Shown one piece after another: positions 1 through 59,004 of a stretch of 59,004 nt of DNA. A program made the position numbers and the translations under genes. Source of the stretch: Pseudoflavonifractor sp. An184. GTDB taxonomy: Bacteria > Bacillota > Clostridia > Oscillospirales > Oscillospiraceae. A model generated the notes under the pieces. It made no database searches. It saw only the letters and a list, made by a program, of their open reading frames with translations, and was not told the origin of the DNA. The first letter of the stretch is position 1; every line of letters begins with the position of its first letter. Location: assembly GCF_002160305.1 (NCBI RefSeq), contig NZ_NFKI01000020.1:1-59004 (forward strand). Reading direction: 5' to 3'.

Positions 1-15
1 CTTTGTGACGACGAA

Positions 16-107
16 GGGGCGGCGCCGGAAGGCGCGTACAAGCGTTTTCGCCGCAGGCGAAAACCTTGGCGCAGGGCGAATTCACTTCGCCCGAGCATTT
101 TAAATAA
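16..107 (+). repeat. Hairpin-array element, copy A1
   Basis: A run of short stem-loops: GCGCC/GGCGC (22-35), GTTTTCGCC-gca-GGCGAAAAC (44-64) and GGGCGAA-ttcac-TTCGCCC (74-92), then a GAGCATTTTAAAT tail. The same series occurs at 18001-18122 and 29245-29374 in the same orientation. Copy A1 lacks the first hairpin (CCGGCC/GGCCGG) seen in the other two. No reading frame is shared between copies. It is followed by a separate 12-bp hairpin (CCCATTGTGTGC/GCACACAATGGG, 115-142). Confidence 0.8.
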
Positions 108-151
108 CCAGGCCCCCATTGTGTGCCATCGCACACAATGGGAGGCTGGGC

Positions 152-199
152 GACGTGGCCGAGTATCCCGGCATGAACGCTTTCTTCAACCTGAAGTAA
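152..199 (+). pseudogene. Short C-terminal coding fragment, probably a copied gene end
   Basis: An open stretch encodes DVAEYPGMNAFFNLK followed by TAA at 197-199. It has no start and is cut off on the left by a hairpin and copy A1, and it is followed at once by an intrinsic terminator. By analogy with the groES and groEL copies in this window, it may be the duplicated 3' end of a gene lying left of the window. It could instead be the true end of a gene interrupted by the element. The parent gene was not recognised. Confidence 0.45.
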
Positions 200-217
200 G
201 TTCTCCAATTTTGCAGC

Positions 218-247
218 ACAGCCGCCCGTTGGGCGGCTGTGTTTTTT
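218..247 (+). terminator. Intrinsic terminator
   Basis: Stem ACAGCCGCCC / GGGCGGCTGT with a GTT loop, followed by six T. It ends whatever is transcribed from the left edge. Confidence 0.85.
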
Positions 248-265
248 CCTGCCCCTTCACACCGT

Positions 266-663
266 GCCGGAGGAGAAATCGGTGACGGGCGGCCCGGTGT
301 GCCGCCCCTACGGCATACCAGGAACCCTCGTGTATTCCGTAGGGGCCGACGGCTCGGCGGCCCGCCTGTTCACGGAAGATTTCCCATTACCGGCGGGAGG
401 GGCAAGCCCCTCCCCTACCGTATCTTCAAAAGGTTCCACATATTTTGTAGGGACCAAGCACAGCGCCGGAGGAGAAATCGGTGACGGGCGGCCCGGTGTG
501 CCGCCCCTACGGCATACCAGAAACCCTCATGCATTTCGTAGGGGCCGACGGCTCGGCGGCCCGCCTGTTCACGGAAGATTTCCTATTACCGGCGGGAGGG
601 GCAAGCCCCTCCCCTACCGTATCTTCAAAAGGTTCCAGATATTTCGCAGGGGTCAGGCACAGC
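266..663 (+). repeat. Tandem duplication of a 199-bp intergenic unit
   Basis: Two head-to-tail units, 266-464 and 465-663, nearly identical with scattered substitutions. Each carries GC-rich palindromes of the GTAGGGGC...GCCCCTAC type, also seen around 6744-6990 and 30355-30390. Open frames that cross both units are by-products of the repeat and not genes. No other function is visible. Confidence 0.85.
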
Positions 664-687
664 CGCCCAACGGGCGGCTGTGTTTTT
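658..687 (+). terminator. Second copy of the terminator hairpin
   Basis: Stem CACAGCCGCCC / GGGCGGCTGTG with an AAC loop and TTTTT. Apart from the loop it matches the terminator at 218-247, so the tandem 199-bp units sit between two copies of one terminator. Confidence 0.75.
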
Positions 688-712
688 CTCCGCCGGAAAA
701 GCATGTTTCCTC

Positions 713-763
713 TTGACAACAAATTTCTGCAAATGTAGAATATTCTTAGGAGTTCTGCAAATG
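713..763 (+). promoter_or_regulatory. blaI-blaR promoter with candidate operator repeats
   Basis: TTGACA (713-718), a 17-bp spacer and TAGAAT (736-741) form a strong sigma-A promoter. The ten bases TCTGCAAATG occur twice, at 726-735 (touching the -10) and 754-763 (28 bp later). They resemble the TACA-N-TGTA style half-sites bound by BlaI/MecI repressors, so autorepression is likely. The operator assignment is inference. Confidence 0.7.
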
Positions 764-785
764 CAAAAGTTTGGAGGCGACTGCT

Positions 786-1169
786 ATGAAGGACTACCCC
801 CGTCTGCCCGAATCGGAGCTGGACATCATGCTGGTCATCTGGGACCTGGGGGACCAGGCCGCCGCTCCGGCTATTCTGGAGCGGCTGGAGCGCCCCCTCA
901 CCGCCAGCGCGCTGCACAGCTATCTGAAACGGCTGGAGGACAAGGGCTACCTCGCCTGCACCAAGGAGGGCAAGACCAACCGGTACACCCCTCTGGTGAG
1001 CCGGGAGGCGTACCAGCGCCAGGAGGGAAAGACCATCCTGGGCAAGCTGTACGAGGGCTCCCTGAAACGATTTGCCGCCGCCCTCCACGACGGGGGCGCG
1101 CTGGACAAGTCGGATGTGGAGGAGCTGCGGGCCTATCTGGAGGAGCTGGAGGGAAAGGAGGGACAGTAA
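786..1169 (+). CDS. blaI: BlaI/MecI-family transcriptional repressor
   Basis: A 127-residue winged-helix repressor. Residues about 5-75 form the DNA-binding domain (SELDIMLVIWDLG, then ALHSYLKRLEDKGYL as recognition helix and wing). The rest is the dimerisation helix that BlaR-type proteases cleave in this family. The ATG at 786 is chosen because GGAGG lies at 772-776; an upstream in-frame ATG at 771 has no site. The stop codon abuts the start of the next gene (1170), so the sensor protease and its repressor are co-transcribed. The family controls beta-lactam or cell-wall stress genes; no beta-lactamase or PBP gene is adjacent, so the target is unknown. Confidence 0.9.
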   Translation: MKDYPRLPESELDIMLVIWDLGDQAAAPAILERLERPLTASALHSYLKRLEDKGYLACTKEGKTNRYTPLVSREAYQRQEGKTILGKLYEGSLKRFAAALHDGGALDKSDVEELRAYLEELEGKEGQ

Positions 1170-4058
1170 ATGGAGGCGCTGTTTCTGCGGGTGGGCTGGA
1201 TCTCTCTGACCTGCTCGGCGGTGCTGATCCCCCTGCTGGTGGGAAAGGGCTGGCTGCGGCAGCATGTGCGGGCCAGGGCATTGTACGTGGTCTGGCTCAT
1301 TCTGGCCCTGCGTCTGGTGATCCCGGTGGACCTCTCTCTGCCCGAACCGGCGGTGACGGTGGAGGCCCCCAGCTATCAGGTGTCTCTCCCAGCTCGCGCG
1401 CCATCCGCCAATCTGCCCACTGCGCTCCCAACGGAGGAATCTGCGGCTGAGGCCGGCCAGACGGCCCCTGCGGCGGTTTCGGCGGTCCGAACCATCCCCG
1501 TCACCGCTTTGCTGTCCGCCCTGTGGCTCTTTGGCGCGCTGGCGGCGGCCCTGGTGCAGGGAGGCGGGTATCTGCTGGCCCGCCGGAGGCTGCTGCGAGA
1601 CGCCCGGCCCGACTTGGAGGCGGAGGAGCAGGCAGGGCAGACGGCGGCCGGTCTGGGCTTGAAGCGTGCGGTCCCGGTCCGCCGGAGCGGGCAGGTCCGC
1701 ACCCCCATGGTGCTGGGCCTCATTCGCCCGGTGCTCCTGCTGCCGGAGGGCCAGGCGGTGGACGAGGTGGTGCTGTGCCACGAGCTCACCCACCTGAAAC
1801 GGCTGGATCTGGCCTACAAGGCCCTGCTGGTGGCCGCCTGCTGGCTCCACTGGTTCAACCCCCTGGTGTGGTGGATGAGCCGGGCGGCCAGCGAAAACCT
1901 GGAGCTGTGCTGTGACGACGACGTGGCGGCGGGCCGGGACGCGGCCTTCCGCCGGAAATACGGGGAGCTCCTCCTGTCCACGGCGGAGGAGAAGCCCGGC
2001 CCCACCCTGTCCAGCCGTTTCGGCGGGAGCAAACAGGCCATGCGGGACCGGCTGGCAAATCTGTTTGTGAAAAAGAAGCGGGGCCGCCTGCTGGCCTGCG
2101 CCGCTTTGGCGGTGCTGGCCCTGGTGGGCGGGCTGGTGGCCTGTGAGGGGCGGCCGGCCATGACTGACCAGGAGGCGGTGGAGGCTCTGAATGAAAGTGT
2201 GGATTTCTCCCTGAACGCCGAGGGTATGAACCTCTCCTTCACACTGCCGGAGGGAGAGCGGGATTGGGACATCCGGCTGAGTCAGAATGTTTCTTCAGAA
2301 GACCCAGATGTGATCCAGTCCTTTAATGAGACCCAGTGGACTCCCGGGGAGAGTTACTCCTTTTTCCTGCCCCGTGACATTCTGTTGGAGTACCCGCTGT
2401 CCTTGGACGTATCTCTCAATGAGGGGGCGGAGGGTTTTTCCATGGGACTTTCCTTCGGCACAGTGACTCTCATTGATCCGCAGACAGCTCTGGAACAGCT
2501 GCGCTCCAGCATCATCTACGACGGGGAGCGGGTGAGCTTTACCATCCCCGAGGGGGACCGGGAGTGGAACATCCATATCGCCGGACGGGCGGAGGTGGAG
2601 TGGCTGGGGGGAATGAGCCTCCACTTTCTGGACGGCACTGACTGGACGCCTGGGGAGACCTACTCCTTTGAATTGTCCTCGCTGGCCGCCCAGGACGTGA
2701 CGGAACTGACCATGCATATCTTCCAGGGGACCCAGGAGTGGGAAATCGACCTGCTTCCCTATCTTCCCTATGTGAATTCAGAGTACGGATTCACTCTGAC
2801 CCTGCCCCAAAGCTGGCGGGGTCAGGTGGAAATTCGGGAGGACGATCCCAACATGCAAAACGTGACCTGTGCGGCCAGTTTTTACATGCGGGACGCAGGG
2901 GACCAGGACTACGCCGGCTGGCTGGCGGGCGTTTACCGGTGTACCTCCCAGGAGTGGGAGGAGACCGAGGCGGCAGGGAACCCCTATGGTCTGCCGGTCT
3001 TGGCGGAAACTGGAGGATATGTGTTCTATGCCGCTGGTCCTACTGATTTGCCGGTGGATGAGAGCATCCCAGGAGCACTGGAGCGCTATGAGGAATTTTA
3101 CGCTCAGGTGCCCGACCTGCTGGACAGTTTTTCCCTAATCAACGCCGAAGCCTATGCCGCCGCCCAGTCCTGGCTGGAGGAACAGGTGGCGGATGGAATG
3201 CCGGGCATCGCAGATTACCCCTGTCTGGAGGGCCGGGTGGAATCGCTGTACTATGAGGGAGCCTATGGGGACTATGAGGTCTACTCCTTTGTATACAGCC
3301 TGCGGACAGACCGCCCGGACCTGGTGGAGGAGGATGTGCTGACCGATGTGGACTCTCAAGGCTGGGTATCCCGCCCGTATTATGCCGCAACAGGGGGCTA
3401 TCCCTACCTGCTGATGGAAAACGGCGACATCGCGGCAGTGTATTACAGCAACTCGGTTCCCTCCATCCCGGGGTTCTGGTATACATGCAGCGCCATCCCC
3501 CAGGAGGAACAGTATCGACTTGCGGCCATAGCGGCCTTTGCTCAGGCGGATGCTCTGGAACAGCTCTACTTGGGAAACCCCGACTGGGACCAGGAGCGCA
3601 CCTTTACCCGGGAGGAGCTGGAGGCAGCTGGATACCAGGCGGAGACCGTGCCCCAGACCCCTTGGCGTCGGGTGGTGATCGACCCCTGGATCACCCAGGA
3701 GGAGTATCTCCGGAACACATTCCAGTCCCGCTTCTCTGCCAGCCTGACCCAGAGGCGGCTGGACACCATGTTTTCCGGACCGGACGCCCCCTATCTCTTT
3801 TATGAAGAGGACCTGTACTTCCGGGATGATGTCCCCTGCGGACCGGAGATTGAGTCCTACTCGGTGGACTGGGACAGCTTCTCCGTCACCCGCACCATCG
3901 ACCAGCCGGACCTCCAGGGATTTGAATTTACCCTCTCTGGAACACGCGCACAAGGTGGCGGGCTGGAGAACGACACATGGACCTTCCTGCTGCAGGTGGA
4001 TGAGCCAACCGTTCCGCAGTATTTTATGAGTTTTCAGACCTGGTTTGACGAGACGTGA
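1170..4058 (+). CDS. BlaR1-like M56 zinc metallopeptidase with an enlarged extracytoplasmic region
   Basis: A 962-residue membrane protein. Residues about 1-330 hold several transmembrane helices and the M56 peptidase: HELTH at 204-208 gives the zinc-binding HExxH, and ENLELCCDDD near 240 supplies the third ligand region. The family cleaves BlaI-type repressors on receiving an outside signal. After the last helix (about 310-328) come two tandem, clearly homologous modules of about 100 residues (each with LPEGERDW or IPEGDREW, then W-TPGE-YSF). A YGFTLTLPQSW domain and about 400 further residues follow. No penicillin-binding SxxK transpeptidase-like sensor is evident, so the ligand is probably not a beta-lactam. 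At 962 residues it is far longer than classical BlaR1 (about 585-600). Confidence 0.85.
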   Translation: MEALFLRVGWISLTCSAVLIPLLVGKGWLRQHVRARALYVVWLILALRLVIPVDLSLPEPAVTVEAPSYQVSLPARAPSANLPTALPTEESAAEAGQTAPAAVSAVRTIPVTALLSALWLFGALAAALVQGGGYLLARRRLLRDARPDLEAEEQAGQTAAGLGLKRAVPVRRSGQVRTPMVLGLIRPVLLLPEGQAVDEVVLCHELTHLKRLDLAYKALLVAACWLHWFNPLVWWMSRAASENLELCCDDDVAAGRDAAFRRKYGELLLSTAEEKPGPTLSSRFGGSKQAMRDRLANLFVKKKRGRLLACAALAVLALVGGLVACEGRPAMTDQEAVEALNESVDFSLNAEGMNLSFTLPEGERDWDIRLSQNVSSEDPDVIQSFNETQWTPGESYSFFLPRDILLEYPLSLDVSLNEGAEGFSMGLSFGTVTLIDPQTALEQLRSSIIYDGERVSFTIPEGDREWNIHIAGRAEVEWLGGMSLHFLDGTDWTPGETYSFELSSLAAQDVTELTMHIFQGTQEWEIDLLPYLPYVNSEYGFTLTLPQSWRGQVEIREDDPNMQNVTCAASFYMRDAGDQDYAGWLAGVYRCTSQEWEETEAAGNPYGLPVLAETGGYVFYAAGPTDLPVDESIPGALERYEEFYAQVPDLLDSFSLINAEAYAAAQSWLEEQVADGMPGIADYPCLEGRVESLYYEGAYGDYEVYSFVYSLRTDRPDLVEEDVLTDVDSQGWVSRPYYAATGGYPYLLMENGDIAAVYYSNSVPSIPGFWYTCSAIPQEEQYRLAAIAAFAQADALEQLYLGNPDWDQERTFTREELEAAGYQAETVPQTPWRRVVIDPWITQEEYLRNTFQSRFSASLTQRRLDTMFSGPDAPYLFYEEDLYFRDDVPCGPEIESYSVDWDSFSVTRTIDQPDLQGFEFTLSGTRAQGGGLENDTWTFLLQVDEPTVPQYFMSFQTWFDET

Positions 4059-4109
4059 AGGACTCCCTTGCCCTCTCCCCTAAAAACTGGTACAATAACA
4101 CACAGCGGA

Positions 4110-4145
4110 ACCCCGCTCCGGCGGCCGGCCGGAGCGGGGTCTTTT
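4110..4145 (+). terminator. Intrinsic terminator of blaI-blaR
   Basis: Stem ACCCCGCTCCGGC / GCCGGAGCGGGGT followed by CTTTTT. Confidence 0.85.
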
Positions 4146-4182
4146 TCTGTCTTGGGGCAAATGTCCCGGAGGAGGTACTGCC

Positions 4183-4470
4183 ATGTCCAAAGAAGCGCTC
4201 CAGCTGCTGCTGGGCTATCTGCTGCTGGTGAATCTCGCCGCCTTTGTCCTCATGGGCCTGGACAAGCGCCGGGCCAGGCGGGACAAATGGCGTATCTCGG
4301 AAAAAACGCTGTTTCTCCCGGCGGTGCTGGGCGGGAGCCTTGGGGCCATTCTGGGGATGCGCCTGTTTCACCACAAGACGAAGCACTGGTACTTCCGGTA
4401 CGGCCTGCCCGCCCTTTTGGCGGTCCAGATCCTCCTGGGGGTTTTTCTGGGAAGGCAGCTTCCATTTTAA
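4183..4470 (+). CDS. DUF1294 small membrane protein
   Basis: A 95-residue protein with three hydrophobic segments (about 7-26, 43-60, 72-90). It has the DUF1294 hallmark DKRRARRDKWRISE after the first helix and GGSLGAILGM in the second. GGAGG lies just upstream of the ATG. The family is widespread in bacteria and has no established function. It stands alone between the terminator of blaR and the promoter of malQ. Confidence 0.8.
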   Translation: MSKEALQLLLGYLLLVNLAAFVLMGLDKRRARRDKWRISEKTLFLPAVLGGSLGAILGMRLFHHKTKHWYFRYGLPALLAVQILLGVFLGRQLPF

Positions 4471-4499
4471 TAAAAGCACAAATTGATGGCCAGTTTCTC

Positions 4500-4527
4500 T
4501 TGCTTTTTTGGTGATTTCTGCTATACT
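4500..4527 (+). promoter_or_regulatory. Promoter of malQ
   Basis: TTGCTT (4500-4505), a 16-bp spacer and TATACT (4522-4527), about 57 bp before the start codon. Confidence 0.6.
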
Positions 4528-4583
4528 ATAACATATCGCCCGGCGAAGCCGGGTGTGTAACCCCTGAAAGGAGACTGTTTCCC

Positions 4584-6023
4584 ATGTATGATGCCCGTTT
4601 CAGCGGCGTGCTGCTGGCCGTCTCCTCCCTGCCGGGGCCCTATGGCATCGGCTCTCTGGGAGCGCCCGCCCGCCGCTTTGTGGATTTTCTGGCCGAGGCC
4701 GGCCAGACCTACTGGCAGATCCTGCCCCTGGTCCCCCCGGGGCACGGCAACTCCCCCTACATGTCCCCCTCCGCCTTTGCGGGAAATCCCTTCCTCATCG
4801 ACCTGGACGAGCTGGCGGCGGAGGGCCTGCTCACCCAGCAGGAGCTGGACTCCGCCCGCCGGGACGCCCCCGACCGGGTGGACTACGCCTTTCTCCATGA
4901 GACCCGGATGGACCTGCTGGAGCTGGCCTTCCGGCGCTCCCTCACCCTCATGGAGACCGCCCCAGAGGAGCACCACCTGCCCTGGATCGGGGAGTACGCC
5001 CAGTTCGCCGCCCTCCACGACCGGTATGAGGGCAGCCCGGACCAGTGGCCGGAGGACGCCAAGCCCGACCCGGACCGGGTGGCCTTCCACACCTTCCTCC
5101 AGGACACCTTCTACCGCCAGTGGTTCCACTTGAAGGAGTACGCCAACCAGAAGCACATCCGCATTATGGGGGACGTCCCCTTCTATCTGTCCGCCGACAG
5201 CGCCGAGGTGTACTACCACCCGGAGCTGTTTCAGCTGGATGAGGACGGCCGCCTGGCTGCGGTGGCCGGGGTCCCCCCCGACGCCTTCACCGCCGACGGC
5301 CAGTTCTGGGGCAATCCTCTCTACGACTGGGAGGGCAACCGGCCGGCGGTCTTTGCCTTCTGGAAGGAGCGCATCCAGTGGTGCGCCCGTATGTACGACG
5401 CCATCCGCATCGACCACTTCCGGGCCTTCCACACCTACTGGTCGGTGCCCGCCGGGGCGGAGAGCGCCAAGGAGGGCCACTGGGAGCCGGGTCCGGGGAT
5501 GGCCCTGCTCAACCTGCTCCAGGCCGCCGCCCCCAAGCTGGAGCTCATCGCCGAGGACCTGGGCAACCTGGACCTGGACGCCCTGGAGTTTGTCCGCAGC
5601 TGCGGCATCCCCGGTATGAAGGTGATGGTTTTTGCCTTCGACCCCAACGGGGAGAGCGCCTATCTGCCCCACAACTGCCAGCCCTTCTCGGTGGTCTACA
5701 CCGGCACCCACGACACCCAGACCTTTGTCCAGTTCCTCAACGAGGCCTGGCCGGAGGAGTCCGGCTTCGCCCGCCGCTACCTGCGCCTGCGGGAGGACGA
5801 GGGGCTGGGCTGGGGGGTCATCTCCGGGGCCTGGGCCTCCGGGAGCTACCTGGCCATCGCCCCCCTCCAGGACGTGCTGGGCCTGGGCGGAGACGCCCGG
5901 ATGAACACCCCCGGCACTGTGGGGGATCACAACTGGTCCTGGCGGGTGCGCGCCGATGCCCTGAACCCCTATGTGTCCGGCAAGCTGCGGGAAATCACCC
6001 GCACCTACCGCCGCTGCCTGTAA
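4584..6023 (+). CDS. malQ: 4-alpha-glucanotransferase (amylomaltase)
   Basis: A 479-residue GH77 enzyme that transfers alpha-1,4-glucan segments between maltodextrins and releases glucose in the cytoplasm. The three catalytic acids can be placed: nucleophile D277 in RIDHF, acid/base E324 in IAEDLG, and transition-state stabiliser D377 in GTHDTQT. Length is normal for the short bacterial form. GAAAGGAGA sits 10 bp upstream of the ATG. It is monocistronic here: no glycogen or maltose genes flank it. The 3' side runs straight into a palindrome (CCTACTTTCTTT/AAAGAAAGTAGG, 6024-6050) and a kilobase of repeats. Confidence 0.95.
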   Translation: MYDARFSGVLLAVSSLPGPYGIGSLGAPARRFVDFLAEAGQTYWQILPLVPPGHGNSPYMSPSAFAGNPFLIDLDELAAEGLLTQQELDSARRDAPDRVDYAFLHETRMDLLELAFRRSLTLMETAPEEHHLPWIGEYAQFAALHDRYEGSPDQWPEDAKPDPDRVAFHTFLQDTFYRQWFHLKEYANQKHIRIMGDVPFYLSADSAEVYYHPELFQLDEDGRLAAVAGVPPDAFTADGQFWGNPLYDWEGNRPAVFAFWKERIQWCARMYDAIRIDHFRAFHTYWSVPAGAESAKEGHWEPGPGMALLNLLQAAAPKLELIAEDLGNLDLDALEFVRSCGIPGMKVMVFAFDPNGESAYLPHNCQPFSVVYTGTHDTQTFVQFLNEAWPEESGFARRYLRLREDEGLGWGVISGAWASGSYLAIAPLQDVLGLGGDARMNTPGTVGDHNWSWRVRADALNPYVSGKLREITRTYRRCL

Positions 6024-7020
6024 CCTACTTTCTTTGAAAAAGAAAGTAGGCAAAGAAATTTTCTGCGAAACTTCGTTTCGCCTCTTGCAGTTCTAAAAGT
6101 CTCGCCGTTCGCCGGAGGTTTTCGCCGTCTGCACTTCTAAAGCCTTCCCCTTGAGGGCCGACTCCCCTTGTCAAGGGGGAGATAGAGGGGATAGGGCCAG
6201 GTACCCCTGAAGGGGGCAGATGAGGGGACAGTCTGAGGAGCTGGCATCGTTAGAAGAATACTGTATGGCGGGGGCTTGCCCCCGCCGCCCCCAGAGATTT
6301 TTGCCTCTTCCGTAGGGCGCGGTCTCCCAGACGCGCCACTCCTGGAGGTTCTCGCAGGGGATTTCGCCGCCCCGGCAGAGAGTTGCTGTTTTGGCGGGGA
6401 GATTTCGCCGCCTGCGGGCGGCGAGTTTCTTTCCCAGCGATGGGAAAGAAACCAAAGGATCGCCGGGGGACGGCTCAGGATGGACACTCCGTGTCCATAT
6501 TCGCCCTCCCTATCCCCTCTGGCCTTCGGCCATCTCCCCTTGACAAGGGGAGTCGGCCCCCGGTCCCCCATTACGGGGGAGGCGTACCTGCAAGGTTGTG
6601 TAAAATTTCCGGCGCGCAAAATTTGAGTGGCGATTTGCGTTTCCTCCCGGGCCACTGGGCCCTGGCTTCCCCAAAATTTCAGTCTGTGCGGTTTCTGTTC
6701 CGCGCCTGGCTTTACCGAGCAAACGCTCCCAGTGCGCATACCGCCGTAGGGGCGACCCTTGCGGTCGCCCTCAGCCTTCCCCTTTAGGGGAAGGTGCCGA
6801 GCGAAGCGAGGCGGATGAGGTCCGTAGGGGCGGCACACCTGGGCCGCCCGCGGGCCGGCCGGTGTCCGCCCCCTACGAAAAAGAAGGAACCGCTTTCAGT
6901 TTCGCCGTAGGGGCGGGTGTCCTCACCCGCCCGCCCAGGGCTCAAATTCACCCCCGAAAAACTGTATGGGCGGCCCCATGTGGCCGCCCGCTGTACTTGT
7001 CCCCGCCGCGTTTGATCCGC
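6024..7020. repeat. Gene-free repeat cluster
   Basis: About 1 kb without a credible gene. In order: a perfect palindrome abutting the malQ stop (6024-6050); a GGCCGACTCCCCTTGTCAAGG unit at 6156-6196 whose inverted partner lies at 6508-6560; a GTTTCTTTCCC/GGGAAAGAAAC hairpin near 6424-6452; a block at 6604-6750 repeated at 30216-30367; and several GTAGGGGC palindromes from 6744 to 6990. Open frames here are repeat artefacts. Confidence 0.8.
6378..6775 (+). repeat. Composite intergenic block, copy 1
   Basis: The order of parts is a GATTTCGCCGCC lead, a TTTCTTTCCC/GGGAAAGAAA hairpin plus CGCCGGGG, a variable middle, a conserved segment starting ATTTCCGGCGCGCAAAATTTGAG (key positions 6606-6628), and a GTAGGGGC palindrome. 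This is the same order as at 30000-30388. The conserved segment is about 75% alike between copies. No coding signal is shared. Confidence 0.7.
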
Positions 7021-7025
7021 AAAAA

Positions 7026-7066
7026 AACCACGCCGTGGAACTCAGAAGAGCTCCACGGCGCGGTTT
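7026..7066 (-). terminator. Terminator of ftsH
   Basis: Read on the minus strand, CCGCGCCGTGGAGCTC pairs with GTTCCACGGCGTGG and is followed by TTTTTTT. Confidence 0.85.
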
Positions 7067-7075
7067 TTAATTCGC

Positions 7076-9373
7076 TTATTCTTTACTCTCGTCCTCGTCG
7101 GAGGGCTGACTGTCCTCCGGTCTGGGGGCGTCCTCCGCTGTCGGGGGGGCGTTCTCCTCCGCAGCGTCCGGCTCCGGCTGTCCCTCGTCCGGCTGCTCCT
7201 CAGCGGCGGGCTGTCCGCCCTCCGGCTGAGAGCCGTCGGGAGCATGCTCCTCCCCCTCTCCCAGGGGAACGGGGGGCTTGATCTCCTCGCTGACGATGTG
7301 GATGTTCTTGGCGGGGGGCTCGATATCCCCGGGCAGCGGCTTCTTTTTCTCCGACTGCCGGGTGGAGGCGTAGGCGTCCTCCACCAGGGCGGGGTCCCGG
7401 CCCTCGATGATGGCCACCATCTCGCCGCCGGTGATGGTCTCCTTCTCCAGGAGGTAGGCCACCACCTTGTGCATGTCCTCCAGGTTGTCCTGGATGAGGG
7501 CCACAGCGTCCTTGTAGCACTGGTCCAGGATGACCTTGACCTCCTTGTCCATGATGGCCGCCGTCTCCTGGGCGCAGTCCAGGCCGTAGCCGCCGTCCAG
7601 ATACTGGTTGCGGATGGAGCCCAGGGCCATCATGCCGAACTCGTCGCTCATGCCGAACATGGCAACCATGTTCCGGGCGATGTTGGTGGCCTCCTGGATA
7701 TCCTGGGAGGCGCCGTTGGTCATGGTGTGCATGACCACCTCCTCGGCGGCCCGGCCGCCCATGGAGACGGTGATCTTGGCCATGAGCTCTTCCTTGGTGC
7801 GCAGGTTGGTCTTGTCCTCCTCGGGCATGAGCAGGGTGTAGCCCAGAGAGCCCTCGGTGTGGGGGACAATGGTGATCTTTTGCACCGGCTCGGCGTTTTT
7901 CTGCTTGTAGGCCACCATGGCGTGGCCCACCTCGTGATAGGCCACCAGCTTCTTCTCGAACTCGGTGAGCACGGAATTTTTCTTCTCGCTGCCGGCGATG
8001 ACGAACTCGAAGGAGGCCAGCAGGTCCTCCTGGGTCACCAGCCTCCGGCCGTGGCGCACCGCCCGGAGGGCGGCCTCGTTCACCAGGTTGGCCAGGTCGG
8101 CGCCCACGCACCCGGCGGTGGCCAGGGCGATCTTCTTCAGGTCCACGTCCTCGGACAGCTTGATCTTCCGGGTGTGCACCTGGAGGGTGGCCAGGCGGCC
8201 GGCCAGGTTGGGCCGGTCGATGGTGATGCGCCGGTCGAAGCGGCCGGGCCGCAGCAGGGCCTTGTCCAGCACCTCGGGCCGGTTGGTGGCGCCCAGGACG
8301 ATGATGCCCTTGCCGGGGTCAAAGCCGTCCAGCTCGGCCAGCAGCTGGTTCAGGGTCTGCTCCCGCTCGTCGTTGCCGCCCATGCGGTTGTCGCGGGACT
8401 TGCCGATGGTATCGATCTCGTCGATGAAGATGATGCAGGGGGCCATCTTGGCGGCCTCTTTGAACAGATCCCGGACCCGGGCCGCGCCCATGCCCACGAA
8501 CATCTCCACGAAATCGGAGCCGCTGATGGAGAAGAAGGGCACTCCCGCCTCTCCGGCCACCGCCTTGGCCAGCAGGGTCTTGCCGGTGCCCGGCGGGCCC
8601 ACCAGCAGAGCGCCCTTGGGCAGCTTGGCGCCGATCTCGGTGTACTTCTGGGGGTTGTGCAGGATGTCGATGATCTCCTGGAGGGACTCCTTGGCCTCGT
8701 CCTGACCGGCCACGTCCAGGAAGGTGACGCCGGTCTTTTTCTCCACGTAGACCTTGGCGTTGGACTTGCCCAGGTTGCCCATGCCGCCGATGCCGCCCTT
8801 GCCGCCCACGCCCCGGAACAGGAACCAGAACAGGCCCACCATAATGAGAACGGGCAGCACATAGGCCAGGAACAGGTTCAGCAGGTACAGCGAGCTGTCC
8901 ACCGGCTGAGAATAGTAGGACTCGCCGTCCTGATAGTTCAGGTGCTCGTCCAGCAGGTCATTCAGACTATCGTCCGTGAGGCTGTCCGGGCGAATGGTCA
9001 CATACTGGACGGGCTCACTGGGGTCCTGCTGGCGGGTGGGGATGAGAGACTGCATCAGCTCCTGAGTCTGGCTGCTGGTGTCGGACTGTTCACTCTGGGG
9101 CAGCTCCACCTCCACGCCCTCCTTCAGGGTAAAGGTGATCTGACTGCTTTCAATCAGTACAGTTTGAATCTTGTCCTCCACCAGCCACTCCCGAAAGGCG
9201 TTGTAAGGGACCGTGATGGTGTTGGCGTTCTCATAGGAGGACATGCAGCCCCGGAACAGCAGCGTCAGGAACAGGGCCCACAGGACAATGCTCACCAGTC
9301 CGAACGCGTTGCGCCGGTTGTTGCTGCCGCCTCCTCTGTTGGGATTGTTGTTGTTTCTTTTGTCTGGCTTCAA
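7076..9373 (-). CDS. ftsH: ATP-dependent zinc metalloprotease FtsH
   Basis: A 765-residue membrane-anchored AAA protease that degrades membrane and regulatory proteins. An N-terminal helix (about 25-45), an extracytoplasmic domain and a second helix (about 165-190) precede the AAA module: Walker A GPPGTGKT near 258-265, Walker B IIFIDEID and an SRH with RPGRFDRR. The M41 peptidase has HEVGH near 480, where most homologues have HEAGH. The acidic proline-rich tail of about 80 residues is longer than usual. The start is TTG at 9373, preceded by GGAGG; no ATG lies nearby. It is monocistronic with its own promoter and terminator. Confidence 0.95.
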   Translation of the reverse strand: MKPDKRNNNNPNRGGGSNNRRNAFGLVSIVLWALFLTLLFRGCMSSYENANTITVPYNAFREWLVEDKIQTVLIESSQITFTLKEGVEVELPQSEQSDTSSQTQELMQSLIPTRQQDPSEPVQYVTIRPDSLTDDSLNDLLDEHLNYQDGESYYSQPVDSSLYLLNLFLAYVLPVLIMVGLFWFLFRGVGGKGGIGGMGNLGKSNAKVYVEKKTGVTFLDVAGQDEAKESLQEIIDILHNPQKYTEIGAKLPKGALLVGPPGTGKTLLAKAVAGEAGVPFFSISGSDFVEMFVGMGAARVRDLFKEAAKMAPCIIFIDEIDTIGKSRDNRMGGNDEREQTLNQLLAELDGFDPGKGIIVLGATNRPEVLDKALLRPGRFDRRITIDRPNLAGRLATLQVHTRKIKLSEDVDLKKIALATAGCVGADLANLVNEAALRAVRHGRRLVTQEDLLASFEFVIAGSEKKNSVLTEFEKKLVAYHEVGHAMVAYKQKNAEPVQKITIVPHTEGSLGYTLLMPEEDKTNLRTKEELMAKITVSMGGRAAEEVVMHTMTNGASQDIQEATNIARNMVAMFGMSDEFGMMALGSIRNQYLDGGYGLDCAQETAAIMDKEVKVILDQCYKDAVALIQDNLEDMHKVVAYLLEKETITGGEMVAIIEGRDPALVEDAYASTRQSEKKKPLPGDIEPPAKNIHIVSEEIKPPVPLGEGEEHAPDGSQPEGGQPAAEEQPDEGQPEPDAAEENAPPTAEDAPRPEDSQPSDEDESKE

Positions 9374-9477
9374 GGGAGAATACCTCCGTCAAATCTGCAA
9401 AACAGAAATTCCATGGACCCGGGCACGGGAAAATCCCTGTGCCGCCGCGTCTTTGCGGGCGGGTCCAAGTCTTTTAT

Positions 9478-9506
9478 ACTATAACACACTATCCCTTTAA
9501 AAACAA
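9478..9506 (-). promoter_or_regulatory. Promoter of ftsH
   Basis: On the minus strand, TTGTTT (9501-9506), a 17-bp spacer and TATAGT (9478-9483). The start codon is about 105 bp downstream. Confidence 0.6.
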
Positions 9507-9579
9507 GAAATCGGGCTGTAAACTTTCTGTGAAAGTGAAGGGGTAAACGATTGGGCGTACCTTTGTGCAGGGACAGTGG

Positions 9580-9615
9580 GGCCCGGAGAGGGGCAAAACA
9601 GCTCCTCTCCGGGCC
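9580..9615. other. Strong hairpin downstream of the nuclease gene
   Basis: GGCCCGGAGAGG pairs perfectly with CCTCTCCGGGCC. On the minus strand it follows the nuclease stop codon but lacks a T-run, so it may be a transcript-stabilising stem and not a terminator. Confidence 0.5.
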
Positions 9616-9649
9616 CGGTTGGCACTGATTTTGATGGGTGCTCCCCCGC

Positions 9650-10561
9650 TCAGGGCTTGCACGTCCCGCAGGGGGAGTACCCCTGGTCCAGGAGGGACTG
9701 GCGGGAGCCGGTGTAGTCCTGGCGGTTGGCGGGGTTCATGTTCTCCACCCCGGAGCAGTCGGGCAGGTGGAATTTTTTCGAGTTGGTATTGAGCACGTAG
9801 TGCTGCTCCGTCTCCCCGCCGGCCTGCCCGCCGGAGGAGGCGGTACCGGAGCTCTGGGGCTCCTCCCCGTCCAGCCAGCTCTCCCCGGTGGCGTAGTCGA
9901 TGGCAATACCCGGCTGGTTGTTGTAGCAGTAGACATGGAAGCACACGCCCTCGCCGCCGTCCTCCACCGAGAGGGCCTCCAGTTCCACCCCACGGGCCAC
10001 CAGCTCCGTGCCGGAGAACACCGGGGTCACCCGGTAGAGCACGTGGTTCCCCGTCTCCTTCACGTAGTCGGCCACCAGATTTTCAAAGGGGAGCATCCCC
10101 TCCACATTCAGGTACCGGGTGCCGGTAATCAGGTTCTCCTCGTTGGCGTTCTCCCCGGTGAGCTGGAACCCGATGAGGTGGCAGCGGTTGTAGAGGTAGC
10201 CCCCGTCCACCAGCTCGGTGTCGTACTTGGCGGTCTGCCAGCCGGAGGGTTTTACGCTGCTGATGGACTCCCGGTCCTCAGTGGGCATGGTGTCCAGCCC
10301 CACGCTGGCCCAGGCCGTGCCGCACCGGCCCAGGGCGTCCAGGGGGCTGTACTCCTCAAAGCCCTGGGCGGCCTGGTCCAGCTCCTCCTGGGTAAAGTCG
10401 GGCTGGTTGTCGCTGAGTACCACATAGGGCTCGCCGGAGAAGGCCGGCAGGTCCTCCAGAGAGAAGGAGGTCTGGGTCCCCCCGGGCGCAGCCCCGCAGG
10501 CGGACAGGAGCAGGCACAGGAGCAGAAACAGGGACAGGGAAACTTGCTGGATACGCTTCAT
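9650..10561 (-). CDS. Secreted DNA/RNA non-specific endonuclease lipoprotein
   Basis: A 303-residue protein. The signal peptide ends in a lipobox, LLLSACG, so it is probably membrane-anchored outside the cell. The middle (about 40-200) is a NUC1/EndA-type nuclease with YNRCHLIGFQL, the counterpart of the DRGH catalytic motif, then NLITGTRYLNV. The last 50 residues (NTNSKKFHLPDC...GTC) resemble the Ada-type metal-binding module often attached to such nucleases. The ATG at 10561 is preferred: it has GGAG upstream and overlaps the previous stop as ATGA. Longer in-frame openings upstream are shadow. Likely role: nutrient scavenging or DNA uptake and processing. Confidence 0.85.
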   Translation of the reverse strand: MKRIQQVSLSLFLLLCLLLSACGAAPGGTQTSFSLEDLPAFSGEPYVVLSDNQPDFTQEELDQAAQGFEEYSPLDALGRCGTAWASVGLDTMPTEDRESISSVKPSGWQTAKYDTELVDGGYLYNRCHLIGFQLTGENANEENLITGTRYLNVEGMLPFENLVADYVKETGNHVLYRVTPVFSGTELVARGVELEALSVEDGGEGVCFHVYCYNNQPGIAIDYATGESWLDGEEPQSSGTASSGGQAGGETEQHYVLNTNSKKFHLPDCSGVENMNPANRQDYTGSRQSLLDQGYSPCGTCKP

Positions 10562-10962
10562 CGCTGGTAAATCTCCTTTGTAATCACGTCGTGGGAAGAT
10601 CCGGGAAATTCCGTCCGGCCGGTCAGGGTCCAGCCCTCCGGGGGCAGAGCGATCCTCCGGTCGGAGGGGTAGTGCCGGTTCCACCGGTAGAGGATGAGCC
10701 TCTCCGCCCGCTCCAGGGCGGGGCTTGGGCCGGTGAGCTCCAGAAAGCACAGGTCCTCCGGACCCGCCTGGGTCCAGGGCTCCTCCGCCGTGCGGATGTG
10801 TCCGGCCTCCTGGGGGAACAGGGGGCGGGAGTAGGGCTCCACCCAGAGGGTGCATTCCCTGGCCTGCGTCAGCAGGTCGGCGGACACCGCCCGGTCCCGG
10901 CTCTGCCGGCGGCGGTTGAAGGACAGGCCGCCCCGGTCGTCCACACAGAATGCGAGGGTCAC
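10558..10962 (-). CDS. Conserved hypothetical protein coupled to the nuclease
   Basis: About 134 residues beginning VTLAFCVDDRGGLSFNRRRQSRDRAV. The DDRxG...FNxRRQSRD pattern is one I associate with a small Firmicutes family of unknown function, often near secreted nucleases. An ATG at 10968 directly abuts AGGAGGG, so the in-frame GTG at 10962, with a six-base spacing, is the better start. Its TGA overlaps the start of the nuclease lipoprotein gene, implying translational coupling. It has no signal peptide or membrane segment. Function unknown. Confidence 0.7.
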   Translation of the reverse strand: MTLAFCVDDRGGLSFNRRRQSRDRAVSADLLTQARECTLWVEPYSRPLFPQEAGHIRTAEEPWTQAGPEDLCFLELTGPSPALERAERLILYRWNRHYPSDRRIALPPEGWTLTGRTEFPGSSHDVITKEIYQR

Positions 10963-10998
10963 GGTCATCCCTCCTGGTACAAATGTTTGAGTGGTATC

Positions 10999-11027
10999 AG
11001 TATACCATCCCCGGGGCGGATTGGCAA
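10999..11027 (-). promoter_or_regulatory. Promoter of the hypothetical-nuclease operon
   Basis: On the minus strand, TTGCCA (11022-11027), a 17-bp spacer and TATACT (10999-11004). Confidence 0.7.
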
Positions 11028-11168
11028 GGTTTTCTTGGGGCGGTCTCGTCCGCCTCCCCTTGACGGGAGGGTCCGGGACCGGTATGCTCAAAAAAACGGA
11101 ATCTGTTTGCAGCACCGCCCTCCCCCGGTGCGTATATAGGGGCAGAGAGACACAAAGGAGGGATCGAG

Positions 11169-11729
11169 ATGGACGACCAGGCGTTGATCCGGGCGCTTCA
11201 GGCCGGAGAGCGCGCCGCCCTGCGCCGGACCATGGAGGTCTACGCCGGCTACACGTCGGCGGTGCTGGGCAACACCCTGCGGGGGCAGGCCAGCCGGGAG
11301 GACCTGGAGGAGCTGCTGTCCGACGTGTTCCTGTCCCTGTGGCGGAGCCGGGAGGGGCTGGACCCGGAGAAGTCCCTGAAATCCTGGCTGGCGGCGGTGG
11401 CCCGGAACCGGGCGGTGGACTTTCTCCGCCGGAAAAGGGAGACCCACCCGGTGCCCGACGGCCTCCCCGACCCCGCCCCCGGCCCGGAGGAGCAGGCGGA
11501 GCGGCGGGAGGCGGAGGAGCGGCTGCGGGCCCTGGTGGAGGACATGGAGGAGCCCGACCGCACATTGTTTCTCCGGTACTACTATGAGGAGGAGCCGCTG
11601 GACCAGGTGTGCCGGGACCTGAAGATGCGCCCGTCCACCGCCCGGTCCCGGCTGTGCCGGGGGCGCAGGAAGCTGAAGGAGCGTCTGACCCAGGAAGGAG
11701 GGATGCTGGATGCGCAGTCACATCCATGA
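11169..11729 (+). CDS. RNA polymerase sigma factor, ECF (sigma-70) family
   Basis: A 186-residue protein with sigma region 2 (about 20-90: DLEELLSDVFLSLWR, then WLAAVARNRAVDFLRRKR) and region 4 (about 120-180: DRTLFLRYYYEEEPLDQVC, then RPSTARSRLCRGRRKLKERL). Start ATG is preceded by AAAGGAGGG. The 3' end overlaps the next gene by 20 bp, typical of an ECF sigma with its membrane-bound regulator. It is transcribed divergently from the nuclease operon. A good target for this sigma factor is its own promoter, but no -35/-10 pair could be assigned with confidence. Confidence 0.9.
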   Translation: MDDQALIRALQAGERAALRRTMEVYAGYTSAVLGNTLRGQASREDLEELLSDVFLSLWRSREGLDPEKSLKSWLAAVARNRAVDFLRRKRETHPVPDGLPDPAPGPEEQAERREAEERLRALVEDMEEPDRTLFLRYYYEEEPLDQVCRDLKMRPSTARSRLCRGRRKLKERLTQEGGMLDAQSHP

Positions 11730-13233
11730 GCTGTGGGAGGACCTGGAGCTGTCCCCCCAGTACCCGGAGCCCGGCCTGGACCGGGTCATGGACCGGGTGA
11801 TGGACCAGATTAAGGCGGAGGAGCCGGAACTCCCGGCCAGCCAGACCAGAAGGAGGAGACCCATGCACAAGAAGAAACTATTGCTGTCCCTGGCGGCCGC
11901 CCTGGTGGTGCTCACCGGGTCGGCGGTGGCGGTGGGGAACCATCTGGGTCTTCTGGATGTGTTTTTTAAAGGGGACACCAGCGGACTGGAGCCCTATGTC
12001 CAGACGGAACTGGGCAGTGCGGAAAACGAGGACTTCCGCTTTACCGTGGACAGCGCCTACTACGACGGTATGAACGTGTACGCCACCGTCACCATTGAAG
12101 GCCTGAATGAGGAAGCGGTGGACGATTTGATGCACAGCCGCTCCGACGGGGAGTTCCACCGGGAGATGTGGGGGGACGAGATGGCGGAGCACCTGATGGA
12201 GACAGGCGGCACCGGGCCGGACACCATTATGTGCAACCAGCGGGAAGTTGTCGAGACCGCCGGTGTATACAACGGCGGCAGCATGGGCGCCAATCAAATC
12301 TCCAGCACGCAGACTGCCCGCTGCTTGAAGGTGGATGTGGGCTTCCGGGAGTGGATGGGAGCCATGGATACTCCCCTGGAGCTGTGGGTGGGCTTCATGG
12401 GCCGGGAGTATTCCGTGGAAATCCCCCTGGATACCGTGGTGGGCTCCGCACATCTGGAACCAAACCAGGAATTTTTGTTCAATCCCCTTACGGATCAACG
12501 GGCCATTTTGACCGAGGTCACCCTCACCCCCACCCAGCTGTACTATGAAATCCAGACCGTGGGGGAGATGAAAACGGATACGGGCTGGGACGTGATGGAT
12601 GGCCGCTTTGTGCTGAAAATGAAGGACGGCTCCCTGATTACCTCATCCCAGCTGCACGGTCTTCCTAGCGGAGGAAAAAATGGCTGGGATGACGGAGAAT
12701 TTGCCTACGGAGTGGAGTTCCACAAGGTGCGGTTCTCCGACGTGAGCGAGGTGGAGGCCATCATTTTCGGGGACACAGAATTTCCCCTGGATGGCTCCGA
12801 GCCCACCCTTGCGGATGAGAGCCAACGCTTCTACCCCTTCTATGTCCCCCGGTACGACGAGAACGGGCCGTGGTGCACCGATGTGGAGGCCTTGTGCCGG
12901 GGCCTGGGGGCGGAGTATATCTGGGATGAGGACACCCAGACTGCCACCGCCACCTACCGGGACGTGACTATTCAGATGACTGTGGGCAGCAGCCAAGTCC
13001 TGGTGAACGGGAAACCCGTTGAGCTGACCGGCAGCATATGGGACGAGGAACTCCAGGATTGGATCGATGATGTTCCCCTGCCCATCGCGCGGGAGGACGG
13101 GATGCTCCTTGCCCCCACCTACTTGTTCTACAACTGGAGCGCTATCGGAGATACATGGGACGTCAGTATCAGCTATCTCCATGTGGACGGTCAAGTCAAC
13201 CAAGACCCCGACCGGTTAGTGGTCCTCCCCTAA
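11710..13233 (+). CDS. Membrane-anchored DUF4179-like putative anti-sigma partner
   Basis: A 507-residue protein. A cytoplasmic stretch of about 50 residues (MRSHIHELWEDLELS...) is followed by one transmembrane helix (about 55-75) and a large outside region, the topology of anti-sigma factors partnered with ECF sigmas. The proximal outside part resembles DUF4179. The last 120 residues (TATATYRDVTIQMTVGS, VLVNGKPVEL, then PTYLFY) look like a copper-amine-oxidase N-terminal (stalk) domain, common in clostridial surface proteins. Start ATG 11710 lies inside the sigma gene with GGAGGG eight bases upstream. Anti-sigma function is inferred from position and topology; a ZAS zinc motif is not obvious. 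Confidence 0.75.
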   Translation: MRSHIHELWEDLELSPQYPEPGLDRVMDRVMDQIKAEEPELPASQTRRRRPMHKKKLLLSLAAALVVLTGSAVAVGNHLGLLDVFFKGDTSGLEPYVQTELGSAENEDFRFTVDSAYYDGMNVYATVTIEGLNEEAVDDLMHSRSDGEFHREMWGDEMAEHLMETGGTGPDTIMCNQREVVETAGVYNGGSMGANQISSTQTARCLKVDVGFREWMGAMDTPLELWVGFMGREYSVEIPLDTVVGSAHLEPNQEFLFNPLTDQRAILTEVTLTPTQLYYEIQTVGEMKTDTGWDVMDGRFVLKMKDGSLITSSQLHGLPSGGKNGWDDGEFAYGVEFHKVRFSDVSEVEAIIFGDTEFPLDGSEPTLADESQRFYPFYVPRYDENGPWCTDVEALCRGLGAEYIWDEDTQTATATYRDVTIQMTVGSSQVLVNGKPVELTGSIWDEELQDWIDDVPLPIAREDGMLLAPTYLFYNWSAIGDTWDVSISYLHVDGQVNQDPDRLVVLP

Positions 13234-13249
13234 CTGTATACAGACGAAG

Positions 13250-13281
13250 CCCCCGGGCCGCTGGCCCGGGGGCAGTTTTAT
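13250..13281. terminator. Shared terminator between convergent genes
   Basis: GCCCCCGGGCC / GGCCCGGGGGC with a GCT loop, then AGTTTTA, between the sigma partner gene and the MATE gene. Confidence 0.75.
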
Positions 13282-14624
13282 GTGGCGGAGGCGGTTTTCC
13301 AGTGCTTCTTCCAGAAGCGCAGGAGCAGGAGCCCGGCCAGAATCCCCGCCAGCAGAGAGCTCCCCGCGAAGTTCAGCCAGATGCCGGTGAGCCCGAAGGG
13401 GGACAGGGCGGCCAGCAGCAGAACCGGGAAGATCAGGGCGGTGGAGATGGAGATGAGGGAGGCCTCCCCCGCCCGCTCCAGGGCGGTCATAAAGCTCTGA
13501 CAGGCGAAGGAGAACCACCGGGTCACATAGGTGAAGGCAAACAGCTGGATGGCCAGCCGGGCGGTGGCCAGGAAGCCCTCGTCCATCCCGGACAGGAACA
13601 GGGCGGTGATCTGATCGGGGAACAGGAACATGACCACCGCGGACAGCAGAGAGATGACGGCGGCGGCGGAGAAGCAGTACTTCTCAATGGCCAGGATGCG
13701 GCCCTTGCTGCCCGCCCCCCAGTTGTAGCTGACGGCGGGCTGGAGGGAGTCGCAGCAGCCGTACATGAGGGGCTGAATGAGGCCGTCCACATACATGAGG
13801 ATGCCGTAAATGGACACGGCGTTCTGTCCCCCCACCCGCAGCAGCACCGCGTTCATGATGATGGAGGTGACACGGCCGGAGATATTGTTCAGGAAGTTGG
13901 GGCTGCCGCAGGCCACGATCTGCTTCACCATGGGCACGGAGAATCTGGGCCGGCAGAACTTCAGCTGCAGCTTCCCCCGGGCAAAGGGGTACAGGGCGAT
14001 GGCCACGCAGGCGATCATGCCCAGGGAGGAGGCCAGGGCCGCCGCCCAGATGCCCCATTTCAGCACCGCCAGCAGGAAAAACTCCAGCACGGCGGTGAGA
14101 ATGGACATGAGGATGTTCAGCCACATGCTCATGCGGATCTTGCCGCAGATGCGCAGATAGTTGTCCGAGGCAAAGATAATGGTGGTAAGGGGGGAGAGCA
14201 GGGCGTACACCCGCAGGTACTGCACCGCCAGCGCGGCCAGCTCCGGCTCCGCCCCCAGCAGCTGAAAGAGGAGGGGTGCGGCGAAGAACAGCACCGCCCC
14301 GATGAGGGCCCCCGTCCCCACGATCATCAGACAGGCGCAGGTAAAAATATTGTTGGCCGCCTTCTCCTCCTTCTGACCCAGCCGCACCGAGATGGGCACG
14401 GCGGAGCCCACGCCGATGAGGTCGGCCAGGGCAAAGTTGATGATGACAAAGGGCATGGCCAGGTTGATGGCGGCGAAGGCGGTGTCCCCCAGCACCTGGC
14501 CCACCAGAATGCCGTCAATGAGCTGATAGAGGGCGGAGGCCAGCATGCCGATGGCCCCCGGCAGGGCCGCGAGCACAAAGAGTTTGCCGGGCGGGGTTTT
14601 GGCAAATAGCGTGTTGTGGTCCAT
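13278..14624 (-). CDS. MATE-family efflux transporter
   Basis: A 448-residue protein with about 12 hydrophobic helices in two similar halves, characteristic of MATE cation-coupled drug/metabolite exporters. It carries the N-terminal MATE patterns ALPGAIGMLASALYQLIDGI and FAAINLAMP. It starts eight bases after the stop of the MarR gene with no strong site of its own, implying translational coupling to the regulator. It is probably derepressed when MarR binds a ligand; the substrate is unknown. Confidence 0.9.
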   Translation of the reverse strand: MDHNTLFAKTPPGKLFVLAALPGAIGMLASALYQLIDGILVGQVLGDTAFAAINLAMPFVIINFALADLIGVGSAVPISVRLGQKEEKAANNIFTCACLMIVGTGALIGAVLFFAAPLLFQLLGAEPELAALAVQYLRVYALLSPLTTIIFASDNYLRICGKIRMSMWLNILMSILTAVLEFFLLAVLKWGIWAAALASSLGMIACVAIALYPFARGKLQLKFCRPRFSVPMVKQIVACGSPNFLNNISGRVTSIIMNAVLLRVGGQNAVSIYGILMYVDGLIQPLMYGCCDSLQPAVSYNWGAGSKGRILAIEKYCFSAAAVISLLSAVVMFLFPDQITALFLSGMDEGFLATARLAIQLFAFTYVTRWFSFACQSFMTALERAGEASLISISTALIFPVLLLAALSPFGLTGIWLNFAGSSLLAGILAGLLLLRFWKKHWKTASAT

Positions 14625-14631
14625 ATTGCGT

Positions 14632-15090
14632 CTATTTCAACTCCGTTCGATCAAAAATTTCCCGTTGAAATTCCTGGGTCATGTTCCGGGTCAGCACCTC
14701 AACGGCCTTTACAAATTCCGAGGAGTACTCCCCCAGGGTGCGGGATATGGCCCGCTCCTCCGCCTGATAGATGGGCCGGAGCACCTTTTGGGCATAGGCC
14801 CGCCCGGCGGCGGTGAGGGTGATGTTTTTCTCCCGGGAGTGCCCGCTGGGGACCAGAGAGAGGTAGCCCGCGTCTGTGTACTCCTTGACAATGGTGTTGA
14901 TGGTGGTCTTTGGGATCAGAAGCTCCTCAGCCAGCTGCTTCTGGGAACAGGGCGGGCCGTTGTCCAGGGTGTACAGCAGCGAGAGGGCGTTCTCCTTCAC
15001 CCCCAGGCGGCGGGCCGCCAGATAGTACAGGCCGTCTATCTTGTTGCAGCAGACGTAAAAGCGGTCCAAAAACGACCGGCTGGATTCCAT
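14632..15090 (-). CDS. MarR-family transcriptional regulator
   Basis: A 152-residue winged-helix regulator: KQLAEELLIPKTTINTIVKEYTDAG is the helix-turn-helix and SREKNITLT the wing. The ATG at 15096 directly follows GAGGAGGG with no spacing, so the in-frame ATG at 15090 (six-base spacing) is preferred. It is first gene of a two-gene operon with the MATE pump, the classic arrangement for a self-repressing regulator of efflux. Its own promoter carries a repeated nonamer (see 15114-15165). Confidence 0.88.
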   Translation of the reverse strand: MESSRSFLDRFYVCCNKIDGLYYLAARRLGVKENALSLLYTLDNGPPCSQKQLAEELLIPKTTINTIVKEYTDAGYLSLVPSGHSREKNITLTAAGRAYAQKVLRPIYQAEERAISRTLGEYSSEFVKAVEVLTRNMTQEFQREIFDRTELK

Positions 15091-15113
15091 CGCCATCCCT
15101 CCTCAGACAGATA

Positions 15114-15165
15114 ATTCGGATTCGTACCAGTACAGGATTATAGTACGGATTCGGATTAAAGTCAA
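15114..15165 (-). promoter_or_regulatory. marR-MATE promoter with candidate MarR operator
   Basis: On the minus strand, TTGACT (15160-15165), a 17-bp spacer and a perfect TATAAT (15137-15142). The nonamer ATTCGGATT (plus strand) occurs at 15149-15157, inside the spacer, and again at 15114-15122 downstream of the -10. Repeats placed to block polymerase suggest the MarR binding sites. Confidence 0.7.
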
Positions 15166-15183
15166 GAGGGATTTTCAAACCGG

Positions 15184-15213
15184 TTGCGCCCTCCCCGCCT
15201 CCCGTGCTATACT
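15184..15213 (+). promoter_or_regulatory. Promoter of the panE-like operon
   Basis: TTGCGC (15184-15189), an 18-bp spacer and TATACT (15208-15213), 38 bp before the start codon. Confidence 0.55.
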
Positions 15214-15251
15214 GGGAGGCAGAAACTGACATTGGCAAGGAGCGCGTATCC

Positions 15252-16166
15252 ATGAAGTATTTGATCTATGGGGCCGGGGGCATCGGGGGCTGTCTGGCCG
15301 CCTTCCTGGCCCAGGGTGGAAAGGACGTGTCCCTCATCGCCCGGGGCGCCCACCTGGAGGCCATTCAGAAAAACGGACTGGTGCTGGAGACCGGCCACGG
15401 CGCCTTCGCCGTCCCGGTGCGGGCCTGTGAGCAGGAGCAGGTGACCGACAAGCCGGACGTGATCTTTGTGTGCGTGAAGGGCTACTCCCTGGAGGGGACC
15501 CTCCCCACCCTGAAGCGGCTCTCGGACGGGCACACCATCGTCATTCCCCTGCTGAACATCTACGGCACCGGCGCCCGGCTCCAGCCGGAGCTCTCCCCCG
15601 CCCTGGTCACCGACGGGTGCATCTACATCGCCGCCGAGATCAAGGCCCCCGGCACCGTCCACATGAGCGGAGACATCTTCCGGGTGGTGTTCGGCCCCCG
15701 CACGCCGGAGGAGTACCGCCCGGAGCTGGAGGAGGCCGCCCGGGACCTGAACGACTGCGGAATCGAGGGCATTTTGTCCCAAAACATCCAGCGGGACGCG
15801 CTGATGAAGTTCTCGGTGGTGTCCCCCATGGCGGCCTGCGGCATCTACCACAACATCCAGGTGGGGGGCATGCAGGCGCCGGGGCAGCCCCGGGAGGACT
15901 TTAAGGCGCTGGTGGCGGAGGTCGGGGCCCTGGCCCAGGCCATGGGCTTCCCCTTCCCCGAGGACCCGGTGGCCCGGAATCTGGCCATCCAGGACGCCCT
16001 GGACCCGGACGCCTCCACCTCCCTGAAGCGGGACCTGGACGCGGGAAAACCCTCCGAGGTGGACGGGCTCATCTTTGAGGTGGTCCGCCTGGGCCGGAAG
16101 TACCACGTCCCCACCCCCATGTACGACAGGGTGGCCGCCAAGCTGGGCTTCAACTTGGAGGAGTAA
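15252..16166 (+). CDS. Ketopantoate reductase family protein (ApbA/PanE)
   Basis: A 304-residue NADPH-dependent reductase. The N-terminal Rossmann motif is GAGGIGG (residues 7-13), followed by the ApbA domain (DVIFVCVKGY, with the conserved Lys) and the C-terminal helical domain (about 165-300: RDALMKFSVVSPMAA). The family reduces 2-dehydropantoate to pantoate in coenzyme A synthesis, but many paralogues act on other 2-oxoacids and no other pantothenate gene is nearby. Start ATG 15252 begins at the Rossmann strand; an earlier in-frame codon at 15204 lies over the -10 box. It heads a four-gene chain. Confidence 0.85.
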   Translation: MKYLIYGAGGIGGCLAAFLAQGGKDVSLIARGAHLEAIQKNGLVLETGHGAFAVPVRACEQEQVTDKPDVIFVCVKGYSLEGTLPTLKRLSDGHTIVIPLLNIYGTGARLQPELSPALVTDGCIYIAAEIKAPGTVHMSGDIFRVVFGPRTPEEYRPELEEAARDLNDCGIEGILSQNIQRDALMKFSVVSPMAACGIYHNIQVGGMQAPGQPREDFKALVAEVGALAQAMGFPFPEDPVARNLAIQDALDPDASTSLKRDLDAGKPSEVDGLIFEVVRLGRKYHVPTPMYDRVAAKLGFNLEE

Positions 16167-16168
16167 CC

Positions 16169-16654
16169 ATGCTCAATACAACGCTCTGTTATATCCGTCG
16201 GGGTGATGACTACCTGATGCTCCACCGGATCAAGAAGAAAAACGACCTGAATCAGGACAAGTGGATCGGCATCGGCGGCAAGTTCGAGGACAAGGAGAGC
16301 CCGGAGGACTGCCTCCTCCGGGAGGCCCGCGAGGAGACCGGCCTCACCCTCACCGACTACCGCTACCGGGGGATCGTCACCTTTGTCTCCGACCGCTGGC
16401 CCACCGAGTATATGCACCTGTTCACCGCCGACGGCTTCACCGGGGAGCTGAAGGAGTGCGCCGAGGGGGTGCTGGAGTGGATTCCCCGGGACCGCCTGCT
16501 GGAGATCCCCCACTGGGAGGGGGACGCCATCTTCCTGGACCTGATCGCCCGGGAGGACCAGCCCTTCTTCTCCCTGAAGCTGTGCTATGAGGGGGACGCC
16601 CTGGTGGAGGCGGTGCTGGACGGCAGACATATAAAAGGAGGTTCCGCGCCATGA
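16169..16654 (+). CDS. NUDIX hydrolase (MutT/8-oxo-dGTP diphosphatase-like)
   Basis: A 161-residue protein with an intact Nudix box: GGKFEDKESPED, then LLREAREETGL (about residues 36-58), giving the GX5EX7REUXEEXGU pattern. The short length and opening strand CYIRRGDDYLMLHR fit enzymes that clean oxidised nucleotides from the pool, but substrate cannot be read from sequence. It starts two bases after the panE-like gene and its stop overlaps the epimerase start (ATGA), so the chain is a tight operon. Confidence 0.85.
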   Translation: MLNTTLCYIRRGDDYLMLHRIKKKNDLNQDKWIGIGGKFEDKESPEDCLLREAREETGLTLTDYRYRGIVTFVSDRWPTEYMHLFTADGFTGELKECAEGVLEWIPRDRLLEIPHWEGDAIFLDLIAREDQPFFSLKLCYEGDALVEAVLDGRHIKGGSAP

Positions 16655-17553
16655 TCTATACCATTCAGAATGAATTTCTCACCGTCCGGGTGGAGGACCT
16701 GGGGGCCCAGCTCTCCTCCATCCAGGCCCCCGACGGCACCGAGTACCTGTGGCAGGGCGACCCGGACATCTGGGCCCGCCGGGCCCCCATCCTGTTCCCC
16801 TTCATCGCCCGGCTGCGGGAGAACACCTACTGTCTGGACGGACAGCCCTACGCCATCTCCACCCACGGCTTTGCCCGGGACATGGTGTTCTCCCTGGTAG
16901 AGCAGGGGGAGGACCACATCTCCCTCCAGCTCGCCGACACCCCGGAGACCCGGAAGGTCTACCCCTTCTCCTTCTCCCTGACGGTGACCTACACCCTGGA
17001 GGGGAACCGCCTGAAAAAGTGCCACCGGGTGGAGAACCGCTCGGACAAGGACATGTACTACGAGCTGGGGGCCCACGACGGCTTCCGGGCCCCGGTGGAG
17101 CCCGGCGTCCCCATGTCCAGCTGGTCCATCCGCCTGCCCGGCGTGGAGCGCGTCCAATTTTACGGCATGGATGAGAGCTGCACCCTCACCCCCAAGGGGG
17201 AGGCCATCCCCCTTGAGAACGGGAAGCTCCCCCTCACCCCCTCCACTTACGGGCTGGACACCATGGTGCTGGACCGCCCGCCTCGGGCCACGGCCCAGCT
17301 GGTGGACGGCTGGGGCCACCCCCGGGTGACGGTGGAGTTCCCCGACTTCGACTATCTGGGGCTTTGGACGGCGGATAAACCCTTCGACACGGGGTATGTG
17401 TGCATCGAGCCCTGGTCCTCCCTCCCCGACGCAACTTTCGTGGGGCGGGAGCTGTCCCAAAAGGCTGGGGTGCGCCGCTTGGCCCCCGGTGAGAACGAGG
17501 AGCTGTCCTATCTCACCACCATCAACCATCGAGACAAGGAGGAAGATGGATGA
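16651..17553 (+). CDS. Aldose 1-epimerase (galactose mutarotase-like)
   Basis: A 300-residue beta-sandwich enzyme of the LacX/YeaD-like mutarotase group: HGFARDMVFS around residue 72, GAHDGFRAPVEPG around 140, and a C-terminal CIEPWSSLPD that supplies the catalytic glutamate. It interconverts alpha and beta anomers of sugars. AAAAGGAGG lies just before the ATG. The end overlaps the next gene by four bases (ATGA). Confidence 0.85.
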   Translation: MIYTIQNEFLTVRVEDLGAQLSSIQAPDGTEYLWQGDPDIWARRAPILFPFIARLRENTYCLDGQPYAISTHGFARDMVFSLVEQGEDHISLQLADTPETRKVYPFSFSLTVTYTLEGNRLKKCHRVENRSDKDMYYELGAHDGFRAPVEPGVPMSSWSIRLPGVERVQFYGMDESCTLTPKGEAIPLENGKLPLTPSTYGLDTMVLDRPPRATAQLVDGWGHPRVTVEFPDFDYLGLWTADKPFDTGYVCIEPWSSLPDATFVGRELSQKAGVRRLAPGENEELSYLTTINHRDKEEDG

Positions 17554-17792
17554 AACCGGAATATGTGAATACCTTTGCTCTGCGCAAAGTGGTCAATAAG
17601 GACGGTGAGGCGCTGGAGATCACCCTGGACGCCTCCCACAAGTATATGGAAAACAATGTCACTGTCACCTCCAACGGTCTGGAGAACGTAGCCACCCCCG
17701 CCTCCGACCAAGTGGCCTCACTGGTAATGAACCGGCAAACCGCCATCTCCCTGCGAAATCTGCTGGTCCAGACTTTGGATGGAGAGACCTGA
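17550..17792 (+). CDS. Small hypothetical protein at the end of the operon
   Basis: 80 residues, MKPEYVNTFALRKVV at the start, LVQTLDGET at the end. No membrane segment or cysteine motif; not recognised. GGAGG precedes the ATG, and the ATGA overlap with the epimerase gene and low alanine/glycine content support real translation. Followed after about 90 bp by a long terminator-like hairpin. Confidence 0.65.
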   Translation: MKPEYVNTFALRKVVNKDGEALEITLDASHKYMENNVTVTSNGLENVATPASDQVASLVMNRQTAISLRNLLVQTLDGET

Positions 17793-17879
17793 AAAAAATT
17801 CACCACTCTCGGGTGAATGCCGGCGAGGCAGTGTCAAACGCGAATTAAACTGAACGGCTGACGAATTGGTACGGTTAAA

Positions 17880-17926
17880 AGAACCGGCGTGCTATTTCAT
17901 TGCGAAATAACACGCCGGTTTTCCAC
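17880..17926. terminator. Long bidirectional hairpin
   Basis: AACCGGCGTG(C)TATTTC pairs with GAAATAACACGCCGGTT across a five-base loop, with A-rich and T-rich flanks. It ends the operon at its left. Confidence 0.75.
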
Positions 17927-18000
17927 GCACCTGTGCCAGCTTTGGATGGGACGACTAAAATCAGTCTTTGTTATTGATAGAATCGTTGCAGGAGAACTGC

Positions 18001-18122
18001 CCGACCGGCCTTCTGGCCGGCGGCGCTTTTGCGCCGTACGAGTGTTTTGCCGCAGGCAAAACCTCGGCGCAGGCGGAATCCACTTCCGCCGAGCATTTGA
18101 ATCACCGAAGGGTGGAGGCCGC
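18001..18122 (+). repeat. Hairpin-array element, copy A2
   Basis: Four stem-loops in series: CCGGCC-ttct-GGCCGG, CGGCGC-tttt-GCGCCG, GTTTTGCC-gca-GGCAAAAC and GGCGGAA-tccac-TTCCGCC, then GAGCATTTGAAT. Compared with A1 and A3, both strands of hairpins three and four differ together, so pairing is retained although the sequence is not. It lies at the left border of an AT-richer island. Confidence 0.8.
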
Positions 18123-18290
18123 CTATAAACGCCGATATTCATACGTTTTAACCTCCGTATCTGTTTGATTGTTTCTGCTGTGTCCCGCCCAAACCGACTG
18201 AGGGACTTCACTAAAATTAGGTTACCAGGGGCTTTTTTGTGCTGTCCGTATAATCTGGGGCTGTTCAACAATGTCGTGCGGGGCTTTGCA

Positions 18291-19583
18291 TCAAAGCAGC
18301 TCCTTCGTTTTTCTGGCGAGGTAAAGCGGTATATTCGTGATCTCGCCGTCCTTGCGATACCCCCGCTTTGAAAAGCGAATAGCGTGTTCAGGATGACGGT
18401 TAGCAATAAACCGCTTGAAAGACGGCGAGGACTTGTCTTCGCCGCCCTTCGCCTCAATTGGAATGATTTCTGTGCCGTTTTGCAATAAAAAGTCAATTTC
18501 TCCTGCTTTGTCTGAGTAATAGCGAGGCTCCACCGCAAACTGCCCGCGAAGCTGCTGCAAGACATAGTTTTCGGTCAGAGGCCCTTTGAACTGATAATCA
18601 GCTTTCAACAGAATCGCGCTGTTGTCGATACCCGCCATGTGTTTGAGAAGCCCTGTGTCAAATAGGAACAGCTTGAATTGATCGAGCTTATCAAAGGCGG
18701 AAAGAGGATGCTCCATCTTGGAGACATTGTAGATACGGTTGAGCATACCGGCTGAGACAAGCCATTCAATCGCTTCCTCAAAGTCCCGTGCTCTGCCACC
18801 CTGCCGGACAGCGCCATAGACAAACTTCTCGTTGGATTTGGCAAGCTGAGAGACAATGCTGCGGAACACCATCAGAATGCGCCCACTGTTCACCTTCCCG
18901 TTGTGCTTGGAAAAATCGTTCTCGTAGATTTCCACGAGTTCTCGCTGGATTTGGGAAACTGCCGCAGGGTCTTTGTGGTTGACCCAAGAGACAACGCATT
19001 CCGGCATCCCACCGATGATCAGATAGTTGTTGTAGGCTTCCAGCAGACGGTTATGGAAGATTTTCTCAATGTGCTGGTCCTTCTGGATGCTTTCATAGTA
19101 AGTAAAGAGAGCAGGATCAATCGCTTCCAAAAATTCATCAAAGTAAAGCGGATACAGGTCGATTAGATTGACCATGCCAACCGGGTAGGACTTCGACCGG
19201 GCATGTAGTGTACCGAGTAGACTTCCAGCAGCGATGATATGATATTCGTTCGCTTTTTCTTTGAAATATTTGAGAGTATTCAGTGCCTCCGGGCATTCCT
19301 GCACTTCGTCGAAGATTACAAGAGTCTCCCCGGGCAAGATTTTTCTCCCTGCAATCATAGACAGCAACTCAATAATCCGTTGCGGATTCTTGTTCATCCC
19401 AAAAATAGATTTCAGCTCATCTTCCTCATCGAAATTGAAGTAGACAAAGCTGTCATAGTAACTTTGCCCGAACTCCTTCATGAGCCAAGTCTTGCCCACC
19501 TGCCGAGCGCCGCGAATGATCAGTGGCTTCCGTTCTGGGGCTTCCTTCCATTTTATGAGCTGTGAGAATGCGCTTCGTTTCAT
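18291..19583 (-). CDS. ATP-binding protein, AAA_14 / DUF4143 family
   Basis: A 430-residue protein. Walker A GARQVGKT at 25-32, Walker B TLVIFDEVQECP near 100, and a C-terminal DUF4143 domain (LTENYVLQQL, then EIDFLLQNG and PIEAKGG, a nuclease-like fold signature). The family is common on mobile or variable DNA and has no settled function. ATG 19583 with AGGTGG eight bases upstream is preferred over an in-frame GTG at 19595. Base composition (about 45-48% GC) is well below the flanking genes, consistent with transfer. It stands alone between copy A2 and the recombinase remnant. Confidence 0.85.
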   Translation of the reverse strand: MKRSAFSQLIKWKEAPERKPLIIRGARQVGKTWLMKEFGQSYYDSFVYFNFDEEDELKSIFGMNKNPQRIIELLSMIAGRKILPGETLVIFDEVQECPEALNTLKYFKEKANEYHIIAAGSLLGTLHARSKSYPVGMVNLIDLYPLYFDEFLEAIDPALFTYYESIQKDQHIEKIFHNRLLEAYNNYLIIGGMPECVVSWVNHKDPAAVSQIQRELVEIYENDFSKHNGKVNSGRILMVFRSIVSQLAKSNEKFVYGAVRQGGRARDFEEAIEWLVSAGMLNRIYNVSKMEHPLSAFDKLDQFKLFLFDTGLLKHMAGIDNSAILLKADYQFKGPLTENYVLQQLRGQFAVEPRYYSDKAGEIDFLLQNGTEIIPIEAKGGEDKSSPSFKRFIANRHPEHAIRFSKRGYRKDGEITNIPLYLARKTKELL

Positions 19584-19732
19584 GCGAATCACCACCTTTA
19601 TTTCATCCGAAAACAGTTTAACACATTTTTCCGGGTTTTACAACGAATATTACGCACATTTTTCCGACATTTTTCGATTGGAGAAACACATTTTTCTGAA
19701 ATCGAGGTTTTATATGATATTGTCATCTATGT

Positions 19733-19776
19733 GGGGCCGTATCTGTCATCGAACAGGATACGACCCCTCTTTTTTG
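19733..19776 (+). terminator. Terminator-like hairpin in the island
   Basis: GGGG(c)CGTATC pairs with GATACG(a)CCCC, followed by TCTTTTTTG. No gene ends just before it on the plus strand. Confidence 0.6.
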
Positions 19777-19814
19777 TTTTCAAAGCAGAAAATCAACAGG
19801 AGGAGGTGCTCCGT

Positions 19815-20255
19815 GTGATTCCGAGGAATCTGAATAGTTATGTCGGGGTGGTCAACCAACCACCTCTGCAGTGGGGTGGTGCGGGGAAACGGCTACTTCA
19901 CACTAACTTTGCCCCGGGCTATGCTCCAGAGCCGGAACAAAAGCCAGTGTGCCGGCAGTTCTCCCGCTGCGAGGATTGCCCTTACCCTTCTCACGGCTTT
20001 CTCTGCTGGAGCAGCGAGGATGACTGTATGCGAACCAGAATGAAAAAACTGAACAGAAAGGGGGCAAGGCATCTGCTTAACAGCGGAGAAAATATCACAA
20101 TGAAACAGATCCAAATATGGCTGGGACATAGTACCTATTCTACTACAGCAGACATCTACGCTCACCTGGATCACAATGCGCAGCAAGCTCCTGCAAATAC
20201 AATGAATGGTATGTTCACTCGCAGTGCCAAAGACCGTGCAGAGCAAGAAATATAA
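19815..20255 (+). pseudogene. Composite remnant: Cys-rich segment joined to the tail of a tyrosine recombinase
   Basis: A single frame of 146 codons with a strong AGGAGGAGG site before a GTG. Residues about 45-75 hold a cysteine cluster (VCRQFSRCEDCPYP, then GFLCW...DDC) of a type I link with conjugative-element ORFs but cannot name. Residues about 80-125 are the C-terminal end of a phage-type integrase: WLGHSTYSTTADIY contains the conserved His and the catalytic Tyr. The upstream catalytic Arg/Lys/His box and the whole N-terminus are missing, so it cannot be an active recombinase. It ends 32 bp from the tRNA-Ser 3' end, where an integrase gene would sit in an integrated element. Confidence 0.7.
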
Positions 20256-20286
20256 AAAGCTGGCAGTGTAACGTCACTGCCAGCTC

Positions 20287-20375
20287 TGGCGGAGACGGTG
20301 GGATTCGAACCCACGTGCGGTTGCCCGCAAACTGATTTCGAGTCAGCCCCGTTATGACCACTTCGATACGTCTCC
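20287..20375 (-). tRNA. tRNA-Ser(CGA)
   Basis: Minus-strand cloverleaf with acceptor GGAGACG/CGTCTCC, anticodon loop CTCGAAA (anticodon CGA), a long variable arm as expected for serine, a GGTTCGAATCC T-arm, and an encoded CCA end (20287-20289). The last 40 bases at the 5' side are repeated at 20548-20581. Confidence 0.95.
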
Positions 20376-20581
20376 ATGCTGTATTTCCAATGCTTTCCGG
20401 TTCCACGGAACGGCGAGAGCCGTGCGTAGAAAACGTTAGAAAGTGTTAGAAAAACCGTAGATATTGAGTTGTGAAAAAGCGTAGATAAACCGGAATCCCA
20501 GTAAAATCAATGGGTTGCGGGGTCAGGCGGAGAAATGACCTACACGTTTTCGAGTCAGCCCCGTTATAACCACTTCGATAC
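20336..20581. repeat. Attachment-site-like duplication of the tRNA-Ser 5' half
   Basis: A 34-base sequence running from the anticodon loop through the D-arm to base 7 of the acceptor stem occurs at 20336-20369, inside the tRNA, and at 20548-20581, with one mismatch. The second copy is not a tRNA: its acceptor and 3' half are absent. The intervening 178 bp carries short repeats (GTTAGAAA at 20435 and 20445; CGTAGATA at 20456 and 20480) that look like integrase arm sites. Read as the scar of an element once integrated at this tRNA. Confidence 0.7.
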
Positions 20582-20692
20582 CGCTGCAGATATGAGTACG
20601 CGCATGTGCGATGTGCGCCTGATAAGGATACCAGATTTTCAGCCAAAAATCAAGCGGCAGCCGGAGATTTCCTCCGGCCGCCGCCATTTTTC

Positions 20693-22141
20693 TTATTTCA
20701 TTTCGTGGCTGAGCAGCAGGGACTGCTTGATGTCCCACAGCTTTTGAGACAGGTCCACATAGTAGTTGTGGGGGTTCTCGAACCGCTTCACCTCGTCCCA
20801 CAGGGAGTCCACCTGCCGCTGGCAGTAGGCCCGGCTGGCCTGGAGGTTGGGGACCTGATAGACCAGCTTGCCCTGCTGGAAGATGGGCACCATGAGCTCC
20901 TTGGCTTCGATGTTGGTATACACCTTCCGCTTCCAGGTGGCGTCCGGATCAAAGAGCTCCAGGGGCTGCTCAAAGTCGATCTCCTCGTCGTGGAGGCAAA
21001 TCAAATCGGCCTCCGCCTTGCCCGTGGCCTTGGAGAAAATGCGGTAGATCTTCTTGAAGTGGGGGGTGGTAATCTTGGCGGCGTTCTCGCTGATTTTGAT
21101 TTTGGGGATGATGTTCCCGTTGTCGTCCTCGATGGCCACCAGCTTGTACACCCCGCCGAACACCGGCTCGCTGCGGGAAGTGATCAGCCGCTCGCCCACG
21201 CCGAAGGAGTCGATGCGGGCCCCCTGGCGCACCAGGTCCCGGATAATATACTCGTCCAGGGCGTTGGAGGCGATGATCTTACAGCCGGTCAGCCCCGCCT
21301 CGTCCAGCATCTCCCGGGCCTTCCGGGACAGGTAGGCCAGGTCGCCGGAGTCCAGGCGGATGCCGCACTTGGTGATGCCCTTGGGCTCCAGCACCTCCTT
21401 GAACACCCGGATGGCGTTGGGGACGCCGGATTTTAAGACGTTGTAGGTGTCCACCAGCAGGGTGGCGTTGTTGGGGTAGAGCTCGCAGTAGGTCTTGAAG
21501 GCGGTGTACTCGTCGGGGAACATCTGGACCCAGGAGTGGGCCATGGTGCCGGTGGCGGGAGAGCCGTAGTGCTGGTCGGCCATGGTGCAGGCGGTGGCCG
21601 AACAGCCGGCGATATAGCTGGCCCGGGCGCCCAGCAGAGCGCCGTCGGGGCCGTGGGCCCGGCGGGAGCCAAATTCCGCCACCGGGCGGCCCTCGGCGGC
21701 CCGGACGATGCGGTTGGACTTGGTGGCGATCAGGCACTGGTGGTTCAGGCACAGGAGCACGAAGGTCTCAATAAACTGGGCCTGGATGGCGGGGGCCCGG
21801 ACGGTGAGGATGGGCTCCCCCGGGAAGATGGGCGTTCCCTCCGGAACCGCCCAGATGTCGCCGGTGAAGGAGAAATTTTTCAGATAGTCCAGAAACTCCT
21901 CCGAAAAGCAGTCCTTGGACCGCAGATAGGCGATATCCTCCTCGTCAAAGTGCAGGTTCTCAATATACTCCACCACCTGGGCCAGGCCCGCCGCAATGGC
22001 AAAGCCGCCCTGGTCGGGGACTGAGCGGTAGAACACATCAAAATAGCAGATGCGGTCGGTCAAACCGGTTTGGAAATATCCGTTGCCCATGGTCAGCTCA
22101 TAAAAATCACAGAGCATGGTCATATTTGTTTTTGCTTTCAT
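20693..22141 (-). CDS. pncB: Nicotinate phosphoribosyltransferase
   Basis: A 482-residue enzyme that converts nicotinate and PRPP to nicotinate mononucleotide, the salvage entry to NAD. N-terminal TMLCDFYELTMGNGYF, the active-site EFGSRRAHGPDGALLGARA (about 155-173, with the histidine that is phosphorylated in the family), TMAHSWVQMF and CGIRLDSGDLAYLS are all characteristic. The form of about 480 residues is the usual Firmicutes one. AGGAGG is 11 bases before the ATG. A near-perfect palindrome lies between promoter and start (22165-22182). Confidence 0.93.
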   Translation of the reverse strand: MKAKTNMTMLCDFYELTMGNGYFQTGLTDRICYFDVFYRSVPDQGGFAIAAGLAQVVEYIENLHFDEEDIAYLRSKDCFSEEFLDYLKNFSFTGDIWAVPEGTPIFPGEPILTVRAPAIQAQFIETFVLLCLNHQCLIATKSNRIVRAAEGRPVAEFGSRRAHGPDGALLGARASYIAGCSATACTMADQHYGSPATGTMAHSWVQMFPDEYTAFKTYCELYPNNATLLVDTYNVLKSGVPNAIRVFKEVLEPKGITKCGIRLDSGDLAYLSRKAREMLDEAGLTGCKIIASNALDEYIIRDLVRQGARIDSFGVGERLITSRSEPVFGGVYKLVAIEDDNGNIIPKIKISENAAKITTPHFKKIYRIFSKATGKAEADLICLHDEEIDFEQPLELFDPDATWKRKVYTNIEAKELMVPIFQQGKLVYQVPNLQASRAYCQRQVDSLWDEVKRFENPHNYYVDLSQKLWDIKQSLLLSHEMK

Positions 22142-22164
22142 TCCGGGGCTGCCTCCTCATTTGA

Positions 22165-22222
22165 AGGGTGACATGACACCCTAGGTTGGCTTTATTATAC
22201 TCGTTTCCCAAGGAAAAGGCAA
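22165..22222 (-). promoter_or_regulatory. pncB promoter with palindromic operator
   Basis: On the minus strand, TTGCCT (22217-22222), 17 bp, TATAAT (22194-22199). Immediately downstream is AGGGTGACATGACACCCT (22165-22182), an 18-bp dyad with 16 of 18 positions symmetric. Its position fits repression. NAD-salvage genes in Firmicutes are often controlled by NiaR; assigning that protein here is inference. Confidence 0.65.
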
Positions 22223-22324
22223 GGAAAAGCGGCTGCTTTTGTAAATTCCCCGTTAAGAAGGATACCCGGAACAAATTGGGGCATACTGGAAGCGGACCCA
22301 AATAATCTGAGGAGGGACTGTTCC

Positions 22325-22942
22325 ATGCCAGAGAAAACCGAAGCCTTTGCCCACAGTCAGACCCGGGAAAACCTGATGCGGGCCTTTGCGGGGGAGAGCC
22401 AGGCCCGCAACCGCTACACTATTGCCGCCGGAATCGCCCATAAGAGCGGCCTGGAGGTCATTCAGGGGCTGTTTCTGTTCACCGCCGGCCAGGAGAAGGC
22501 CCACGCCAAACAGTTCTACCGGCAGCTCCACGACCTGGGCGGACAGACCATCCGGGTGGACGGCACCTATCCGGTGGACCTGTACGCCGACCTGCTGGAC
22601 TATCTGCGGGCGGCCCAACACAACGAATACGGGGAGTGGGAGCACGACTACGCCAGCTTCGCCCGCACCGCCATGGAGGAGGGATTTCCCCTGGTGGGCA
22701 AACTCTTTGAGAATATCGCCAACGTGGAGAAGATCCACGGGGACCGGTTCGGCCGGTATGCGGACATGCTGGAGCAGGGCCAGCTGTTTGCCAGCGACAC
22801 AAAGGTGGAGTGGATGTGCCTGAACTGCGGCTATGTGGTGGATGCCACCGCCGCTCCGGCCCACTGCCCGGTGTGCCGCCACCCCCAGGGCTACTTCGTC
22901 CGGGTGGAGCTGGCGCCCTACCACAGCGGGCCGGTGAAATAG
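22325..22942 (+). CDS. Rubrerythrin
   Basis: A 205-residue peroxide-reducing non-heme iron protein of anaerobes. The ferritin-like diiron domain spans about 10-150 with the repeated glutamate pattern (AGESQARNRYT; AGQEKAHAKQF; EWEHDYASFARTAMEEGF; ANVEKIHGDRF). The C-terminal rubredoxin domain has CLNCGY and CPVCRHPQGYF, the four Cys that bind one iron. It takes electrons from NADH via rubredoxin-type carriers to reduce H2O2. GAGGAGGG precedes the ATG. It has its own transcription unit. Confidence 0.94.
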   Translation: MPEKTEAFAHSQTRENLMRAFAGESQARNRYTIAAGIAHKSGLEVIQGLFLFTAGQEKAHAKQFYRQLHDLGGQTIRVDGTYPVDLYADLLDYLRAAQHNEYGEWEHDYASFARTAMEEGFPLVGKLFENIANVEKIHGDRFGRYADMLEQGQLFASDTKVEWMCLNCGYVVDATAAPAHCPVCRHPQGYFVRVELAPYHSGPVK

Positions 22943-22950
22943 ACAAAACA

Positions 22951-22995
22951 ACGGGCTGTATGTGTACAAAAACACATACAGCCCGTATCTTTATT
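22951..22995. terminator. Terminator between rubrerythrin and the esterase gene
   Basis: ACGGGCTGTATGTGT / ACACATACAGCCCGT, a 15-bp stem with a six-base loop, A-rich on one side and T-rich on the other; it serves both convergent genes. Confidence 0.85.
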
Positions 22996-23016
22996 TTAGA
23001 AAAAAACAAAAAGTTA

Positions 23017-23943
23017 TCACTTCTCGACCGCACGGTCGAAAAAGTCCAGCATCCGCCGGTTGGTCTCCCGGCTCTCCGGCCAGTCCCACCAGCCCACCTC
23101 AAACACGTGGGTGAGCTGCTCCCCCTGCTCCCGCTTCCAGAGAATCACCTCGTGCTCCCAGGGGGAGCGGTCCAGGTAGTCTATCAGCCGCCGGCTCTGC
23201 CGGTAGTAGCGGTCGGGCTCGCTGGCAATGACCAGAATGGGGGGCAGGTCCAGACCAGGGGCGGTGTCCTCAAAGCTGGCGTGGCCGTAGAGGGGAGACA
23301 GCTTCCACCGGGGACCGAACAGCAGCTTCTGGTACTCCCGGCTCACCGCCTGGTCAAAGGGCGGACGGAGGAAGGCGAAGCGGTACACGTCGCACACCCC
23401 GTGGGCGATGGCCAGGGCGGTGAAGCCGCGCTTCAGGGGCTGAACCCCATAGAGGGCCTGGAGGGCGGGGCTCTTTTGAATGCAGGCGGCGAGGCCGGCC
23501 AGATGCCCTCCGGCGGAATCTCCCGTGAGCAGAACCCGGGACAGGTCAAAGCCGTGCTCCGCCCCGTGCTCCTCCAGCCAGCGGAGGCTGGCAAACACGT
23601 CCTGTACCTGTCCCCGGAGGTCCACCTGGGGCAGCAGGCGGTAGCTCATCCCCATCACGGCGTACCCCTGGGCGGCCAGGGCCATGCAGTAGTTCCGGTT
23701 CAGCTCCCGGTCCCCGTACATCCAGCCGCCCCCGTGGATATCCACCACCGTGGGCAGAGGGCCCTGGGCCCCCTCCGGGCGGTACAGGTTCAGGGTGTGC
23801 ATGGGGTCCCCGTCCGGCAGATAGGCCAGTCCGGCCTCCGCCGCCACCCCCTCCGGGCGGGGCTGGCGGGCCAGGCGGAGGGCGTCCTTCCGGCCGTTCT
23901 CCCGCCACTTCTTCTCAATCAGCATCCGGGTCAAATATCCCAT
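23017..23943 (-). CDS. Alpha/beta hydrolase (HSL-type esterase/lipase)
   Basis: A 308-residue cytoplasmic esterase. The oxyanion motif HGGGW (DIHGGGWMYG, about residue 78) and the nucleophile elbow GDSAGG (about 150) define the hormone-sensitive-lipase group; the aspartate and histidine fall near SEPDRYY and LTHVFEV. No signal peptide. AAGGAG is close to the ATG. Substrate unknown; short-chain esters are usual for this group. Confidence 0.88.
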   Translation of the reverse strand: MGYLTRMLIEKKWRENGRKDALRLARQPRPEGVAAEAGLAYLPDGDPMHTLNLYRPEGAQGPLPTVVDIHGGGWMYGDRELNRNYCMALAAQGYAVMGMSYRLLPQVDLRGQVQDVFASLRWLEEHGAEHGFDLSRVLLTGDSAGGHLAGLAACIQKSPALQALYGVQPLKRGFTALAIAHGVCDVYRFAFLRPPFDQAVSREYQKLLFGPRWKLSPLYGHASFEDTAPGLDLPPILVIASEPDRYYRQSRRLIDYLDRSPWEHEVILWKREQGEQLTHVFEVGWWDWPESRETNRRMLDFFDRAVEK

Positions 23944-23979
23944 TCAAAACTCCTTCTTTCGGCCCTCCCCAAGAGGAAA

Positions 23980-24012
23980 AAACAGCCCCGGCTTTCGGCC
24001 GGAGCTGTTTTT
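23980..24012 (-). terminator. Terminator of the ferredoxin gene
   Basis: On the minus strand, AACAGCTCCGGCC pairs with the facing CCGGGGCTGTT and is followed by TTTTTT. Confidence 0.75.
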
Positions 24013-24025
24013 CTTCCTGTGGAAC

Positions 24026-24196
24026 TTAGCCCTCAGAGATAGCGCCCATGGGGCAGGTACCAGCGCAGGAACCGCAGTCCAGGCAGGCACCGGCGTCGAT
24101 CACATAATGAGCGTCGCCCTGAGAAATGGCGCCCACGGGGCAGGCATCCGCGCAGGAACCACAGCTGATGCAAGCATCGCTAATAACATAAGCCAT
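24026..24196 (-). CDS. 2[4Fe-4S] ferredoxin
   Basis: A 56-residue clostridial ferredoxin. Two CxxCxxCxxxCP clusters (CISCGSCADACP and CLDCGSCAGTCP) bind two [4Fe-4S] centres; the two halves are similar, as expected from the ancient duplication. It begins MAYVISDACISCG. GGGAGGTG precedes the ATG. It carries low-potential electrons for fermentative redox enzymes. It sits alone with its own terminator, just upstream of the divergent ClpC-like gene. Confidence 0.96.
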   Translation of the reverse strand: MAYVISDACISCGSCADACPVGAISQGDAHYVIDAGACLDCGSCAGTCPMGAISEG

Positions 24197-24388
24197 TGGA
24201 ATACACCTCCCTTAAATGTACACCTTATTCTATCACATCTTTTTAAAATTGCAATGCTAATTTTTGCAAAAAGCGGGCATAGTTAAAAAAGAATTCCCGG
24301 TCAGGCGTCCAACATTCCGCCGGTCAGGTGTTGGGATGGTCTCTTTGGCGCCATGGCCGAATCCATGCAGACTGCGAGGCGATCCACA

Positions 24389-26836
24389 ATGGCGGACAAC
24401 CGCTTTACATCCACCGCCCTGGGGGCCATCCGGCTGGCCCAGGAAAACGCCGCCCGGCTGGGGCACAGCTATGTGGGCAGCGAACACCTCCTGCTGGGTC
24501 TGGCCAGTCAGGAGTACAGCTTGGCCGCCCGTCTCCTCCGGGAGGCGGGAGCGGACAGCCAGACCCTCCGGGCGGCCATCGCCCAGCTGGTGGGCACCGG
24601 GGTCCCCAACCGCACCCTGCACCAGGGGCTGACCCCCCAGTGCTGCCAGGTCATCCAGCGGGCGGCGGCGGAATGCCGCCGCCTCCAACAGCCCTCCGTC
24701 AGCGCAGAGCATCTGCTGCTGGGGCTGCTGCGGGAGCCAAACTGCTCGGCGGTGCGGCTGCTGGCCGACTGCCAGGTGGACAGCCAGGGCCTCTACCGGG
24801 CGGTGTGCGCCTCCCTGGGCGGGGAGGAGAACCCCCTCCGGTCCATCCGCCGGGAGCCGGAACGGGTCTCCGGGGACACCCGGCAGCTGGACCAGTGCGC
24901 CCGGGACTTGACGCGGATGGCCGCCGACGGCCGCCTGGACCCGGTGATCGGCCGGGAGGAGGAGCTCCAGCGGGTCATTCAGATCCTGTCCCGCCGCACC
25001 AAGAACAACCCCGCCCTCATCGGGGAGCCCGGCGTGGGCAAGACGGCGGTGGCGGAGGGGCTGGCTCTGGCCATCGCCGACGGCACCGCCCCCGCCCACC
25101 TGCTGGGCAGGCGGGTGTGCGCCCTGGACCTGTCCGCCATGGTGGCGGGCACCAAGTACCGGGGGGAGTTTGAGGAGAAGCTCAAGCACGTCCTTCAGGA
25201 GGTGCGCCGGGCGGGCAACATCATCCTGTTTATCGACGAGCTCCACACCATTGTGGGGGCGGGCTCCGCCGAGGGGGCCATCGACGCGGCCAACATTCTG
25301 AAACCCGCCCTCTCCCGGGGGGAGATCCAGGTCATTGGGGCCACCACCCTGGACGAGTACCGGAAGTATATCGAGAAGGACTCCGCCCTGGAGCGGCGGT
25401 TTCAGCCCATCACCGTCCGGGAGCCCACCCGGGAGCAGACCCTGGCCATTTTGAAGGGCCTCCGGGGGCGGTACGAGTCTCACCACCACCTGACCATCAC
25501 CGACCGCGCCCTGGAGGCGGCGGTGGACCTGTCCATCCGCTACCTGCCCCAGCGGTTTCTGCCCGACAAGGCCATCGACCTGGTGGACGAGGCGGCCGCC
25601 CAGGCCCGGCTGTCCGCCCGGACCCTCCCGCCCGAGCTGCGGCAGCTGGAGGAGCGGGCGGTCCAGGCGGGACGGCAGCTGGCCCAGGCCATCCGCAAGC
25701 AGGACTTTGAGGAGGCGGCCATGCTCCGGGACGCGGAGGGGGACTTCCGGCGGGAGCTGGAGGCGGGCCGCCGCCGCTGGCAGAAGCAGCAGGCCCCCCG
25801 GTCCGTGGGGGAGGCGCACATCCGGGCGGTGCTGTCTCAGTGGACCGGGGTCCCGGTGTGCGACCCGGACGAGGCCGACCGGAAGGCCCTGGCCGGGCTG
25901 GAGACCGCCCTGTGCCGGGACCTGCTGGGCCAGGACCAGGCGGCCCAGACGGTGGCGAGGGCCATCCGCCGGGGGCGGCTGGGGCTGAAGGACCCCCGGC
26001 GGCCGGTGGGCTGCTTCCTCCTGCTGGGCCCCACCGGGGTGGGCAAGACCCAGCTGTGCCGCTCCCTGGCCCGCACCCTGTTCGGCAGCGAGGAGGCCCT
26101 CCTCCGCTTCGACATGTCCGAGTATATGGAGTCCCACAGCGTCTCCCGCCTCATCGGCTCCCCGCCGGGCTATGTGGGCCACGAGGAGGGGGGACAGCTC
26201 ACCGAGCGGGTGCGCCGGAAGCCCTGGTCGGTGGTGCTGCTGGACGAGCTGGAGAAGGCCCACCGGGATGTGTGGTCCATCCTCCTCCAGGTGATGGAGG
26301 AGGGGGTGCTCACCGACGCCCAGGGGCGGAAAACCGACTTCCGAAATACTGTGCTGGTGATGACCTCCAACCTGGGGGCCCGTCATTTTCACCAAAAGGC
26401 CCGGCTGGGCTTCTCCCAGGGGCCGGAGGCCGACCGCTCCGCCCTGGAGCAGGCGGTGCTCCGGGAGGCCCGAAACACCTTTGCCCCGGAGTTTTTCAAC
26501 CGCCTGGACGCCGCCCTGGTGTTCCACCCCCTGGACAGCCAGACCCTGGCCGCCATTACCCAGCAGATGCTCTCCCAGACGGGGGAACGGCTCTCCGCCC
26601 TGGGGATCGGCCTCCAGGTGGAGCCGGAGGCGGTGCGACTCCTGGCCCAGACCGGGGCCGGCCAGGACTACGGCGCCCGGCCCCTCCGCCGGGCCATTGC
26701 CGCCCAGGTGGAGGACCCCGCCGCCGACCTGATGCTGGAGGGGTGTCTGAAAAAGGGGGACAGCCTCCAGGTATGGGCGGAGGAGGGGCAAATCAGGGTT
26801 GGGCCAACCGGATTTCCCAATTTGCGCCAGTCTTAA
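24389..26836 (+). CDS. ClpC-like AAA+ ATPase (Hsp100 unfoldase)
   Basis: An 815-residue protein with two Clp-N repeats (about 1-140), AAA-1 with GEPGVGKT near 212-219, a short middle domain with a UVR-like motif ([12 protein letters not shown]), and AAA-2 with GPTGVGKT near 547-554. The LGF loop (KARLGFSQG) is the tripeptide that docks ClpP, so it probably feeds a ClpP protease encoded elsewhere. Start at 24389 ([14 protein letters not shown]) aligns with the usual ClpC N-terminus; earlier in-frame ATGs at 24353 and 24365 are possible. The partner genes ctsR and mcsAB, which normally precede clpC, are absent here. Confidence 0.9.
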
Positions 26837-26872
26837 TATAATATTAAAAATTAGATTTGGTAGTTTTTTATA

Positions 26873-26901
26873 TTGATATTCCCATAGGGCTGGGGTATAC
26901 T
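26873..26901 (+). promoter_or_regulatory. Promoter of the hemolysin III gene
   Basis: TTGATA (26873-26878), a 17-bp spacer and TATACT (26896-26901). It stands in an AT-rich gap after the ClpC-like gene. Confidence 0.7.
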
Positions 26902-26987
26902 GTATTTGACAAAGGAAATTTCAACCGGAACTCCCCCGCATTCCGCGGGCCTGTTCCGGCTGTCCAGAAAAGAGAGGAGTGTTCTTG

Positions 26988-27710
26988 ATGCGTGAACCTG
27001 CTGTGGCCCTCGGCGCTGCGGTCCCCCGCGTTAAACCCCGCCGCCGGAAAGAGGTGCGGGACCCCTATGACGGCCTGCGGCCCTGGTCGGCCATCACCCA
27101 CGGCATCGGCGCGGGGCTGGCGGTGATCGGCACTCTGCTGCTGGTGGGACGCTCCCTGTGGGAGGGGAACTGGTTCCACGCCGTGGTGTTTCTGATCTAC
27201 GGCCTGTCCATGATCTGCCTGTACACCGCCAGCACCCTGTACCACTGCGTCAACACCTCGGTGGCCAAGCGGATCGCCCTGCGGAAGTACGACCACTGCT
27301 CCATCTATCTGCTCATCGCCGGGAGCTACACTCCCATCTGCACCACCGTCCTCCGGGAGGACGGCGGAATCCCCCTCCTGTCGGTGATCTGGGCCCTGGC
27401 TTTCGCCGGGATCATCCTCACCATCGCCAAGCTGGACATCCCCCGCTGGCTCACCAGCGTCATCTATCTGGTGATGGGCTGGCTGTCCCTGGCGGCCATC
27501 GTCCCTCTGGTGCGGCTGCTGCCCACGGCGGGGATGGTGTGGCTGGTGCTGGGCGGCGTGCTGTACACCGTGGGCGGCGTGCTGTACGCGGTGAAGTGGC
27601 CGGGCCGGAACAACCCCCGCTTCGGCTGCCACGAGATCTTCCACGTGTTCATCCTCCTGGGTTCTCTGTGCCATTTCTTCCTGATGTACCAGGTAATCGC
27701 CCACCTATGA
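26988..27710 (+). CDS. Hemolysin III family (PAQR-type) membrane protein
   Basis: A 240-residue protein with seven hydrophobic helices. Family hallmarks are WSAITHGIGAGLAV, STLYHCV near the second helix, KYDHCSIYLLIAGSYTPI and the C-terminal CHEIFHVFILLGSLCHF; the conserved histidines form the putative metal site of PAQR proteins. Bacterial members are integral membrane proteins of uncertain function, and the hemolysin name is historical. The ATG at 26988 has GAGAGGAG upstream and is preferred to GTG 26979. Confidence 0.9.
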   Translation: MREPAVALGAAVPRVKPRRRKEVRDPYDGLRPWSAITHGIGAGLAVIGTLLLVGRSLWEGNWFHAVVFLIYGLSMICLYTASTLYHCVNTSVAKRIALRKYDHCSIYLLIAGSYTPICTTVLREDGGIPLLSVIWALAFAGIILTIAKLDIPRWLTSVIYLVMGWLSLAAIVPLVRLLPTAGMVWLVLGGVLYTVGGVLYAVKWPGRNNPRFGCHEIFHVFILLGSLCHFFLMYQVIAHL

Positions 27711-27718
27711 GCCAAATA

Positions 27719-27757
27719 AAAACCGTCTGAGCTCCACAGGATCTCAGACGGTTTTTT
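27719..27757. terminator. Terminator between the hemolysin III and MATE genes
   Basis: AAACCGTCTGAG / CTCAGACGGTTT with an 11-base loop and TTTTTT; bidirectional between convergent genes. Confidence 0.85.
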
Positions 27758-27761
27758 GCAC

Positions 27762-29147
27762 TTATTTTTTAGGCAGGCTCAGGGGCTTGATCTCATGCAG
27801 GTACACCCGGCGCAGGAAGATGGTGCACAGGGTCAGGGAGAACAGCTCCGCGATGGGGAAGGCCCACCACACCAGCTCCAGGTTCCCGGTGAGGGAGAGC
27901 AGGAAGCCCACCGGCAGGAGGACCACCAGCTGCCGCACCACGGACACCGTGAGGCTCAGCACCCCGTGGCCCAGGGCCTGGAACACGGAGGAGCACACGA
28001 TGGCGTAACCGGCAAACAGGAAGCTCAGGGAGATGATCCGCAGGGCGGGCACGCCGATGGTGAGCATGTCGCCGCTGTCCCCCTCCGCCCGGAACAGATT
28101 CAGCATGACGCCGGGGGCAAACTGGAAGATCAGCAGGCCCACCAGCATGATGCACACCGCGTAGGTGATACTGAGCTTGATAGTCTTCATAATCCGGTCC
28201 GGGCGGCGGGCGCCGTAGTTATAGGCCACGATGGGCACCATGCCGTTGTTCAGGCCGAACACGGGCATAAAGATGAAGGACTGGAGCTTGAAGTACACTC
28301 CGAAAACCGCCGTGGCGGTGGTGGTGAAGGAGATGAGAATTTTATTCATGCCGAACACCATCACCGATCCGATGGACTGCATGATGATGGAGGGGATGCC
28401 CACGCTGTAAATGCGGGCGATGATCCGCCCGTCCGGACGGAAGCCCCGGAACTGGAACTGAATGTCGTGGTTCCGGGTCAGGTTGAAGAAAATGGACAGG
28501 CAGGCGGCCAGGATCTGGCCCAGGACGGTGGCCAGGGCGGCTCCCGCCACCTCCATCCGGGGGAAGCCGAACAGGCCAAAGATCAGGATGGGGTCCATGA
28601 TGATGTTGATAATGGCGCCCACCGCCTGGGTGATCATGGTGTAGAAGGTGCGCCCGGTGGCCTGAAGCACCCGGTCAAAGGTGATCTGTACGAACAGGCC
28701 CACCGACAATCCGCAGACGATGGTCATGTACTCCGTGCCGTAATCCACAATGGCCTGCTGGCCGGTCTGCACCTGGAAAAAGAACCGGGAGCATGTCAGG
28801 CCGATGGCCATGAACACCAGGCAGCTGAGGATAGCCAGAAACAGGCCGTTCATGGCGGCGGCGTTGGCCCGGCGCTGGCGGCGCTCGCCCAGGCTCTTGG
28901 ACAGCAGGGCGTTGATGCCCACGCCGGTACCCACGGCCACGGCGATCATCAGATTCTGTACCGGGAAGGCCAGGGAGACGGCATTCAGCGCGTCCTCGCT
29001 GATCTGGGCCACAAAGTAGCTGTCCACCACGTTGTAGAGGGCCTGCACCAGCATGGAGATCATCATAGGGATGGCCATGGACAACAGGAGCCGGTTCACC
29101 GGCATGGTGCCCATCTTATTTTCCGCAGGGGGCTGACGTTCGCTCAT
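27762..29147 (-). CDS. MATE-family efflux transporter (second)
   Basis: A 461-residue multidrug/metabolite exporter with about 12 helices; PMMISMLVQALYNVVDSYFVAQ and the paired PILIFGLFGFPRMEVAGAALAT region are typical. It is only distantly similar to the MATE protein at 13278-14624. Start ATG 29147 (MSERQPP) is preceded by AAAAGGAG; the frame continues upstream through low-complexity sequence that is not coding. No regulator is adjacent. Confidence 0.9.
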   Translation of the reverse strand: MSERQPPAENKMGTMPVNRLLLSMAIPMMISMLVQALYNVVDSYFVAQISEDALNAVSLAFPVQNLMIAVAVGTGVGINALLSKSLGERRQRRANAAAMNGLFLAILSCLVFMAIGLTCSRFFFQVQTGQQAIVDYGTEYMTIVCGLSVGLFVQITFDRVLQATGRTFYTMITQAVGAIINIIMDPILIFGLFGFPRMEVAGAALATVLGQILAACLSIFFNLTRNHDIQFQFRGFRPDGRIIARIYSVGIPSIIMQSIGSVMVFGMNKILISFTTTATAVFGVYFKLQSFIFMPVFGLNNGMVPIVAYNYGARRPDRIMKTIKLSITYAVCIMLVGLLIFQFAPGVMLNLFRAEGDSGDMLTIGVPALRIISLSFLFAGYAIVCSSVFQALGHGVLSLTVSVVRQLVVLLPVGFLLSLTGNLELVWWAFPIAELFSLTLCTIFLRRVYLHEIKPLSLPKK

Positions 29148-29244
29148 CACACACAACTCCTTTTTCTTTTCATCTCTTTTCTTGGGGGAAAGATGGAGAA
29201 AGCCAATATTTTGAGGGGCCAAGCATGTACCTGGAGACTATCCA

Positions 29245-29374
29245 ACCGGCCTTCTGGCCGGCGGCGCTTTTGCGCCGTACAAGCGTTTTCGCCGCAGGCG
29301 AAAACCTTGGCCCAGGGCGAATTCATTTCGCCCGAGCATTTTAAATCAACGGGTGGAGCCGCCCTCCGGGCGGC
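29245..29374 (+). repeat. Hairpin-array element, copy A3
   Basis: The same four stem-loops as A2: CCGGCC/GGCCGG, CGGCGC/GCGCCG, GTTTTCGCC/GGCGAAAAC, GGGCGAA-ttcat-TTCGCCC, then GAGCATTTTAAATC and a GCCGCCC/GGGCGGC end hairpin. It lies between the MATE start and tRNA-Leu. Confidence 0.8.
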
Positions 29375-29379
29375 AAAAC

Positions 29380-29422
29380 CCAAAAAGAAAGACATCTGCA
29401 AAGCAGATGTCTTTCTTTTTGG
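29380..29422 (-). terminator. Perfect palindrome at the tRNA-Leu 3' end
   Basis: Twenty bases on each arm (CCAAAAAGAAAGACATCTGC and its exact complement) around a three-base loop. On the minus strand it begins at the CCA end of tRNA-Leu and ends in a T-rich arm, so it can terminate the tRNA transcript. Confidence 0.8.
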
Positions 29423-29506
29423 TGCGGCTGACGGGAGTCGAACCCGTACGCCCGTCCGGACACAAGCACCTCAAGCTTGCCAGTCTACCAATTCCAGCAC
29501 AGCCGC
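29420..29506 (-). tRNA. tRNA-Leu(GAG)
   Basis: Minus-strand cloverleaf: acceptor GCGGCTG/CAGCCGC, anticodon stem CAAGC/GCTTG with loop TTGAGGT (anticodon GAG), a long variable arm, T-arm GGTTCGACTCC and an encoded CCA end (29420-29422). Confidence 0.95.
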
Positions 29507-29510
29507 AGAC

Positions 29511-29565
29511 AAGCGGTTTTCAAAAACCGCTTTATTATTATACTGTCACAGGACCGGTTTGTCAA
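29511..29565 (-). promoter_or_regulatory. Consensus promoter of tRNA-Leu plus leader hairpin
   Basis: On the minus strand, TTGACA (29560-29565), 17 bp, TATAAT (29537-29542), both perfect. Between the -10 and the tRNA is AAGCGGTTTT / AAAACCGCTT (29511-29532), a hairpin in the pre-tRNA leader that may guide 5' processing. Confidence 0.85.
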
Positions 29566-29586
29566 TGGTTTTTCCAGCCGAATCCC

Positions 29587-29967
29587 TCACTTTTTCTGCT
29601 GCCGCTGGGCCTGCATGGCCTCGTGCTCCCGGCGCAGCTCAGTCCACAGCTGTTGAGAGGTCCAGGTGCGGTTGGTGGGAGTGAGCATGGCCTTCAGGGC
29701 GATGCGGGGCAGGCCAGCCCGGCCCATGGCGGTGAGCAGGTGGTCCAGTTTCTCATGGGGGAGATTACAGAACACCAGCATGGGGTCGGAGAATTCCTCC
29801 TCCACCGGCGCCTTCTCCTCACTGCGGCCCAGCAGGTCCTCCAGCGTCAGACCGTACTGGTCCGCCTCCACCGGGCGGATGCGCACCCGGAGCATGAGGA
29901 AAATCTGGCGCAGCTTGGCCCACTGCTCGCCGCTGCAGTTGTACATCAGGACGGTTTCTACTGCCAT
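29587..29967 (-). CDS. DUF3783 domain protein
   Basis: A 126-residue protein. The C-terminal half (DPMLVFCNLPHEKLDHLL, then GLPRIALKAMLTPTN and WTELRREHEAM) matches DUF3783, a small Firmicutes family of unknown function. The N-terminal half (MYNCSGEQWAKLRQIFLMLRVRIRPV) resembles a ferredoxin-like beta-alpha-beta unit. AAAGGAGAAG precedes the ATG. It is downstream of nothing on its strand and runs toward tRNA-Leu. Confidence 0.75.
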   Translation of the reverse strand: MAVETVLMYNCSGEQWAKLRQIFLMLRVRIRPVEADQYGLTLEDLLGRSEEKAPVEEEFSDPMLVFCNLPHEKLDHLLTAMGRAGLPRIALKAMLTPTNRTWTSQQLWTELRREHEAMQAQRQQKK

Positions 29968-29999
29968 AATGGATCTTCTCCTTTTGAGATGGGCTCGGG

Positions 30000-30425
30000 G
30001 GTATTTCGCCGCCCGCGGGCGAGTCTCTGTTTCTGCTTCGCAGAGGAGTTCCGCCGTCTGCGGACGGCGGGTTACTTTGCCCGCGGCGGCAAAGTAACCA
30101 AAACGCCGCCGGGGACGCGGCCGATGGACTACGGCTCCGCTCTGCTCCGCCTAGGTCCATAGGTCCGCTTTCCCCGGACCCCATTTACGGGGGTTATCCC
30201 TTGAGCCGGGCAGAATATTTCCGGCGCGCAAAATTTGAGTGGTTGGTCTGAATTCCTGCCGGGCCGCTGGGCCCTGGGTTTGCAAAAATTGATACCGGTG
30301 CGATTCCACCGCCGCGCCTGGATTTGCCGAACCATCGCTCCCGGTGCGTTTTCGCCGTAGGGGCGGTCCTGCGGTCGTCCGCGAAGGCCGCCTCTACACT
30401 CTTCACTCTTAACTCTCCACTCTAA
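30000..30425 (+). repeat. Composite intergenic block, copy 2, plus a direct-repeat tail
   Basis: Parts in order: a hairpin GGTTACTTTGCC/GGCAAAGTAACC (30069-30098) followed by CGCCGGGG; a GTAGGTCCATAG-type middle; a conserved segment from 30216 to 30367 (partner 6604-6750); a GTAGGGGC palindrome; and a CTCTTCACTCTTAACTCTCC tract. No gene is present between the DUF3783 start and the metY end. Confidence 0.7.
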
Positions 30426-30429
30426 AAGC

Positions 30430-31713
30430 TCAGACGTTGGCCAGTGCCTGCTCCAGGTCGGCGATAATATCTTTGGCGTCTTCAATGCCCACGGAGAAGC
30501 GCACCAGGTCGGGGGACACCCCGGCGGCGGCAAGCTCCTCGTCGTTCATCTGCCGGTGGGTGGAGGAGGCGGGGTGGAGCACACAGGTCTTTGCGTCGGC
30601 CACATGGGTGGCGATGGAGGCCAGCTTCAGCCCGGCCATGAACTTCTCCGCCGCAGCCCGGCCGCCCTTCACGCCGAAGACCACCACGCCGCAGGTGCCG
30701 TTGGGCAGGTACTTTTTGGCGCGCTCGTAGTATTTGTCCCCGGGCAGGCCGGCATACTCCACCCAGGCGATCTTCTCGTGGCCCTGGAGGTACTCGGCCA
30801 CCGCCTGGGCGTTCTCACAGTGCTTCTTCATCCGCAGGGGCAGAGTCTCCAGGCCCACATTCAGCAGGAAGCAGTTGTGGGGGGAGGGGATGGACCCCAG
30901 GTCCCGCATGAGCTGGACGGTGGCCTTGGTGATGTAGGCCCCGCCCAGGCCGAAGCGCTCGGTATAGGTCACCCCGTGGTAGCTCTCGTCGGGGGTGGTG
31001 AGGCCGGGGAACTTGTCCTTGTGGGCGTTCCAGTCAAAGTTGCCGCTGTCCACAATGGCGCCGCCCACAGTGAGGGCGTGGCCGTCCATATACTTGGTGG
31101 TGGAGTGGGTGACGATGTCGCAGCCCCACTGGAAGGGACGGCAGTTCACCGGGGTAGCGAAGGTGTTGTCCATGATGAGGGGCACCCCGTGGGCGTGGGC
31201 CGCCTTGGCGAACTTCTCAATATCCAGGATGGTGAGGGCGGGGTTGGCAATGGTCTCGCCGAACACCGCCTTGGTGTTGGGCCGGAAGGCGGCGTTCAGC
31301 TCCTCCTCGGAGCACTCCGGGTCCACGAAGGTGAACTCGATGCCCATGCGCTTCATGGTGACGGCGAACAGGTTGAAGGTGCCGCCGTAGATGGAGGTGG
31401 AGGAGATCACATGGTCCCCGCAGCCGGCAATGTTGAAGATGGCGTAGAAGTTGGCCGCCTGTCCGGAGGACAGGAGCATGGCTGCGGTGCCCCCCTCCAG
31501 GGCGCAGATCTTGGCCGCCACCATGTCGTTGGTGGGGTTCTGCAGGCGGGTGTAGAAGTAGCCGCTGGCCTCCAAGTCGAACAGCTTGCCCATCTCCTCG
31601 CTGGTCTCATAGCGGAAGGTGGTGGACTGGATGATGGGGATGTTCCGGGGCTCCCCGTTTCCGGGGCGGTAGCCCGCGTGGAGGCAGTCGGTGGAGATCT
31701 GATAATCGGACAT
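30430..31713 (-). CDS. metY: O-acetylhomoserine sulfhydrylase
   Basis: A 427-residue PLP enzyme of the Cys/Met metabolism family, which makes homocysteine from O-acetylhomoserine and sulfide. Typical features: ARGENTS-like opening TDCLHAGYRPGNGEPRNIPI, SSGQAANFYAI, DNTFATPVNCRPF, the PLP lysine in HSTTKYMDGHALTVGG, and the C-terminal HPASSTHRQM with RFSVGIEDAKDI. AGAAAGAAGG lies before the ATG. It is paralogous to the gene at 40432-41721. No MetX, MetA or S-box riboswitch was found nearby. Confidence 0.93.
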   Translation of the reverse strand: MSDYQISTDCLHAGYRPGNGEPRNIPIIQSTTFRYETSEEMGKLFDLEASGYFYTRLQNPTNDMVAAKICALEGGTAAMLLSSGQAANFYAIFNIAGCGDHVISSTSIYGGTFNLFAVTMKRMGIEFTFVDPECSEEELNAAFRPNTKAVFGETIANPALTILDIEKFAKAAHAHGVPLIMDNTFATPVNCRPFQWGCDIVTHSTTKYMDGHALTVGGAIVDSGNFDWNAHKDKFPGLTTPDESYHGVTYTERFGLGGAYITKATVQLMRDLGSIPSPHNCFLLNVGLETLPLRMKKHCENAQAVAEYLQGHEKIAWVEYAGLPGDKYYERAKKYLPNGTCGVVVFGVKGGRAAAEKFMAGLKLASIATHVADAKTCVLHPASSTHRQMNDEELAAAGVSPDLVRFSVGIEDAKDIIADLEQALANV

Positions 31714-31778
31714 GGGAATTCCTTCTTTCTGAATGATCCGGCGGAGAAAAAACCGCTCCGGGAATTTTTGATAAAAAA

Positions 31779-31807
31779 ATGGTAGCGTGCTTTTCCCCGT
31801 TTGTCAA
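31779..31807 (-). promoter_or_regulatory. Promoter of metY (first copy)
   Basis: On the minus strand, TTGACA (31802-31807), 17 bp, TACCAT (31779-31784). The leader of about 65 nt has no recognisable riboswitch. Confidence 0.65.
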
Positions 31808-31816
31808 GCGGTTCCG

Positions 31817-31852
31817 GAAAAAACCAGTGCGGAGAGGCCGCCCTCTCCGCAC
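31817..31852 (-). terminator. Terminator of the walJ-rlmH unit
   Basis: GTGCGGAGAGG / CCTCTCCGCAC with a four-base loop; on the minus strand followed by TGGTTTTTT. Confidence 0.8.
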
Positions 31853-31858
31853 GAAGCT

Positions 31859-32341
31859 CTATTTATGGTAACTGGACCCCTCGTTGATCTTAAAGGCCCG
31901 ATAGAGCTGCTCCAGGAGCATCACCCTTGCCAGGTGGTGGGGAAATGTCATGGGGGACATGGACAGCTTCAGCCAGGCCTCCCCCTTGATGGCGGGGTCC
32001 AGGCCGTAGGAGCCGCCGATGACAAAGACCAGATGCTTGGCCGGGCTGTGCTCCCAGGTGGAGAGCAGCTTGGCAAAGTCCTCGCTGGAGCGCTCCTTGC
32101 CCTCCACGCACATGGCGATCACGCTGGCGCTGGGGGGCAGCTTGGCCCGGATGGCCTGTGCCTCTTTGGAAAGGGCCTGGTCGATCTGCCCCTGGGTGGG
32201 ATTCTGGGGCAGCTTCTCCTCGGGCAGCTCCACCAGAGTCAGCTTACAGTAGGCGGACAGGCGCTTCTGGTACTCCGCCGCCGCCTCCAGATAAAATTTC
32301 TCCTTCAGCTTGCCCACGCAGATGAGATGGACGCTCAGCAT
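31859..32341 (-). CDS. rlmH: 23S rRNA pseudouridine-1915 N3-methyltransferase
   Basis: A 160-residue SPOUT-class methyltransferase that modifies helix 69 of 23S rRNA in the 70S ribosome. The whole family signature is present: LICVGKLKEKFY at the N-terminus, FVIGGSYGLDP, and the C-terminal LSMSPMTFPHHLARVMLLEQ with a YRAFKINEGSSYHK tail. The start lies inside the last codons of walJ (overlap of seven bases), so the two are co-translated. That walJ-rlmH order is widespread in Firmicutes. Confidence 0.96.
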   Translation of the reverse strand: MLSVHLICVGKLKEKFYLEAAAEYQKRLSAYCKLTLVELPEEKLPQNPTQGQIDQALSKEAQAIRAKLPPSASVIAMCVEGKERSSEDFAKLLSTWEHSPAKHLVFVIGGSYGLDPAIKGEAWLKLSMSPMTFPHHLARVMLLEQLYRAFKINEGSSYHK

Positions 32342-33177
32342 AGGGCCGCCCCCTCCCGCAGCGGAAAGGAGACCATGTCCCGGCCCCGCTCCAGACGGAA
32401 CACCGGGCCGCACTCCTTCCGGGGAGCCACGGTGAGGGAGATATCCCGCTCCGGGTCGATCCCCCCGGCGGACAGGCGGCGGGACACCACATCCCGGGCC
32501 CGGGCGGGGGTGTTGTTCTCCGAGGACAGATGGGCCAGAACCACCGTGCGGGCCCCGGACTCCACCGCCAAGGCGGCCAACTCCGCCCCCATTTCGTTGG
32601 ACAGATGGCCCTGATCCCCCAGAATGCGCTGCTTTAAATAGTAGGGGTAGGGGCCGGACTTCACCCAGTCCTCGTCGTGGTTGGCCTCGCACACCAGCAG
32701 GTCGCAGCCCTGGACCGCCTGGAGCACCGCCGTGGTAAGGCACCCCAGGTCGGTGGCCACCGCCGCCTTGCAGCCCTCTCCGGTGAGGGTATAGCCCACG
32801 CTGCAAGCCGCGTCGTGGGAGGTGGGGAAGGAACCCACCCACAGCTCGCCCACCGGAAACCCGTCCCCCGGGTCAAACTCCCGGCACAGCCCATCCAGAA
32901 AGGGGATGCGGTAGCACAGCTGCCGCAGGGTGGGGGCGGTGGCGTACACGGGCAGCTTCAGCTGCTTAGTGAGGGTGGTCAGACCGGAGATGTGGTCGCT
33001 GTGCTCGTGGGTGACCAACACGCCGCTGAGGGAGGCGGGGTCCACCCCCAGGCTCTTCAGCGCGGTGGTGATCCGCCGGGCGGAGATGCCCGCGTCCACC
33101 AGCAGGCGGGTGGCGCCGCAGCTCACCAGCGCGCAGTTCCCGCTGGAACCGCTGGCCAAAGTTATGTATGTAAGCAC
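32335..33177 (-). CDS. walJ: MBL-fold metallohydrolase, WalJ/YycJ type
   Basis: A 280-residue beta-lactamase-fold hydrolase with THEHSDH (about 58-64) as the HxHxDH zinc site and further ligands in SHDAAC and LSSENN. YycJ/WalJ proteins are thought to act as 5' exonucleases in DNA repair and are often near the WalKR cell-wall regulon. GTG at 33177 (then LTYITLASGSSGN) follows a GGGGGG site by five bases and matches the family start; the ATG at 33198 would add seven residues. It is the first gene of a unit with rlmH. Confidence 0.88.
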   Translation of the reverse strand: MLTYITLASGSSGNCALVSCGATRLLVDAGISARRITTALKSLGVDPASLSGVLVTHEHSDHISGLTTLTKQLKLPVYATAPTLRQLCYRIPFLDGLCREFDPGDGFPVGELWVGSFPTSHDAACSVGYTLTGEGCKAAVATDLGCLTTAVLQAVQGCDLLVCEANHDEDWVKSGPYPYYLKQRILGDQGHLSNEMGAELAALAVESGARTVVLAHLSSENNTPARARDVVSRRLSAGGIDPERDISLTVAPRKECGPVFRLERGRDMVSFPLREGAALC

Positions 33178-33212
33178 AAAATCCCCCCACAATATCATTC
33201 AGATAAGAATTA

Positions 33213-33303
33213 GGAGATAGGAGATAGGAGTTTTACGGAAGACGACCGCACCGCGTCAACTCCTATCTCCTATCTTCTATCTCCTAACTCCTATCTCGTA
33301 TCT
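33213..33303. repeat. GAGATAGGA inverted-repeat element, copy 1
   Basis: Tandem TAGGAGATAGGAGA on the left faces CTCCTATCTCCTATC on the right, around about 28 bp. The arms are runs of the same 8-9 bp word. A second element with the same arms lies at 49197-49318. It separates the murA end from the walJ promoter region. No gene. Confidence 0.8.
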
Positions 33304-33308
33304 CAGTA

Positions 33309-34601
33309 TCAGCCCGCCTGGGACTTCGCGTCCTCGTCGGGAACGGTGATGGTACGGATGTCGGCCCCCACGCCGGCCAGCTTGCCCACCAGATTCTCAT
33401 AGCCCCGCTCGATGTGGTAGATGCCGTCCACCTCGGTGACGCCCTGGGCGGCCAAGCCGGCGATAACCATAGCCGCTCCGGCCCGCAGGTCGCAGGCGTG
33501 GACCGGGGCCCCGGTGAGGGCGGGCACGCCCTCGATGACGGCCACCTTGCCGTCTACCTGGATGTGGGCCCCCATGCGGCGGAATTCATCTACATAGCGG
33601 TAGCGGCTGTCCCACACCCCCTCGGTGAGGACGCTGGTGCCGTTGGCCAGACACAGAACGGCGGCGATCTGGGGCTGCATATCAGTGGGGAAACCCGGAT
33701 AGGGCATGGTCTTTACATTGGTGCGGCTGATCGGGCCGCTGCGGCGGACCCGGACGGCGTCGTCCAGCTCCTCCACCTCCACCCCCATCTCCACCAGCTT
33801 GGCAGTGATGCAGTCCAGATGCTTGGGGATGACGTTCTGGATGAGCACGTCCCCGCCGGCGGCGGCCACGGCGGCCATATAGGTACCGGCTTCGATCTGG
33901 TCGGGGATGATGGAGTAGGCTCCGCCCCGGAGCTGCTTCACGCCCCGGATCTTGATGACGTCGGTGCCCGCCCCCATGATGTTGGCCCCCATGGAGTTGA
34001 GGAAGTTGGCCAGGTCCACGATGTGAGGCTCCTTGGCGGCGTTCTCAATGATGGTCATGCCGTCGGCCAGCACGGCGGCCAGCATGATGTTCATGGTAGC
34101 CCCCACGGACACCATGTCCAGATATACCTGTCCGCCGGCCAGACGGCCGCCGGGCACTTTGGCGCAGATGAGGCCGCTGCGCACATCCACGTCGGCCCCC
34201 ATGGACACAAAGCCCTTCACATGCTGGTCAATGGGCCGTCCGCCCAGGTCGCAGCCCCCGGGCAGGGGGACCTCCGCCCAGCCGAAGCGTCCCAGCAGAG
34301 CGCCCACCAGGTAGTAGCTGGCGCGGATCTTCCGGGCCAGCTCGTAGGGGACCTGCCGGTTGCGGATGTGGGAACAGTCGATGTCCACGGTGGTGCGGTT
34401 GACGGTGCGGATGTCCGCCCCCAGCTCCTGGAGGATCTGGAGAATCAAAGTCACGTCGCTGATCTGGGGAATATTTTCAATGCGGCATACCCCGTCCACC
34501 AAAAGGGCGGCGGGGATGATGGCGACAGCGGCGTTTTTGGCGCCGCTGATGGTGATGCTTCCACGAAGAGGCTTTCCGCCCTGAATGTGATATTTTGTCA
34601 A
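33309..34601 (-). CDS. murA: UDP-N-acetylglucosamine 1-carboxyvinyltransferase
   Basis: A 430-residue EPSP-synthase-fold enzyme that starts peptidoglycan precursor synthesis by adding enolpyruvyl to UDP-GlcNAc. Present: SGAKNAAVAIIPA, the catalytic loop LPGGCDLGGRPID with the fosfomycin-target Cys, and DLRAGAAMVIAGLAA. A GTG at 34610 directly abuts the GAGAGG site; the in-frame TTG at 34601 has a nine-base spacing and gives TKYHIQGGKPL, matching other MurA starts, so it is preferred. Firmicutes often have two paralogues; which one this is cannot be decided here. Confidence 0.95.
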   Translation of the reverse strand: MTKYHIQGGKPLRGSITISGAKNAAVAIIPAALLVDGVCRIENIPQISDVTLILQILQELGADIRTVNRTTVDIDCSHIRNRQVPYELARKIRASYYLVGALLGRFGWAEVPLPGGCDLGGRPIDQHVKGFVSMGADVDVRSGLICAKVPGGRLAGGQVYLDMVSVGATMNIMLAAVLADGMTIIENAAKEPHIVDLANFLNSMGANIMGAGTDVIKIRGVKQLRGGAYSIIPDQIEAGTYMAAVAAAGGDVLIQNVIPKHLDCITAKLVEMGVEVEELDDAVRVRRSGPISRTNVKTMPYPGFPTDMQPQIAAVLCLANGTSVLTEGVWDSRYRYVDEFRRMGAHIQVDGKVAVIEGVPALTGAPVHACDLRAGAAMVIAGLAAQGVTEVDGIYHIERGYENLVGKLAGVGADIRTITVPDEDAKSQAG

Positions 34602-34722
34602 ATCTGGCACCCTCTCGATCCATATTCATTAGATTGGGGTCTATATAAGATCATACGGCCAAAGCCATAACATATCGAAATCAAGCATGCGCGCAACACA
34701 GGCGGCGCATGGAAACAAGTAT

Positions 34723-34751
34723 ATTATAGCATCAGTATGTCCAAAAGGCAA
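34723..34751 (-). promoter_or_regulatory. Promoter of murA
   Basis: On the minus strand, TTGCCT (34746-34751), 17 bp, a perfect TATAAT (34723-34728). The leader is about 110 nt. Confidence 0.75.
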
Positions 34752-34902
34752 TGAAATTTACAGAGTAGACATAAAATTGTGAAAAAAGTAAGAACAAATG
34801 AGGTTTTTTGAGGTGCCTTGGGCAAGATGCAAAGTTTTCTTCTCCTGCCATTCTCCGGCTCTCCGGCTGGAAGGGCCGCCCGCCCGGACCCGGCCTGTTT
34901 TT

Positions 34903-36090
34903 TCAGGGCTGGTCCTGTCTGGGGCGGATCAGATCCTCCCAGCTGGCCTGCTCCTGCCGGTCCAGCAGGTCGCCGATGAGCTGGTTGGACACCAGGAAGC
35001 CCCTGGGGGTGAGCCGCCATCGCCCGTCCGCCTCCTCCGCCCAGCCCTGGGCGGCAAACTCCCTCAGGCGGGCCTCCAGGGGGGCGAAGTCCATGAAATA
35101 GGTGTGGCGGTACTCCCGGCCGTCCACACCCCGAACGGTGCGCAGGCGGAGCATCAGGTACTCCCCGCACCGCTCCCGCTGGGGGATGAGCTCGGAGGAG
35201 TCGATGATGTCGCCCCCCTCCAGCACGCCCCGGATATAGGCGTCCAGGTCCCGGACAAAGGAGTAGCGCCGCCCCCCAAAGTCCGAGTGGGCCCCGGGCC
35301 CGAAGCCGATATAGGGCCGGGTGAGCCAGTAGCGCAGGTTGTGCCGGGACTCGTACCCCGGCTTGGCGAAGTTGGAGATCTCATACTGGGGGAGCCCGGC
35401 CCGCTCCAGCCGGCCCACCGTCCACAGGTACAGGTCGGCCTGCTGGTCGTCGTCGGGCAGCACCTCCCCCTCCGCCACCCGGCGGGCCAGGGGGGTGCCC
35501 TCCTCCACCTTCAGTCCGTAGCAGGACAGATGCTGGGGGATGAGGGACAGGGCGTGCTCCACCGTGGCCTTCCAGCTCTCCATGGTCTGCCCGGGCAGGC
35601 CATAGATCAGGTCCAGAGACAGGTTGGTGAACTTGGCCTTCCGGGCCGCCTCCACCGCCTGATTGGTCTGCTGGGGGGTGTGGATGCGGTGGATGGCCCG
35701 CAGCTCCCCCTCCTGGGCGGACTGCATCCCTATGGACAGGCGGTTCACCCCCGCCTTGCGCAGAATGCGCAGGGACTTCAGATCCACACTGTCCGGGTTG
35801 CACTCCACGGTGATCTCCGCGTCCTTTTCCACCTGAAACAGCTTGGACAGGTGGGCGAGCAGCTCCTTGATGCGCTTGGCCCCGTAGTAGCTGGGGGTGC
35901 CGCCGCCAAAGTAGATGGAGTCCACCGGGTAGCCCTGGGCCAGGGGAGCGGTCTCCTTCAGATGGGCCAGCAGGGCCTTCTGGTACCGGTCCATCTGGTC
36001 CTCCCGCCCCGCCAGGGAGTAGAAGTCACAGTAGTCGCATTTACTGCGGCAGAAGGGAATATGGATGTAAATACCCAGCTTGTCCGCCAT
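34903..36090 (-). CDS. hemW: Heme chaperone HemW (coproporphyrinogen oxidase-like radical SAM protein)
   Basis: A 395-residue radical-SAM protein. CRSKCDYCDFYS (about 15-26) supplies the [4Fe-4S] cluster cysteines; GGGTPS and the C-terminal HemN domain follow. The RHNLRYW segment is the HNxxYW motif that distinguishes heme-binding HemW from true HemN oxidases. The start at 36090 (MADKLGIYIHIPF) has GAGGTG seven bases upstream and matches the family; the in-frame 36108 start does not. It probably inserts heme into respiratory proteins. Confidence 0.93.
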   Translation of the reverse strand: MADKLGIYIHIPFCRSKCDYCDFYSLAGREDQMDRYQKALLAHLKETAPLAQGYPVDSIYFGGGTPSYYGAKRIKELLAHLSKLFQVEKDAEITVECNPDSVDLKSLRILRKAGVNRLSIGMQSAQEGELRAIHRIHTPQQTNQAVEAARKAKFTNLSLDLIYGLPGQTMESWKATVEHALSLIPQHLSCYGLKVEEGTPLARRVAEGEVLPDDDQQADLYLWTVGRLERAGLPQYEISNFAKPGYESRHNLRYWLTRPYIGFGPGAHSDFGGRRYSFVRDLDAYIRGVLEGGDIIDSSELIPQRERCGEYLMLRLRTVRGVDGREYRHTYFMDFAPLEARLREFAAQGWAEEADGRWRLTPRGFLVSNQLIGDLLDRQEQASWEDLIRPRQDQP

Positions 36091-36183
36091 GGAGACACAC
36101 CTCGACAAAAAAGTTTCACCGTATTATATCCCATCCGGAGCGGGAGCGCAAGCGGAGAAACGCCGGCCGTCCCGTTTTCCCGG

Positions 36184-36212
36184 ATGACAACCGGCTCTTT
36201 TTTTGCTACAAT
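36184..36212 (+). promoter_or_regulatory. Promoter of the AEC transporter gene
   Basis: ATGACA (36184-36189), a 17-bp spacer and TACAAT (36207-36212). Confidence 0.55.
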
Positions 36213-36273
36213 GCTCCTTGTAAGCCGGCCCTGCTGCGGCCGGGAACCATCTGAGGAAGAGGGGCGCAACGCC

Positions 36274-37212
36274 ATGCTGGACATTCGGGATGTGTTTTCC
36301 AATCTGTTTGGGCTGTTTCTGCTCATTGGGGTGGGCTATGGGACTGTCCGGCTCCGCGTACTGCCCGCCTCCGCCTCCAAGATGCTCAGCAGCCTGCTGA
36401 TGAATGTCACCATGCCCGCCACCATCTTCACCTCCCTGGTGCGGCCCTACGATCCCGCCTTTCTCCGCACCGGGCTGCTGGAGGTGGTCCTGGGCCTGGC
36501 CCTCTACATCCTGTACGGAGTCATCAGCGCCCTGCTGGCCCGGCCGTTCCGCGTCACCAGGGAGCGGCGGGGACTGTGGACCTTCGCCTGCGCCTTTAAC
36601 AACAACGGCTTTATGGGCTTTCCCATCGCCCTGGCCCTCTTTGGGGAGGAGGGGCTGGCCCTGGCCGTCTTTTTGGGCATCCCCTTCAACCTGCTGGCCT
36701 ACACCACCGGGGCCACCCTCATCTGCATGGACCGCAGCGCCTCCGGGGATGCGCCCCCGGTCTCCTGGCGGTCCATCCTGCTCACGGTGGTCAACGGGGC
36801 CACCCTGCTGGGGCTCATCCTCTATGCCGCCCAGATTCCCATTCCCGAGGTGATCGACACCCCGCTCACCTATCTGGCCGACGTGACCACTCCGCTGTCC
36901 ATGCTGATCATCGGCATGAACCTCACCGGCGGAAGCGTCTCCGCCCTGCTCCGGAACCGGGACGTCCTCTCCTCCGCCTTTCTGCGCCTGCTGTTCCTGC
37001 CGCTGCTCACCTGGTTGATTCTGATGCTTCTCCCGGTGGAGGACCCTCTGGTCATCGGCGTCACCCTGATCATCATGGCCACGCCCTCCCCCGCCGTCAC
37101 CTCCATTCTGGCGGAGACCTACGGGGGCGACACCCAGTTTGCCTCTGAGGCGGTATTTCTGTCCAGCCTGCTGTGTCTGGTCACCATCCCGCTGATCTCC
37201 CTGCTGCTGTGA
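36274..37212 (+). CDS. AEC-family (auxin efflux carrier-like) transporter
   Basis: A 312-residue membrane protein with ten hydrophobic helices in two repeats of five. Family motifs include LLMNVTMPATIFTSL at the first broken helix, FNNNGFMGFPIALALFG in the fourth, and MATPSPAVTSILAETYGGD near the end. Bacterial AEC members export or exchange small organic anions such as malate; substrate is not predictable. ATG 36274 follows GAGGAAGAGGGG. A far longer open frame that includes it (from 34798) is only the antisense of hemW. Confidence 0.9.
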   Translation: MLDIRDVFSNLFGLFLLIGVGYGTVRLRVLPASASKMLSSLLMNVTMPATIFTSLVRPYDPAFLRTGLLEVVLGLALYILYGVISALLARPFRVTRERRGLWTFACAFNNNGFMGFPIALALFGEEGLALAVFLGIPFNLLAYTTGATLICMDRSASGDAPPVSWRSILLTVVNGATLLGLILYAAQIPIPEVIDTPLTYLADVTTPLSMLIIGMNLTGGSVSALLRNRDVLSSAFLRLLFLPLLTWLILMLLPVEDPLVIGVTLIIMATPSPAVTSILAETYGGDTQFASEAVFLSSLLCLVTIPLISLLL

Positions 37213-37281
37213 GGCCGCCCCTAGTTTAGACCGTCCCCGCAGGGTTTCATCCCACCCCAATTCCATACTGTTCCGCCCAAT

Positions 37282-37330
37282 TCAACCGCTGGTTGAGCGG
37301 CCGGCGCCCGCGGACAGACGGAGCTCAACC
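37282..37330 (+). promoter_or_regulatory. Dyad ahead of the XRE regulator
   Basis: TCAACC-gct-GGTTGA (37282-37296) is a perfect short dyad, and the half-site TCAACC recurs at 37325-37330 within GAGCTCAACC. This is a plausible binding site for the HTH protein encoded just downstream; inferred from position and symmetry only. Confidence 0.4.
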
Positions 37331-37391
37331 GATGGTATGTGGTGATTCGGTTCTGGAAATCGTATGCTCAGGTCAGAAAGGAGGGGCGCCC

Positions 37392-38000
37392 ATGGATCAG
37401 GAAAAAATCGGCGCGTTCATCGCCGCATGCCGGAAAGAGGCCGGCTACACCCAGGCCGCCCTGGGGGAGAAGCTGGGGATCACAGACCGGGCGGTCTCCA
37501 AATGGGAGACTGGAAAAAATATGCCGGACCCATCCCTGATGCTGGAGCTGTGCGGGCTTCTCCATATCAATGTCAATGAGCTCCTGACCGGGGCGCGGAT
37601 GGACATGGAGCGGTATCAGGAACAAGCGGAAAAGCACCTGCTGGAGCTGCAGCGCCAGGAGGCGGAGCAGAACAAAAAGCTCCTCTCTCTGGAGACGGTG
37701 ATCGCCGCCTCGGCCACGGTCAACTATCTGGTTATGATATTTGCCGCTGTCTTCGCGGTGGAGATGCTGGCATGGCGGCTGGCGCTGGTGCTCACCGGGC
37801 TGGCGATCCTGGTAGCGGCCATCGCCTATGCCCTGCGCATCGAGCACGACGCGGGCTACTATGAGTGTCCCCACTGCGGCGCCCGGTATATCCCCACCAT
37901 GCGGGCGGTGGTGCTGGCCCCGCACATCGGACGGAGCCGGAGCATGAAATGTCCCCGCTGCGGACAGCGGGGATATCACAAAAAGGTATTGACCAAATGA
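37392..38000 (+). CDS. XRE-family regulator with membrane helices and a C-terminal zinc ribbon
   Basis: A 202-residue protein: Cro/CI-type HTH (about 5-60; TQAALGEKLGITDRAVSKWETGKNMPD), a coiled segment (75-100), two adjacent hydrophobic helices (about 108-152), and a zinc ribbon with YECPHCGARY and MKCPRCGQRGY. This layout (DNA-binding domain, helices, then ribbon) suggests a membrane-tethered regulator. AAAGGAGGGG precedes the ATG. It is convergent with the candidate RNA at 38078-38620 and shares its terminator hairpin. Confidence 0.88.
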   Translation: MDQEKIGAFIAACRKEAGYTQAALGEKLGITDRAVSKWETGKNMPDPSLMLELCGLLHINVNELLTGARMDMERYQEQAEKHLLELQRQEAEQNKKLLSLETVIAASATVNYLVMIFAAVFAVEMLAWRLALVLTGLAILVAAIAYALRIEHDAGYYECPHCGARYIPTMRAVVLAPHIGRSRSMKCPRCGQRGYHKKVLTK

Positions 38001-38077
38001 TGCTTTCCCGGGGCTGCCGCAAAGGGGCGGCCCCGGGTTTTTCCGGAGCCGGCGCACTTCCGCCGCATCCCAAGAGG

Positions 38078-38620
38078 CAAAAGAAATAACCCCTGATCGT
38101 CTTCCGTGGTTCTGACAATCAGGGGTTATTTCTGGTGCTTCTTGTTATCTAACATCATATGGTTACCTCTCTTTCTGCAGATTCTCCAATTCCACACGTT
38201 CCGCCTGCAAGTTTCCATCCTGCGTTCAACTCGTTCTTCTGCGCTCCTCTGAGCTGCACCCCTCACACATGAGGTCCTGTTCTGTTGCGCGATTTCGTCC
38301 TTCTTGCGGCATTCTGTGGAGTTTTGGAGTGGGGTCCAGATGTTCTTCTCCGGCCGGCGCGCGTTGCTTGGAACTGAATGGGACAGTTACTTCTTGGTGC
38401 CTGGGAACCTTGAATTTCCTTTGGTCTGCTTCCGTGTTTTCTGCGTTCCAGGGGTCTTTCAGGATTCTTGGGTTACACTTAGGAAATCACTGCTTGGGTT
38501 CCGAAAATTTTCTTTCCTTTCCGCGCCTTTCTCAATCGAACTTCTTTATTTCAATCTCAGCCGCCGAATCCGGTGACATCTGGGGTCCAGGTTTCTTACC
38601 ACATTGGTATCACCCTTTCT
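38078..38620 (-). ncRNA. Candidate structured noncoding RNA of about 540 nt
   Basis: A gene-free stretch with a TTGACA/TATATT promoter at one end and a 14-bp terminator stem (AAATAACCCCTGAT / ATCAGGGGTTATTT) plus T-run at the other. The minus-strand transcript is A/G-rich and has stops in all frames. Distant segments pair in nested order: 38576-38583 with 38336-38343 (8 bp), 38570-38573 with 38350-38353 (4 bp), and 38562-38566 with 38355-38359 (5 bp). Local hairpins lie inside or beside this: CCTGGAAC/GTTC(c)CAGG (38445-38452 with 38400-38408), AACTG/CAGTT (38372-38388) and CCTCA/TGAGG (38261-38274). No match to RNase P, tmRNA, 6S or SRP motifs was recognised. Confidence 0.55.
38126..38158 (-). 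CDS. Possible ten-residue peptide inside the candidate RNA
   Basis: MMLDNKKHQK, ending in TAA within the terminator stem. GAGAGG is seven bases before the ATG. Too short to judge by composition; it may be a leader-type peptide or chance. Confidence 0.25.
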   Translation of the reverse strand: MMLDNKKHQK

Positions 38621-38626
38621 GGCTAT

Positions 38627-38655
38627 AATATAGCACTCGACCCCGGATTTGTCAA
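38627..38655 (-). promoter_or_regulatory. Strong promoter of the candidate RNA
   Basis: On the minus strand, a perfect TTGACA (38650-38655), 17 bp, TATATT (38627-38632). No coding frame of 60 residues or more follows on this strand. Confidence 0.8.
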
Positions 38656-38701
38656 CTGGTTTTAGAGGAAATTACAAATCTTTTTGCAGGATTTTTGAAA
38701 A

Positions 38702-39427
38702 TCACTTGCAGGCGTCTCCCTGGCCCGCTCCGCCGGAACAGCCTGGGCAGGCGGGTGGAACCGCCTGTCTCTTCCTCCGGCGGCCCGCCAGCAGGTCCGC
38801 CGCGATCAGAACCGCACACCAGAATACCAGCAGGACCAGAATCAGAATGGCACAGTTGCGGAAAAAGTCCTCCGGAAGCAGGAGGATAATGGGGTCGGTG
38901 CGCCAATCGAAGATCCAGTTGGTCTTACCCGGGAAGAAAATGGAGTGGAAGATCACGAAGGCCCGGTCAAAATCCGTGGCGGCCAGGGCGCCCACCGCCA
39001 GAAAGACGGCGGCCAATCCCGCCGCGGCCCAGAATCCCGGCCCGCGGCCCAGCAGGCGGGCGGGAGTGAGCCGGCGCTTCCGGGCAAAGAGAAACAGGAG
39101 CACAAGGGCCGCCGCCGACAGAACCAGCAGCACCAGGTCCAGCTGGAACAGCACACGCACGTCGGCAAAGTGGTCCCGGCCCGACTCCGACCAGGGGAGC
39201 ACCCCCACGGAGAAGTCCTGCCGCAGGCCCAGGCAGAAGTCCAGCATCTCATCAAAGGCCTGCTTGATCTGGTCCACCGTCAGTCCGGTGTACTCGGGCA
39301 TGGACATGGCCTCAATGTGGGCGTAGTAGAAGGGCCGGCACAGGATGGGCACGGCGATGGACCCGGACAGCACCAGCACGGCGGTGGCCAGGGCGGTCAG
39401 CAGAGAGAGCGGTTTGCTGGATTTCAA
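38702..39427 (-). CDS. TIGR01906/DUF1461 family integral membrane protein
   Basis: A 241-residue protein with four to five helices. The first loop has YTGLTVDQIKQAFDEMLDFC and VLPWSESGRDHFADVR, and the last FPGKTNWIFDWRTDPII; these are the conserved segments of TIGR01906, an actinobacterial and clostridial family of unknown function. It begins 11 bases after the neighbouring membrane protein gene, so the two form an operon. The C-terminal tail is Cys- and Gly-rich (CPGCSGGAGQGDACK). Confidence 0.8.
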   Translation of the reverse strand: MKSSKPLSLLTALATAVLVLSGSIAVPILCRPFYYAHIEAMSMPEYTGLTVDQIKQAFDEMLDFCLGLRQDFSVGVLPWSESGRDHFADVRVLFQLDLVLLVLSAAALVLLFLFARKRRLTPARLLGRGPGFWAAAGLAAVFLAVGALAATDFDRAFVIFHSIFFPGKTNWIFDWRTDPIILLLPEDFFRNCAILILVLLVFWCAVLIAADLLAGRRRKRQAVPPACPGCSGGAGQGDACK

Positions 39428-39438
39428 GATCAGTCACC

Positions 39439-40098
39439 TCAGGTCAAAGATTCCGGCAGCCCGGACAGGGCGATAAGCACCTGTCCCGGCAGATAAAACA
39501 GCCACATCCCCACCCGGGCAGCCTGGAAAACCGCGTCCGGAAGGGAACCTGGAAATTGATAGGCGGCCACGCACAGGTCACAGCACAGGAACAGGCACAG
39601 GCCGGCGGAGAAGATCCGCGCCCGCCGCCCCGGGCAGCCCAGGCTGAGCAGGGCGTTGCACAAGAAGTTGGAGAAGTAAAAGAGGGCCAGGACGTTCAGA
39701 GCAGTGAGCAGCCCCAGGAATCGCAGCGCCGCCAGAGACAGCAGGAACAGCCCCAGCCGGGCCCCCCACAGACTCCGCCGCTTCTTGGGATACAGCCGGA
39801 GAAAGTAGCACAGCTGCACCCCGCAGAACAGCAGCACGCCCGCGGCGTAGTGGGCGTCCAGCTCCAGCAGAAAAGTGTCCGCCGCCCCGGTGAGGACCAG
39901 GGCCAGGGCCGTCAGCCGGTCCCCGCCCCCAAACAAGGCCCACAGCAGGGAGAACAGGGCGCACGACAGAATGGCCGCATATTTGACCGGTGTGGAGCCG
40001 GGGCCGCCGGGGGACAGATCCCGCCACAGAAACGTCCCGTAGAGGACTGCCTCCGCCAGGAGAAAGGGCAGCACGCCGGGACGGCGCAGATCGTTCAT
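39439..40098 (-). CDS. YhhN-like (lysoplasmalogenase family) membrane protein
   Basis: A 219-residue protein with seven or eight hydrophobic helices. LTGAADTFLLELDAHYAAG and the following FCGVQLCYFLRLY resemble the GDxxL-x-FxxG and HxxYxxxF patterns of YhhN/TMEM86 proteins, some of which hydrolyse lysoplasmalogen. Anaerobic Firmicutes do make plasmalogens, but the match is loose. Start ATG 40098 with AGAGG upstream; the much longer frame through it is noncoding. Confidence 0.55.
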   Translation of the reverse strand: MNDLRRPGVLPFLLAEAVLYGTFLWRDLSPGGPGSTPVKYAAILSCALFSLLWALFGGGDRLTALALVLTGAADTFLLELDAHYAAGVLLFCGVQLCYFLRLYPKKRRSLWGARLGLFLLSLAALRFLGLLTALNVLALFYFSNFLCNALLSLGCPGRRARIFSAGLCLFLCCDLCVAAYQFPGSLPDAVFQAARVGMWLFYLPGQVLIALSGLPESLT

Positions 40099-40140
40099 AC
40101 CAGAACCTCTTTCCGCCTGGCACATCCCAGGCATACGGTC

Positions 40141-40169
40141 ATGATAGCACAGGTTTCGGGGAAAAACAA
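40141..40169 (-). promoter_or_regulatory. Promoter of the two membrane protein genes
   Basis: On the minus strand, TTGTTT (40164-40169), 17 bp, TATCAT (40141-40146). Confidence 0.55.
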
Positions 40170-40343
40170 GGCGAGGCGGCGTGGAAAGGCGGTCTTGGCG
40201 GAAAAGCCAGGGAGCTTCTCCACCCCCAGAGCCCCACTGCATGGAATGCGTGCCTGAGAGACAATCGAGGAGGACTTCCGGGCGCCGCTTGAGATGATTA
40301 CAAAAATGCCGTAGGGCAGCACAATCTTTCTCTTTATTACCTA

Positions 40344-40372
40344 TTGACCGAATTGGTTTTTGGTGGTATACT
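40344..40372 (+). promoter_or_regulatory. Promoter of metY (second copy)
   Basis: TTGACC (40344-40349), 17 bp, TATACT (40367-40372), 60 bp before the start. The leader is too short for a T-box or S-box. The rest of 40170-40343 holds nothing recognisable. Confidence 0.75.
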
Positions 40373-40431
40373 GCCGGAAACACACCGCCGCGGCGTTCCG
40401 CTATCTTCCGAACACAGAAAGGATGCTTCCC

Positions 40432-41721
40432 ATGGCTCACAACTTCTCCTATCGCTTCGAAACCCTCCAGCTCCACGCCGGACAGGAGAACCCCGACCCG
40501 GCCACCGGCGCCCGGGCGGTCCCCATCTATCAGACCGCCGCCTACGTCTTCCCGGACGCCGCCCACGCCGCCGCCCGCTTTGCCCTGGAGGAGCCGGGCA
40601 ACATCTACGGCCGCCTCACCAATCCCACCCAGGAGGTGCTGGAGCGGCGGATGGCCGCCCTGGAGGGGGGAAGCGCCGCCCTGGCGGTGGCCTCCGGCGC
40701 CGCCGCCATCACCTATACCATCCAGGCTCTGGCCCAGGCGGGGGACCACATCGTGGCCCAGAAGACCATCTACGGCGGCACCTATAACCTGCTGGCCAAC
40801 ACCCTGCCCCCCTTCGGGATCACTGCCTCCTTTGTGGACGCCCACAACCTGGCGGAGGTGGAAGGGGCCATCCGGCCCAACACCAAGGCGGTCTACCTGG
40901 AGACCCTGGGCAACCCCAACAGCGACCTCCCCGACCTGGACGCCATCGCCGCCATCGCCCACCGCCGCGGCGTCCCCCTGGTGGTGGACAACACCTTCGG
41001 CACCCCCTACTTCATCCGGCCCATCGAACACGGGGCCGACGTGGTGGTTCACTCCGCCACCAAATTTTTAGGGGGCCACGGCACCACCCTGGGTGGAATC
41101 ATTGTGGACGGGGGAATCTTTGACTGGAAGGCCTCCGGCCGCTTTTCCCCCATCGGTTCCCCCAACCCCAGCTACCACGGGGTCTGCTTCGCGGACGCCG
41201 CCGGTCCCGCCGCCCTGACCGCCTACATCCGGGCCATCCTGCTGCGGGACACCGGGGCGGCCATCTCCCCCTTCAACGCCTTTCTCCTCCTCCAGGGGAT
41301 CGAGACCCTGTCCCTCCGCCTGGACCGCCACGCCGGGAACACCCGGAAGGTGGTGGAGTATCTCTCCCACCACCCCAAGGTGGAGCGAGTCAACCACCCC
41401 TCCCTCCCGGACCACCCGGACCACGGCCTGTACCGGCGGTACTTCCCCCGGGGCGGCGGCTCCATCTTCACTGTGGACCTGAAGGGGGGACAGGAGGGGG
41501 CCTTCCGCTTCATTGACCACCTGAAGCTGTTCTCCCTGCTGGCCAACGTGGCCGACTCCAAGAGCCTGGTCATCCACCCGGCCACCACCACCCACGCCCA
41601 GCTGCCCCCGGAGGAGCAGGCGGAGCAGGGGATTCTCCCCGGCACCGTCCGGCTGTCCATCGGCACCGAGCACGGGGACGACCTGCTGGCCGACCTGGCG
41701 CAGGCCCTGGAATCCGTGTAA
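40432..41721 (+). CDS. metY: O-acetylhomoserine sulfhydrylase (second copy)
   Basis: A 429-residue PLP enzyme of the same family as 30430-31713. RFETLQLHAGQENPDPATGARAV, SGAAAITYTIQAL, DNTFGTPYFIRPIEHG, the PLP lysine in HSATKFLGGHGTTLGG and the C-terminal HPATTTHAQLPPEEQ are diagnostic of MetY. The two paralogues are clearly different sequences, not a recent duplication. ATG 40432 is preferred (AGAAAGGA eight bases upstream) over 40423. It is monocistronic and probably supplies homocysteine; which copy is primary cannot be told. Confidence 0.92.
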   Translation: MAHNFSYRFETLQLHAGQENPDPATGARAVPIYQTAAYVFPDAAHAAARFALEEPGNIYGRLTNPTQEVLERRMAALEGGSAALAVASGAAAITYTIQALAQAGDHIVAQKTIYGGTYNLLANTLPPFGITASFVDAHNLAEVEGAIRPNTKAVYLETLGNPNSDLPDLDAIAAIAHRRGVPLVVDNTFGTPYFIRPIEHGADVVVHSATKFLGGHGTTLGGIIVDGGIFDWKASGRFSPIGSPNPSYHGVCFADAAGPAALTAYIRAILLRDTGAAISPFNAFLLLQGIETLSLRLDRHAGNTRKVVEYLSHHPKVERVNHPSLPDHPDHGLYRRYFPRGGGSIFTVDLKGGQEGAFRFIDHLKLFSLLANVADSKSLVIHPATTTHAQLPPEEQAEQGILPGTVRLSIGTEHGDDLLADLAQALESV

Positions 41722-41736
41722 ATACATGCGGCGCCG

Positions 41737-41860
41737 CACTGCGGCGCAAAAGTCCTCGCTTCGCTTGCCGGAAGCCTTGCACAGCAAGGCTTCCGGGGCA
41801 TTTGATCCCATCCGAGGCGGGCGGCTGCCCCCTCGAGCTCCCCCGCCCTGTCTCAGGCGG
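41737..41860 (+). repeat. Hairpin-rich element B, copy 1
   Basis: GCGCCGCA/TGCGGCGC, then GGAAGCCTTG/CAAGGCTTCC, then GGCATTTGATCCCA and a GAGGCGGG...CCCTCGAGCTCCCCCGCC segment. The part from 41786 to 41860 recurs inverted at 58931-59004 with roughly 85% identity. The GCATTTGATC end resembles the GAGCATTTGAATC tail of family A. Confidence 0.7.
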
Positions 41861-41893
41861 GTTTTATTCCGCGCAGGTTTTCCGACAAATTGC

Positions 41894-41925
41894 GGCGCGG
41901 CCCATCCGGGCCGCGCCGATCTTGT
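41894..41925. terminator. Terminator between metY and the amidohydrolase gene
   Basis: GGCGCGGCCC-atcc-GGGCCGCGCC followed by GATCTTGTTTTA on the plus strand. Confidence 0.7.
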
Positions 41926-41926
41926 T

Positions 41927-43513
41927 TTATGCACGAAAAACCGTTTTTCCGTTGAGCACCGTCTCCACGACCTTCACCTTTGGGAAGTCCGCCGGGTCCA
42001 TGTGGAACAGGTCCCCGTCCAGCACCACCAGGTCGGCCAGCCTGCCCACCTCCAGGGTGCCCCGGACCTCCTCGTCCCGGCAGGCCCAGGCGGCGTCCGA
42101 GGTGAACAGCCGCAGCCCCTCCTCCACGGTAAGGGCCTGCTCAGGCAGATAGGTCTTGGTCCCCGCCCGGTTCTGCCGGGTCACCGCCGCGCGCAGGTTG
42201 TCCAGGATGTCAAAGGGCTCCACGGGGCAGTCGGAGCCGCCGCTGGCGTGCAGCCCCAGCTCCAGCATGGACTTCCAGTTGTAGCACTCCCGGGCGTGGG
42301 CCTCGCCCACCCGCTGGGCAATGACCTCCATGTCCGCCTCAATGAAGATGGGCTGGATGTAGGCTTGAAGGTTTAATTTCTGCATCCGCTCCAGCAGGGC
42401 GGGGGAGGTGGTCTGGGCGTGGACCACCCCGTGGCGGGCCTGGGGCCAGGGGTCCTCCCGCTGGACCCGCTCCACCGCGTCGCACACCTTTTGCAGGGCC
42501 AGGTCCCCGATGGCGTGGACGGCCACGTCCATCCGCTGCCGGTGTGCCGCCCGGATCAGCTGATACAGCTCCTCTTCCGTGTGGATGGGGATACCGTGGT
42601 TGTCCGGCTCGTCCACATAGCCGGCAATCATCTCCGCCGATTTGGCCCCCAGGGAGCCGTCCTGGAGCAGTTTTCTGGGCCCGGTGCGGAACAGGCTGGT
42701 CCGGTCCTCCGGGGAGCTGCGCAGGACCTGGAAGGCCTCAAAGTCCTCCGGCTCCACCAGGCACTGCTCGTACACCCGGACGGTGAGCTCCCCGTCCCGC
42801 TCCAGCGCCCGGAACAGCTCCACCAGGTGGGCGGGGCTGGTCCCGGAGAGCACCTGCAGGTCGTCGGAGTGGACGCAGGTAATCCCGGCGGCGTTCAGGT
42901 CGGCCGCCCCTCTCCGGATCATGTCCCGGATCTCCTGGTCGCTCTCCGGGGGGATGATCTCCATGTAGAGGCGCATGGCCTCCTCCCGGAGGAGGCCGTG
43001 CGCCACGTCCACCTTCTCCCACACCGCCGGGGGCACCTGGTCCCGGATCTCCGTCAGCCGCTCCACCATGGCGGTGTTGCAGGCGGCGATGTGGGCGCAC
43101 ACCCGCAGCAGGCAGATGGGGATTTCGGTGGAGATGCGGTCCAGATCCCGCCGCTCGGGCATGCGGCCCTCCGCCAGGTGCTCCTGGTTCCAGCCCATGC
43201 CCAGCAGGCAGGGGGGATGGTTTTGGGCGATCCGCTCCCGGCCCATGCGGACGATGGACTCGATGGAGTCCACCCCGAACAGGGCCAGATTTTTCTGAAA
43301 CAGCACATAGTGGAGCAGGTGCATGTGGGTGTCCGAGAAGCCGGGGAGCACCTGCCTCCCCTCCAGGTCAATGATCTCATCCCAGTTCTGGGTCAGGGCC
43401 TCCTGGTCGGTCCCCAGAAATACAATCGTCTCGTTCTCCACCCCAACGGCCTCACAGCGGCGCGTGGGGCGGGCCATAGAGTCCACCTTGCCGTGGCACC
43501 AAAGTCTGCGCAT
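41927..43513 (-). CDS. Amidohydrolase family protein (YtcJ-like)
   Basis: A 528-residue metal-dependent hydrolase. GFSDTHMHL (about 60-68) is the first metal-binding HxH; HAIGDLAL, the HAQTTSPALLERM stretch and SGGSDCPVEPFDIL carry the other ligands typical of the YtcJ branch. That branch hydrolyses N-acyl amides or similar; no substrate can be named. CAGGAGGAG precedes ATG 43513. It is monocistronic, separated from the transporter operon by a terminator. Confidence 0.88.
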   Translation of the reverse strand: MRRLWCHGKVDSMARPTRRCEAVGVENETIVFLGTDQEALTQNWDEIIDLEGRQVLPGFSDTHMHLLHYVLFQKNLALFGVDSIESIVRMGRERIAQNHPPCLLGMGWNQEHLAEGRMPERRDLDRISTEIPICLLRVCAHIAACNTAMVERLTEIRDQVPPAVWEKVDVAHGLLREEAMRLYMEIIPPESDQEIRDMIRRGAADLNAAGITCVHSDDLQVLSGTSPAHLVELFRALERDGELTVRVYEQCLVEPEDFEAFQVLRSSPEDRTSLFRTGPRKLLQDGSLGAKSAEMIAGYVDEPDNHGIPIHTEEELYQLIRAAHRQRMDVAVHAIGDLALQKVCDAVERVQREDPWPQARHGVVHAQTTSPALLERMQKLNLQAYIQPIFIEADMEVIAQRVGEAHARECYNWKSMLELGLHASGGSDCPVEPFDILDNLRAAVTRQNRAGTKTYLPEQALTVEEGLRLFTSDAAWACRDEEVRGTLEVGRLADLVVLDGDLFHMDPADFPKVKVVETVLNGKTVFRA

Positions 43514-43582
43514 GTCGCTCTCCTCCTGCATCTTGGTAGTTCCCATTATACAGGATTCTTGAAAAAAGGCCAGAGAAATTCA

Positions 43583-43616
43583 AAAACGCGGACCGCATAA
43601 AAACGGTCCGCGTTTT
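43583..43616 (-). terminator. Terminator of the amino-acid ABC operon
   Basis: AAAACGCGGACCG / CGGTCCGCGTTTT with an eight-base loop and a T-run on the minus strand. Confidence 0.85.
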
Positions 43617-43625
43617 GTCTGGCCG

Positions 43626-44411
43626 TCAATTTTCGGAGTACCGGGACAGGAACTGACGGGTGCGCTCCTGCTGGGGGTTCTCGATCACCTGCCGGGCGTC
43701 GCCCTGCTCCACGATGACCCCGCCGTCCATGAAGATTACCTGGTCGGCCACGTCCCGGGCGAAGGCCATCTCGTGGGTGACGATGATCATGGTGGTCTTC
43801 TGCTCCGCCAGACCCCGGATGACCTTCAGCACCTCGCCGGTGAGCTCCGGGTCCAGGGCGGAGGTGGGCTCGTCAAAGCAGAGGATATCCGGATGGAGGG
43901 CCAGAGCCCGGGCGATGGCCACCCGCTGCTGCTGCCCGCCGGAGAGCTGGTGGGGGTAGTGCCCCGCCCGGTCGGCCAGCCCCATTTTGGCCAATAATTC
44001 CCGGCCCTCCGCCTCGATCTCCGCCAGAATTTCTTTCTTCCGGCTCTTATAGTCGGGCTGCTCCTGGGCCAGCAGTTCCTTGGCCAGGGTGACGTTTTTC
44101 AGGGCGGTGTACTGGGGGAACAGGTTGAAGGACTGGAACACCAGGCCGAAGTGGAGGCGCTTCTTTCGCACCTCACTCTCCTTCTGGGTGGCCGGGTCCT
44201 CTGCATCGAAGATAACCTCACCATTTACCGCGATGCGGCCCTGGTTTGGAGTCTCCAAAAAGTTCAGGCACCGGAGCAGGGTGGTCTTGCCGCTGCCGGA
44301 GGAGCCGATAATCGCCAGGGCCTGGCCCTGCTCCAAATCAAAGCTAATGTCCTCCAGAACCCGGGTATCACCAAAGTGTTTTTCAATGTTATGTACTTCC
44401 AAAATCGGCAT
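43626..44411 (-). CDS. Polar amino-acid ABC transporter, ATP-binding protein
   Basis: A 261-residue GlnQ/HisP-type ATPase: Walker A GSSGSGKTT near 36-44, signature LSGGQQQRVAIARAL, Walker B ILCFDEPTSALDPE and the H-loop THEMAFA. It energises uptake of a polar amino acid through the permease encoded just upstream (13 bp gap). An insert of about 20 residues after the Q-loop (AQEQPDYKSRKKEILAEIEA) is a little longer than in GlnQ. Third gene of the operon. Confidence 0.93.
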   Translation of the reverse strand: MPILEVHNIEKHFGDTRVLEDISFDLEQGQALAIIGSSGSGKTTLLRCLNFLETPNQGRIAVNGEVIFDAEDPATQKESEVRKKRLHFGLVFQSFNLFPQYTALKNVTLAKELLAQEQPDYKSRKKEILAEIEAEGRELLAKMGLADRAGHYPHQLSGGQQQRVAIARALALHPDILCFDEPTSALDPELTGEVLKVIRGLAEQKTTMIIVTHEMAFARDVADQVIFMDGGVIVEQGDARQVIENPQQERTRQFLSRYSEN

Positions 44412-44424
44412 ATCCGTGTCCCCC

Positions 44425-45207
44425 TTATACCCGGAAATAGTCCAGCTTCTTTTCCAGCCGTCCCAGCACCATGGTCACAATGGCGCTGAACGCCAGATAG
44501 TACACAGCTGTAAACATCAGCGGCCACCATAGGCCGGAGATGCCCTGATTGCCTTTCATAAAGGATTCAGCTGCCCAAATAACCTCCTGCAAGGCAATGG
44601 CCCGTGCCAGGGAGGTGTCCTTCACCAGCGTAATAATCTCATTAGACATGGGGGGGACGATCCGCTTGATCATCTGAAGCAGGGTGACCTTGAAGAATAT
44701 TTGCCTTTTTGTCATTCCCAGGACCAAACCTGCCTCGTTTTGCCCCGCAGGCACGCCTTGGATACCGCCCCGGTAGATTTCAGAGAAATAGAAGGCATAA
44801 TTCACAACGAAGGCCGCACACACAGCTGTCATCCGCCCGATCTCGCCCCGGGGCCAGGGGCTCCCGCCTTCCAGAACCAAGCCGGGAACATAGTATATGG
44901 CAATGATCTGAAGAATCAAAGGCGTGCCCCGGACAATCCAGACCAGCACTCTGGTAACCATACTAATAGGCCGAAATGAAATAAGTGCAAGGGCCACTTT
45001 GCCAGGCTCCCGCCCATGACGGAACAACACCCAACGGGTGGGGCGCGCCAGCGGTGCCCAGCGATTCATGGAACCGAAGGCAATGACCAACCCTAAAGGC
45101 AATGCCCCAATCAGAGTAACAAAAAACAGCTCCAAAGTAACTACAAAACCTTGGTTCAGCGCCGCCAGTACAGTCTGGGTCACCGATGATTGAAAAAACT
45201 CGACCAT
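44425..45207 (-). CDS. Polar amino-acid ABC transporter, permease
   Basis: A 260-residue inner-membrane protein of the HisM/GlnP type with the EAA loop (EAGLVLGMTKRQIFFKVTLLQMI, about 165-187). Between helices one and two lies an insert of some 30 residues (ARPTRWVLFRHGREPGK...) that ordinary GlnP proteins lack; it contains several basic residues. Start ATG 45207 follows AGAGAGGA. It is co-transcribed with the ATPase gene and follows the binding-protein gene after an internal hairpin. Confidence 0.9.
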   Translation of the reverse strand: MVEFFQSSVTQTVLAALNQGFVVTLELFFVTLIGALPLGLVIAFGSMNRWAPLARPTRWVLFRHGREPGKVALALISFRPISMVTRVLVWIVRGTPLILQIIAIYYVPGLVLEGGSPWPRGEIGRMTAVCAAFVVNYAFYFSEIYRGGIQGVPAGQNEAGLVLGMTKRQIFFKVTLLQMIKRIVPPMSNEIITLVKDTSLARAIALQEVIWAAESFMKGNQGISGLWWPLMFTAVYYLAFSAIVTMVLGRLEKKLDYFRV

Positions 45208-45253
45208 TGGGAGTCGTCCTCTCTGTCTTTAATAGTGGGACCAATACCGCTCA

Positions 45254-45283
45254 AAAGCAGAGAGCGAATACGCTCTCTGCTTT
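45254..45283 (-). promoter_or_regulatory. Internal hairpin between binding protein and permease genes
   Basis: AAAGCAGAGAGCG-aata-CGCTCTCTGCTTT, with only a short T-run. It is typical of a partial terminator or 3' stabilising stem that raises binding-protein levels over the membrane components. Confidence 0.75.
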
Positions 45284-45308
45284 CTGAGGGTTCAGTTGCA
45301 TCAGTAGC

Positions 45309-46193
45309 TTACTCCAGGATAACGGCATCCTGAAGGCCGTAGGTGGTGGCCACCTCCAGCACAGTGCCGTCGGCTACAGCCTGGGTCCAGAAATTGTTAA
45401 ACGCGTCCACCAAATCAGAGCCCTTGCGGAAACCCACACCATAGTTTTCGGATTCCAGACCCTGCGCCTCGTTAAGGTTCATGCTGTAAACCAGGTCGGC
45501 GTAACTGGTGCCCTCGCCAGTCATCTCGGCAGCCATAAGTACATCAATAACAGCGGCATCAGAGTTGCCAGACTGTACCTCCATGAGGGTGTTGGCCTGG
45601 GACTGAACCGGAACAGTGGTAGCACCCAGGGCCTCTGCAGCATCCTCGCCGGCAGAGCCGGACTCTACGGCCACATACAGCCCCTCCAGAGAAGTCAAAT
45701 TCTCAAACTCAGCAGCTCTGTCCGCAGGATAGACCAACACTTGATAGTTGGTGCAGTAGGGATTGGAGACACTCATCGCAGCAGTGACCTCATCGTTGAT
45801 GGTCATGCCATTCCAAACGCAGTCAATGGTCTTGGATTCCAACTCCTGAACCTTATAGTCCCAGGTGATCTCCTGGAATTCCACATTTACGCCCAAGCTC
45901 TCAGCAAAGGCCTTGGCCATATCAGCATCAAAACCAATCCACTCATCGCTTCCTTCTTCCTTATAGTCCATTGGCGCAAAGTTGGTAATACCAACGTACA
46001 GGGTTCCCTGCTCCTGAACATAAGCCAGGTCGCTCTCGGTGTTGGCGGAACTGCTGGAAGTGCTGCTGTTCGCCTGGCTGGAGCTGCCGGAGGCGTCTGC
46101 GGGAGCAGAGGAAGAAGAACCGCCGCTGTTGCCGCAGGCGGCGAGGGAGAGTGCCATTGTCAAAGCAAGTGCAAGAGACAGAGTCTTTTTCAT
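45309..46193 (-). CDS. Polar amino-acid ABC transporter, substrate-binding lipoprotein
   Basis: A 294-residue solute-binding protein. Signal peptide with lipobox LAACG (about 16-20), then a Ser-rich linker of about 35 residues and the type-II periplasmic-binding fold (NFAPMDYKEEG, IGFDADMAKAFAESLG, DCVWNGMTIN, VESGSAGEDAA). The ligand is a polar amino acid of the glutamine/cystine group; specificity cannot be read reliably. TTGGAGG precedes the ATG. First gene of the operon. Confidence 0.92.
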   Translation of the reverse strand: MKKTLSLALALTMALSLAACGNSGGSSSSAPADASGSSSQANSSTSSSSANTESDLAYVQEQGTLYVGITNFAPMDYKEEGSDEWIGFDADMAKAFAESLGVNVEFQEITWDYKVQELESKTIDCVWNGMTINDEVTAAMSVSNPYCTNYQVLVYPADRAAEFENLTSLEGLYVAVESGSAGEDAAEALGATTVPVQSQANTLMEVQSGNSDAAVIDVLMAAEMTGEGTSYADLVYSMNLNEAQGLESENYGVGFRKGSDLVDAFNNFWTQAVADGTVLEVATTYGLQDAVILE

Positions 46194-46250
46194 CGTTCAA
46201 ACCTCCAAATCATGTGGTAAGGTCGGGGAATACCCCCTTCTTGCTTTCAC

Positions 46251-46279
46251 ATTTTAGCACGCTAATGTAATATTGTAAA
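46251..46279 (-). promoter_or_regulatory. Promoter of the amino-acid ABC operon
   Basis: On the minus strand, TTTACA (46274-46279), 17 bp, TAAAAT (46251-46256). The stretch 46280-46550 on either side of it shows no gene. Confidence 0.7.
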
Positions 46280-46550
46280 GAATTATTTCCGGCCCCCAAA
46301 AGTCTTTTCTGTTTCCACCAAAAATTTCGTGTGGTTTTTGTGAGAATTAGACGTTTTCATTCATCCGCTTCAAAGCAGAACAAACACTGCTATCCTAGCA
46401 GAAAAAGCCGGGCATGTCCATCCCGGACAGAGGAAACCTGTCATGAGAGTTGATCGTCCAGCTCCAAATGACAGCTCTCCCCCTCTTGGGGATGGCATAC
46501 CCGGCTGCGCTCACCTAGTCATAGGCGGGCTTATGCCCAGCTTGAAGCGC

Positions 46551-46757
46551 TTACTTCAGGCCGTTCTCGTAGGACTCGATCATCTTCTTGACCATCTGGC
46601 CGCCCACAGAGCCGGCCTGCTTGCTGGTCAGATCGCCGTTGTAGCCCTGCTTCAGGGTGACGCCCACCTCATTGGCGGCCTCCATCTTGAACTTGTTCAT
46701 GGCCTCGCGTGCACTGGGGACAACCAGCTTGTTGCTGCTGTTACCGTTGCTAGACAT
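46551..46757 (-). CDS. Small acid-soluble spore protein, alpha/beta type
   Basis: A 68-residue DNA-coating protein of the spore core. KLVVPSAREAMNKFKMEAANEVGV contains the EAxxxFK/ME-A germination-protease cleavage region, and LTSKQAGSVGGQMVKKMIESYE the second conserved motif. It protects spore DNA from UV and heat and is degraded at germination. AAAGGAGAG precedes the ATG. A sigma-G-like promoter lies 60-95 bp upstream. Its presence is the main evidence for sporulation. Confidence 0.96.
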   Translation of the reverse strand: MSSNGNSSNKLVVPSAREAMNKFKMEAANEVGVTLKQGYNGDLTSKQAGSVGGQMVKKMIESYENGLK

Positions 46758-46823
46758 AATTTTTGTCTCTCCTTTTCTTTTTGTCTTGGTGTTGGATATT
46801 GCCTTGGATGGAACATCCGCGTC

Positions 46824-46852
46824 TATCTTGTCCCCCGCAAACGCTTCTATGC
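46824..46852 (-). promoter_or_regulatory. Sigma-G-like promoter of the spore protein gene
   Basis: On the minus strand, GCATA (46848-46852), 17 bp, CAAGATA (46824-46830). This approximates the GHATR / CATnHTA forespore consensus, with one mismatch in the -10. Confidence 0.5.
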
Positions 46853-47331
46853 GCCATCCGGATTTCCTGTTTTCGTCATTTTTCCATGCATTAGGGAGCA
46901 GCGGCCGTACCACGGCGCGGAATTGGCAGGTTTCAGGTCCTGTCTTTCCGATTTGCTTCACAGCGCGCCTAGTCCCTGTATAAAACATGTCGGCCTGCCT
47001 AAGCAGCGAGGTCTGTTCCGCCACCCTGCGTTGATATTCCCCGCAGTCCGCCAAGGCTTGCCGCGTCGAATCACCTTGTCCGGCAAAAAATTCCTCGCAG
47101 TTCGACACATCTCCAATTTTCAAACAGGACGCAGAAGTTCCGATCATAGACAAATGTTAAGGAGAAGCACTGAGCGTGCCTGACTGGCATAAACAAAAAG
47201 GCCGACACCCGCATAAACCGTGAGCGCCGTCCTGCTCTCACCCTATCATACGCTTCGTCTGTGGCGTAAGTTCGGCAGAGCCATCTTTCCTTACGCTGAG
47301 ACCTTATCATTCCAAGGGTTTGTGGCATTGA
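46853..47331. other. Gene-free gap upstream of the spore protein gene
   Basis: Nearly 480 bp with no recognised gene. The minus-strand frame here stays open into the spore protein but shows no family match and no ribosome site. No terminator or clear promoter for it was seen. It could be decayed coding DNA. Confidence 0.4.
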
Positions 47332-47463
47332 TCAATACATGCCGCCCATATCGGGGTTGGCGGAAGCGGCGGGAGCGGGGGGCCGCGTCGTCGCGGATTT
47401 CATATCCCTCTCATCGATCCGGCGGGCAAAGCTCACTCACGGCTTCGCCCACAAGCCCCAGCC
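47332..47463 (-). repeat. Partial second copy of the groEL 3' end with hairpin insert
   Basis: 47332-47382 repeats the last 17 codons of groEL (47513-47563) with only a few changes; it reads [16 protein letters not shown] and ends in TGA, not TAA. Then come stems (GGGCGAAGC/GCTTTGCCC, CGGAT/ATCCG, CGCG/CGCG), and 47446-47463 is an inverted copy (17 of 18) of 47562-47579, the next groEL segment. It lies beyond the groEL terminator. Confidence 0.8.
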
Positions 47464-47468
47464 TGCAA

Positions 47469-47499
47469 AAAGCCCCACGGCACAGGGCCGTGGGGCTTT
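47469..47499 (-). terminator. Terminator of groEL
   Basis: AAAGCCCCACGG / CCGTGGGGCTTT with a seven-base loop and a T-run on the minus strand, 14 bp after the stop codon. Confidence 0.85.
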
Positions 47500-47512
47500 G
47501 AAAGCGTATTGC

Positions 47513-49147
<1,635 letters not shown>

Positions 49148-49196
49148 TTACCTCCAAATTGAGAGAAATTCAAATACGATCAGGAATGTTCAGATA

Positions 49197-49318
49197 GGAA
49201 TGATGAGATAGGAGATAGGAGTTTTGGTGTCCGGCAAAGCCGGACGAGATTCAAATTGGTGCGCCTTTGGCGCACACCACAACTCCTATCTTCTCACTTC
49301 TATCTCCTATCTGCTATT
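49197..49318. repeat. GAGATAGGA inverted-repeat element, copy 2
   Basis: GAGATAGGAGATAGGAG faces CTCCTATC...TATCTCCTATC around 70 bp that hold two further hairpins (GTCCGGC/GCCGGAC; GGTGCGCC/GGCGCACA). The arms match the element at 33213-33303 but the loops differ. Confidence 0.8.
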
Positions 49319-49325
49319 GTCGAGT

Positions 49326-49509
49326 TTACTCGACAATGGCGAGAATATCGTTCTGACGGACGATAGTCACCTCTTCGCCGTCCTTCCCACGAAACAAGGT
49401 TTCGTGGGGGCCCCTTGGAATTTGACCTGCGGCCGTCGGAAGTGAATTCCGCCGGCCTCCGGCGCTTACCGCGCCGCCCCATCTGCGATGGGGCCCCAAG
49501 GTGGACGGC
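49326..49509 (-). repeat. Partial second copy of the groES 3' end with hairpin insert
   Basis: 49326-49385 encodes 19 residues plus stop that equal the end of GroES except for one lost Val codon; five differences from the resident gene (49532-49593) are third-position changes that keep the amino acid. Next come stems CCCACGAAAC/GTTTCGTGGG (49386-49408), GGCCG-CGGAA/TTCCG-CGGCC (49431-49457) and GCCCCATC/GATGGGGC (49477-49495), and then AAGGTGGACGGC (49498-49509), an inverted copy of 49583-49594 in groES. Confidence 0.85.
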
Positions 49510-49531
49510 TTACAGATTCATCTCCGCGGCC

Positions 49532-49816
49532 TTACTCGACAATGGCCAGAATGTCGTTCTGACGGACGATGGTGACTTCTTCGCCGTCCACCTTGACCTG
49601 GGTGCCGGCGTACTTGCTGGTGATGACCTTGTCGCCCACCTTCACGGTCATGGTGACCTCCTTGCCGTCCACCATGCCGCCGGGGCCGACGGCCAGGACC
49701 TCGGCCACTTCGGGCTTCTCCTTGGCGGCGCCGGTGAGGATAATGCCGCCCTTGGTGGTCTCCTCGGCCTCTACCAGCTTGACAACAACGCGGTCTGCGA
49801 GGGGTTTGAGTTTCAT
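49532..49816 (-). CDS. groES: Co-chaperonin GroES (10 kDa)
   Basis: A 94-residue heptameric lid for GroEL. MKLKPLADRVVVKLVEAEETTKGGIILTG carries the mobile loop that contacts GroEL; the roof-loop region and C-terminal RQNDILAIVE are standard. AAGGAGG precedes the ATG. A CIRCE operator and sigma-A promoter lie upstream, so expression is heat-inducible under HrcA. Translation ends at 49532; downstream the transcript crosses the partial groES copy before groEL. Confidence 0.97.
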   Translation of the reverse strand: MKLKPLADRVVVKLVEAEETTKGGIILTGAAKEKPEVAEVLAVGPGGMVDGKEVTMTVKVGDKVITSKYAGTQVKVDGEEVTIVRQNDILAIVE

Positions 49817-49865
49817 AACAGGTTCCTCCTTATATGATGATTGGAATAAACAAAGTTCATTAGCT

Positions 49866-49932
49866 TTAGCACTCTTTCGTTCTAAGTGCTAACCACAGTT
49901 CTCATAATACCCTTGTCAAAGAAAAAAATCAA
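49866..49932 (-). promoter_or_regulatory. groES-groEL promoter and CIRCE operator
   Basis: CIRCE at 49866-49892: TTAGCACTC, nine bases, AAGTGCTAA (one mismatch from the perfect GAGTGCTAA half). On the minus strand the promoter is TTGATT (49927-49932), 17 bp, TATTAT (49904-49909), so HrcA bound to CIRCE would sit just downstream of the start point. Confidence 0.92.
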
Positions 49933-50004
49933 CCCCCAATTTCAAAAAATTTGAGATCAGCGGGGGAGAATTTACTCTTTGTTCACAAACAAACGTGGCC
50001 AGTG

Positions 50005-50928
50005 CTAATTCCGACGTTTTTCCGGCTGGTAGGACAGGCCGGCCGGGTAGAAAAAGTTCACCCGCTTTTCGGACAGGCGGACGGTAAAGCGGGTGTCCTC
50101 CATGACCTCCCCGTCCACCACCACGGTGATGGGCGCTTGGGCGGAGAAGGACACCTCCCGGCCGTGATACGAGTCGATCCACTGGGGGTATTTCCAATAA
50201 AGTCCCTTGGCATACTTCCCAACCAGGCGCAGAAAGGTGGGCAGGCCCACATCCCCCGCCCGCAGCGCGTCCAGAATCCCGTCATCCGGCATGGCGTCCC
50301 CCACCGGCATGAATCCGCCCCCGTAGTGCCGGCCATTGCAGATGCACAGCACGGCGGTGGGGGCCTCCTCCCAGCGCCGCGCTCCCATCTCCACCGTCAT
50401 GGGGCGGGTGATCCCCCGGAGGAACACCTGCTCCGCCAGAGAGAGCAGGTAGGCCCACCGGCCGGAGACGCCCCTCAGCCGCTTGTACCGGTGCACACCG
50501 GCGGCGATGCGGGCGTCCACCCCGGCGCACACCACGTCCAGCCCCAGCTTCCCGTTGCAGTCCATCAGGTCAAAGGCCGTCTGAGGACCGGCGGCCAGGG
50601 CCTCCAGATCGGAGAAGCGCTCCCGGTACCGGGGGCCGAACAGCTTGAGGAAGTCGTTGCCCGTCCCCTTGGGCACGTTGGTCACCGCCAGGAAATCGTG
50701 GCCCGCCGCCCCGTTCACCACCTCGTTGAGGGTGCCGTCCCCGCCGCAGGCGTAGAGCCGGGCGGCTACACCCGCCGCGGCGGCCCGCTCCGCGATTTTT
50801 CTGGCCTCCCCCGCCTCCCGGGTATAGAAGACCTCGTGGGGAACGCTCAGCCGGGAGAGCTGTTCCTCCAGCCGCCGGGTGGTCTCCCGCTTCCCGGCGG
50901 CGGGGTTGATGATAAAAATATGGCGGAT
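50005..50928 (-). CDS. Diacylglycerol/lipid kinase family protein with no canonical start codon
   Basis: About 307 residues of the DAGK catalytic (LCB5/YegS) fold: IFIINPAAGK at the N-terminus, ACGGDGTLNEVVNG (the GGDGT nucleotide-binding motif), and PKGTGNDFLK. Such kinases phosphorylate diacylglycerol or related lipids. No ATG, GTG or TTG lies in frame between the previous gene's stop (50984) and IFIINP. The likeliest start is ATC at 50928, eight bases after AAAGGGGG, or the nearby ATT. A sequencing error cannot be excluded. It follows rlmL-like by 55 bp on the same strand. Confidence 0.8.
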   Translation of the reverse strand: MRHIFIINPAAGKRETTRRLEEQLSRLSVPHEVFYTREAGEARKIAERAAAAGVAARLYACGGDGTLNEVVNGAAGHDFLAVTNVPKGTGNDFLKLFGPRYRERFSDLEALAAGPQTAFDLMDCNGKLGLDVVCAGVDARIAAGVHRYKRLRGVSGRWAYLLSLAEQVFLRGITRPMTVEMGARRWEEAPTAVLCICNGRHYGGGFMPVGDAMPDDGILDALRAGDVGLPTFLRLVGKYAKGLYWKYPQWIDSYHGREVSFSAQAPITVVVDGEVMEDTRFTVRLSEKRVNFFYPAGLSYQPEKRRN

Positions 50929-50983
50929 GACAGACGCCCCCTTTCCCCGCGTCCGGCCGCCTGCGGCGGCTAGGCGCGCATCG

Positions 50984-52102
50984 TTACAAATACATAAACA
51001 GATCGCACTTGAGCATGCCGTTATAGAGTTTGCGCTTTTTGTCCGCTTTCTTGCCAAAGGTGCGCTCAAACTCGGTGTGGGAGGAGAGCAGGTACAGCTT
51101 CCAGCCCTCGGGGAATTTACTCCAGGCCCTGCCGAAGGCCCGGTAGAGCTCCTCGGCCTCCCTCCGCTCCATGATCCGCTCGCCGTAGGGGGGATTGGTG
51201 ACCACCCGGCCGTACAGCCCGCCCCAGTGGAAGGTGCGGGCGTCGTCCACGTCGAAGCGGACCACGTCGTCCACCTCGGCCAGGGCGGCGTTGTGCCGGG
51301 CCAGCTCCACCGCCGCCGGGTCCAGGTCCCCGCCCCAGATCTCATAGTCCCCATGGAACTCCTTATCCATGGCCTCGTCCGCCGCCTGGAGCCACAGCTT
51401 CTTGTCCACGAAGGCCCACTTCTGGGCGGAGAAGGTTCGGTTCAGGCCGGGGGCCCGGTTTTTGGCGATGAGGGCGGCCTCGATGGGGATGGTCCCCGAC
51501 CCGCAGAAGGGGTCGCAGAGGGGGTCCCGCCCCCGGTACCGGGACAGGATCACCATGGCCGCCGCCAGGGTCTCCCGCAGGGGGGCGGCCACCCCCTGGG
51601 CCCGGTAGCCCCGCTTGTGGAGCCCCGCCCCGGAGGTGTCCAGCATCAGGACGGCCTCGTCCCCCATGATGGAGAACTGCACCTGATAGAGGGCCCCGGT
51701 CTCCGGCAGGGTGTTCAGGCCGTACTTGGCCCCCAGCCGGGCGGCGATGGCCTTCTTGACAATGGACTGGCAGGCGGGCACCGAGTGGAGGGCGGAGTTG
51801 AGGCTGTGGCCCTTCACCGGGAACTGGCCCTCCCGGGGAATGAAGCGCTCCCAGGGCAGGGCCCGGGTGCCCTCAAACAGGGCGTCGAAGTCGGCGGCCG
51901 GGAAGGAGCCCAGCACCAGCAGCACCCGCTCCCCGGTGCGCAGGTTCAAATTCAGACGGGCGAGGTCCAGGGCGGCGCCCTGGCAGAACACCCGCCCGTT
52001 CTCCGCCCGGACCTGGTCCAGGCCCAGGCGGCGCAGTTCATCGGCGGTCAGGCCCTCCACCCCGAACAGGGTGGGGACGGAAAAAGTCAGCTCTTGAGAC
52101 AT
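50984..52102 (-). CDS. THUMP-domain class I rRNA methyltransferase (RlmL/RlmK N-like)
   Basis: A 372-residue protein: THUMP RNA-binding domain (about 50-155), then a Rossmann SAM-methyltransferase domain with DPFCGSGTIPIEAALIA (about 195-211) and the NPPYGERI catalytic motif (about 305) of N2-guanine methyltransferases. It resembles the YpsC/RlmL group acting on 23S rRNA G2445. GGAGG precedes ATG 52102; the longer upstream frame is noncoding. Confidence 0.9.
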   Translation of the reverse strand: MSQELTFSVPTLFGVEGLTADELRRLGLDQVRAENGRVFCQGAALDLARLNLNLRTGERVLLVLGSFPAADFDALFEGTRALPWERFIPREGQFPVKGHSLNSALHSVPACQSIVKKAIAARLGAKYGLNTLPETGALYQVQFSIMGDEAVLMLDTSGAGLHKRGYRAQGVAAPLRETLAAAMVILSRYRGRDPLCDPFCGSGTIPIEAALIAKNRAPGLNRTFSAQKWAFVDKKLWLQAADEAMDKEFHGDYEIWGGDLDPAAVELARHNAALAEVDDVVRFDVDDARTFHWGGLYGRVVTNPPYGERIMERREAEELYRAFGRAWSKFPEGWKLYLLSSHTEFERTFGKKADKKRKLYNGMLKCDLFMYL

Positions 52103-52166
52103 GGGGGAAACCTCCTGAAACGCCGGACGAGGGCGTCCTGCCGGCGTATGTTTCTGATTCCCCCTC

Positions 52167-52195
52167 AGTATACTGGAAAACAGGCCCGTTCGCAA
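52167..52195 (-). promoter_or_regulatory. Promoter of the RNA methyltransferase gene
   Basis: On the minus strand, TTGCGA (52190-52195), 17 bp, TATACT (52167-52172). The remaining divergent gap up to 52476 has a possible plus-strand -10 (TATAAT, 52351-52356) for nfeD without a clear -35, and nothing else. Confidence 0.65.
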
Positions 52196-52476
52196 TTCCC
52201 CCGGGAAACTTTGTCCGGGCTCGAAAACGAAAGCGCGGCCCCGCGCGGATGCGAGCGGATGAGCCGGGGGCCCCGCGGAGGTGCAAAACGGCCAAAATCT
52301 TAAAAAAACCTTACAAAACCGCTGTGGAAAAAACACGAATCTTGTGGTATTATAATGGTGCAGCCAGCAAAATAGGACGTGTGGCCGAGACTGGAGCTCC
52401 GAAGCGGACCTGGACGGCTGGAGGCAGAGCAAAACAAGTTCCTTCCAATGCAAAATTTTGAAGAAAGGAGCCGCAT

Positions 52477-52905
52477 ATGCAACCTATATTTTGGCTGGCC
52501 GCCCTGATCCTGTTCGGCGTCGGGGAAGCTGTGACGGTGGGCCTCACCTCCATCTGGTTTGCCCTGGGCTCTCTGGGCGCCCTGATCGTCAGCAGCCTGG
52601 GCTTTGGATTCTGGCCGCAGTTCATCACCTTTGTGGTCCTGTCCGCCATCTCCATGGCCCTCCTCCGGCCCATCGCCCAGAAGCTGCTCAAGCCCAACTA
52701 CTCCGCCACCAACGCGGACCGGGTGCTGGGGACCACCGGACTGGTCACCGAGGAGATCAACAACATCGCCGGCAAGGGCCTGGTCAATCTCTCCGGGCAG
52801 GTTTGGAGCGCCCGCAGCAGCCAGGCCGACGGCGTGATCCCTGCCGGTCAAGAGGTCCGGGTCCTGAAAATCCAAGGCGTCAAAGTCATTGTCGAACCTG
52901 TGTGA
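52477..52905 (+). CDS. NfeD-like membrane protein (short form)
   Basis: A 142-residue protein: two or three helices (about 5-75) followed by an OB-fold of about 65 residues (GTTGLVTEEINNIAGKGLVNLSG, then GVIPAGQEVRVLKIQGVKVIVEP). This is the short NfeD without the ClpP-like protease domain. GAAAGGAG precedes the ATG. It is followed by an SPFH protein gene, the conserved NfeD-stomatin pairing that acts in membrane-microdomain organisation. Confidence 0.9.
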   Translation: MQPIFWLAALILFGVGEAVTVGLTSIWFALGSLGALIVSSLGFGFWPQFITFVVLSAISMALLRPIAQKLLKPNYSATNADRVLGTTGLVTEEINNIAGKGLVNLSGQVWSARSSQADGVIPAGQEVRVLKIQGVKVIVEPV

Positions 52906-52981
52906 GGCAAAGACTGAATTTCCAAATGTATCACAATCCACAGCATTTTTAAATCATTATTTAAAGTAAGGAGCGGAGATC

Positions 52982-53959
52982 ATGTTAGACAATATTGTTG
53001 CCTTTATCGTCCCCGTCGTTGTGATTGTCCTTGTGCTGGCCGTGCTGGCCGCCAACATCCGCGTGGTCCAGCAGTCCCGGGCCTTCGTCATTGAACGGCT
53101 GGGCGCGTTCCAGACCGTGTGGGGCGTGGGCCTCCACTTCAAGATCCCCTTCATTGAGCGGGTGGCCAAGAACGTGTCCCTGAAGGAGCAGGTGGTGGAT
53201 TTCCCGCCCCAGCCCGTCATTACCAAGGATAACGTGACCATGCAGATCGACACCGTCATCTACTTCCAGATCACCGACCCCCGCCTGTATACCTACGGCG
53301 TGGAGAACCCCATGGGGGCCATTGAGAACCTCACCGCCACCACCCTGCGGAACATCATCGGCGACCTGGAGCTGGACCAGTCCCTCACCAGCCGTGACCA
53401 CATCAACACCCAGATGCGGGCCATCCTGGATGAGGCCACCGACAGCTGGGGCATCAAGGTCAACCGGGTGGAGCTGAAGAACATCATGCCTCCCCGGGAC
53501 ATTCAGGAGTCCATGGAGAAGCAGATGCGGGCCGAGCGGGAGCGCCGCGAGGCTATCCTCCAGGCCGAGGGCCAGAAGCAGTCCCAGATCCTGGTGGCCG
53601 AGGGCGAGAAGCAGTCCGCCATCCTGCGGGCCGACGCCGAGAAGCAGGCCGCCATTCTCCAGGCCGAGGGCGCCAAGCAGGCCAAAATCCTGGAGGCCGA
53701 GGCTCAGGCTGAGGCCATCATGAAGGTGCAGCAGGCCACCGCCGACGCCATCAAGCTCATCAACGAGGCCAACCCCGGCGACGGCGTCCTGAAAATCAAG
53801 GCTCTGGAGGCCTTTACCGCCGCCGCCAACGGCAAGGCCACCAAGATCATTGTCCCCAGCGAGATTCAGGGGCTGGCCGGTCTGGCCGCCGCGGCCAAGA
53901 CGGTGTTTGACACCGAGGACCCCAAGGCCACCATCACCAAGACCGTCCCCAAGCAGTAA
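52982..53959 (+). CDS. SPFH/Band 7 family protein (stomatin/paraslipin-like)
   Basis: A 325-residue protein with one N-terminal helix (about 4-25), an SPFH domain (about 30-200: QSRAFVIERLGAFQ, then DPRLYTYGVENP and MPPRDIQESMEKQMRAERERRE) and an Ala/Glu/Gln-rich coiled coil (about 200-265) with repeats such as AEGQKQ, AEGEKQ and AEGAKQ. Such proteins form membrane rings and pair with NfeD. AAGGAGCGG precedes the ATG 76 bp after nfeD. Confidence 0.93.
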   Translation: MLDNIVAFIVPVVVIVLVLAVLAANIRVVQQSRAFVIERLGAFQTVWGVGLHFKIPFIERVAKNVSLKEQVVDFPPQPVITKDNVTMQIDTVIYFQITDPRLYTYGVENPMGAIENLTATTLRNIIGDLELDQSLTSRDHINTQMRAILDEATDSWGIKVNRVELKNIMPPRDIQESMEKQMRAERERREAILQAEGQKQSQILVAEGEKQSAILRADAEKQAAILQAEGAKQAKILEAEAQAEAIMKVQQATADAIKLINEANPGDGVLKIKALEAFTAAANGKATKIIVPSEIQGLAGLAAAAKTVFDTEDPKATITKTVPKQ

Positions 53960-53976
53960 CTTCCTGACAGAAGCAA

Positions 53977-54005
53977 GGGCCGCCCCAGCAGAGGCGGCCC
54001 TTTTT
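53977..54005 (+). terminator. Terminator of nfeD-SPFH
   Basis: GGGCCGCC / GGCGGCCC with an eight-base loop and TTTTT. The next gene begins 25 bp later. Confidence 0.8.
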
Positions 54006-54029
54006 CAAACCCTGATAGGAGTGAACCAC

Positions 54030-55115
54030 ATGAAGAAATGGTGCTTTCTGCTGGCCGCGCTCCTTCTGCTTCCCCTGAGCGCCTGCGGCGGCAGTGAGGA
54101 TGAGTCCTGCCTCCGGGGCCGGGTGGCGGAGGTCCAGCGGGGGGCGGACGGTCTCCCCTCTGCTCTGATTCTGGACATCGGGGATGGGGAGCAGGAGGGT
54201 GTGCTTTGGGACGAGGCAACCCAGTGGGCGCTCCCTCCGGCGGCAGCGGAACTTTCCCCAGCTGAGGTCTGGGAAGACCCCCTGGGCATGGAGGTGACCG
54301 TCTACCTCAGTCCGGAGGCGGGGCCGGGTTCCCTTACTGCCCGGAACGGCACGGAGTTTTCCGACGCCGGCACGGCGGATTTTTTGACGGTGGATGAGAT
54401 CCGTCTTCCGGAGTTCCTCACCCTCTCCGACGGAACGGAGGCGGAAATCTGGGTGGACTTCTGGGGGGACCGGTCCTACCGCCTGTCCGGCGGGACGGAA
54501 CTACTCCGGGAGCGCCCCCAGGATATGGATTTTCCCACTTACTATGTGGAGGGGGACACCCCGCTCACGGCGCTTCCCTCCGCCCTGCTGGAGGGGGTCG
54601 CCGCCTATTACCAGGAGCGGGGCTCCTTATACGACATCCAGGAGGTGGTGGAGCGGGCCTATCAGGCCTTCCGGCAGTCGGAGGACCCGGAACAGTTTTC
54701 CAACTTTCTGGTGGAACAGCGGGTGGGGTGGGCCGCCACCGCCCCCGGGGTGTACTACTTTCGCACCACCGTGATCCTTCCGGTCCGGGAGCAGGAGATC
54801 ACGGAGCACCAGTTTACCGACGCCTTTGACAAGGAGACCGGGGAGCACATTCCCAACCAGGACCTGTTCTCGGTGGGACAGGCGGAGGCCATCGCAGCCA
54901 TCGTGGCCGGGACTCAGGCCGTCGGGCAGAAGGCCCAGGCTATGGAGGAATATTTTCAGTGGTCCTATCTGTCCTTTGAACCGGATGAGCTGGTGGTGTG
55001 TTATCCGGCGGGAGCTCTGCCCGGACAGGAGCCCACCAGTATCTGGGGGGTGGACTACATCGGGCTGGAGGACGTGCTGTACCCCTGGGCCGTGCCTCAG
55101 ATGCGGGAGCAATGA
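54030..55115 (+). CDS. Lipoprotein with DUF3298-like domain
   Basis: A 361-residue protein. Signal peptide with lipobox LSACG (about 16-20). The C-terminal 200 residues (YYFRTTVILPVREQEITEHQFTDAFDK; SYLSFEPDELVVCYPAG) resemble the DUF3298/RsiV-like domain found in extracytoplasmic regulators and secreted clostridial proteins. No enzyme motif is visible. AGGAG lies 7 bases before the ATG; earlier in-frame codons overlap the SPFH gene. Confidence 0.75.
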   Translation: MKKWCFLLAALLLLPLSACGGSEDESCLRGRVAEVQRGADGLPSALILDIGDGEQEGVLWDEATQWALPPAAAELSPAEVWEDPLGMEVTVYLSPEAGPGSLTARNGTEFSDAGTADFLTVDEIRLPEFLTLSDGTEAEIWVDFWGDRSYRLSGGTELLRERPQDMDFPTYYVEGDTPLTALPSALLEGVAAYYQERGSLYDIQEVVERAYQAFRQSEDPEQFSNFLVEQRVGWAATAPGVYYFRTTVILPVREQEITEHQFTDAFDKETGEHIPNQDLFSVGQAEAIAAIVAGTQAVGQKAQAMEEYFQWSYLSFEPDELVVCYPAGALPGQEPTSIWGVDYIGLEDVLYPWAVPQMREQ

Positions 55116-55197
55116 CCAGACACACAACAAACCCGCCCCCTGGGACCGCCTGTCGGAATACCTACAAGGGTCCAGGAATTTTTAAGGAAATCTTTAT

Positions 55198-55225
55198 TTG
55201 ACTTTCCATGGTCCACTGCTACAAT
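55198..55225 (+). promoter_or_regulatory. Promoter of the TraB/GumN gene
   Basis: TTGACT (55198-55203), 16 bp, TACAAT (55220-55225). Confidence 0.7.
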
Positions 55226-55270
55226 GAAAATATCTTTCCGGAACGATTCCGGAGACCCGGAGAAAGGAAG

Positions 55271-56698
55271 ATGCACGTGAAAAAGAAACTTATCAGCCTG
55301 CTGCTGGCCCTGGGTATGCTGGGCGGCACCCAGACCGCCCTGGCGGCGGAGCCCGCCGCTCAGGAGGCGGCCCCCCTGCCCGCCTGGTCCTACGGCATGC
55401 TGGCCGACGGCTACTCCCTGGGGCTGTTTGGAGACGAGATCTACACCCAGCACAGCCAGACCGTGACCACAGAACAGCTGGATACCATGACTAAGGTGGT
55501 GGCCGGCAAGCTGGCCCTGCTGGAGGTGGAGACCCGCCCTGCCGCTGAGGAGGGCCTGGTCATCGACACCACCCGGGGCGGCGTGGTCAACGCCCTGTAC
55601 CAGGAGGCGGCCGCCTACGCCTTCCCCGGCATCGAGGCGGGGGCGGAGGAGTTTATGACCTCGGTGGGCGCCCTGGCCGGCGACGGCTCCAGCCTGCGCC
55701 TGGAGGAGCCCTGCACCCTGCTGGAGGCCGCCGCCATGGCCGACAGCCTGATTCTCAACCTGTACGACCAGCAGAACGCCGGTTCCCTGGGCCTGCTGTG
55801 GAAGGCGGACAACGGGGAGGGCAACACCCTGTACCTGCTGGGAAGCATCCACACCGACGTGAACAACACCTACCCCTTCCACAAGCAGCTGCGGGACATC
55901 ATCCTGAACGCGGACCAGGTGACCTTTGAGCTGGACTTCAACGACCAGGCCCAGATCGCCGAGTTTGCCGCCATGCAGGTGTACTCCGACGGCACCACTC
56001 TGGCCGACCACGTCTCCCCGGAGCTGTACCAGGCCACGGTGAAGGTGGCCGCCCAGCTGGGAATGGACGAGCAGGCCATCGCCCAGTACAAGGCCTGGGC
56101 TCTGGCCACCTCCTTCCAGTCCCTGGCCACGGTGGACGAGACCACCAGCTCCAACGCCATGGCGGTGGACCTGTACGTCAACGCCAAGGCGGCCAACGCC
56201 GGCATCCCCATCGACGCGGTGGAGACCTACGCCTTCCAGGGCGGCATCTTCGATAACCTGTCCCCCGCGTACCAGGAGACCTATTTAGCCAGCGGCCTGC
56301 TGATGGCCGTGGACGTGAACACCGTGGACCAGGAGACCCGGGACGCCCTGGTGGCCGTGCTGGGGGAGGAGGCCCTGGAGCCCGCCACCCAGGAGGCCAT
56401 CCAGGCCCAGGTCGACCAGATCAGCGCCATGATGGAGACCTGGAAGAACCGGGACGTGGCCGGCTTTGAGAAGATCTATAACAAAGAGGCCATCCTGGAG
56501 AGCGACGACGAGCTCAACAGCAAGCTCTTCACCGACCGGGACCCGGGCATGATCCGGTACGCCGCCGACTACCTGAGCCAGGAGGGCTCTCACACCGGAC
56601 TGATGGTGGTGGGCGCCGGGCACATGGTGGGCGGCACCGGCATCGTCCAGGGCCTCATCGACCAGGGCTATACCGTGGAGGTTGTCCCCAACCCCTGA
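55271..56698 (+). CDS. Secreted TraB/GumN family protein
   Basis: A 475-residue protein with a signal peptide (KKKLISLLLALGMLGGTQTALAA). Residues about 25-165 contain a segment like an SLH module (PCTLLEAAAMADSLILNLYD). The TraB/GumN domain (about 175-470) begins LYLLGSIHTDVN, the family's GSIH metal-binding motif, and ends HTGLMVVGAGHMVGGTG, with the second conserved histidine. TraB/GumN proteins are thought to be erythromycin-esterase-like or metallohydrolases of unclear substrate. GAAAGGAAG is just before the ATG. Confidence 0.85.
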   Translation: MHVKKKLISLLLALGMLGGTQTALAAEPAAQEAAPLPAWSYGMLADGYSLGLFGDEIYTQHSQTVTTEQLDTMTKVVAGKLALLEVETRPAAEEGLVIDTTRGGVVNALYQEAAAYAFPGIEAGAEEFMTSVGALAGDGSSLRLEEPCTLLEAAAMADSLILNLYDQQNAGSLGLLWKADNGEGNTLYLLGSIHTDVNNTYPFHKQLRDIILNADQVTFELDFNDQAQIAEFAAMQVYSDGTTLADHVSPELYQATVKVAAQLGMDEQAIAQYKAWALATSFQSLATVDETTSSNAMAVDLYVNAKAANAGIPIDAVETYAFQGGIFDNLSPAYQETYLASGLLMAVDVNTVDQETRDALVAVLGEEALEPATQEAIQAQVDQISAMMETWKNRDVAGFEKIYNKEAILESDDELNSKLFTDRDPGMIRYAADYLSQEGSHTGLMVVGAGHMVGGTGIVQGLIDQGYTVEVVPNP

Positions 56699-56716
56699 AC
56701 TTTCTCAATACATCCC

Positions 56717-56744
56717 AATCCCGGCCATCTGGCCGGGATTTTTT
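56717..56744 (+). terminator. Terminator of the TraB/GumN gene
   Basis: AATCCCGGCC-atct-GGCCGGGATT followed by TTTT. Confidence 0.85.
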
Positions 56745-56844
56745 AACTGCTGGTTAACGTCCGGTCCGGCTTTCTTTCCCAACGCTCCGTTGTGCATTGG
56801 CGCAAACTCTGTTAGGATAGGGGCAGAGAGAAGGAGGGAGCGCC

Positions 56845-57906
56845 ATGAAGCTCAACGAGGTGATCCGCACCCGGCGGCAGGCCCTGGGCCTGACCCAGGA
56901 GCAGCTGGCCCAGAAGCTGGGGGTGTCCGCCCCGGCGGTAAACGAGTGGGAGCGGAATCTGAACTACCCGGACGTCACCCTGCTGCCCGCCCTGGCCCGG
57001 ACCCTGGGGGTGGACCTGAACACCCTGCTGTCCTTTCAGGAGGACCTGACCGACCAGGAGATCGGGCTGTTTTTGAACCAGCTGTACGAGGCCAGTCAGG
57101 AGGCGGGCTGCGGGGCCGCCTTCCAGATGGCCCGGGACAAGCTGCGGGAGTACCCTAACAGCGACAAGCTGGCCTACAACGTAGCGGGCATGCTGGCGGG
57201 CGTCCTGGCCCTCCAGCCGGAGGCCGGCGGCCCGGAGCGGCAGGCGCAGGAGGCGGAGGTCACCGCCCTCTATGAGCGGTGCGTCCGCAGCGCCGACCCC
57301 CAGGTGCGGGAGTGGTCCACTTACGCCCTGGCCTCCCGCTGTGTGAAGACCGGGGAGCTGGACCGGGCGGAGGAGCTGCTGGGTCAGCTGTCCGACGCCC
57401 ACCGGGAGAAACGAGAGCTCAAGGCCCGCCTGCGCTGGGCCCAGGGGCGGCGGGAGGAGGCCTGGGTATTCCTGGAGCAGGAGCTGTTCGACCGGGCCCA
57501 CAGCATTCAGACCACTTTGCTGTCCATGATCGACTGGGCCCTGGAGGAGGGGGACCGGGAGCGGGCCCACATTCTGGCCGGCGCCGCCGTCCGCTCCGGG
57601 GAGGTCTTTGATCTGTCCGACTACGCGGTGCTCTCCACCCCCTTCCAGATGGCGGCGGCGGAACAGGACGGGCCCAGAGCTCTGGAGCTGCTGGACCGGC
57701 TGCTCCACAGCCTGACGGTGCCCTGGGACCTGGCCGCCTCCCCCCTCTACCCCCACCTGCCCACCAAGGATGCGGTGGGGGAGGATCAGCGCGCCCTGAT
57801 CCCGCCCATCCTGGACAGCATGGAGCGGGACCCGGAGTGCGTCTTTCTCCGGGAGACGCCGGGGTACGCGGAGCTGATTCAGCGGTACCGAAACGAGGTC
57901 ACCTGA
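56845..57906 (+). CDS. XRE-family regulator with TPR-like repeat region
   Basis: A 353-residue protein: Cro/CI HTH (about 5-60; TQEQLAQKLGVSAPAVNEWERNLNYPD), then about 280 residues of helical pairs (YEASQEAGCGAAFQMARDKLREYPNS; ARCVKTGELDRAEELLGQLSDAHRE; EEAWVFLEQELFDRAHS) suggesting TPR-type repeats, as in Rap-like or PlcR-like regulators. GAAGGAGGG precedes the ATG. It stands alone; target unknown. Confidence 0.85.
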   Translation: MKLNEVIRTRRQALGLTQEQLAQKLGVSAPAVNEWERNLNYPDVTLLPALARTLGVDLNTLLSFQEDLTDQEIGLFLNQLYEASQEAGCGAAFQMARDKLREYPNSDKLAYNVAGMLAGVLALQPEAGGPERQAQEAEVTALYERCVRSADPQVREWSTYALASRCVKTGELDRAEELLGQLSDAHREKRELKARLRWAQGRREEAWVFLEQELFDRAHSIQTTLLSMIDWALEEGDRERAHILAGAAVRSGEVFDLSDYAVLSTPFQMAAAEQDGPRALELLDRLLHSLTVPWDLAASPLYPHLPTKDAVGEDQRALIPPILDSMERDPECVFLRETPGYAELIQRYRNEVT

Positions 57907-57916
57907 CGTTCAGACA

Positions 57917-57959
57917 AAAAGCCGTGGGAGACGCCTTTCCTTGCGTTCCCACGGCTTTT
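57917..57959. terminator. Terminator between convergent genes
   Basis: AAAAGCCGTGGGA / TCCCACGGCTTTT with a 17-base loop; T-rich on both sides. Confidence 0.85.
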
Positions 57960-57975
57960 ATTGATTCGGGTTTGT

Positions 57976-58812
57976 TCAGCGGGCGGCGGTTTTCTTCTCC
58001 GCCTGGGTATGGCAGTACCACAGGAGCAGACCCACACCCAGACCCCCCGCCAGATTGCCCAGGGTGACCGGGATCAGGTTGGCGGCCGCTCCCGCCAGGG
58101 TGAGGGAGGACAGATCCACCCCCGCCTCCACAGCCAGAGCCGCGTACTCCGGCACGGTTGCGGCCATCAGAGCGGCTCCGATGTAGTAGAGGTTGGCGAT
58201 GCAGTGCTCAAAGCCGCACAGCACAAAGAAGCACACCGGCAGATAGGCCCCCAGCAGCCGTCCGGCGGTGTCCTTGGCGGAGTTGGCGGCCAGCACCCCC
58301 AGACACACCAGGAAGTTGCATAGAATCCCCAGGCCGAAGGCGTTTCCAAAGGACATGGCGCACTTGGCGGCCCCCACCCGGATGGTGTACACCGCCAGAG
58401 CCCCGGCGGAGTAGTCCAGCTGGCCGCAGAAAACGCACAGCGCCGCCACCAGTCCGGCCCCCAGGATGTTACCCAGGTAGGACAGCGCCCAATTTCGCAG
58501 CAGCTGTCCCACTGTCCCGCTCCCGTCCAGCAGGGTGATGGGCAGCATGCAGTTGCCGGTGAACAGCTCCGACCCGGTGACCACCACCAGCCCCAGGCCG
58601 AAGGGGAACAGCAGGGCGCAGACCGTCCGGAGAGTCCAGGTGTCCGCAATGCCGTAGGCGGCGGTGTTGGTGGCGGCGCCGGCCACCGCGATGATGGCTC
58701 CCGCCAGAATGCCCAGCAGCAGGAGGCTGGCTGTCGGGCGGTTCAGCTTTCCCCGGCCCGCCGCGCTGTAAGCGGCGATCATTTCCCCCGGGGTGAGATA
58801 GAGACGCTCCAT
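57976..58812 (-). CDS. Formate/nitrite transporter family protein
   Basis: A 278-residue pentameric channel of the FNT family with six helices. GSELFTGNCMLP (about 80) is the conserved SELFTGN at the first half-helix; NFLVCLGVLAA and GFEHCIANLYYI give the second, with the FEHxxANM-type motif and its central histidine region. It exports or imports formate, nitrite or hydrosulfide; formate is likely in a fermenter. ATG 58812 is chosen to match family N-termini (MERLYLTPGEM); GTG 58842 directly abuts a GGA site. Confidence 0.92.
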   Translation of the reverse strand: MERLYLTPGEMIAAYSAAGRGKLNRPTASLLLLGILAGAIIAVAGAATNTAAYGIADTWTLRTVCALLFPFGLGLVVVTGSELFTGNCMLPITLLDGSGTVGQLLRNWALSYLGNILGAGLVAALCVFCGQLDYSAGALAVYTIRVGAAKCAMSFGNAFGLGILCNFLVCLGVLAANSAKDTAGRLLGAYLPVCFFVLCGFEHCIANLYYIGAALMAATVPEYAALAVEAGVDLSSLTLAGAAANLIPVTLGNLAGGLGVGLLLWYCHTQAEKKTAAR

Positions 58813-58875
58813 ATTTGTTTCCCTGTTTGAGGCAGGGTACACTCCTTTCCCATCGGATTTTGTGTAAAAGGGAAG

Positions 58876-58897
58876 GCGGGGAACTGGTTCCCCGCCT
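58876..58897. other. Hairpin after the FNT start region
   Basis: GGCGGGGAAC / GTTCCCCGCC around a TG loop. On the minus strand it could terminate a gene lying right of the window, since TTCCCTTTT follows. Confidence 0.45.
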
Positions 58898-58930
58898 CAG
58901 CTTGTCGAAAAACCTCTGTTCAGACGAATC

Positions 58931-59004
58931 CGCCCGAGTGTTGGCGGGGGAGCTCGAGGGGGCGGCAGCCCGCCTCGAGTGGGATCGAATGCCCTGAATG
59001 CCTT
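58931..59004 (-). repeat. Hairpin-rich element B, copy 2 (cut by the window end)
   Basis: Inverted relative to 41786-41860 and about 85% alike: GGCATTCGATCCCA, GAGGCGGGC, then CCCCCTCGAGCTCCCCCGCC. The rest lies outside the window. Confidence 0.7.

What the first reader, a model, noticed from the sequence alone, without database searches (positions are those of the whole stretch)
38078..38655. Orphan ~540-nt transcript with promoter, nested helices and terminator
A gene-free segment on the minus strand has a consensus promoter and a strong intrinsic terminator but stops in every frame. Distant segments pair in nested order (8, 4 and 5 bp), closing a domain of about 220 nt that holds further hairpins. 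It matches no RNase P, tmRNA, 6S or SRP feature I know. A long structured RNA of unknown class is a reasonable reading.
Basis: partly seen in the sequence, partly recalled or inferred. Interest (0 to 1): 0.8.

Follow-up and report, generated by a model that had tools for sequence, protein, structure and literature searches.

The report
Structured RNA with two tiny ORFs
A gut bacterium and many of its Clostridia relatives carry a structured RNA whose two ends each hold a ribosome-landing site followed by an extremely short reading frame, which suggests that ribosomes are recruited to the RNA for their presence rather than for the protein they make.

Summary
The minus strand at 38655-38079 has a near-consensus promoter, about 540 nt of RNA and a strong terminator, and no Rfam match. 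It is one member of a conserved RNA family: 61 of 64 genomes of the genus, patchy in samples of the order and class, chance-level hits only in a 398-genome phylum sample. What is best conserved is the two ends. Near the inferred RNA start lies a Shine-Dalgarno and a 2-3-codon ORF (here ATG TGG TAA). Its sense codons vary, yet the in-frame stop is codon 3 or 4 in 74 of 75 copies. At the 3' end a second Shine-Dalgarno precedes a 9-codon ORF (here MLDNKKHQK) whose stop lies in the terminator stem; 123 of 130 distinct copies stop exactly there. No downstream gene is conserved, so it is not a leader. Best reading: a stand-alone structured RNA that uses start-stop translation at its 5' end as a ribosome roadblock against 5' exonuclease. 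What the RNA does is unknown; expression was not testable.

The parts
38627..38655 (-). sigma-70-type promoter, TTGACA-17-TATATT with TG
   Evidence: 11 of 12 matches; the same kind of promoter stands at the same place in the 63 dereplicated 5' modules printed, some distant members with a weaker -35 (TTGAAA, TTGCAA)
38609..38620 (-). SD1, AGAAAGGGTGAT, within about 10 nt of the RNA start inferred from the promoter
   Evidence: sequence; 16S tail GGCTGGATCACCTCCTTTCT found in 5 of 20 genomes, all five of the genus, not in the own draft genome; duplex energy -13.0, which 17% of 409 background genes reach
38596..38604 (-). ORF1, start-stop minigene ATG TGG TAA
   Evidence: in-frame stop at codon 3 or 4 in 74 of 75 copies; the other two frames have a stop within 6 codons in 14 and 2 of 75
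38336..38583 (-). 5' domain closed by nested helices 38583-38578/38341-38336 and 38568-38560/38358-38349
   Evidence: 94.4% and 92.5% of cells paired in 6 sequences; 3 of 9 pairs of the second helix change on both sides; the first helix shows no covariation
38184..38329 (-). 3' arm: helices 38329-38326/38187-38184, 38319-38313/38198-38192, 38311-38303/38211-38202, 38290-38284/38230-38222, apical hairpins 38274-38261 (CCUC/GAGG) and 38258-38240
   Evidence: 6 sequences; an arm of the same topology in another clade, (21 sequences, no shuffle control)
38165..38176 (-). SD2, AGAAAGAGAGGT
   Evidence: duplex energy -13.9, which 11% of 409 background genes reach
38126..38155 (-). ORF2, MLDNKKHQK-stop (an in-frame ATG also directly precedes it)
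   Evidence: stop exactly at codon 10 in 123 of 130 distinct copies
38079..38132 (-). intrinsic terminator; its 5' arm begins AGAAATAACCCC and contains the stop codon of ORF2
   Evidence: covariance model R1

Best explanation
It is a stand-alone structured RNA with a ribosome site at each end. SHOWN by comparison: one conserved transcript unit (promoter, SD1 plus 2-3-codon ORF1, length-variable body with a covarying 3' arm, SD2 plus 9-codon ORF2, terminator overlapping the ORF2 stop). INFERRED: a ribosome initiates at ORF1, at the very 5' end, terminates at once and re-initiates, so the 5' end is nearly always covered. That blocks the 5'-to-3' exonuclease RNase J while keeping ribosomes from running into and unfolding the structured body. 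ORF2 does a related job next to the terminator, or tethers the RNA to ribosomes. The body then acts in trans as a long-lived regulatory or ribosome-associated RNA. The last step is the least supported.
For: ORF1 keeps an upstream SD, ATG and an early in-frame stop while its sense codons change (TGG; TAC AGG; TAC AAG; TTT; in other families AGA AAG, AAA ATC, TTC CGG): 74 of 75 copies and 21 of 26 printed loci found through the 3' end. This pattern fits selection on start-stop translation rather than on a peptide or a fixed RNA motif. SD1 begins within about 10 nt of the start inferred from the promoter. The own genome has a TIGR00649 protein (621 bits; that this family is RNase J is recalled) and no RNase E/G match. 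A review states that in B. subtilis a 5' roadblock such as a stalled ribosome, or a ribosome site near the 5' end, stabilises long downstream RNA even without translation, and lists a paper on a mini-ORF ribosome site that protects an mRNA (PMC3997798, passages). A two-codon minigene acting in cis, possibly by protecting mRNA, is reported in PMC8708949 (passages). Downstream neighbours are not conserved (largest downstream cluster 8 entries, convergent; largest co-directional one 5).
Against: No RNA-seq, ribosome profiling or half-life data were available. SD1 is strong but ordinary: 17% of background genes reach it in the window, 28% on average over 72 homologues (SD2 11% and 12%, where the background takes the best of up to 8 starts per gene). 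The predicted unpaired probability averages 0.50 for SD1, 0.73 for AUG1, 0.51 for SD2 and 0.47 for AUG2, and in 13 of 75 sequences, the window's included, the two ends pair strongly with each other. A roadblock alone would not need the stop codon. Five of the 26 loci lack a clear 2-4-codon ORF1. The TIGR00649 model also matches genomes such as E. coli in its controls. Nothing shows what the body does.
Confidence: 0.45

Rival explanations
1. The RNA is an mRNA for the 9-residue ORF2 peptide with a very long regulatory 5' leader; the 3' arm, with a CCUC element able to pair with the GAGG of SD2, switches ORF2 translation.
For: ORF2 has a strong SD2 and a nearly fixed length (123 of 130); its frame is open while frames 1 and 2 hold stops in 81 and 72 of 84 distinct sequences. 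In the 48 copies where a CCUC/GAGG hairpin was found, 45 have it 114-128 nt upstream of the ORF2 start.
Against: The peptide drifts: 57 peptides among 84 distinct sequences; single changes in codons 6-9 are 12 synonymous to 21 nonsynonymous, only a little above the 0.233 expected. It does not explain the ORF1 minigene. With the pattern used the hairpin was not found in 55 of 103 copies. The CCUC-GAGG switch is inference.
Confidence: 0.22
2. It is a ribosome-binding or ribosome-holding RNA: the two ribosome sites capture 30S or 70S particles, as a sponge, sensor or hibernation scaffold, and the minigene keeps them there.
For: Two strong SDs bracket an untranslated body; the promoter is close to consensus and conserved; the bodies avoid further AGGAGG sites (1 seen, 14 expected from base composition, 72 bodies).
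Against: Neither SD is stronger than many ordinary genes. The AGGAGG expectation uses single-base composition only. The RNA would have to be very abundant, which was not measured.
Confidence: 0.17
3. It is an ordinary trans-acting small RNA family in which the SD-like and ATG-containing ends are base-pairing or protein-binding motifs and are never translated.
For: Ends are conserved as sequence, and some genomes hold tandem or dispersed copies.
Against: An untranslated motif does not explain why the codons after ATG vary while a stop stays in frame at codon 3 or 4, nor why ORF2 keeps its length with 57 peptides.
Confidence: 0.12
4. It is a leader or attenuator of a downstream gene.
For: Promoter, small ORFs and a terminator are the parts of an attenuator.
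Against: In the window the next gene downstream is convergent; over the loci no downstream cluster exceeds 8 entries (convergent) and no co-directional one exceeds 5.
Confidence: 0.04

Closest known systems
5' ribosome-site stabilisers of Gram-positive mRNAs (cryIIIA, ermC, hbs, as in the passages of PMC3997798; the name STAB-SD recalled)
   Same: a strong ribosome site near the 5' end, followed by RNA that need not be translated, in a host that appears to have RNase J and no RNase E/G
   Different: there the protected RNA is an mRNA; here it is a structured RNA without a long ORF, and the start-stop ORF is itself conserved across families (relation inferred, not tested)
Two-codon minigenes (axe-txe, LEE1 leader, from passages of PMC8708949; lambda bar RNA recalled)
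   Same: ATG-codon-stop with a Shine-Dalgarno, codon identity free
   Different: those named sit upstream of a main gene; here there is none
Large structured bacterial RNAs OLE, ROOL, GOLLD, raiA (recalled; said from memory to be in Rfam)
   Same: long, stand-alone, structured, function unclear
   Different: no covariance match; two conserved mini-ORFs at the ends and a length-variable body
Dual-function RNAs such as SgrS/SgrT, RNAIII, SR1/SR1P (recalled)
   Same: an RNA with a regulatory body and a short ORF
   Different: those make longer functional peptides (recalled); here 2-3 and 9 codons, with drifting sequence

Membership tests
any family of Rfam 15 | covariance score at or above gathering cut-off | tested here: not met
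   window and 20 homologous loci: only tRNAs and one neighbouring Gut-1 RNA
6S RNA (RF00013) | matches the 6S model | tested here: not met
   no match in the window; the genome's 6S match lies elsewhere, G000:C24:50522-50721
tmRNA | tRNA-like ends plus tag ORF | tested here: not met
   ARAGORN found two tRNAs and no tmRNA in the window; no Rfam match
cis-acting leader or attenuator | conserved co-directional downstream gene | tested here: not met
   the window gene 37293-38000 is convergent
dual-function RNA | conserved translatable ORF within a structured RNA | tested here: met
   frame and length of ORF1 and ORF2; translation itself not shown
dual-function RNA | functional peptide or demonstrated target regulation | not testable with these tools
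   no expression or phenotype data
5' ribosome-site stabilised transcript | strong SD near the 5' end in an RNase J organism | tested here: inconclusive
   SD1 near the inferred start; TIGR00649 present, RNase E/G not found; the 5' end itself was not mapped
5' ribosome-site stabilised transcript | half-life falls when the site is destroyed | not testable with these tools
   needs an experiment
mobile or phage-borne RNA | presence in phage, plasmid or viral records | tested here: not met
   no match by one exact pattern in viral contigs, nor by blastn of the window RNA in phages and plasmids; diverged copies could be missed

The most novel reading that the evidence does not exclude
A class of ribosome-capped RNA: a structured, non-messenger RNA that carries a start-stop minigene at its 5' end and a 9-codon ORF merged with its terminator, so that initiating and terminating ribosomes act as structural end caps or tethers and the peptides are by-products.
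Probability: 0.35. Interest if true: 0.9.

Novelty: new variant of a known kind. Interest (0 to 1): 0.75.

Why it matters
It adds an RNA family, absent from Rfam 15, to little-studied gut Clostridia. If the two tiny ORFs are translated, it shows evolution keeping an ORF of two or three codons for the act of initiation and termination alone, and makes testable whether ribosomes are used as end caps for non-messenger RNA in bacteria that lack RNase E.

Tried and rejected
Energy evidence: folding energy does not support the window structure once the terminator is removed (z -0.29). Across 54 dereplicated 3' domains mean z is -1.28, with 45 below 0 and 22 below -1.65.

RBS-to-RBS pairing: in the window clade SD1/ORF1 can pair with the SD2/ORF2 region, but the pair probability summed between the ends is 9 or more in only 13 of 75 homologues, so I dropped it as a general mechanism.

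Attenuator, 6S, tmRNA, phage or plasmid origin: not supported. CsrA-type sponge: GGA is only mildly enriched (647 against 527 by composition) and was not pursued. MAFFT misaligns the core helices across clades, so covariation was counted within two clades, not over the whole family. The structure was derived from the alignment it is counted on, has no shuffle control, and some of its 11 pairs flagged compensatory pair poorly (columns 22/147 and 32/135).

Rows dropped: of 103 distinct copies, 75 entered the ORF1 count (5' block with at most 2 mismatches and ending in ATG, ORF2 of at most 12 letters with its stop, whole unit inside the locus, exact duplicates removed). That filter does not look at the ORF1 stop. 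Near-identical copies remain; by distinct 24-base context the count is 59 of 60. One search prints 26 of the 37 R2 rows; 21 have ORF1 of 2-4 sense codons (L149 by eye, the script having begun at an upstream GTG) and 5 (L140, L145, L150, L155, L156) do not or are unclear. In one search the matches of L140, L145 and L156 cover the promoter part only, and L144 is the locus of training rows L028. One search gave 131 of 138 for ORF2, with some copies counted twice; one search recounts 123 of 130. Model R1 used 47 of the 75 dereplicated 3' modules plus one row (L020) that I cut at wrong coordinates; R2 used 45 of 63. Homologue collection is conditioned on the ORF2 start (pattern) or on the whole 3' end (R1), so conservation of MLD(N/I)K is partly by choice.

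None of the titles or abstracts listed names such an RNA; the lists were capped. I read passages only of PMC11109978, PMC8632094, PMC3997798 and PMC8708949. Supplementary motif lists of the first two could not be seen.

Full report
Observation. The minus strand of 38655-38079 has a promoter TTGACA-17-TATATT and a 20-bp terminator. Rfam gives only two tRNAs in the window and only sub-threshold matches in the segment up to E = 10. It is single copy in its own genome (the second match there is the terminator read on the other strand).

Conservation. BLAST of 38134-38660 finds a match in 72 of 149 relatives. Five are close to full length (own, G046, G010, G026, G054). Nearly all the rest match as one or both of two blocks, at the 5' and the 3' end; the single 30-base hit in G104 lies elsewhere and may be chance. 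One pattern scan of genome contigs gave 87 stretches, with titles naming Oscillospiraceae and other or uncultured Clostridia, among them Pseudoflavonifractor capillosus, Lawsonibacter, Flintibacter muris and Colidextribacter (80 titles shown). The same pattern gave none in viral contigs. A covariance model R1 of the 3' end matches 61 of 64 genomes of the genus at E up to 1e-4 (73 of 149 relatives in all). In samples it matches 47 of 295 genomes of the order at E up to 0.01 (44 at 1e-6 or better) and 23 of 391 of the class (20 at 1e-9 or better); each count includes the own genome. In a sample of 398 genomes of the phylum it matches 4: the own genome and three with E of 0.003-0.004, which I take as chance (that sample also contains members of the class, and the search used stricter filters). 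Some genomes hold two to four copies, for instance G727 and G712 (matches on the opposite strand of a terminator are discounted). Blastn of the window RNA finds nothing in phages or plasmids.

Anatomy, 5' end. The 63 dereplicated 5' modules share a promoter, then a purine-rich SD1 and GTCC-A-ATG or TACC-A-ATG with small variations. Among 75 copies the ORF that follows is ATG TAC AGG TAA (21), ATG TAC AAG TAA (11), ATG TGG TAA (10), ATG TAC TAA (6) and 20 further kinds. The stop is codon 3 in 29 and codon 4 in 45; one copy has a longer frame. Frames 1 and 2 have a stop within six codons in 14 and 2 of 75. Among 60 distinct sequence contexts 59 keep the short frame. A sequence-only model R2 of this module finds it upstream and on the same strand at E up to 0.001 in 28 of 38 loci that R1 had brought in. 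Many of these lie in other families, with quite different codons (ATG AGA AAG TAA, ATG AAA ATC TAA, ATG TTC CGG TAA); 21 of the 26 loci printed keep 2-4 sense codons.

Anatomy, 3' end. SD2 (AGAAAGAGAGGT here) and an ORF of nine codons follow. Of 130 distinct copies 123 have the stop exactly at codon 10. Three have no stop in reach (L062 and L114 at a locus end, L184 one of the weak phylum hits), one has lost one codon in frame (L084), and three are frameshifted and two codons longer: two tandem copies in L019 and one in L028, each beside a copy with the usual frame. Among 84 distinct sequences there are 57 peptides, so length is held more tightly than sequence. The stop is TGA (77) or TAA (21) in the copies and lies in the 5' arm of the terminator, where the partner base changes with it in the few aligned cases.

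Body and structure. The distance between the two ATGs ranges from about 130 to 595 in the 75 copies. On six sequences it is 93.6% paired, with 13 pairs changed on both sides against 8.2 (sd 1.5) in shuffles and a covariation score of 0.253 against 0.134 (sd 0.017), 0 of 500 shuffles reaching either; the number of further pair types is not above shuffles. In 21 Lawsonibacter-type sequences a consensus arm of the same topology has 34 pairs, 96.2% of cells paired and 11 pairs with compensatory types (no shuffle control, some of these pairs weak). Energy alone is not significant for the window.

Surroundings. In the window the RNA lies between a Lit-family gene (PF07314, 38702-39427, upstream, same strand) and a convergent helix-turn-helix gene (37293-38000). 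A 225-aa upstream neighbour forms a cluster of 21 entries in the loci (it looks like DUF2461, recalled, not scanned). Genes there were called mechanically. The largest downstream cluster, a convergent permease-like protein (named by eye), has 8 entries; the largest co-directional one has 5.

How it probably works. Selection keeps an SD, an ATG and an almost immediate stop, but not the codons; this is what a site for initiation and termination, rather than a peptide gene, would look like. It sits at the inferred 5' end. The host has a TIGR00649 protein (RNase J by recall) and no RNase E/G match, the setting in which a 5' ribosome protects long untranslated RNA (PMC3997798, passages). Minigenes behind a strong SD let the ribosome re-initiate without leaving (PMC8708949, passages). 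I therefore propose that ribosomes at ORF1 cap the RNA and that the early stop spares the folded body. ORF2 may do the same at the 3' side. What the body regulates is open. Main rivals: a 9-residue peptide mRNA with a regulatory leader, a ribosome-holding RNA, or an untranslated sRNA.

Novelty. No Rfam family fits the window or 20 homologous loci, and nine paper searches showed no such RNA in their capped listings. The parts have precedents; I know of no description of the combination.

Noticed in passing
38702-39427 (-): A lipoprotein intramolecular transacylase Lit (PF07314, 145 bits) is the gene just upstream of the RNA in the window.
   Followed up: no
38007-38037 (+): A 12-bp GC-rich terminator-like site at the end of the convergent helix-turn-helix gene faces the RNA's own terminator, some 40 bases away.
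   Followed up: no
L019, L028, L031, L034, L060, L085: Two or three copies of the RNA near one another; in L019 and L028 a copy with frameshifted ORF2 stands beside a copy with the usual frame.
   Followed up: partly
L128 1808-1882 (+): A Gut-1 RNA (RF01706, 72.6 bits) lies about 200 nt downstream of one homologue.
   Followed up: no
just after ORF1 in many homologues, window about 38590-38578: A small CUGG/CCAG- or CAG/CUG-type hairpin seems to recur (by eye) and in the window clade would compete with the long-range helix 38583-38578/38341-38336; a possible switch.
   Followed up: no
20287-20375 (-) and 29420-29506 (-): tRNA-Ser(cga) and tRNA-Leu(gag).
   Followed up: no
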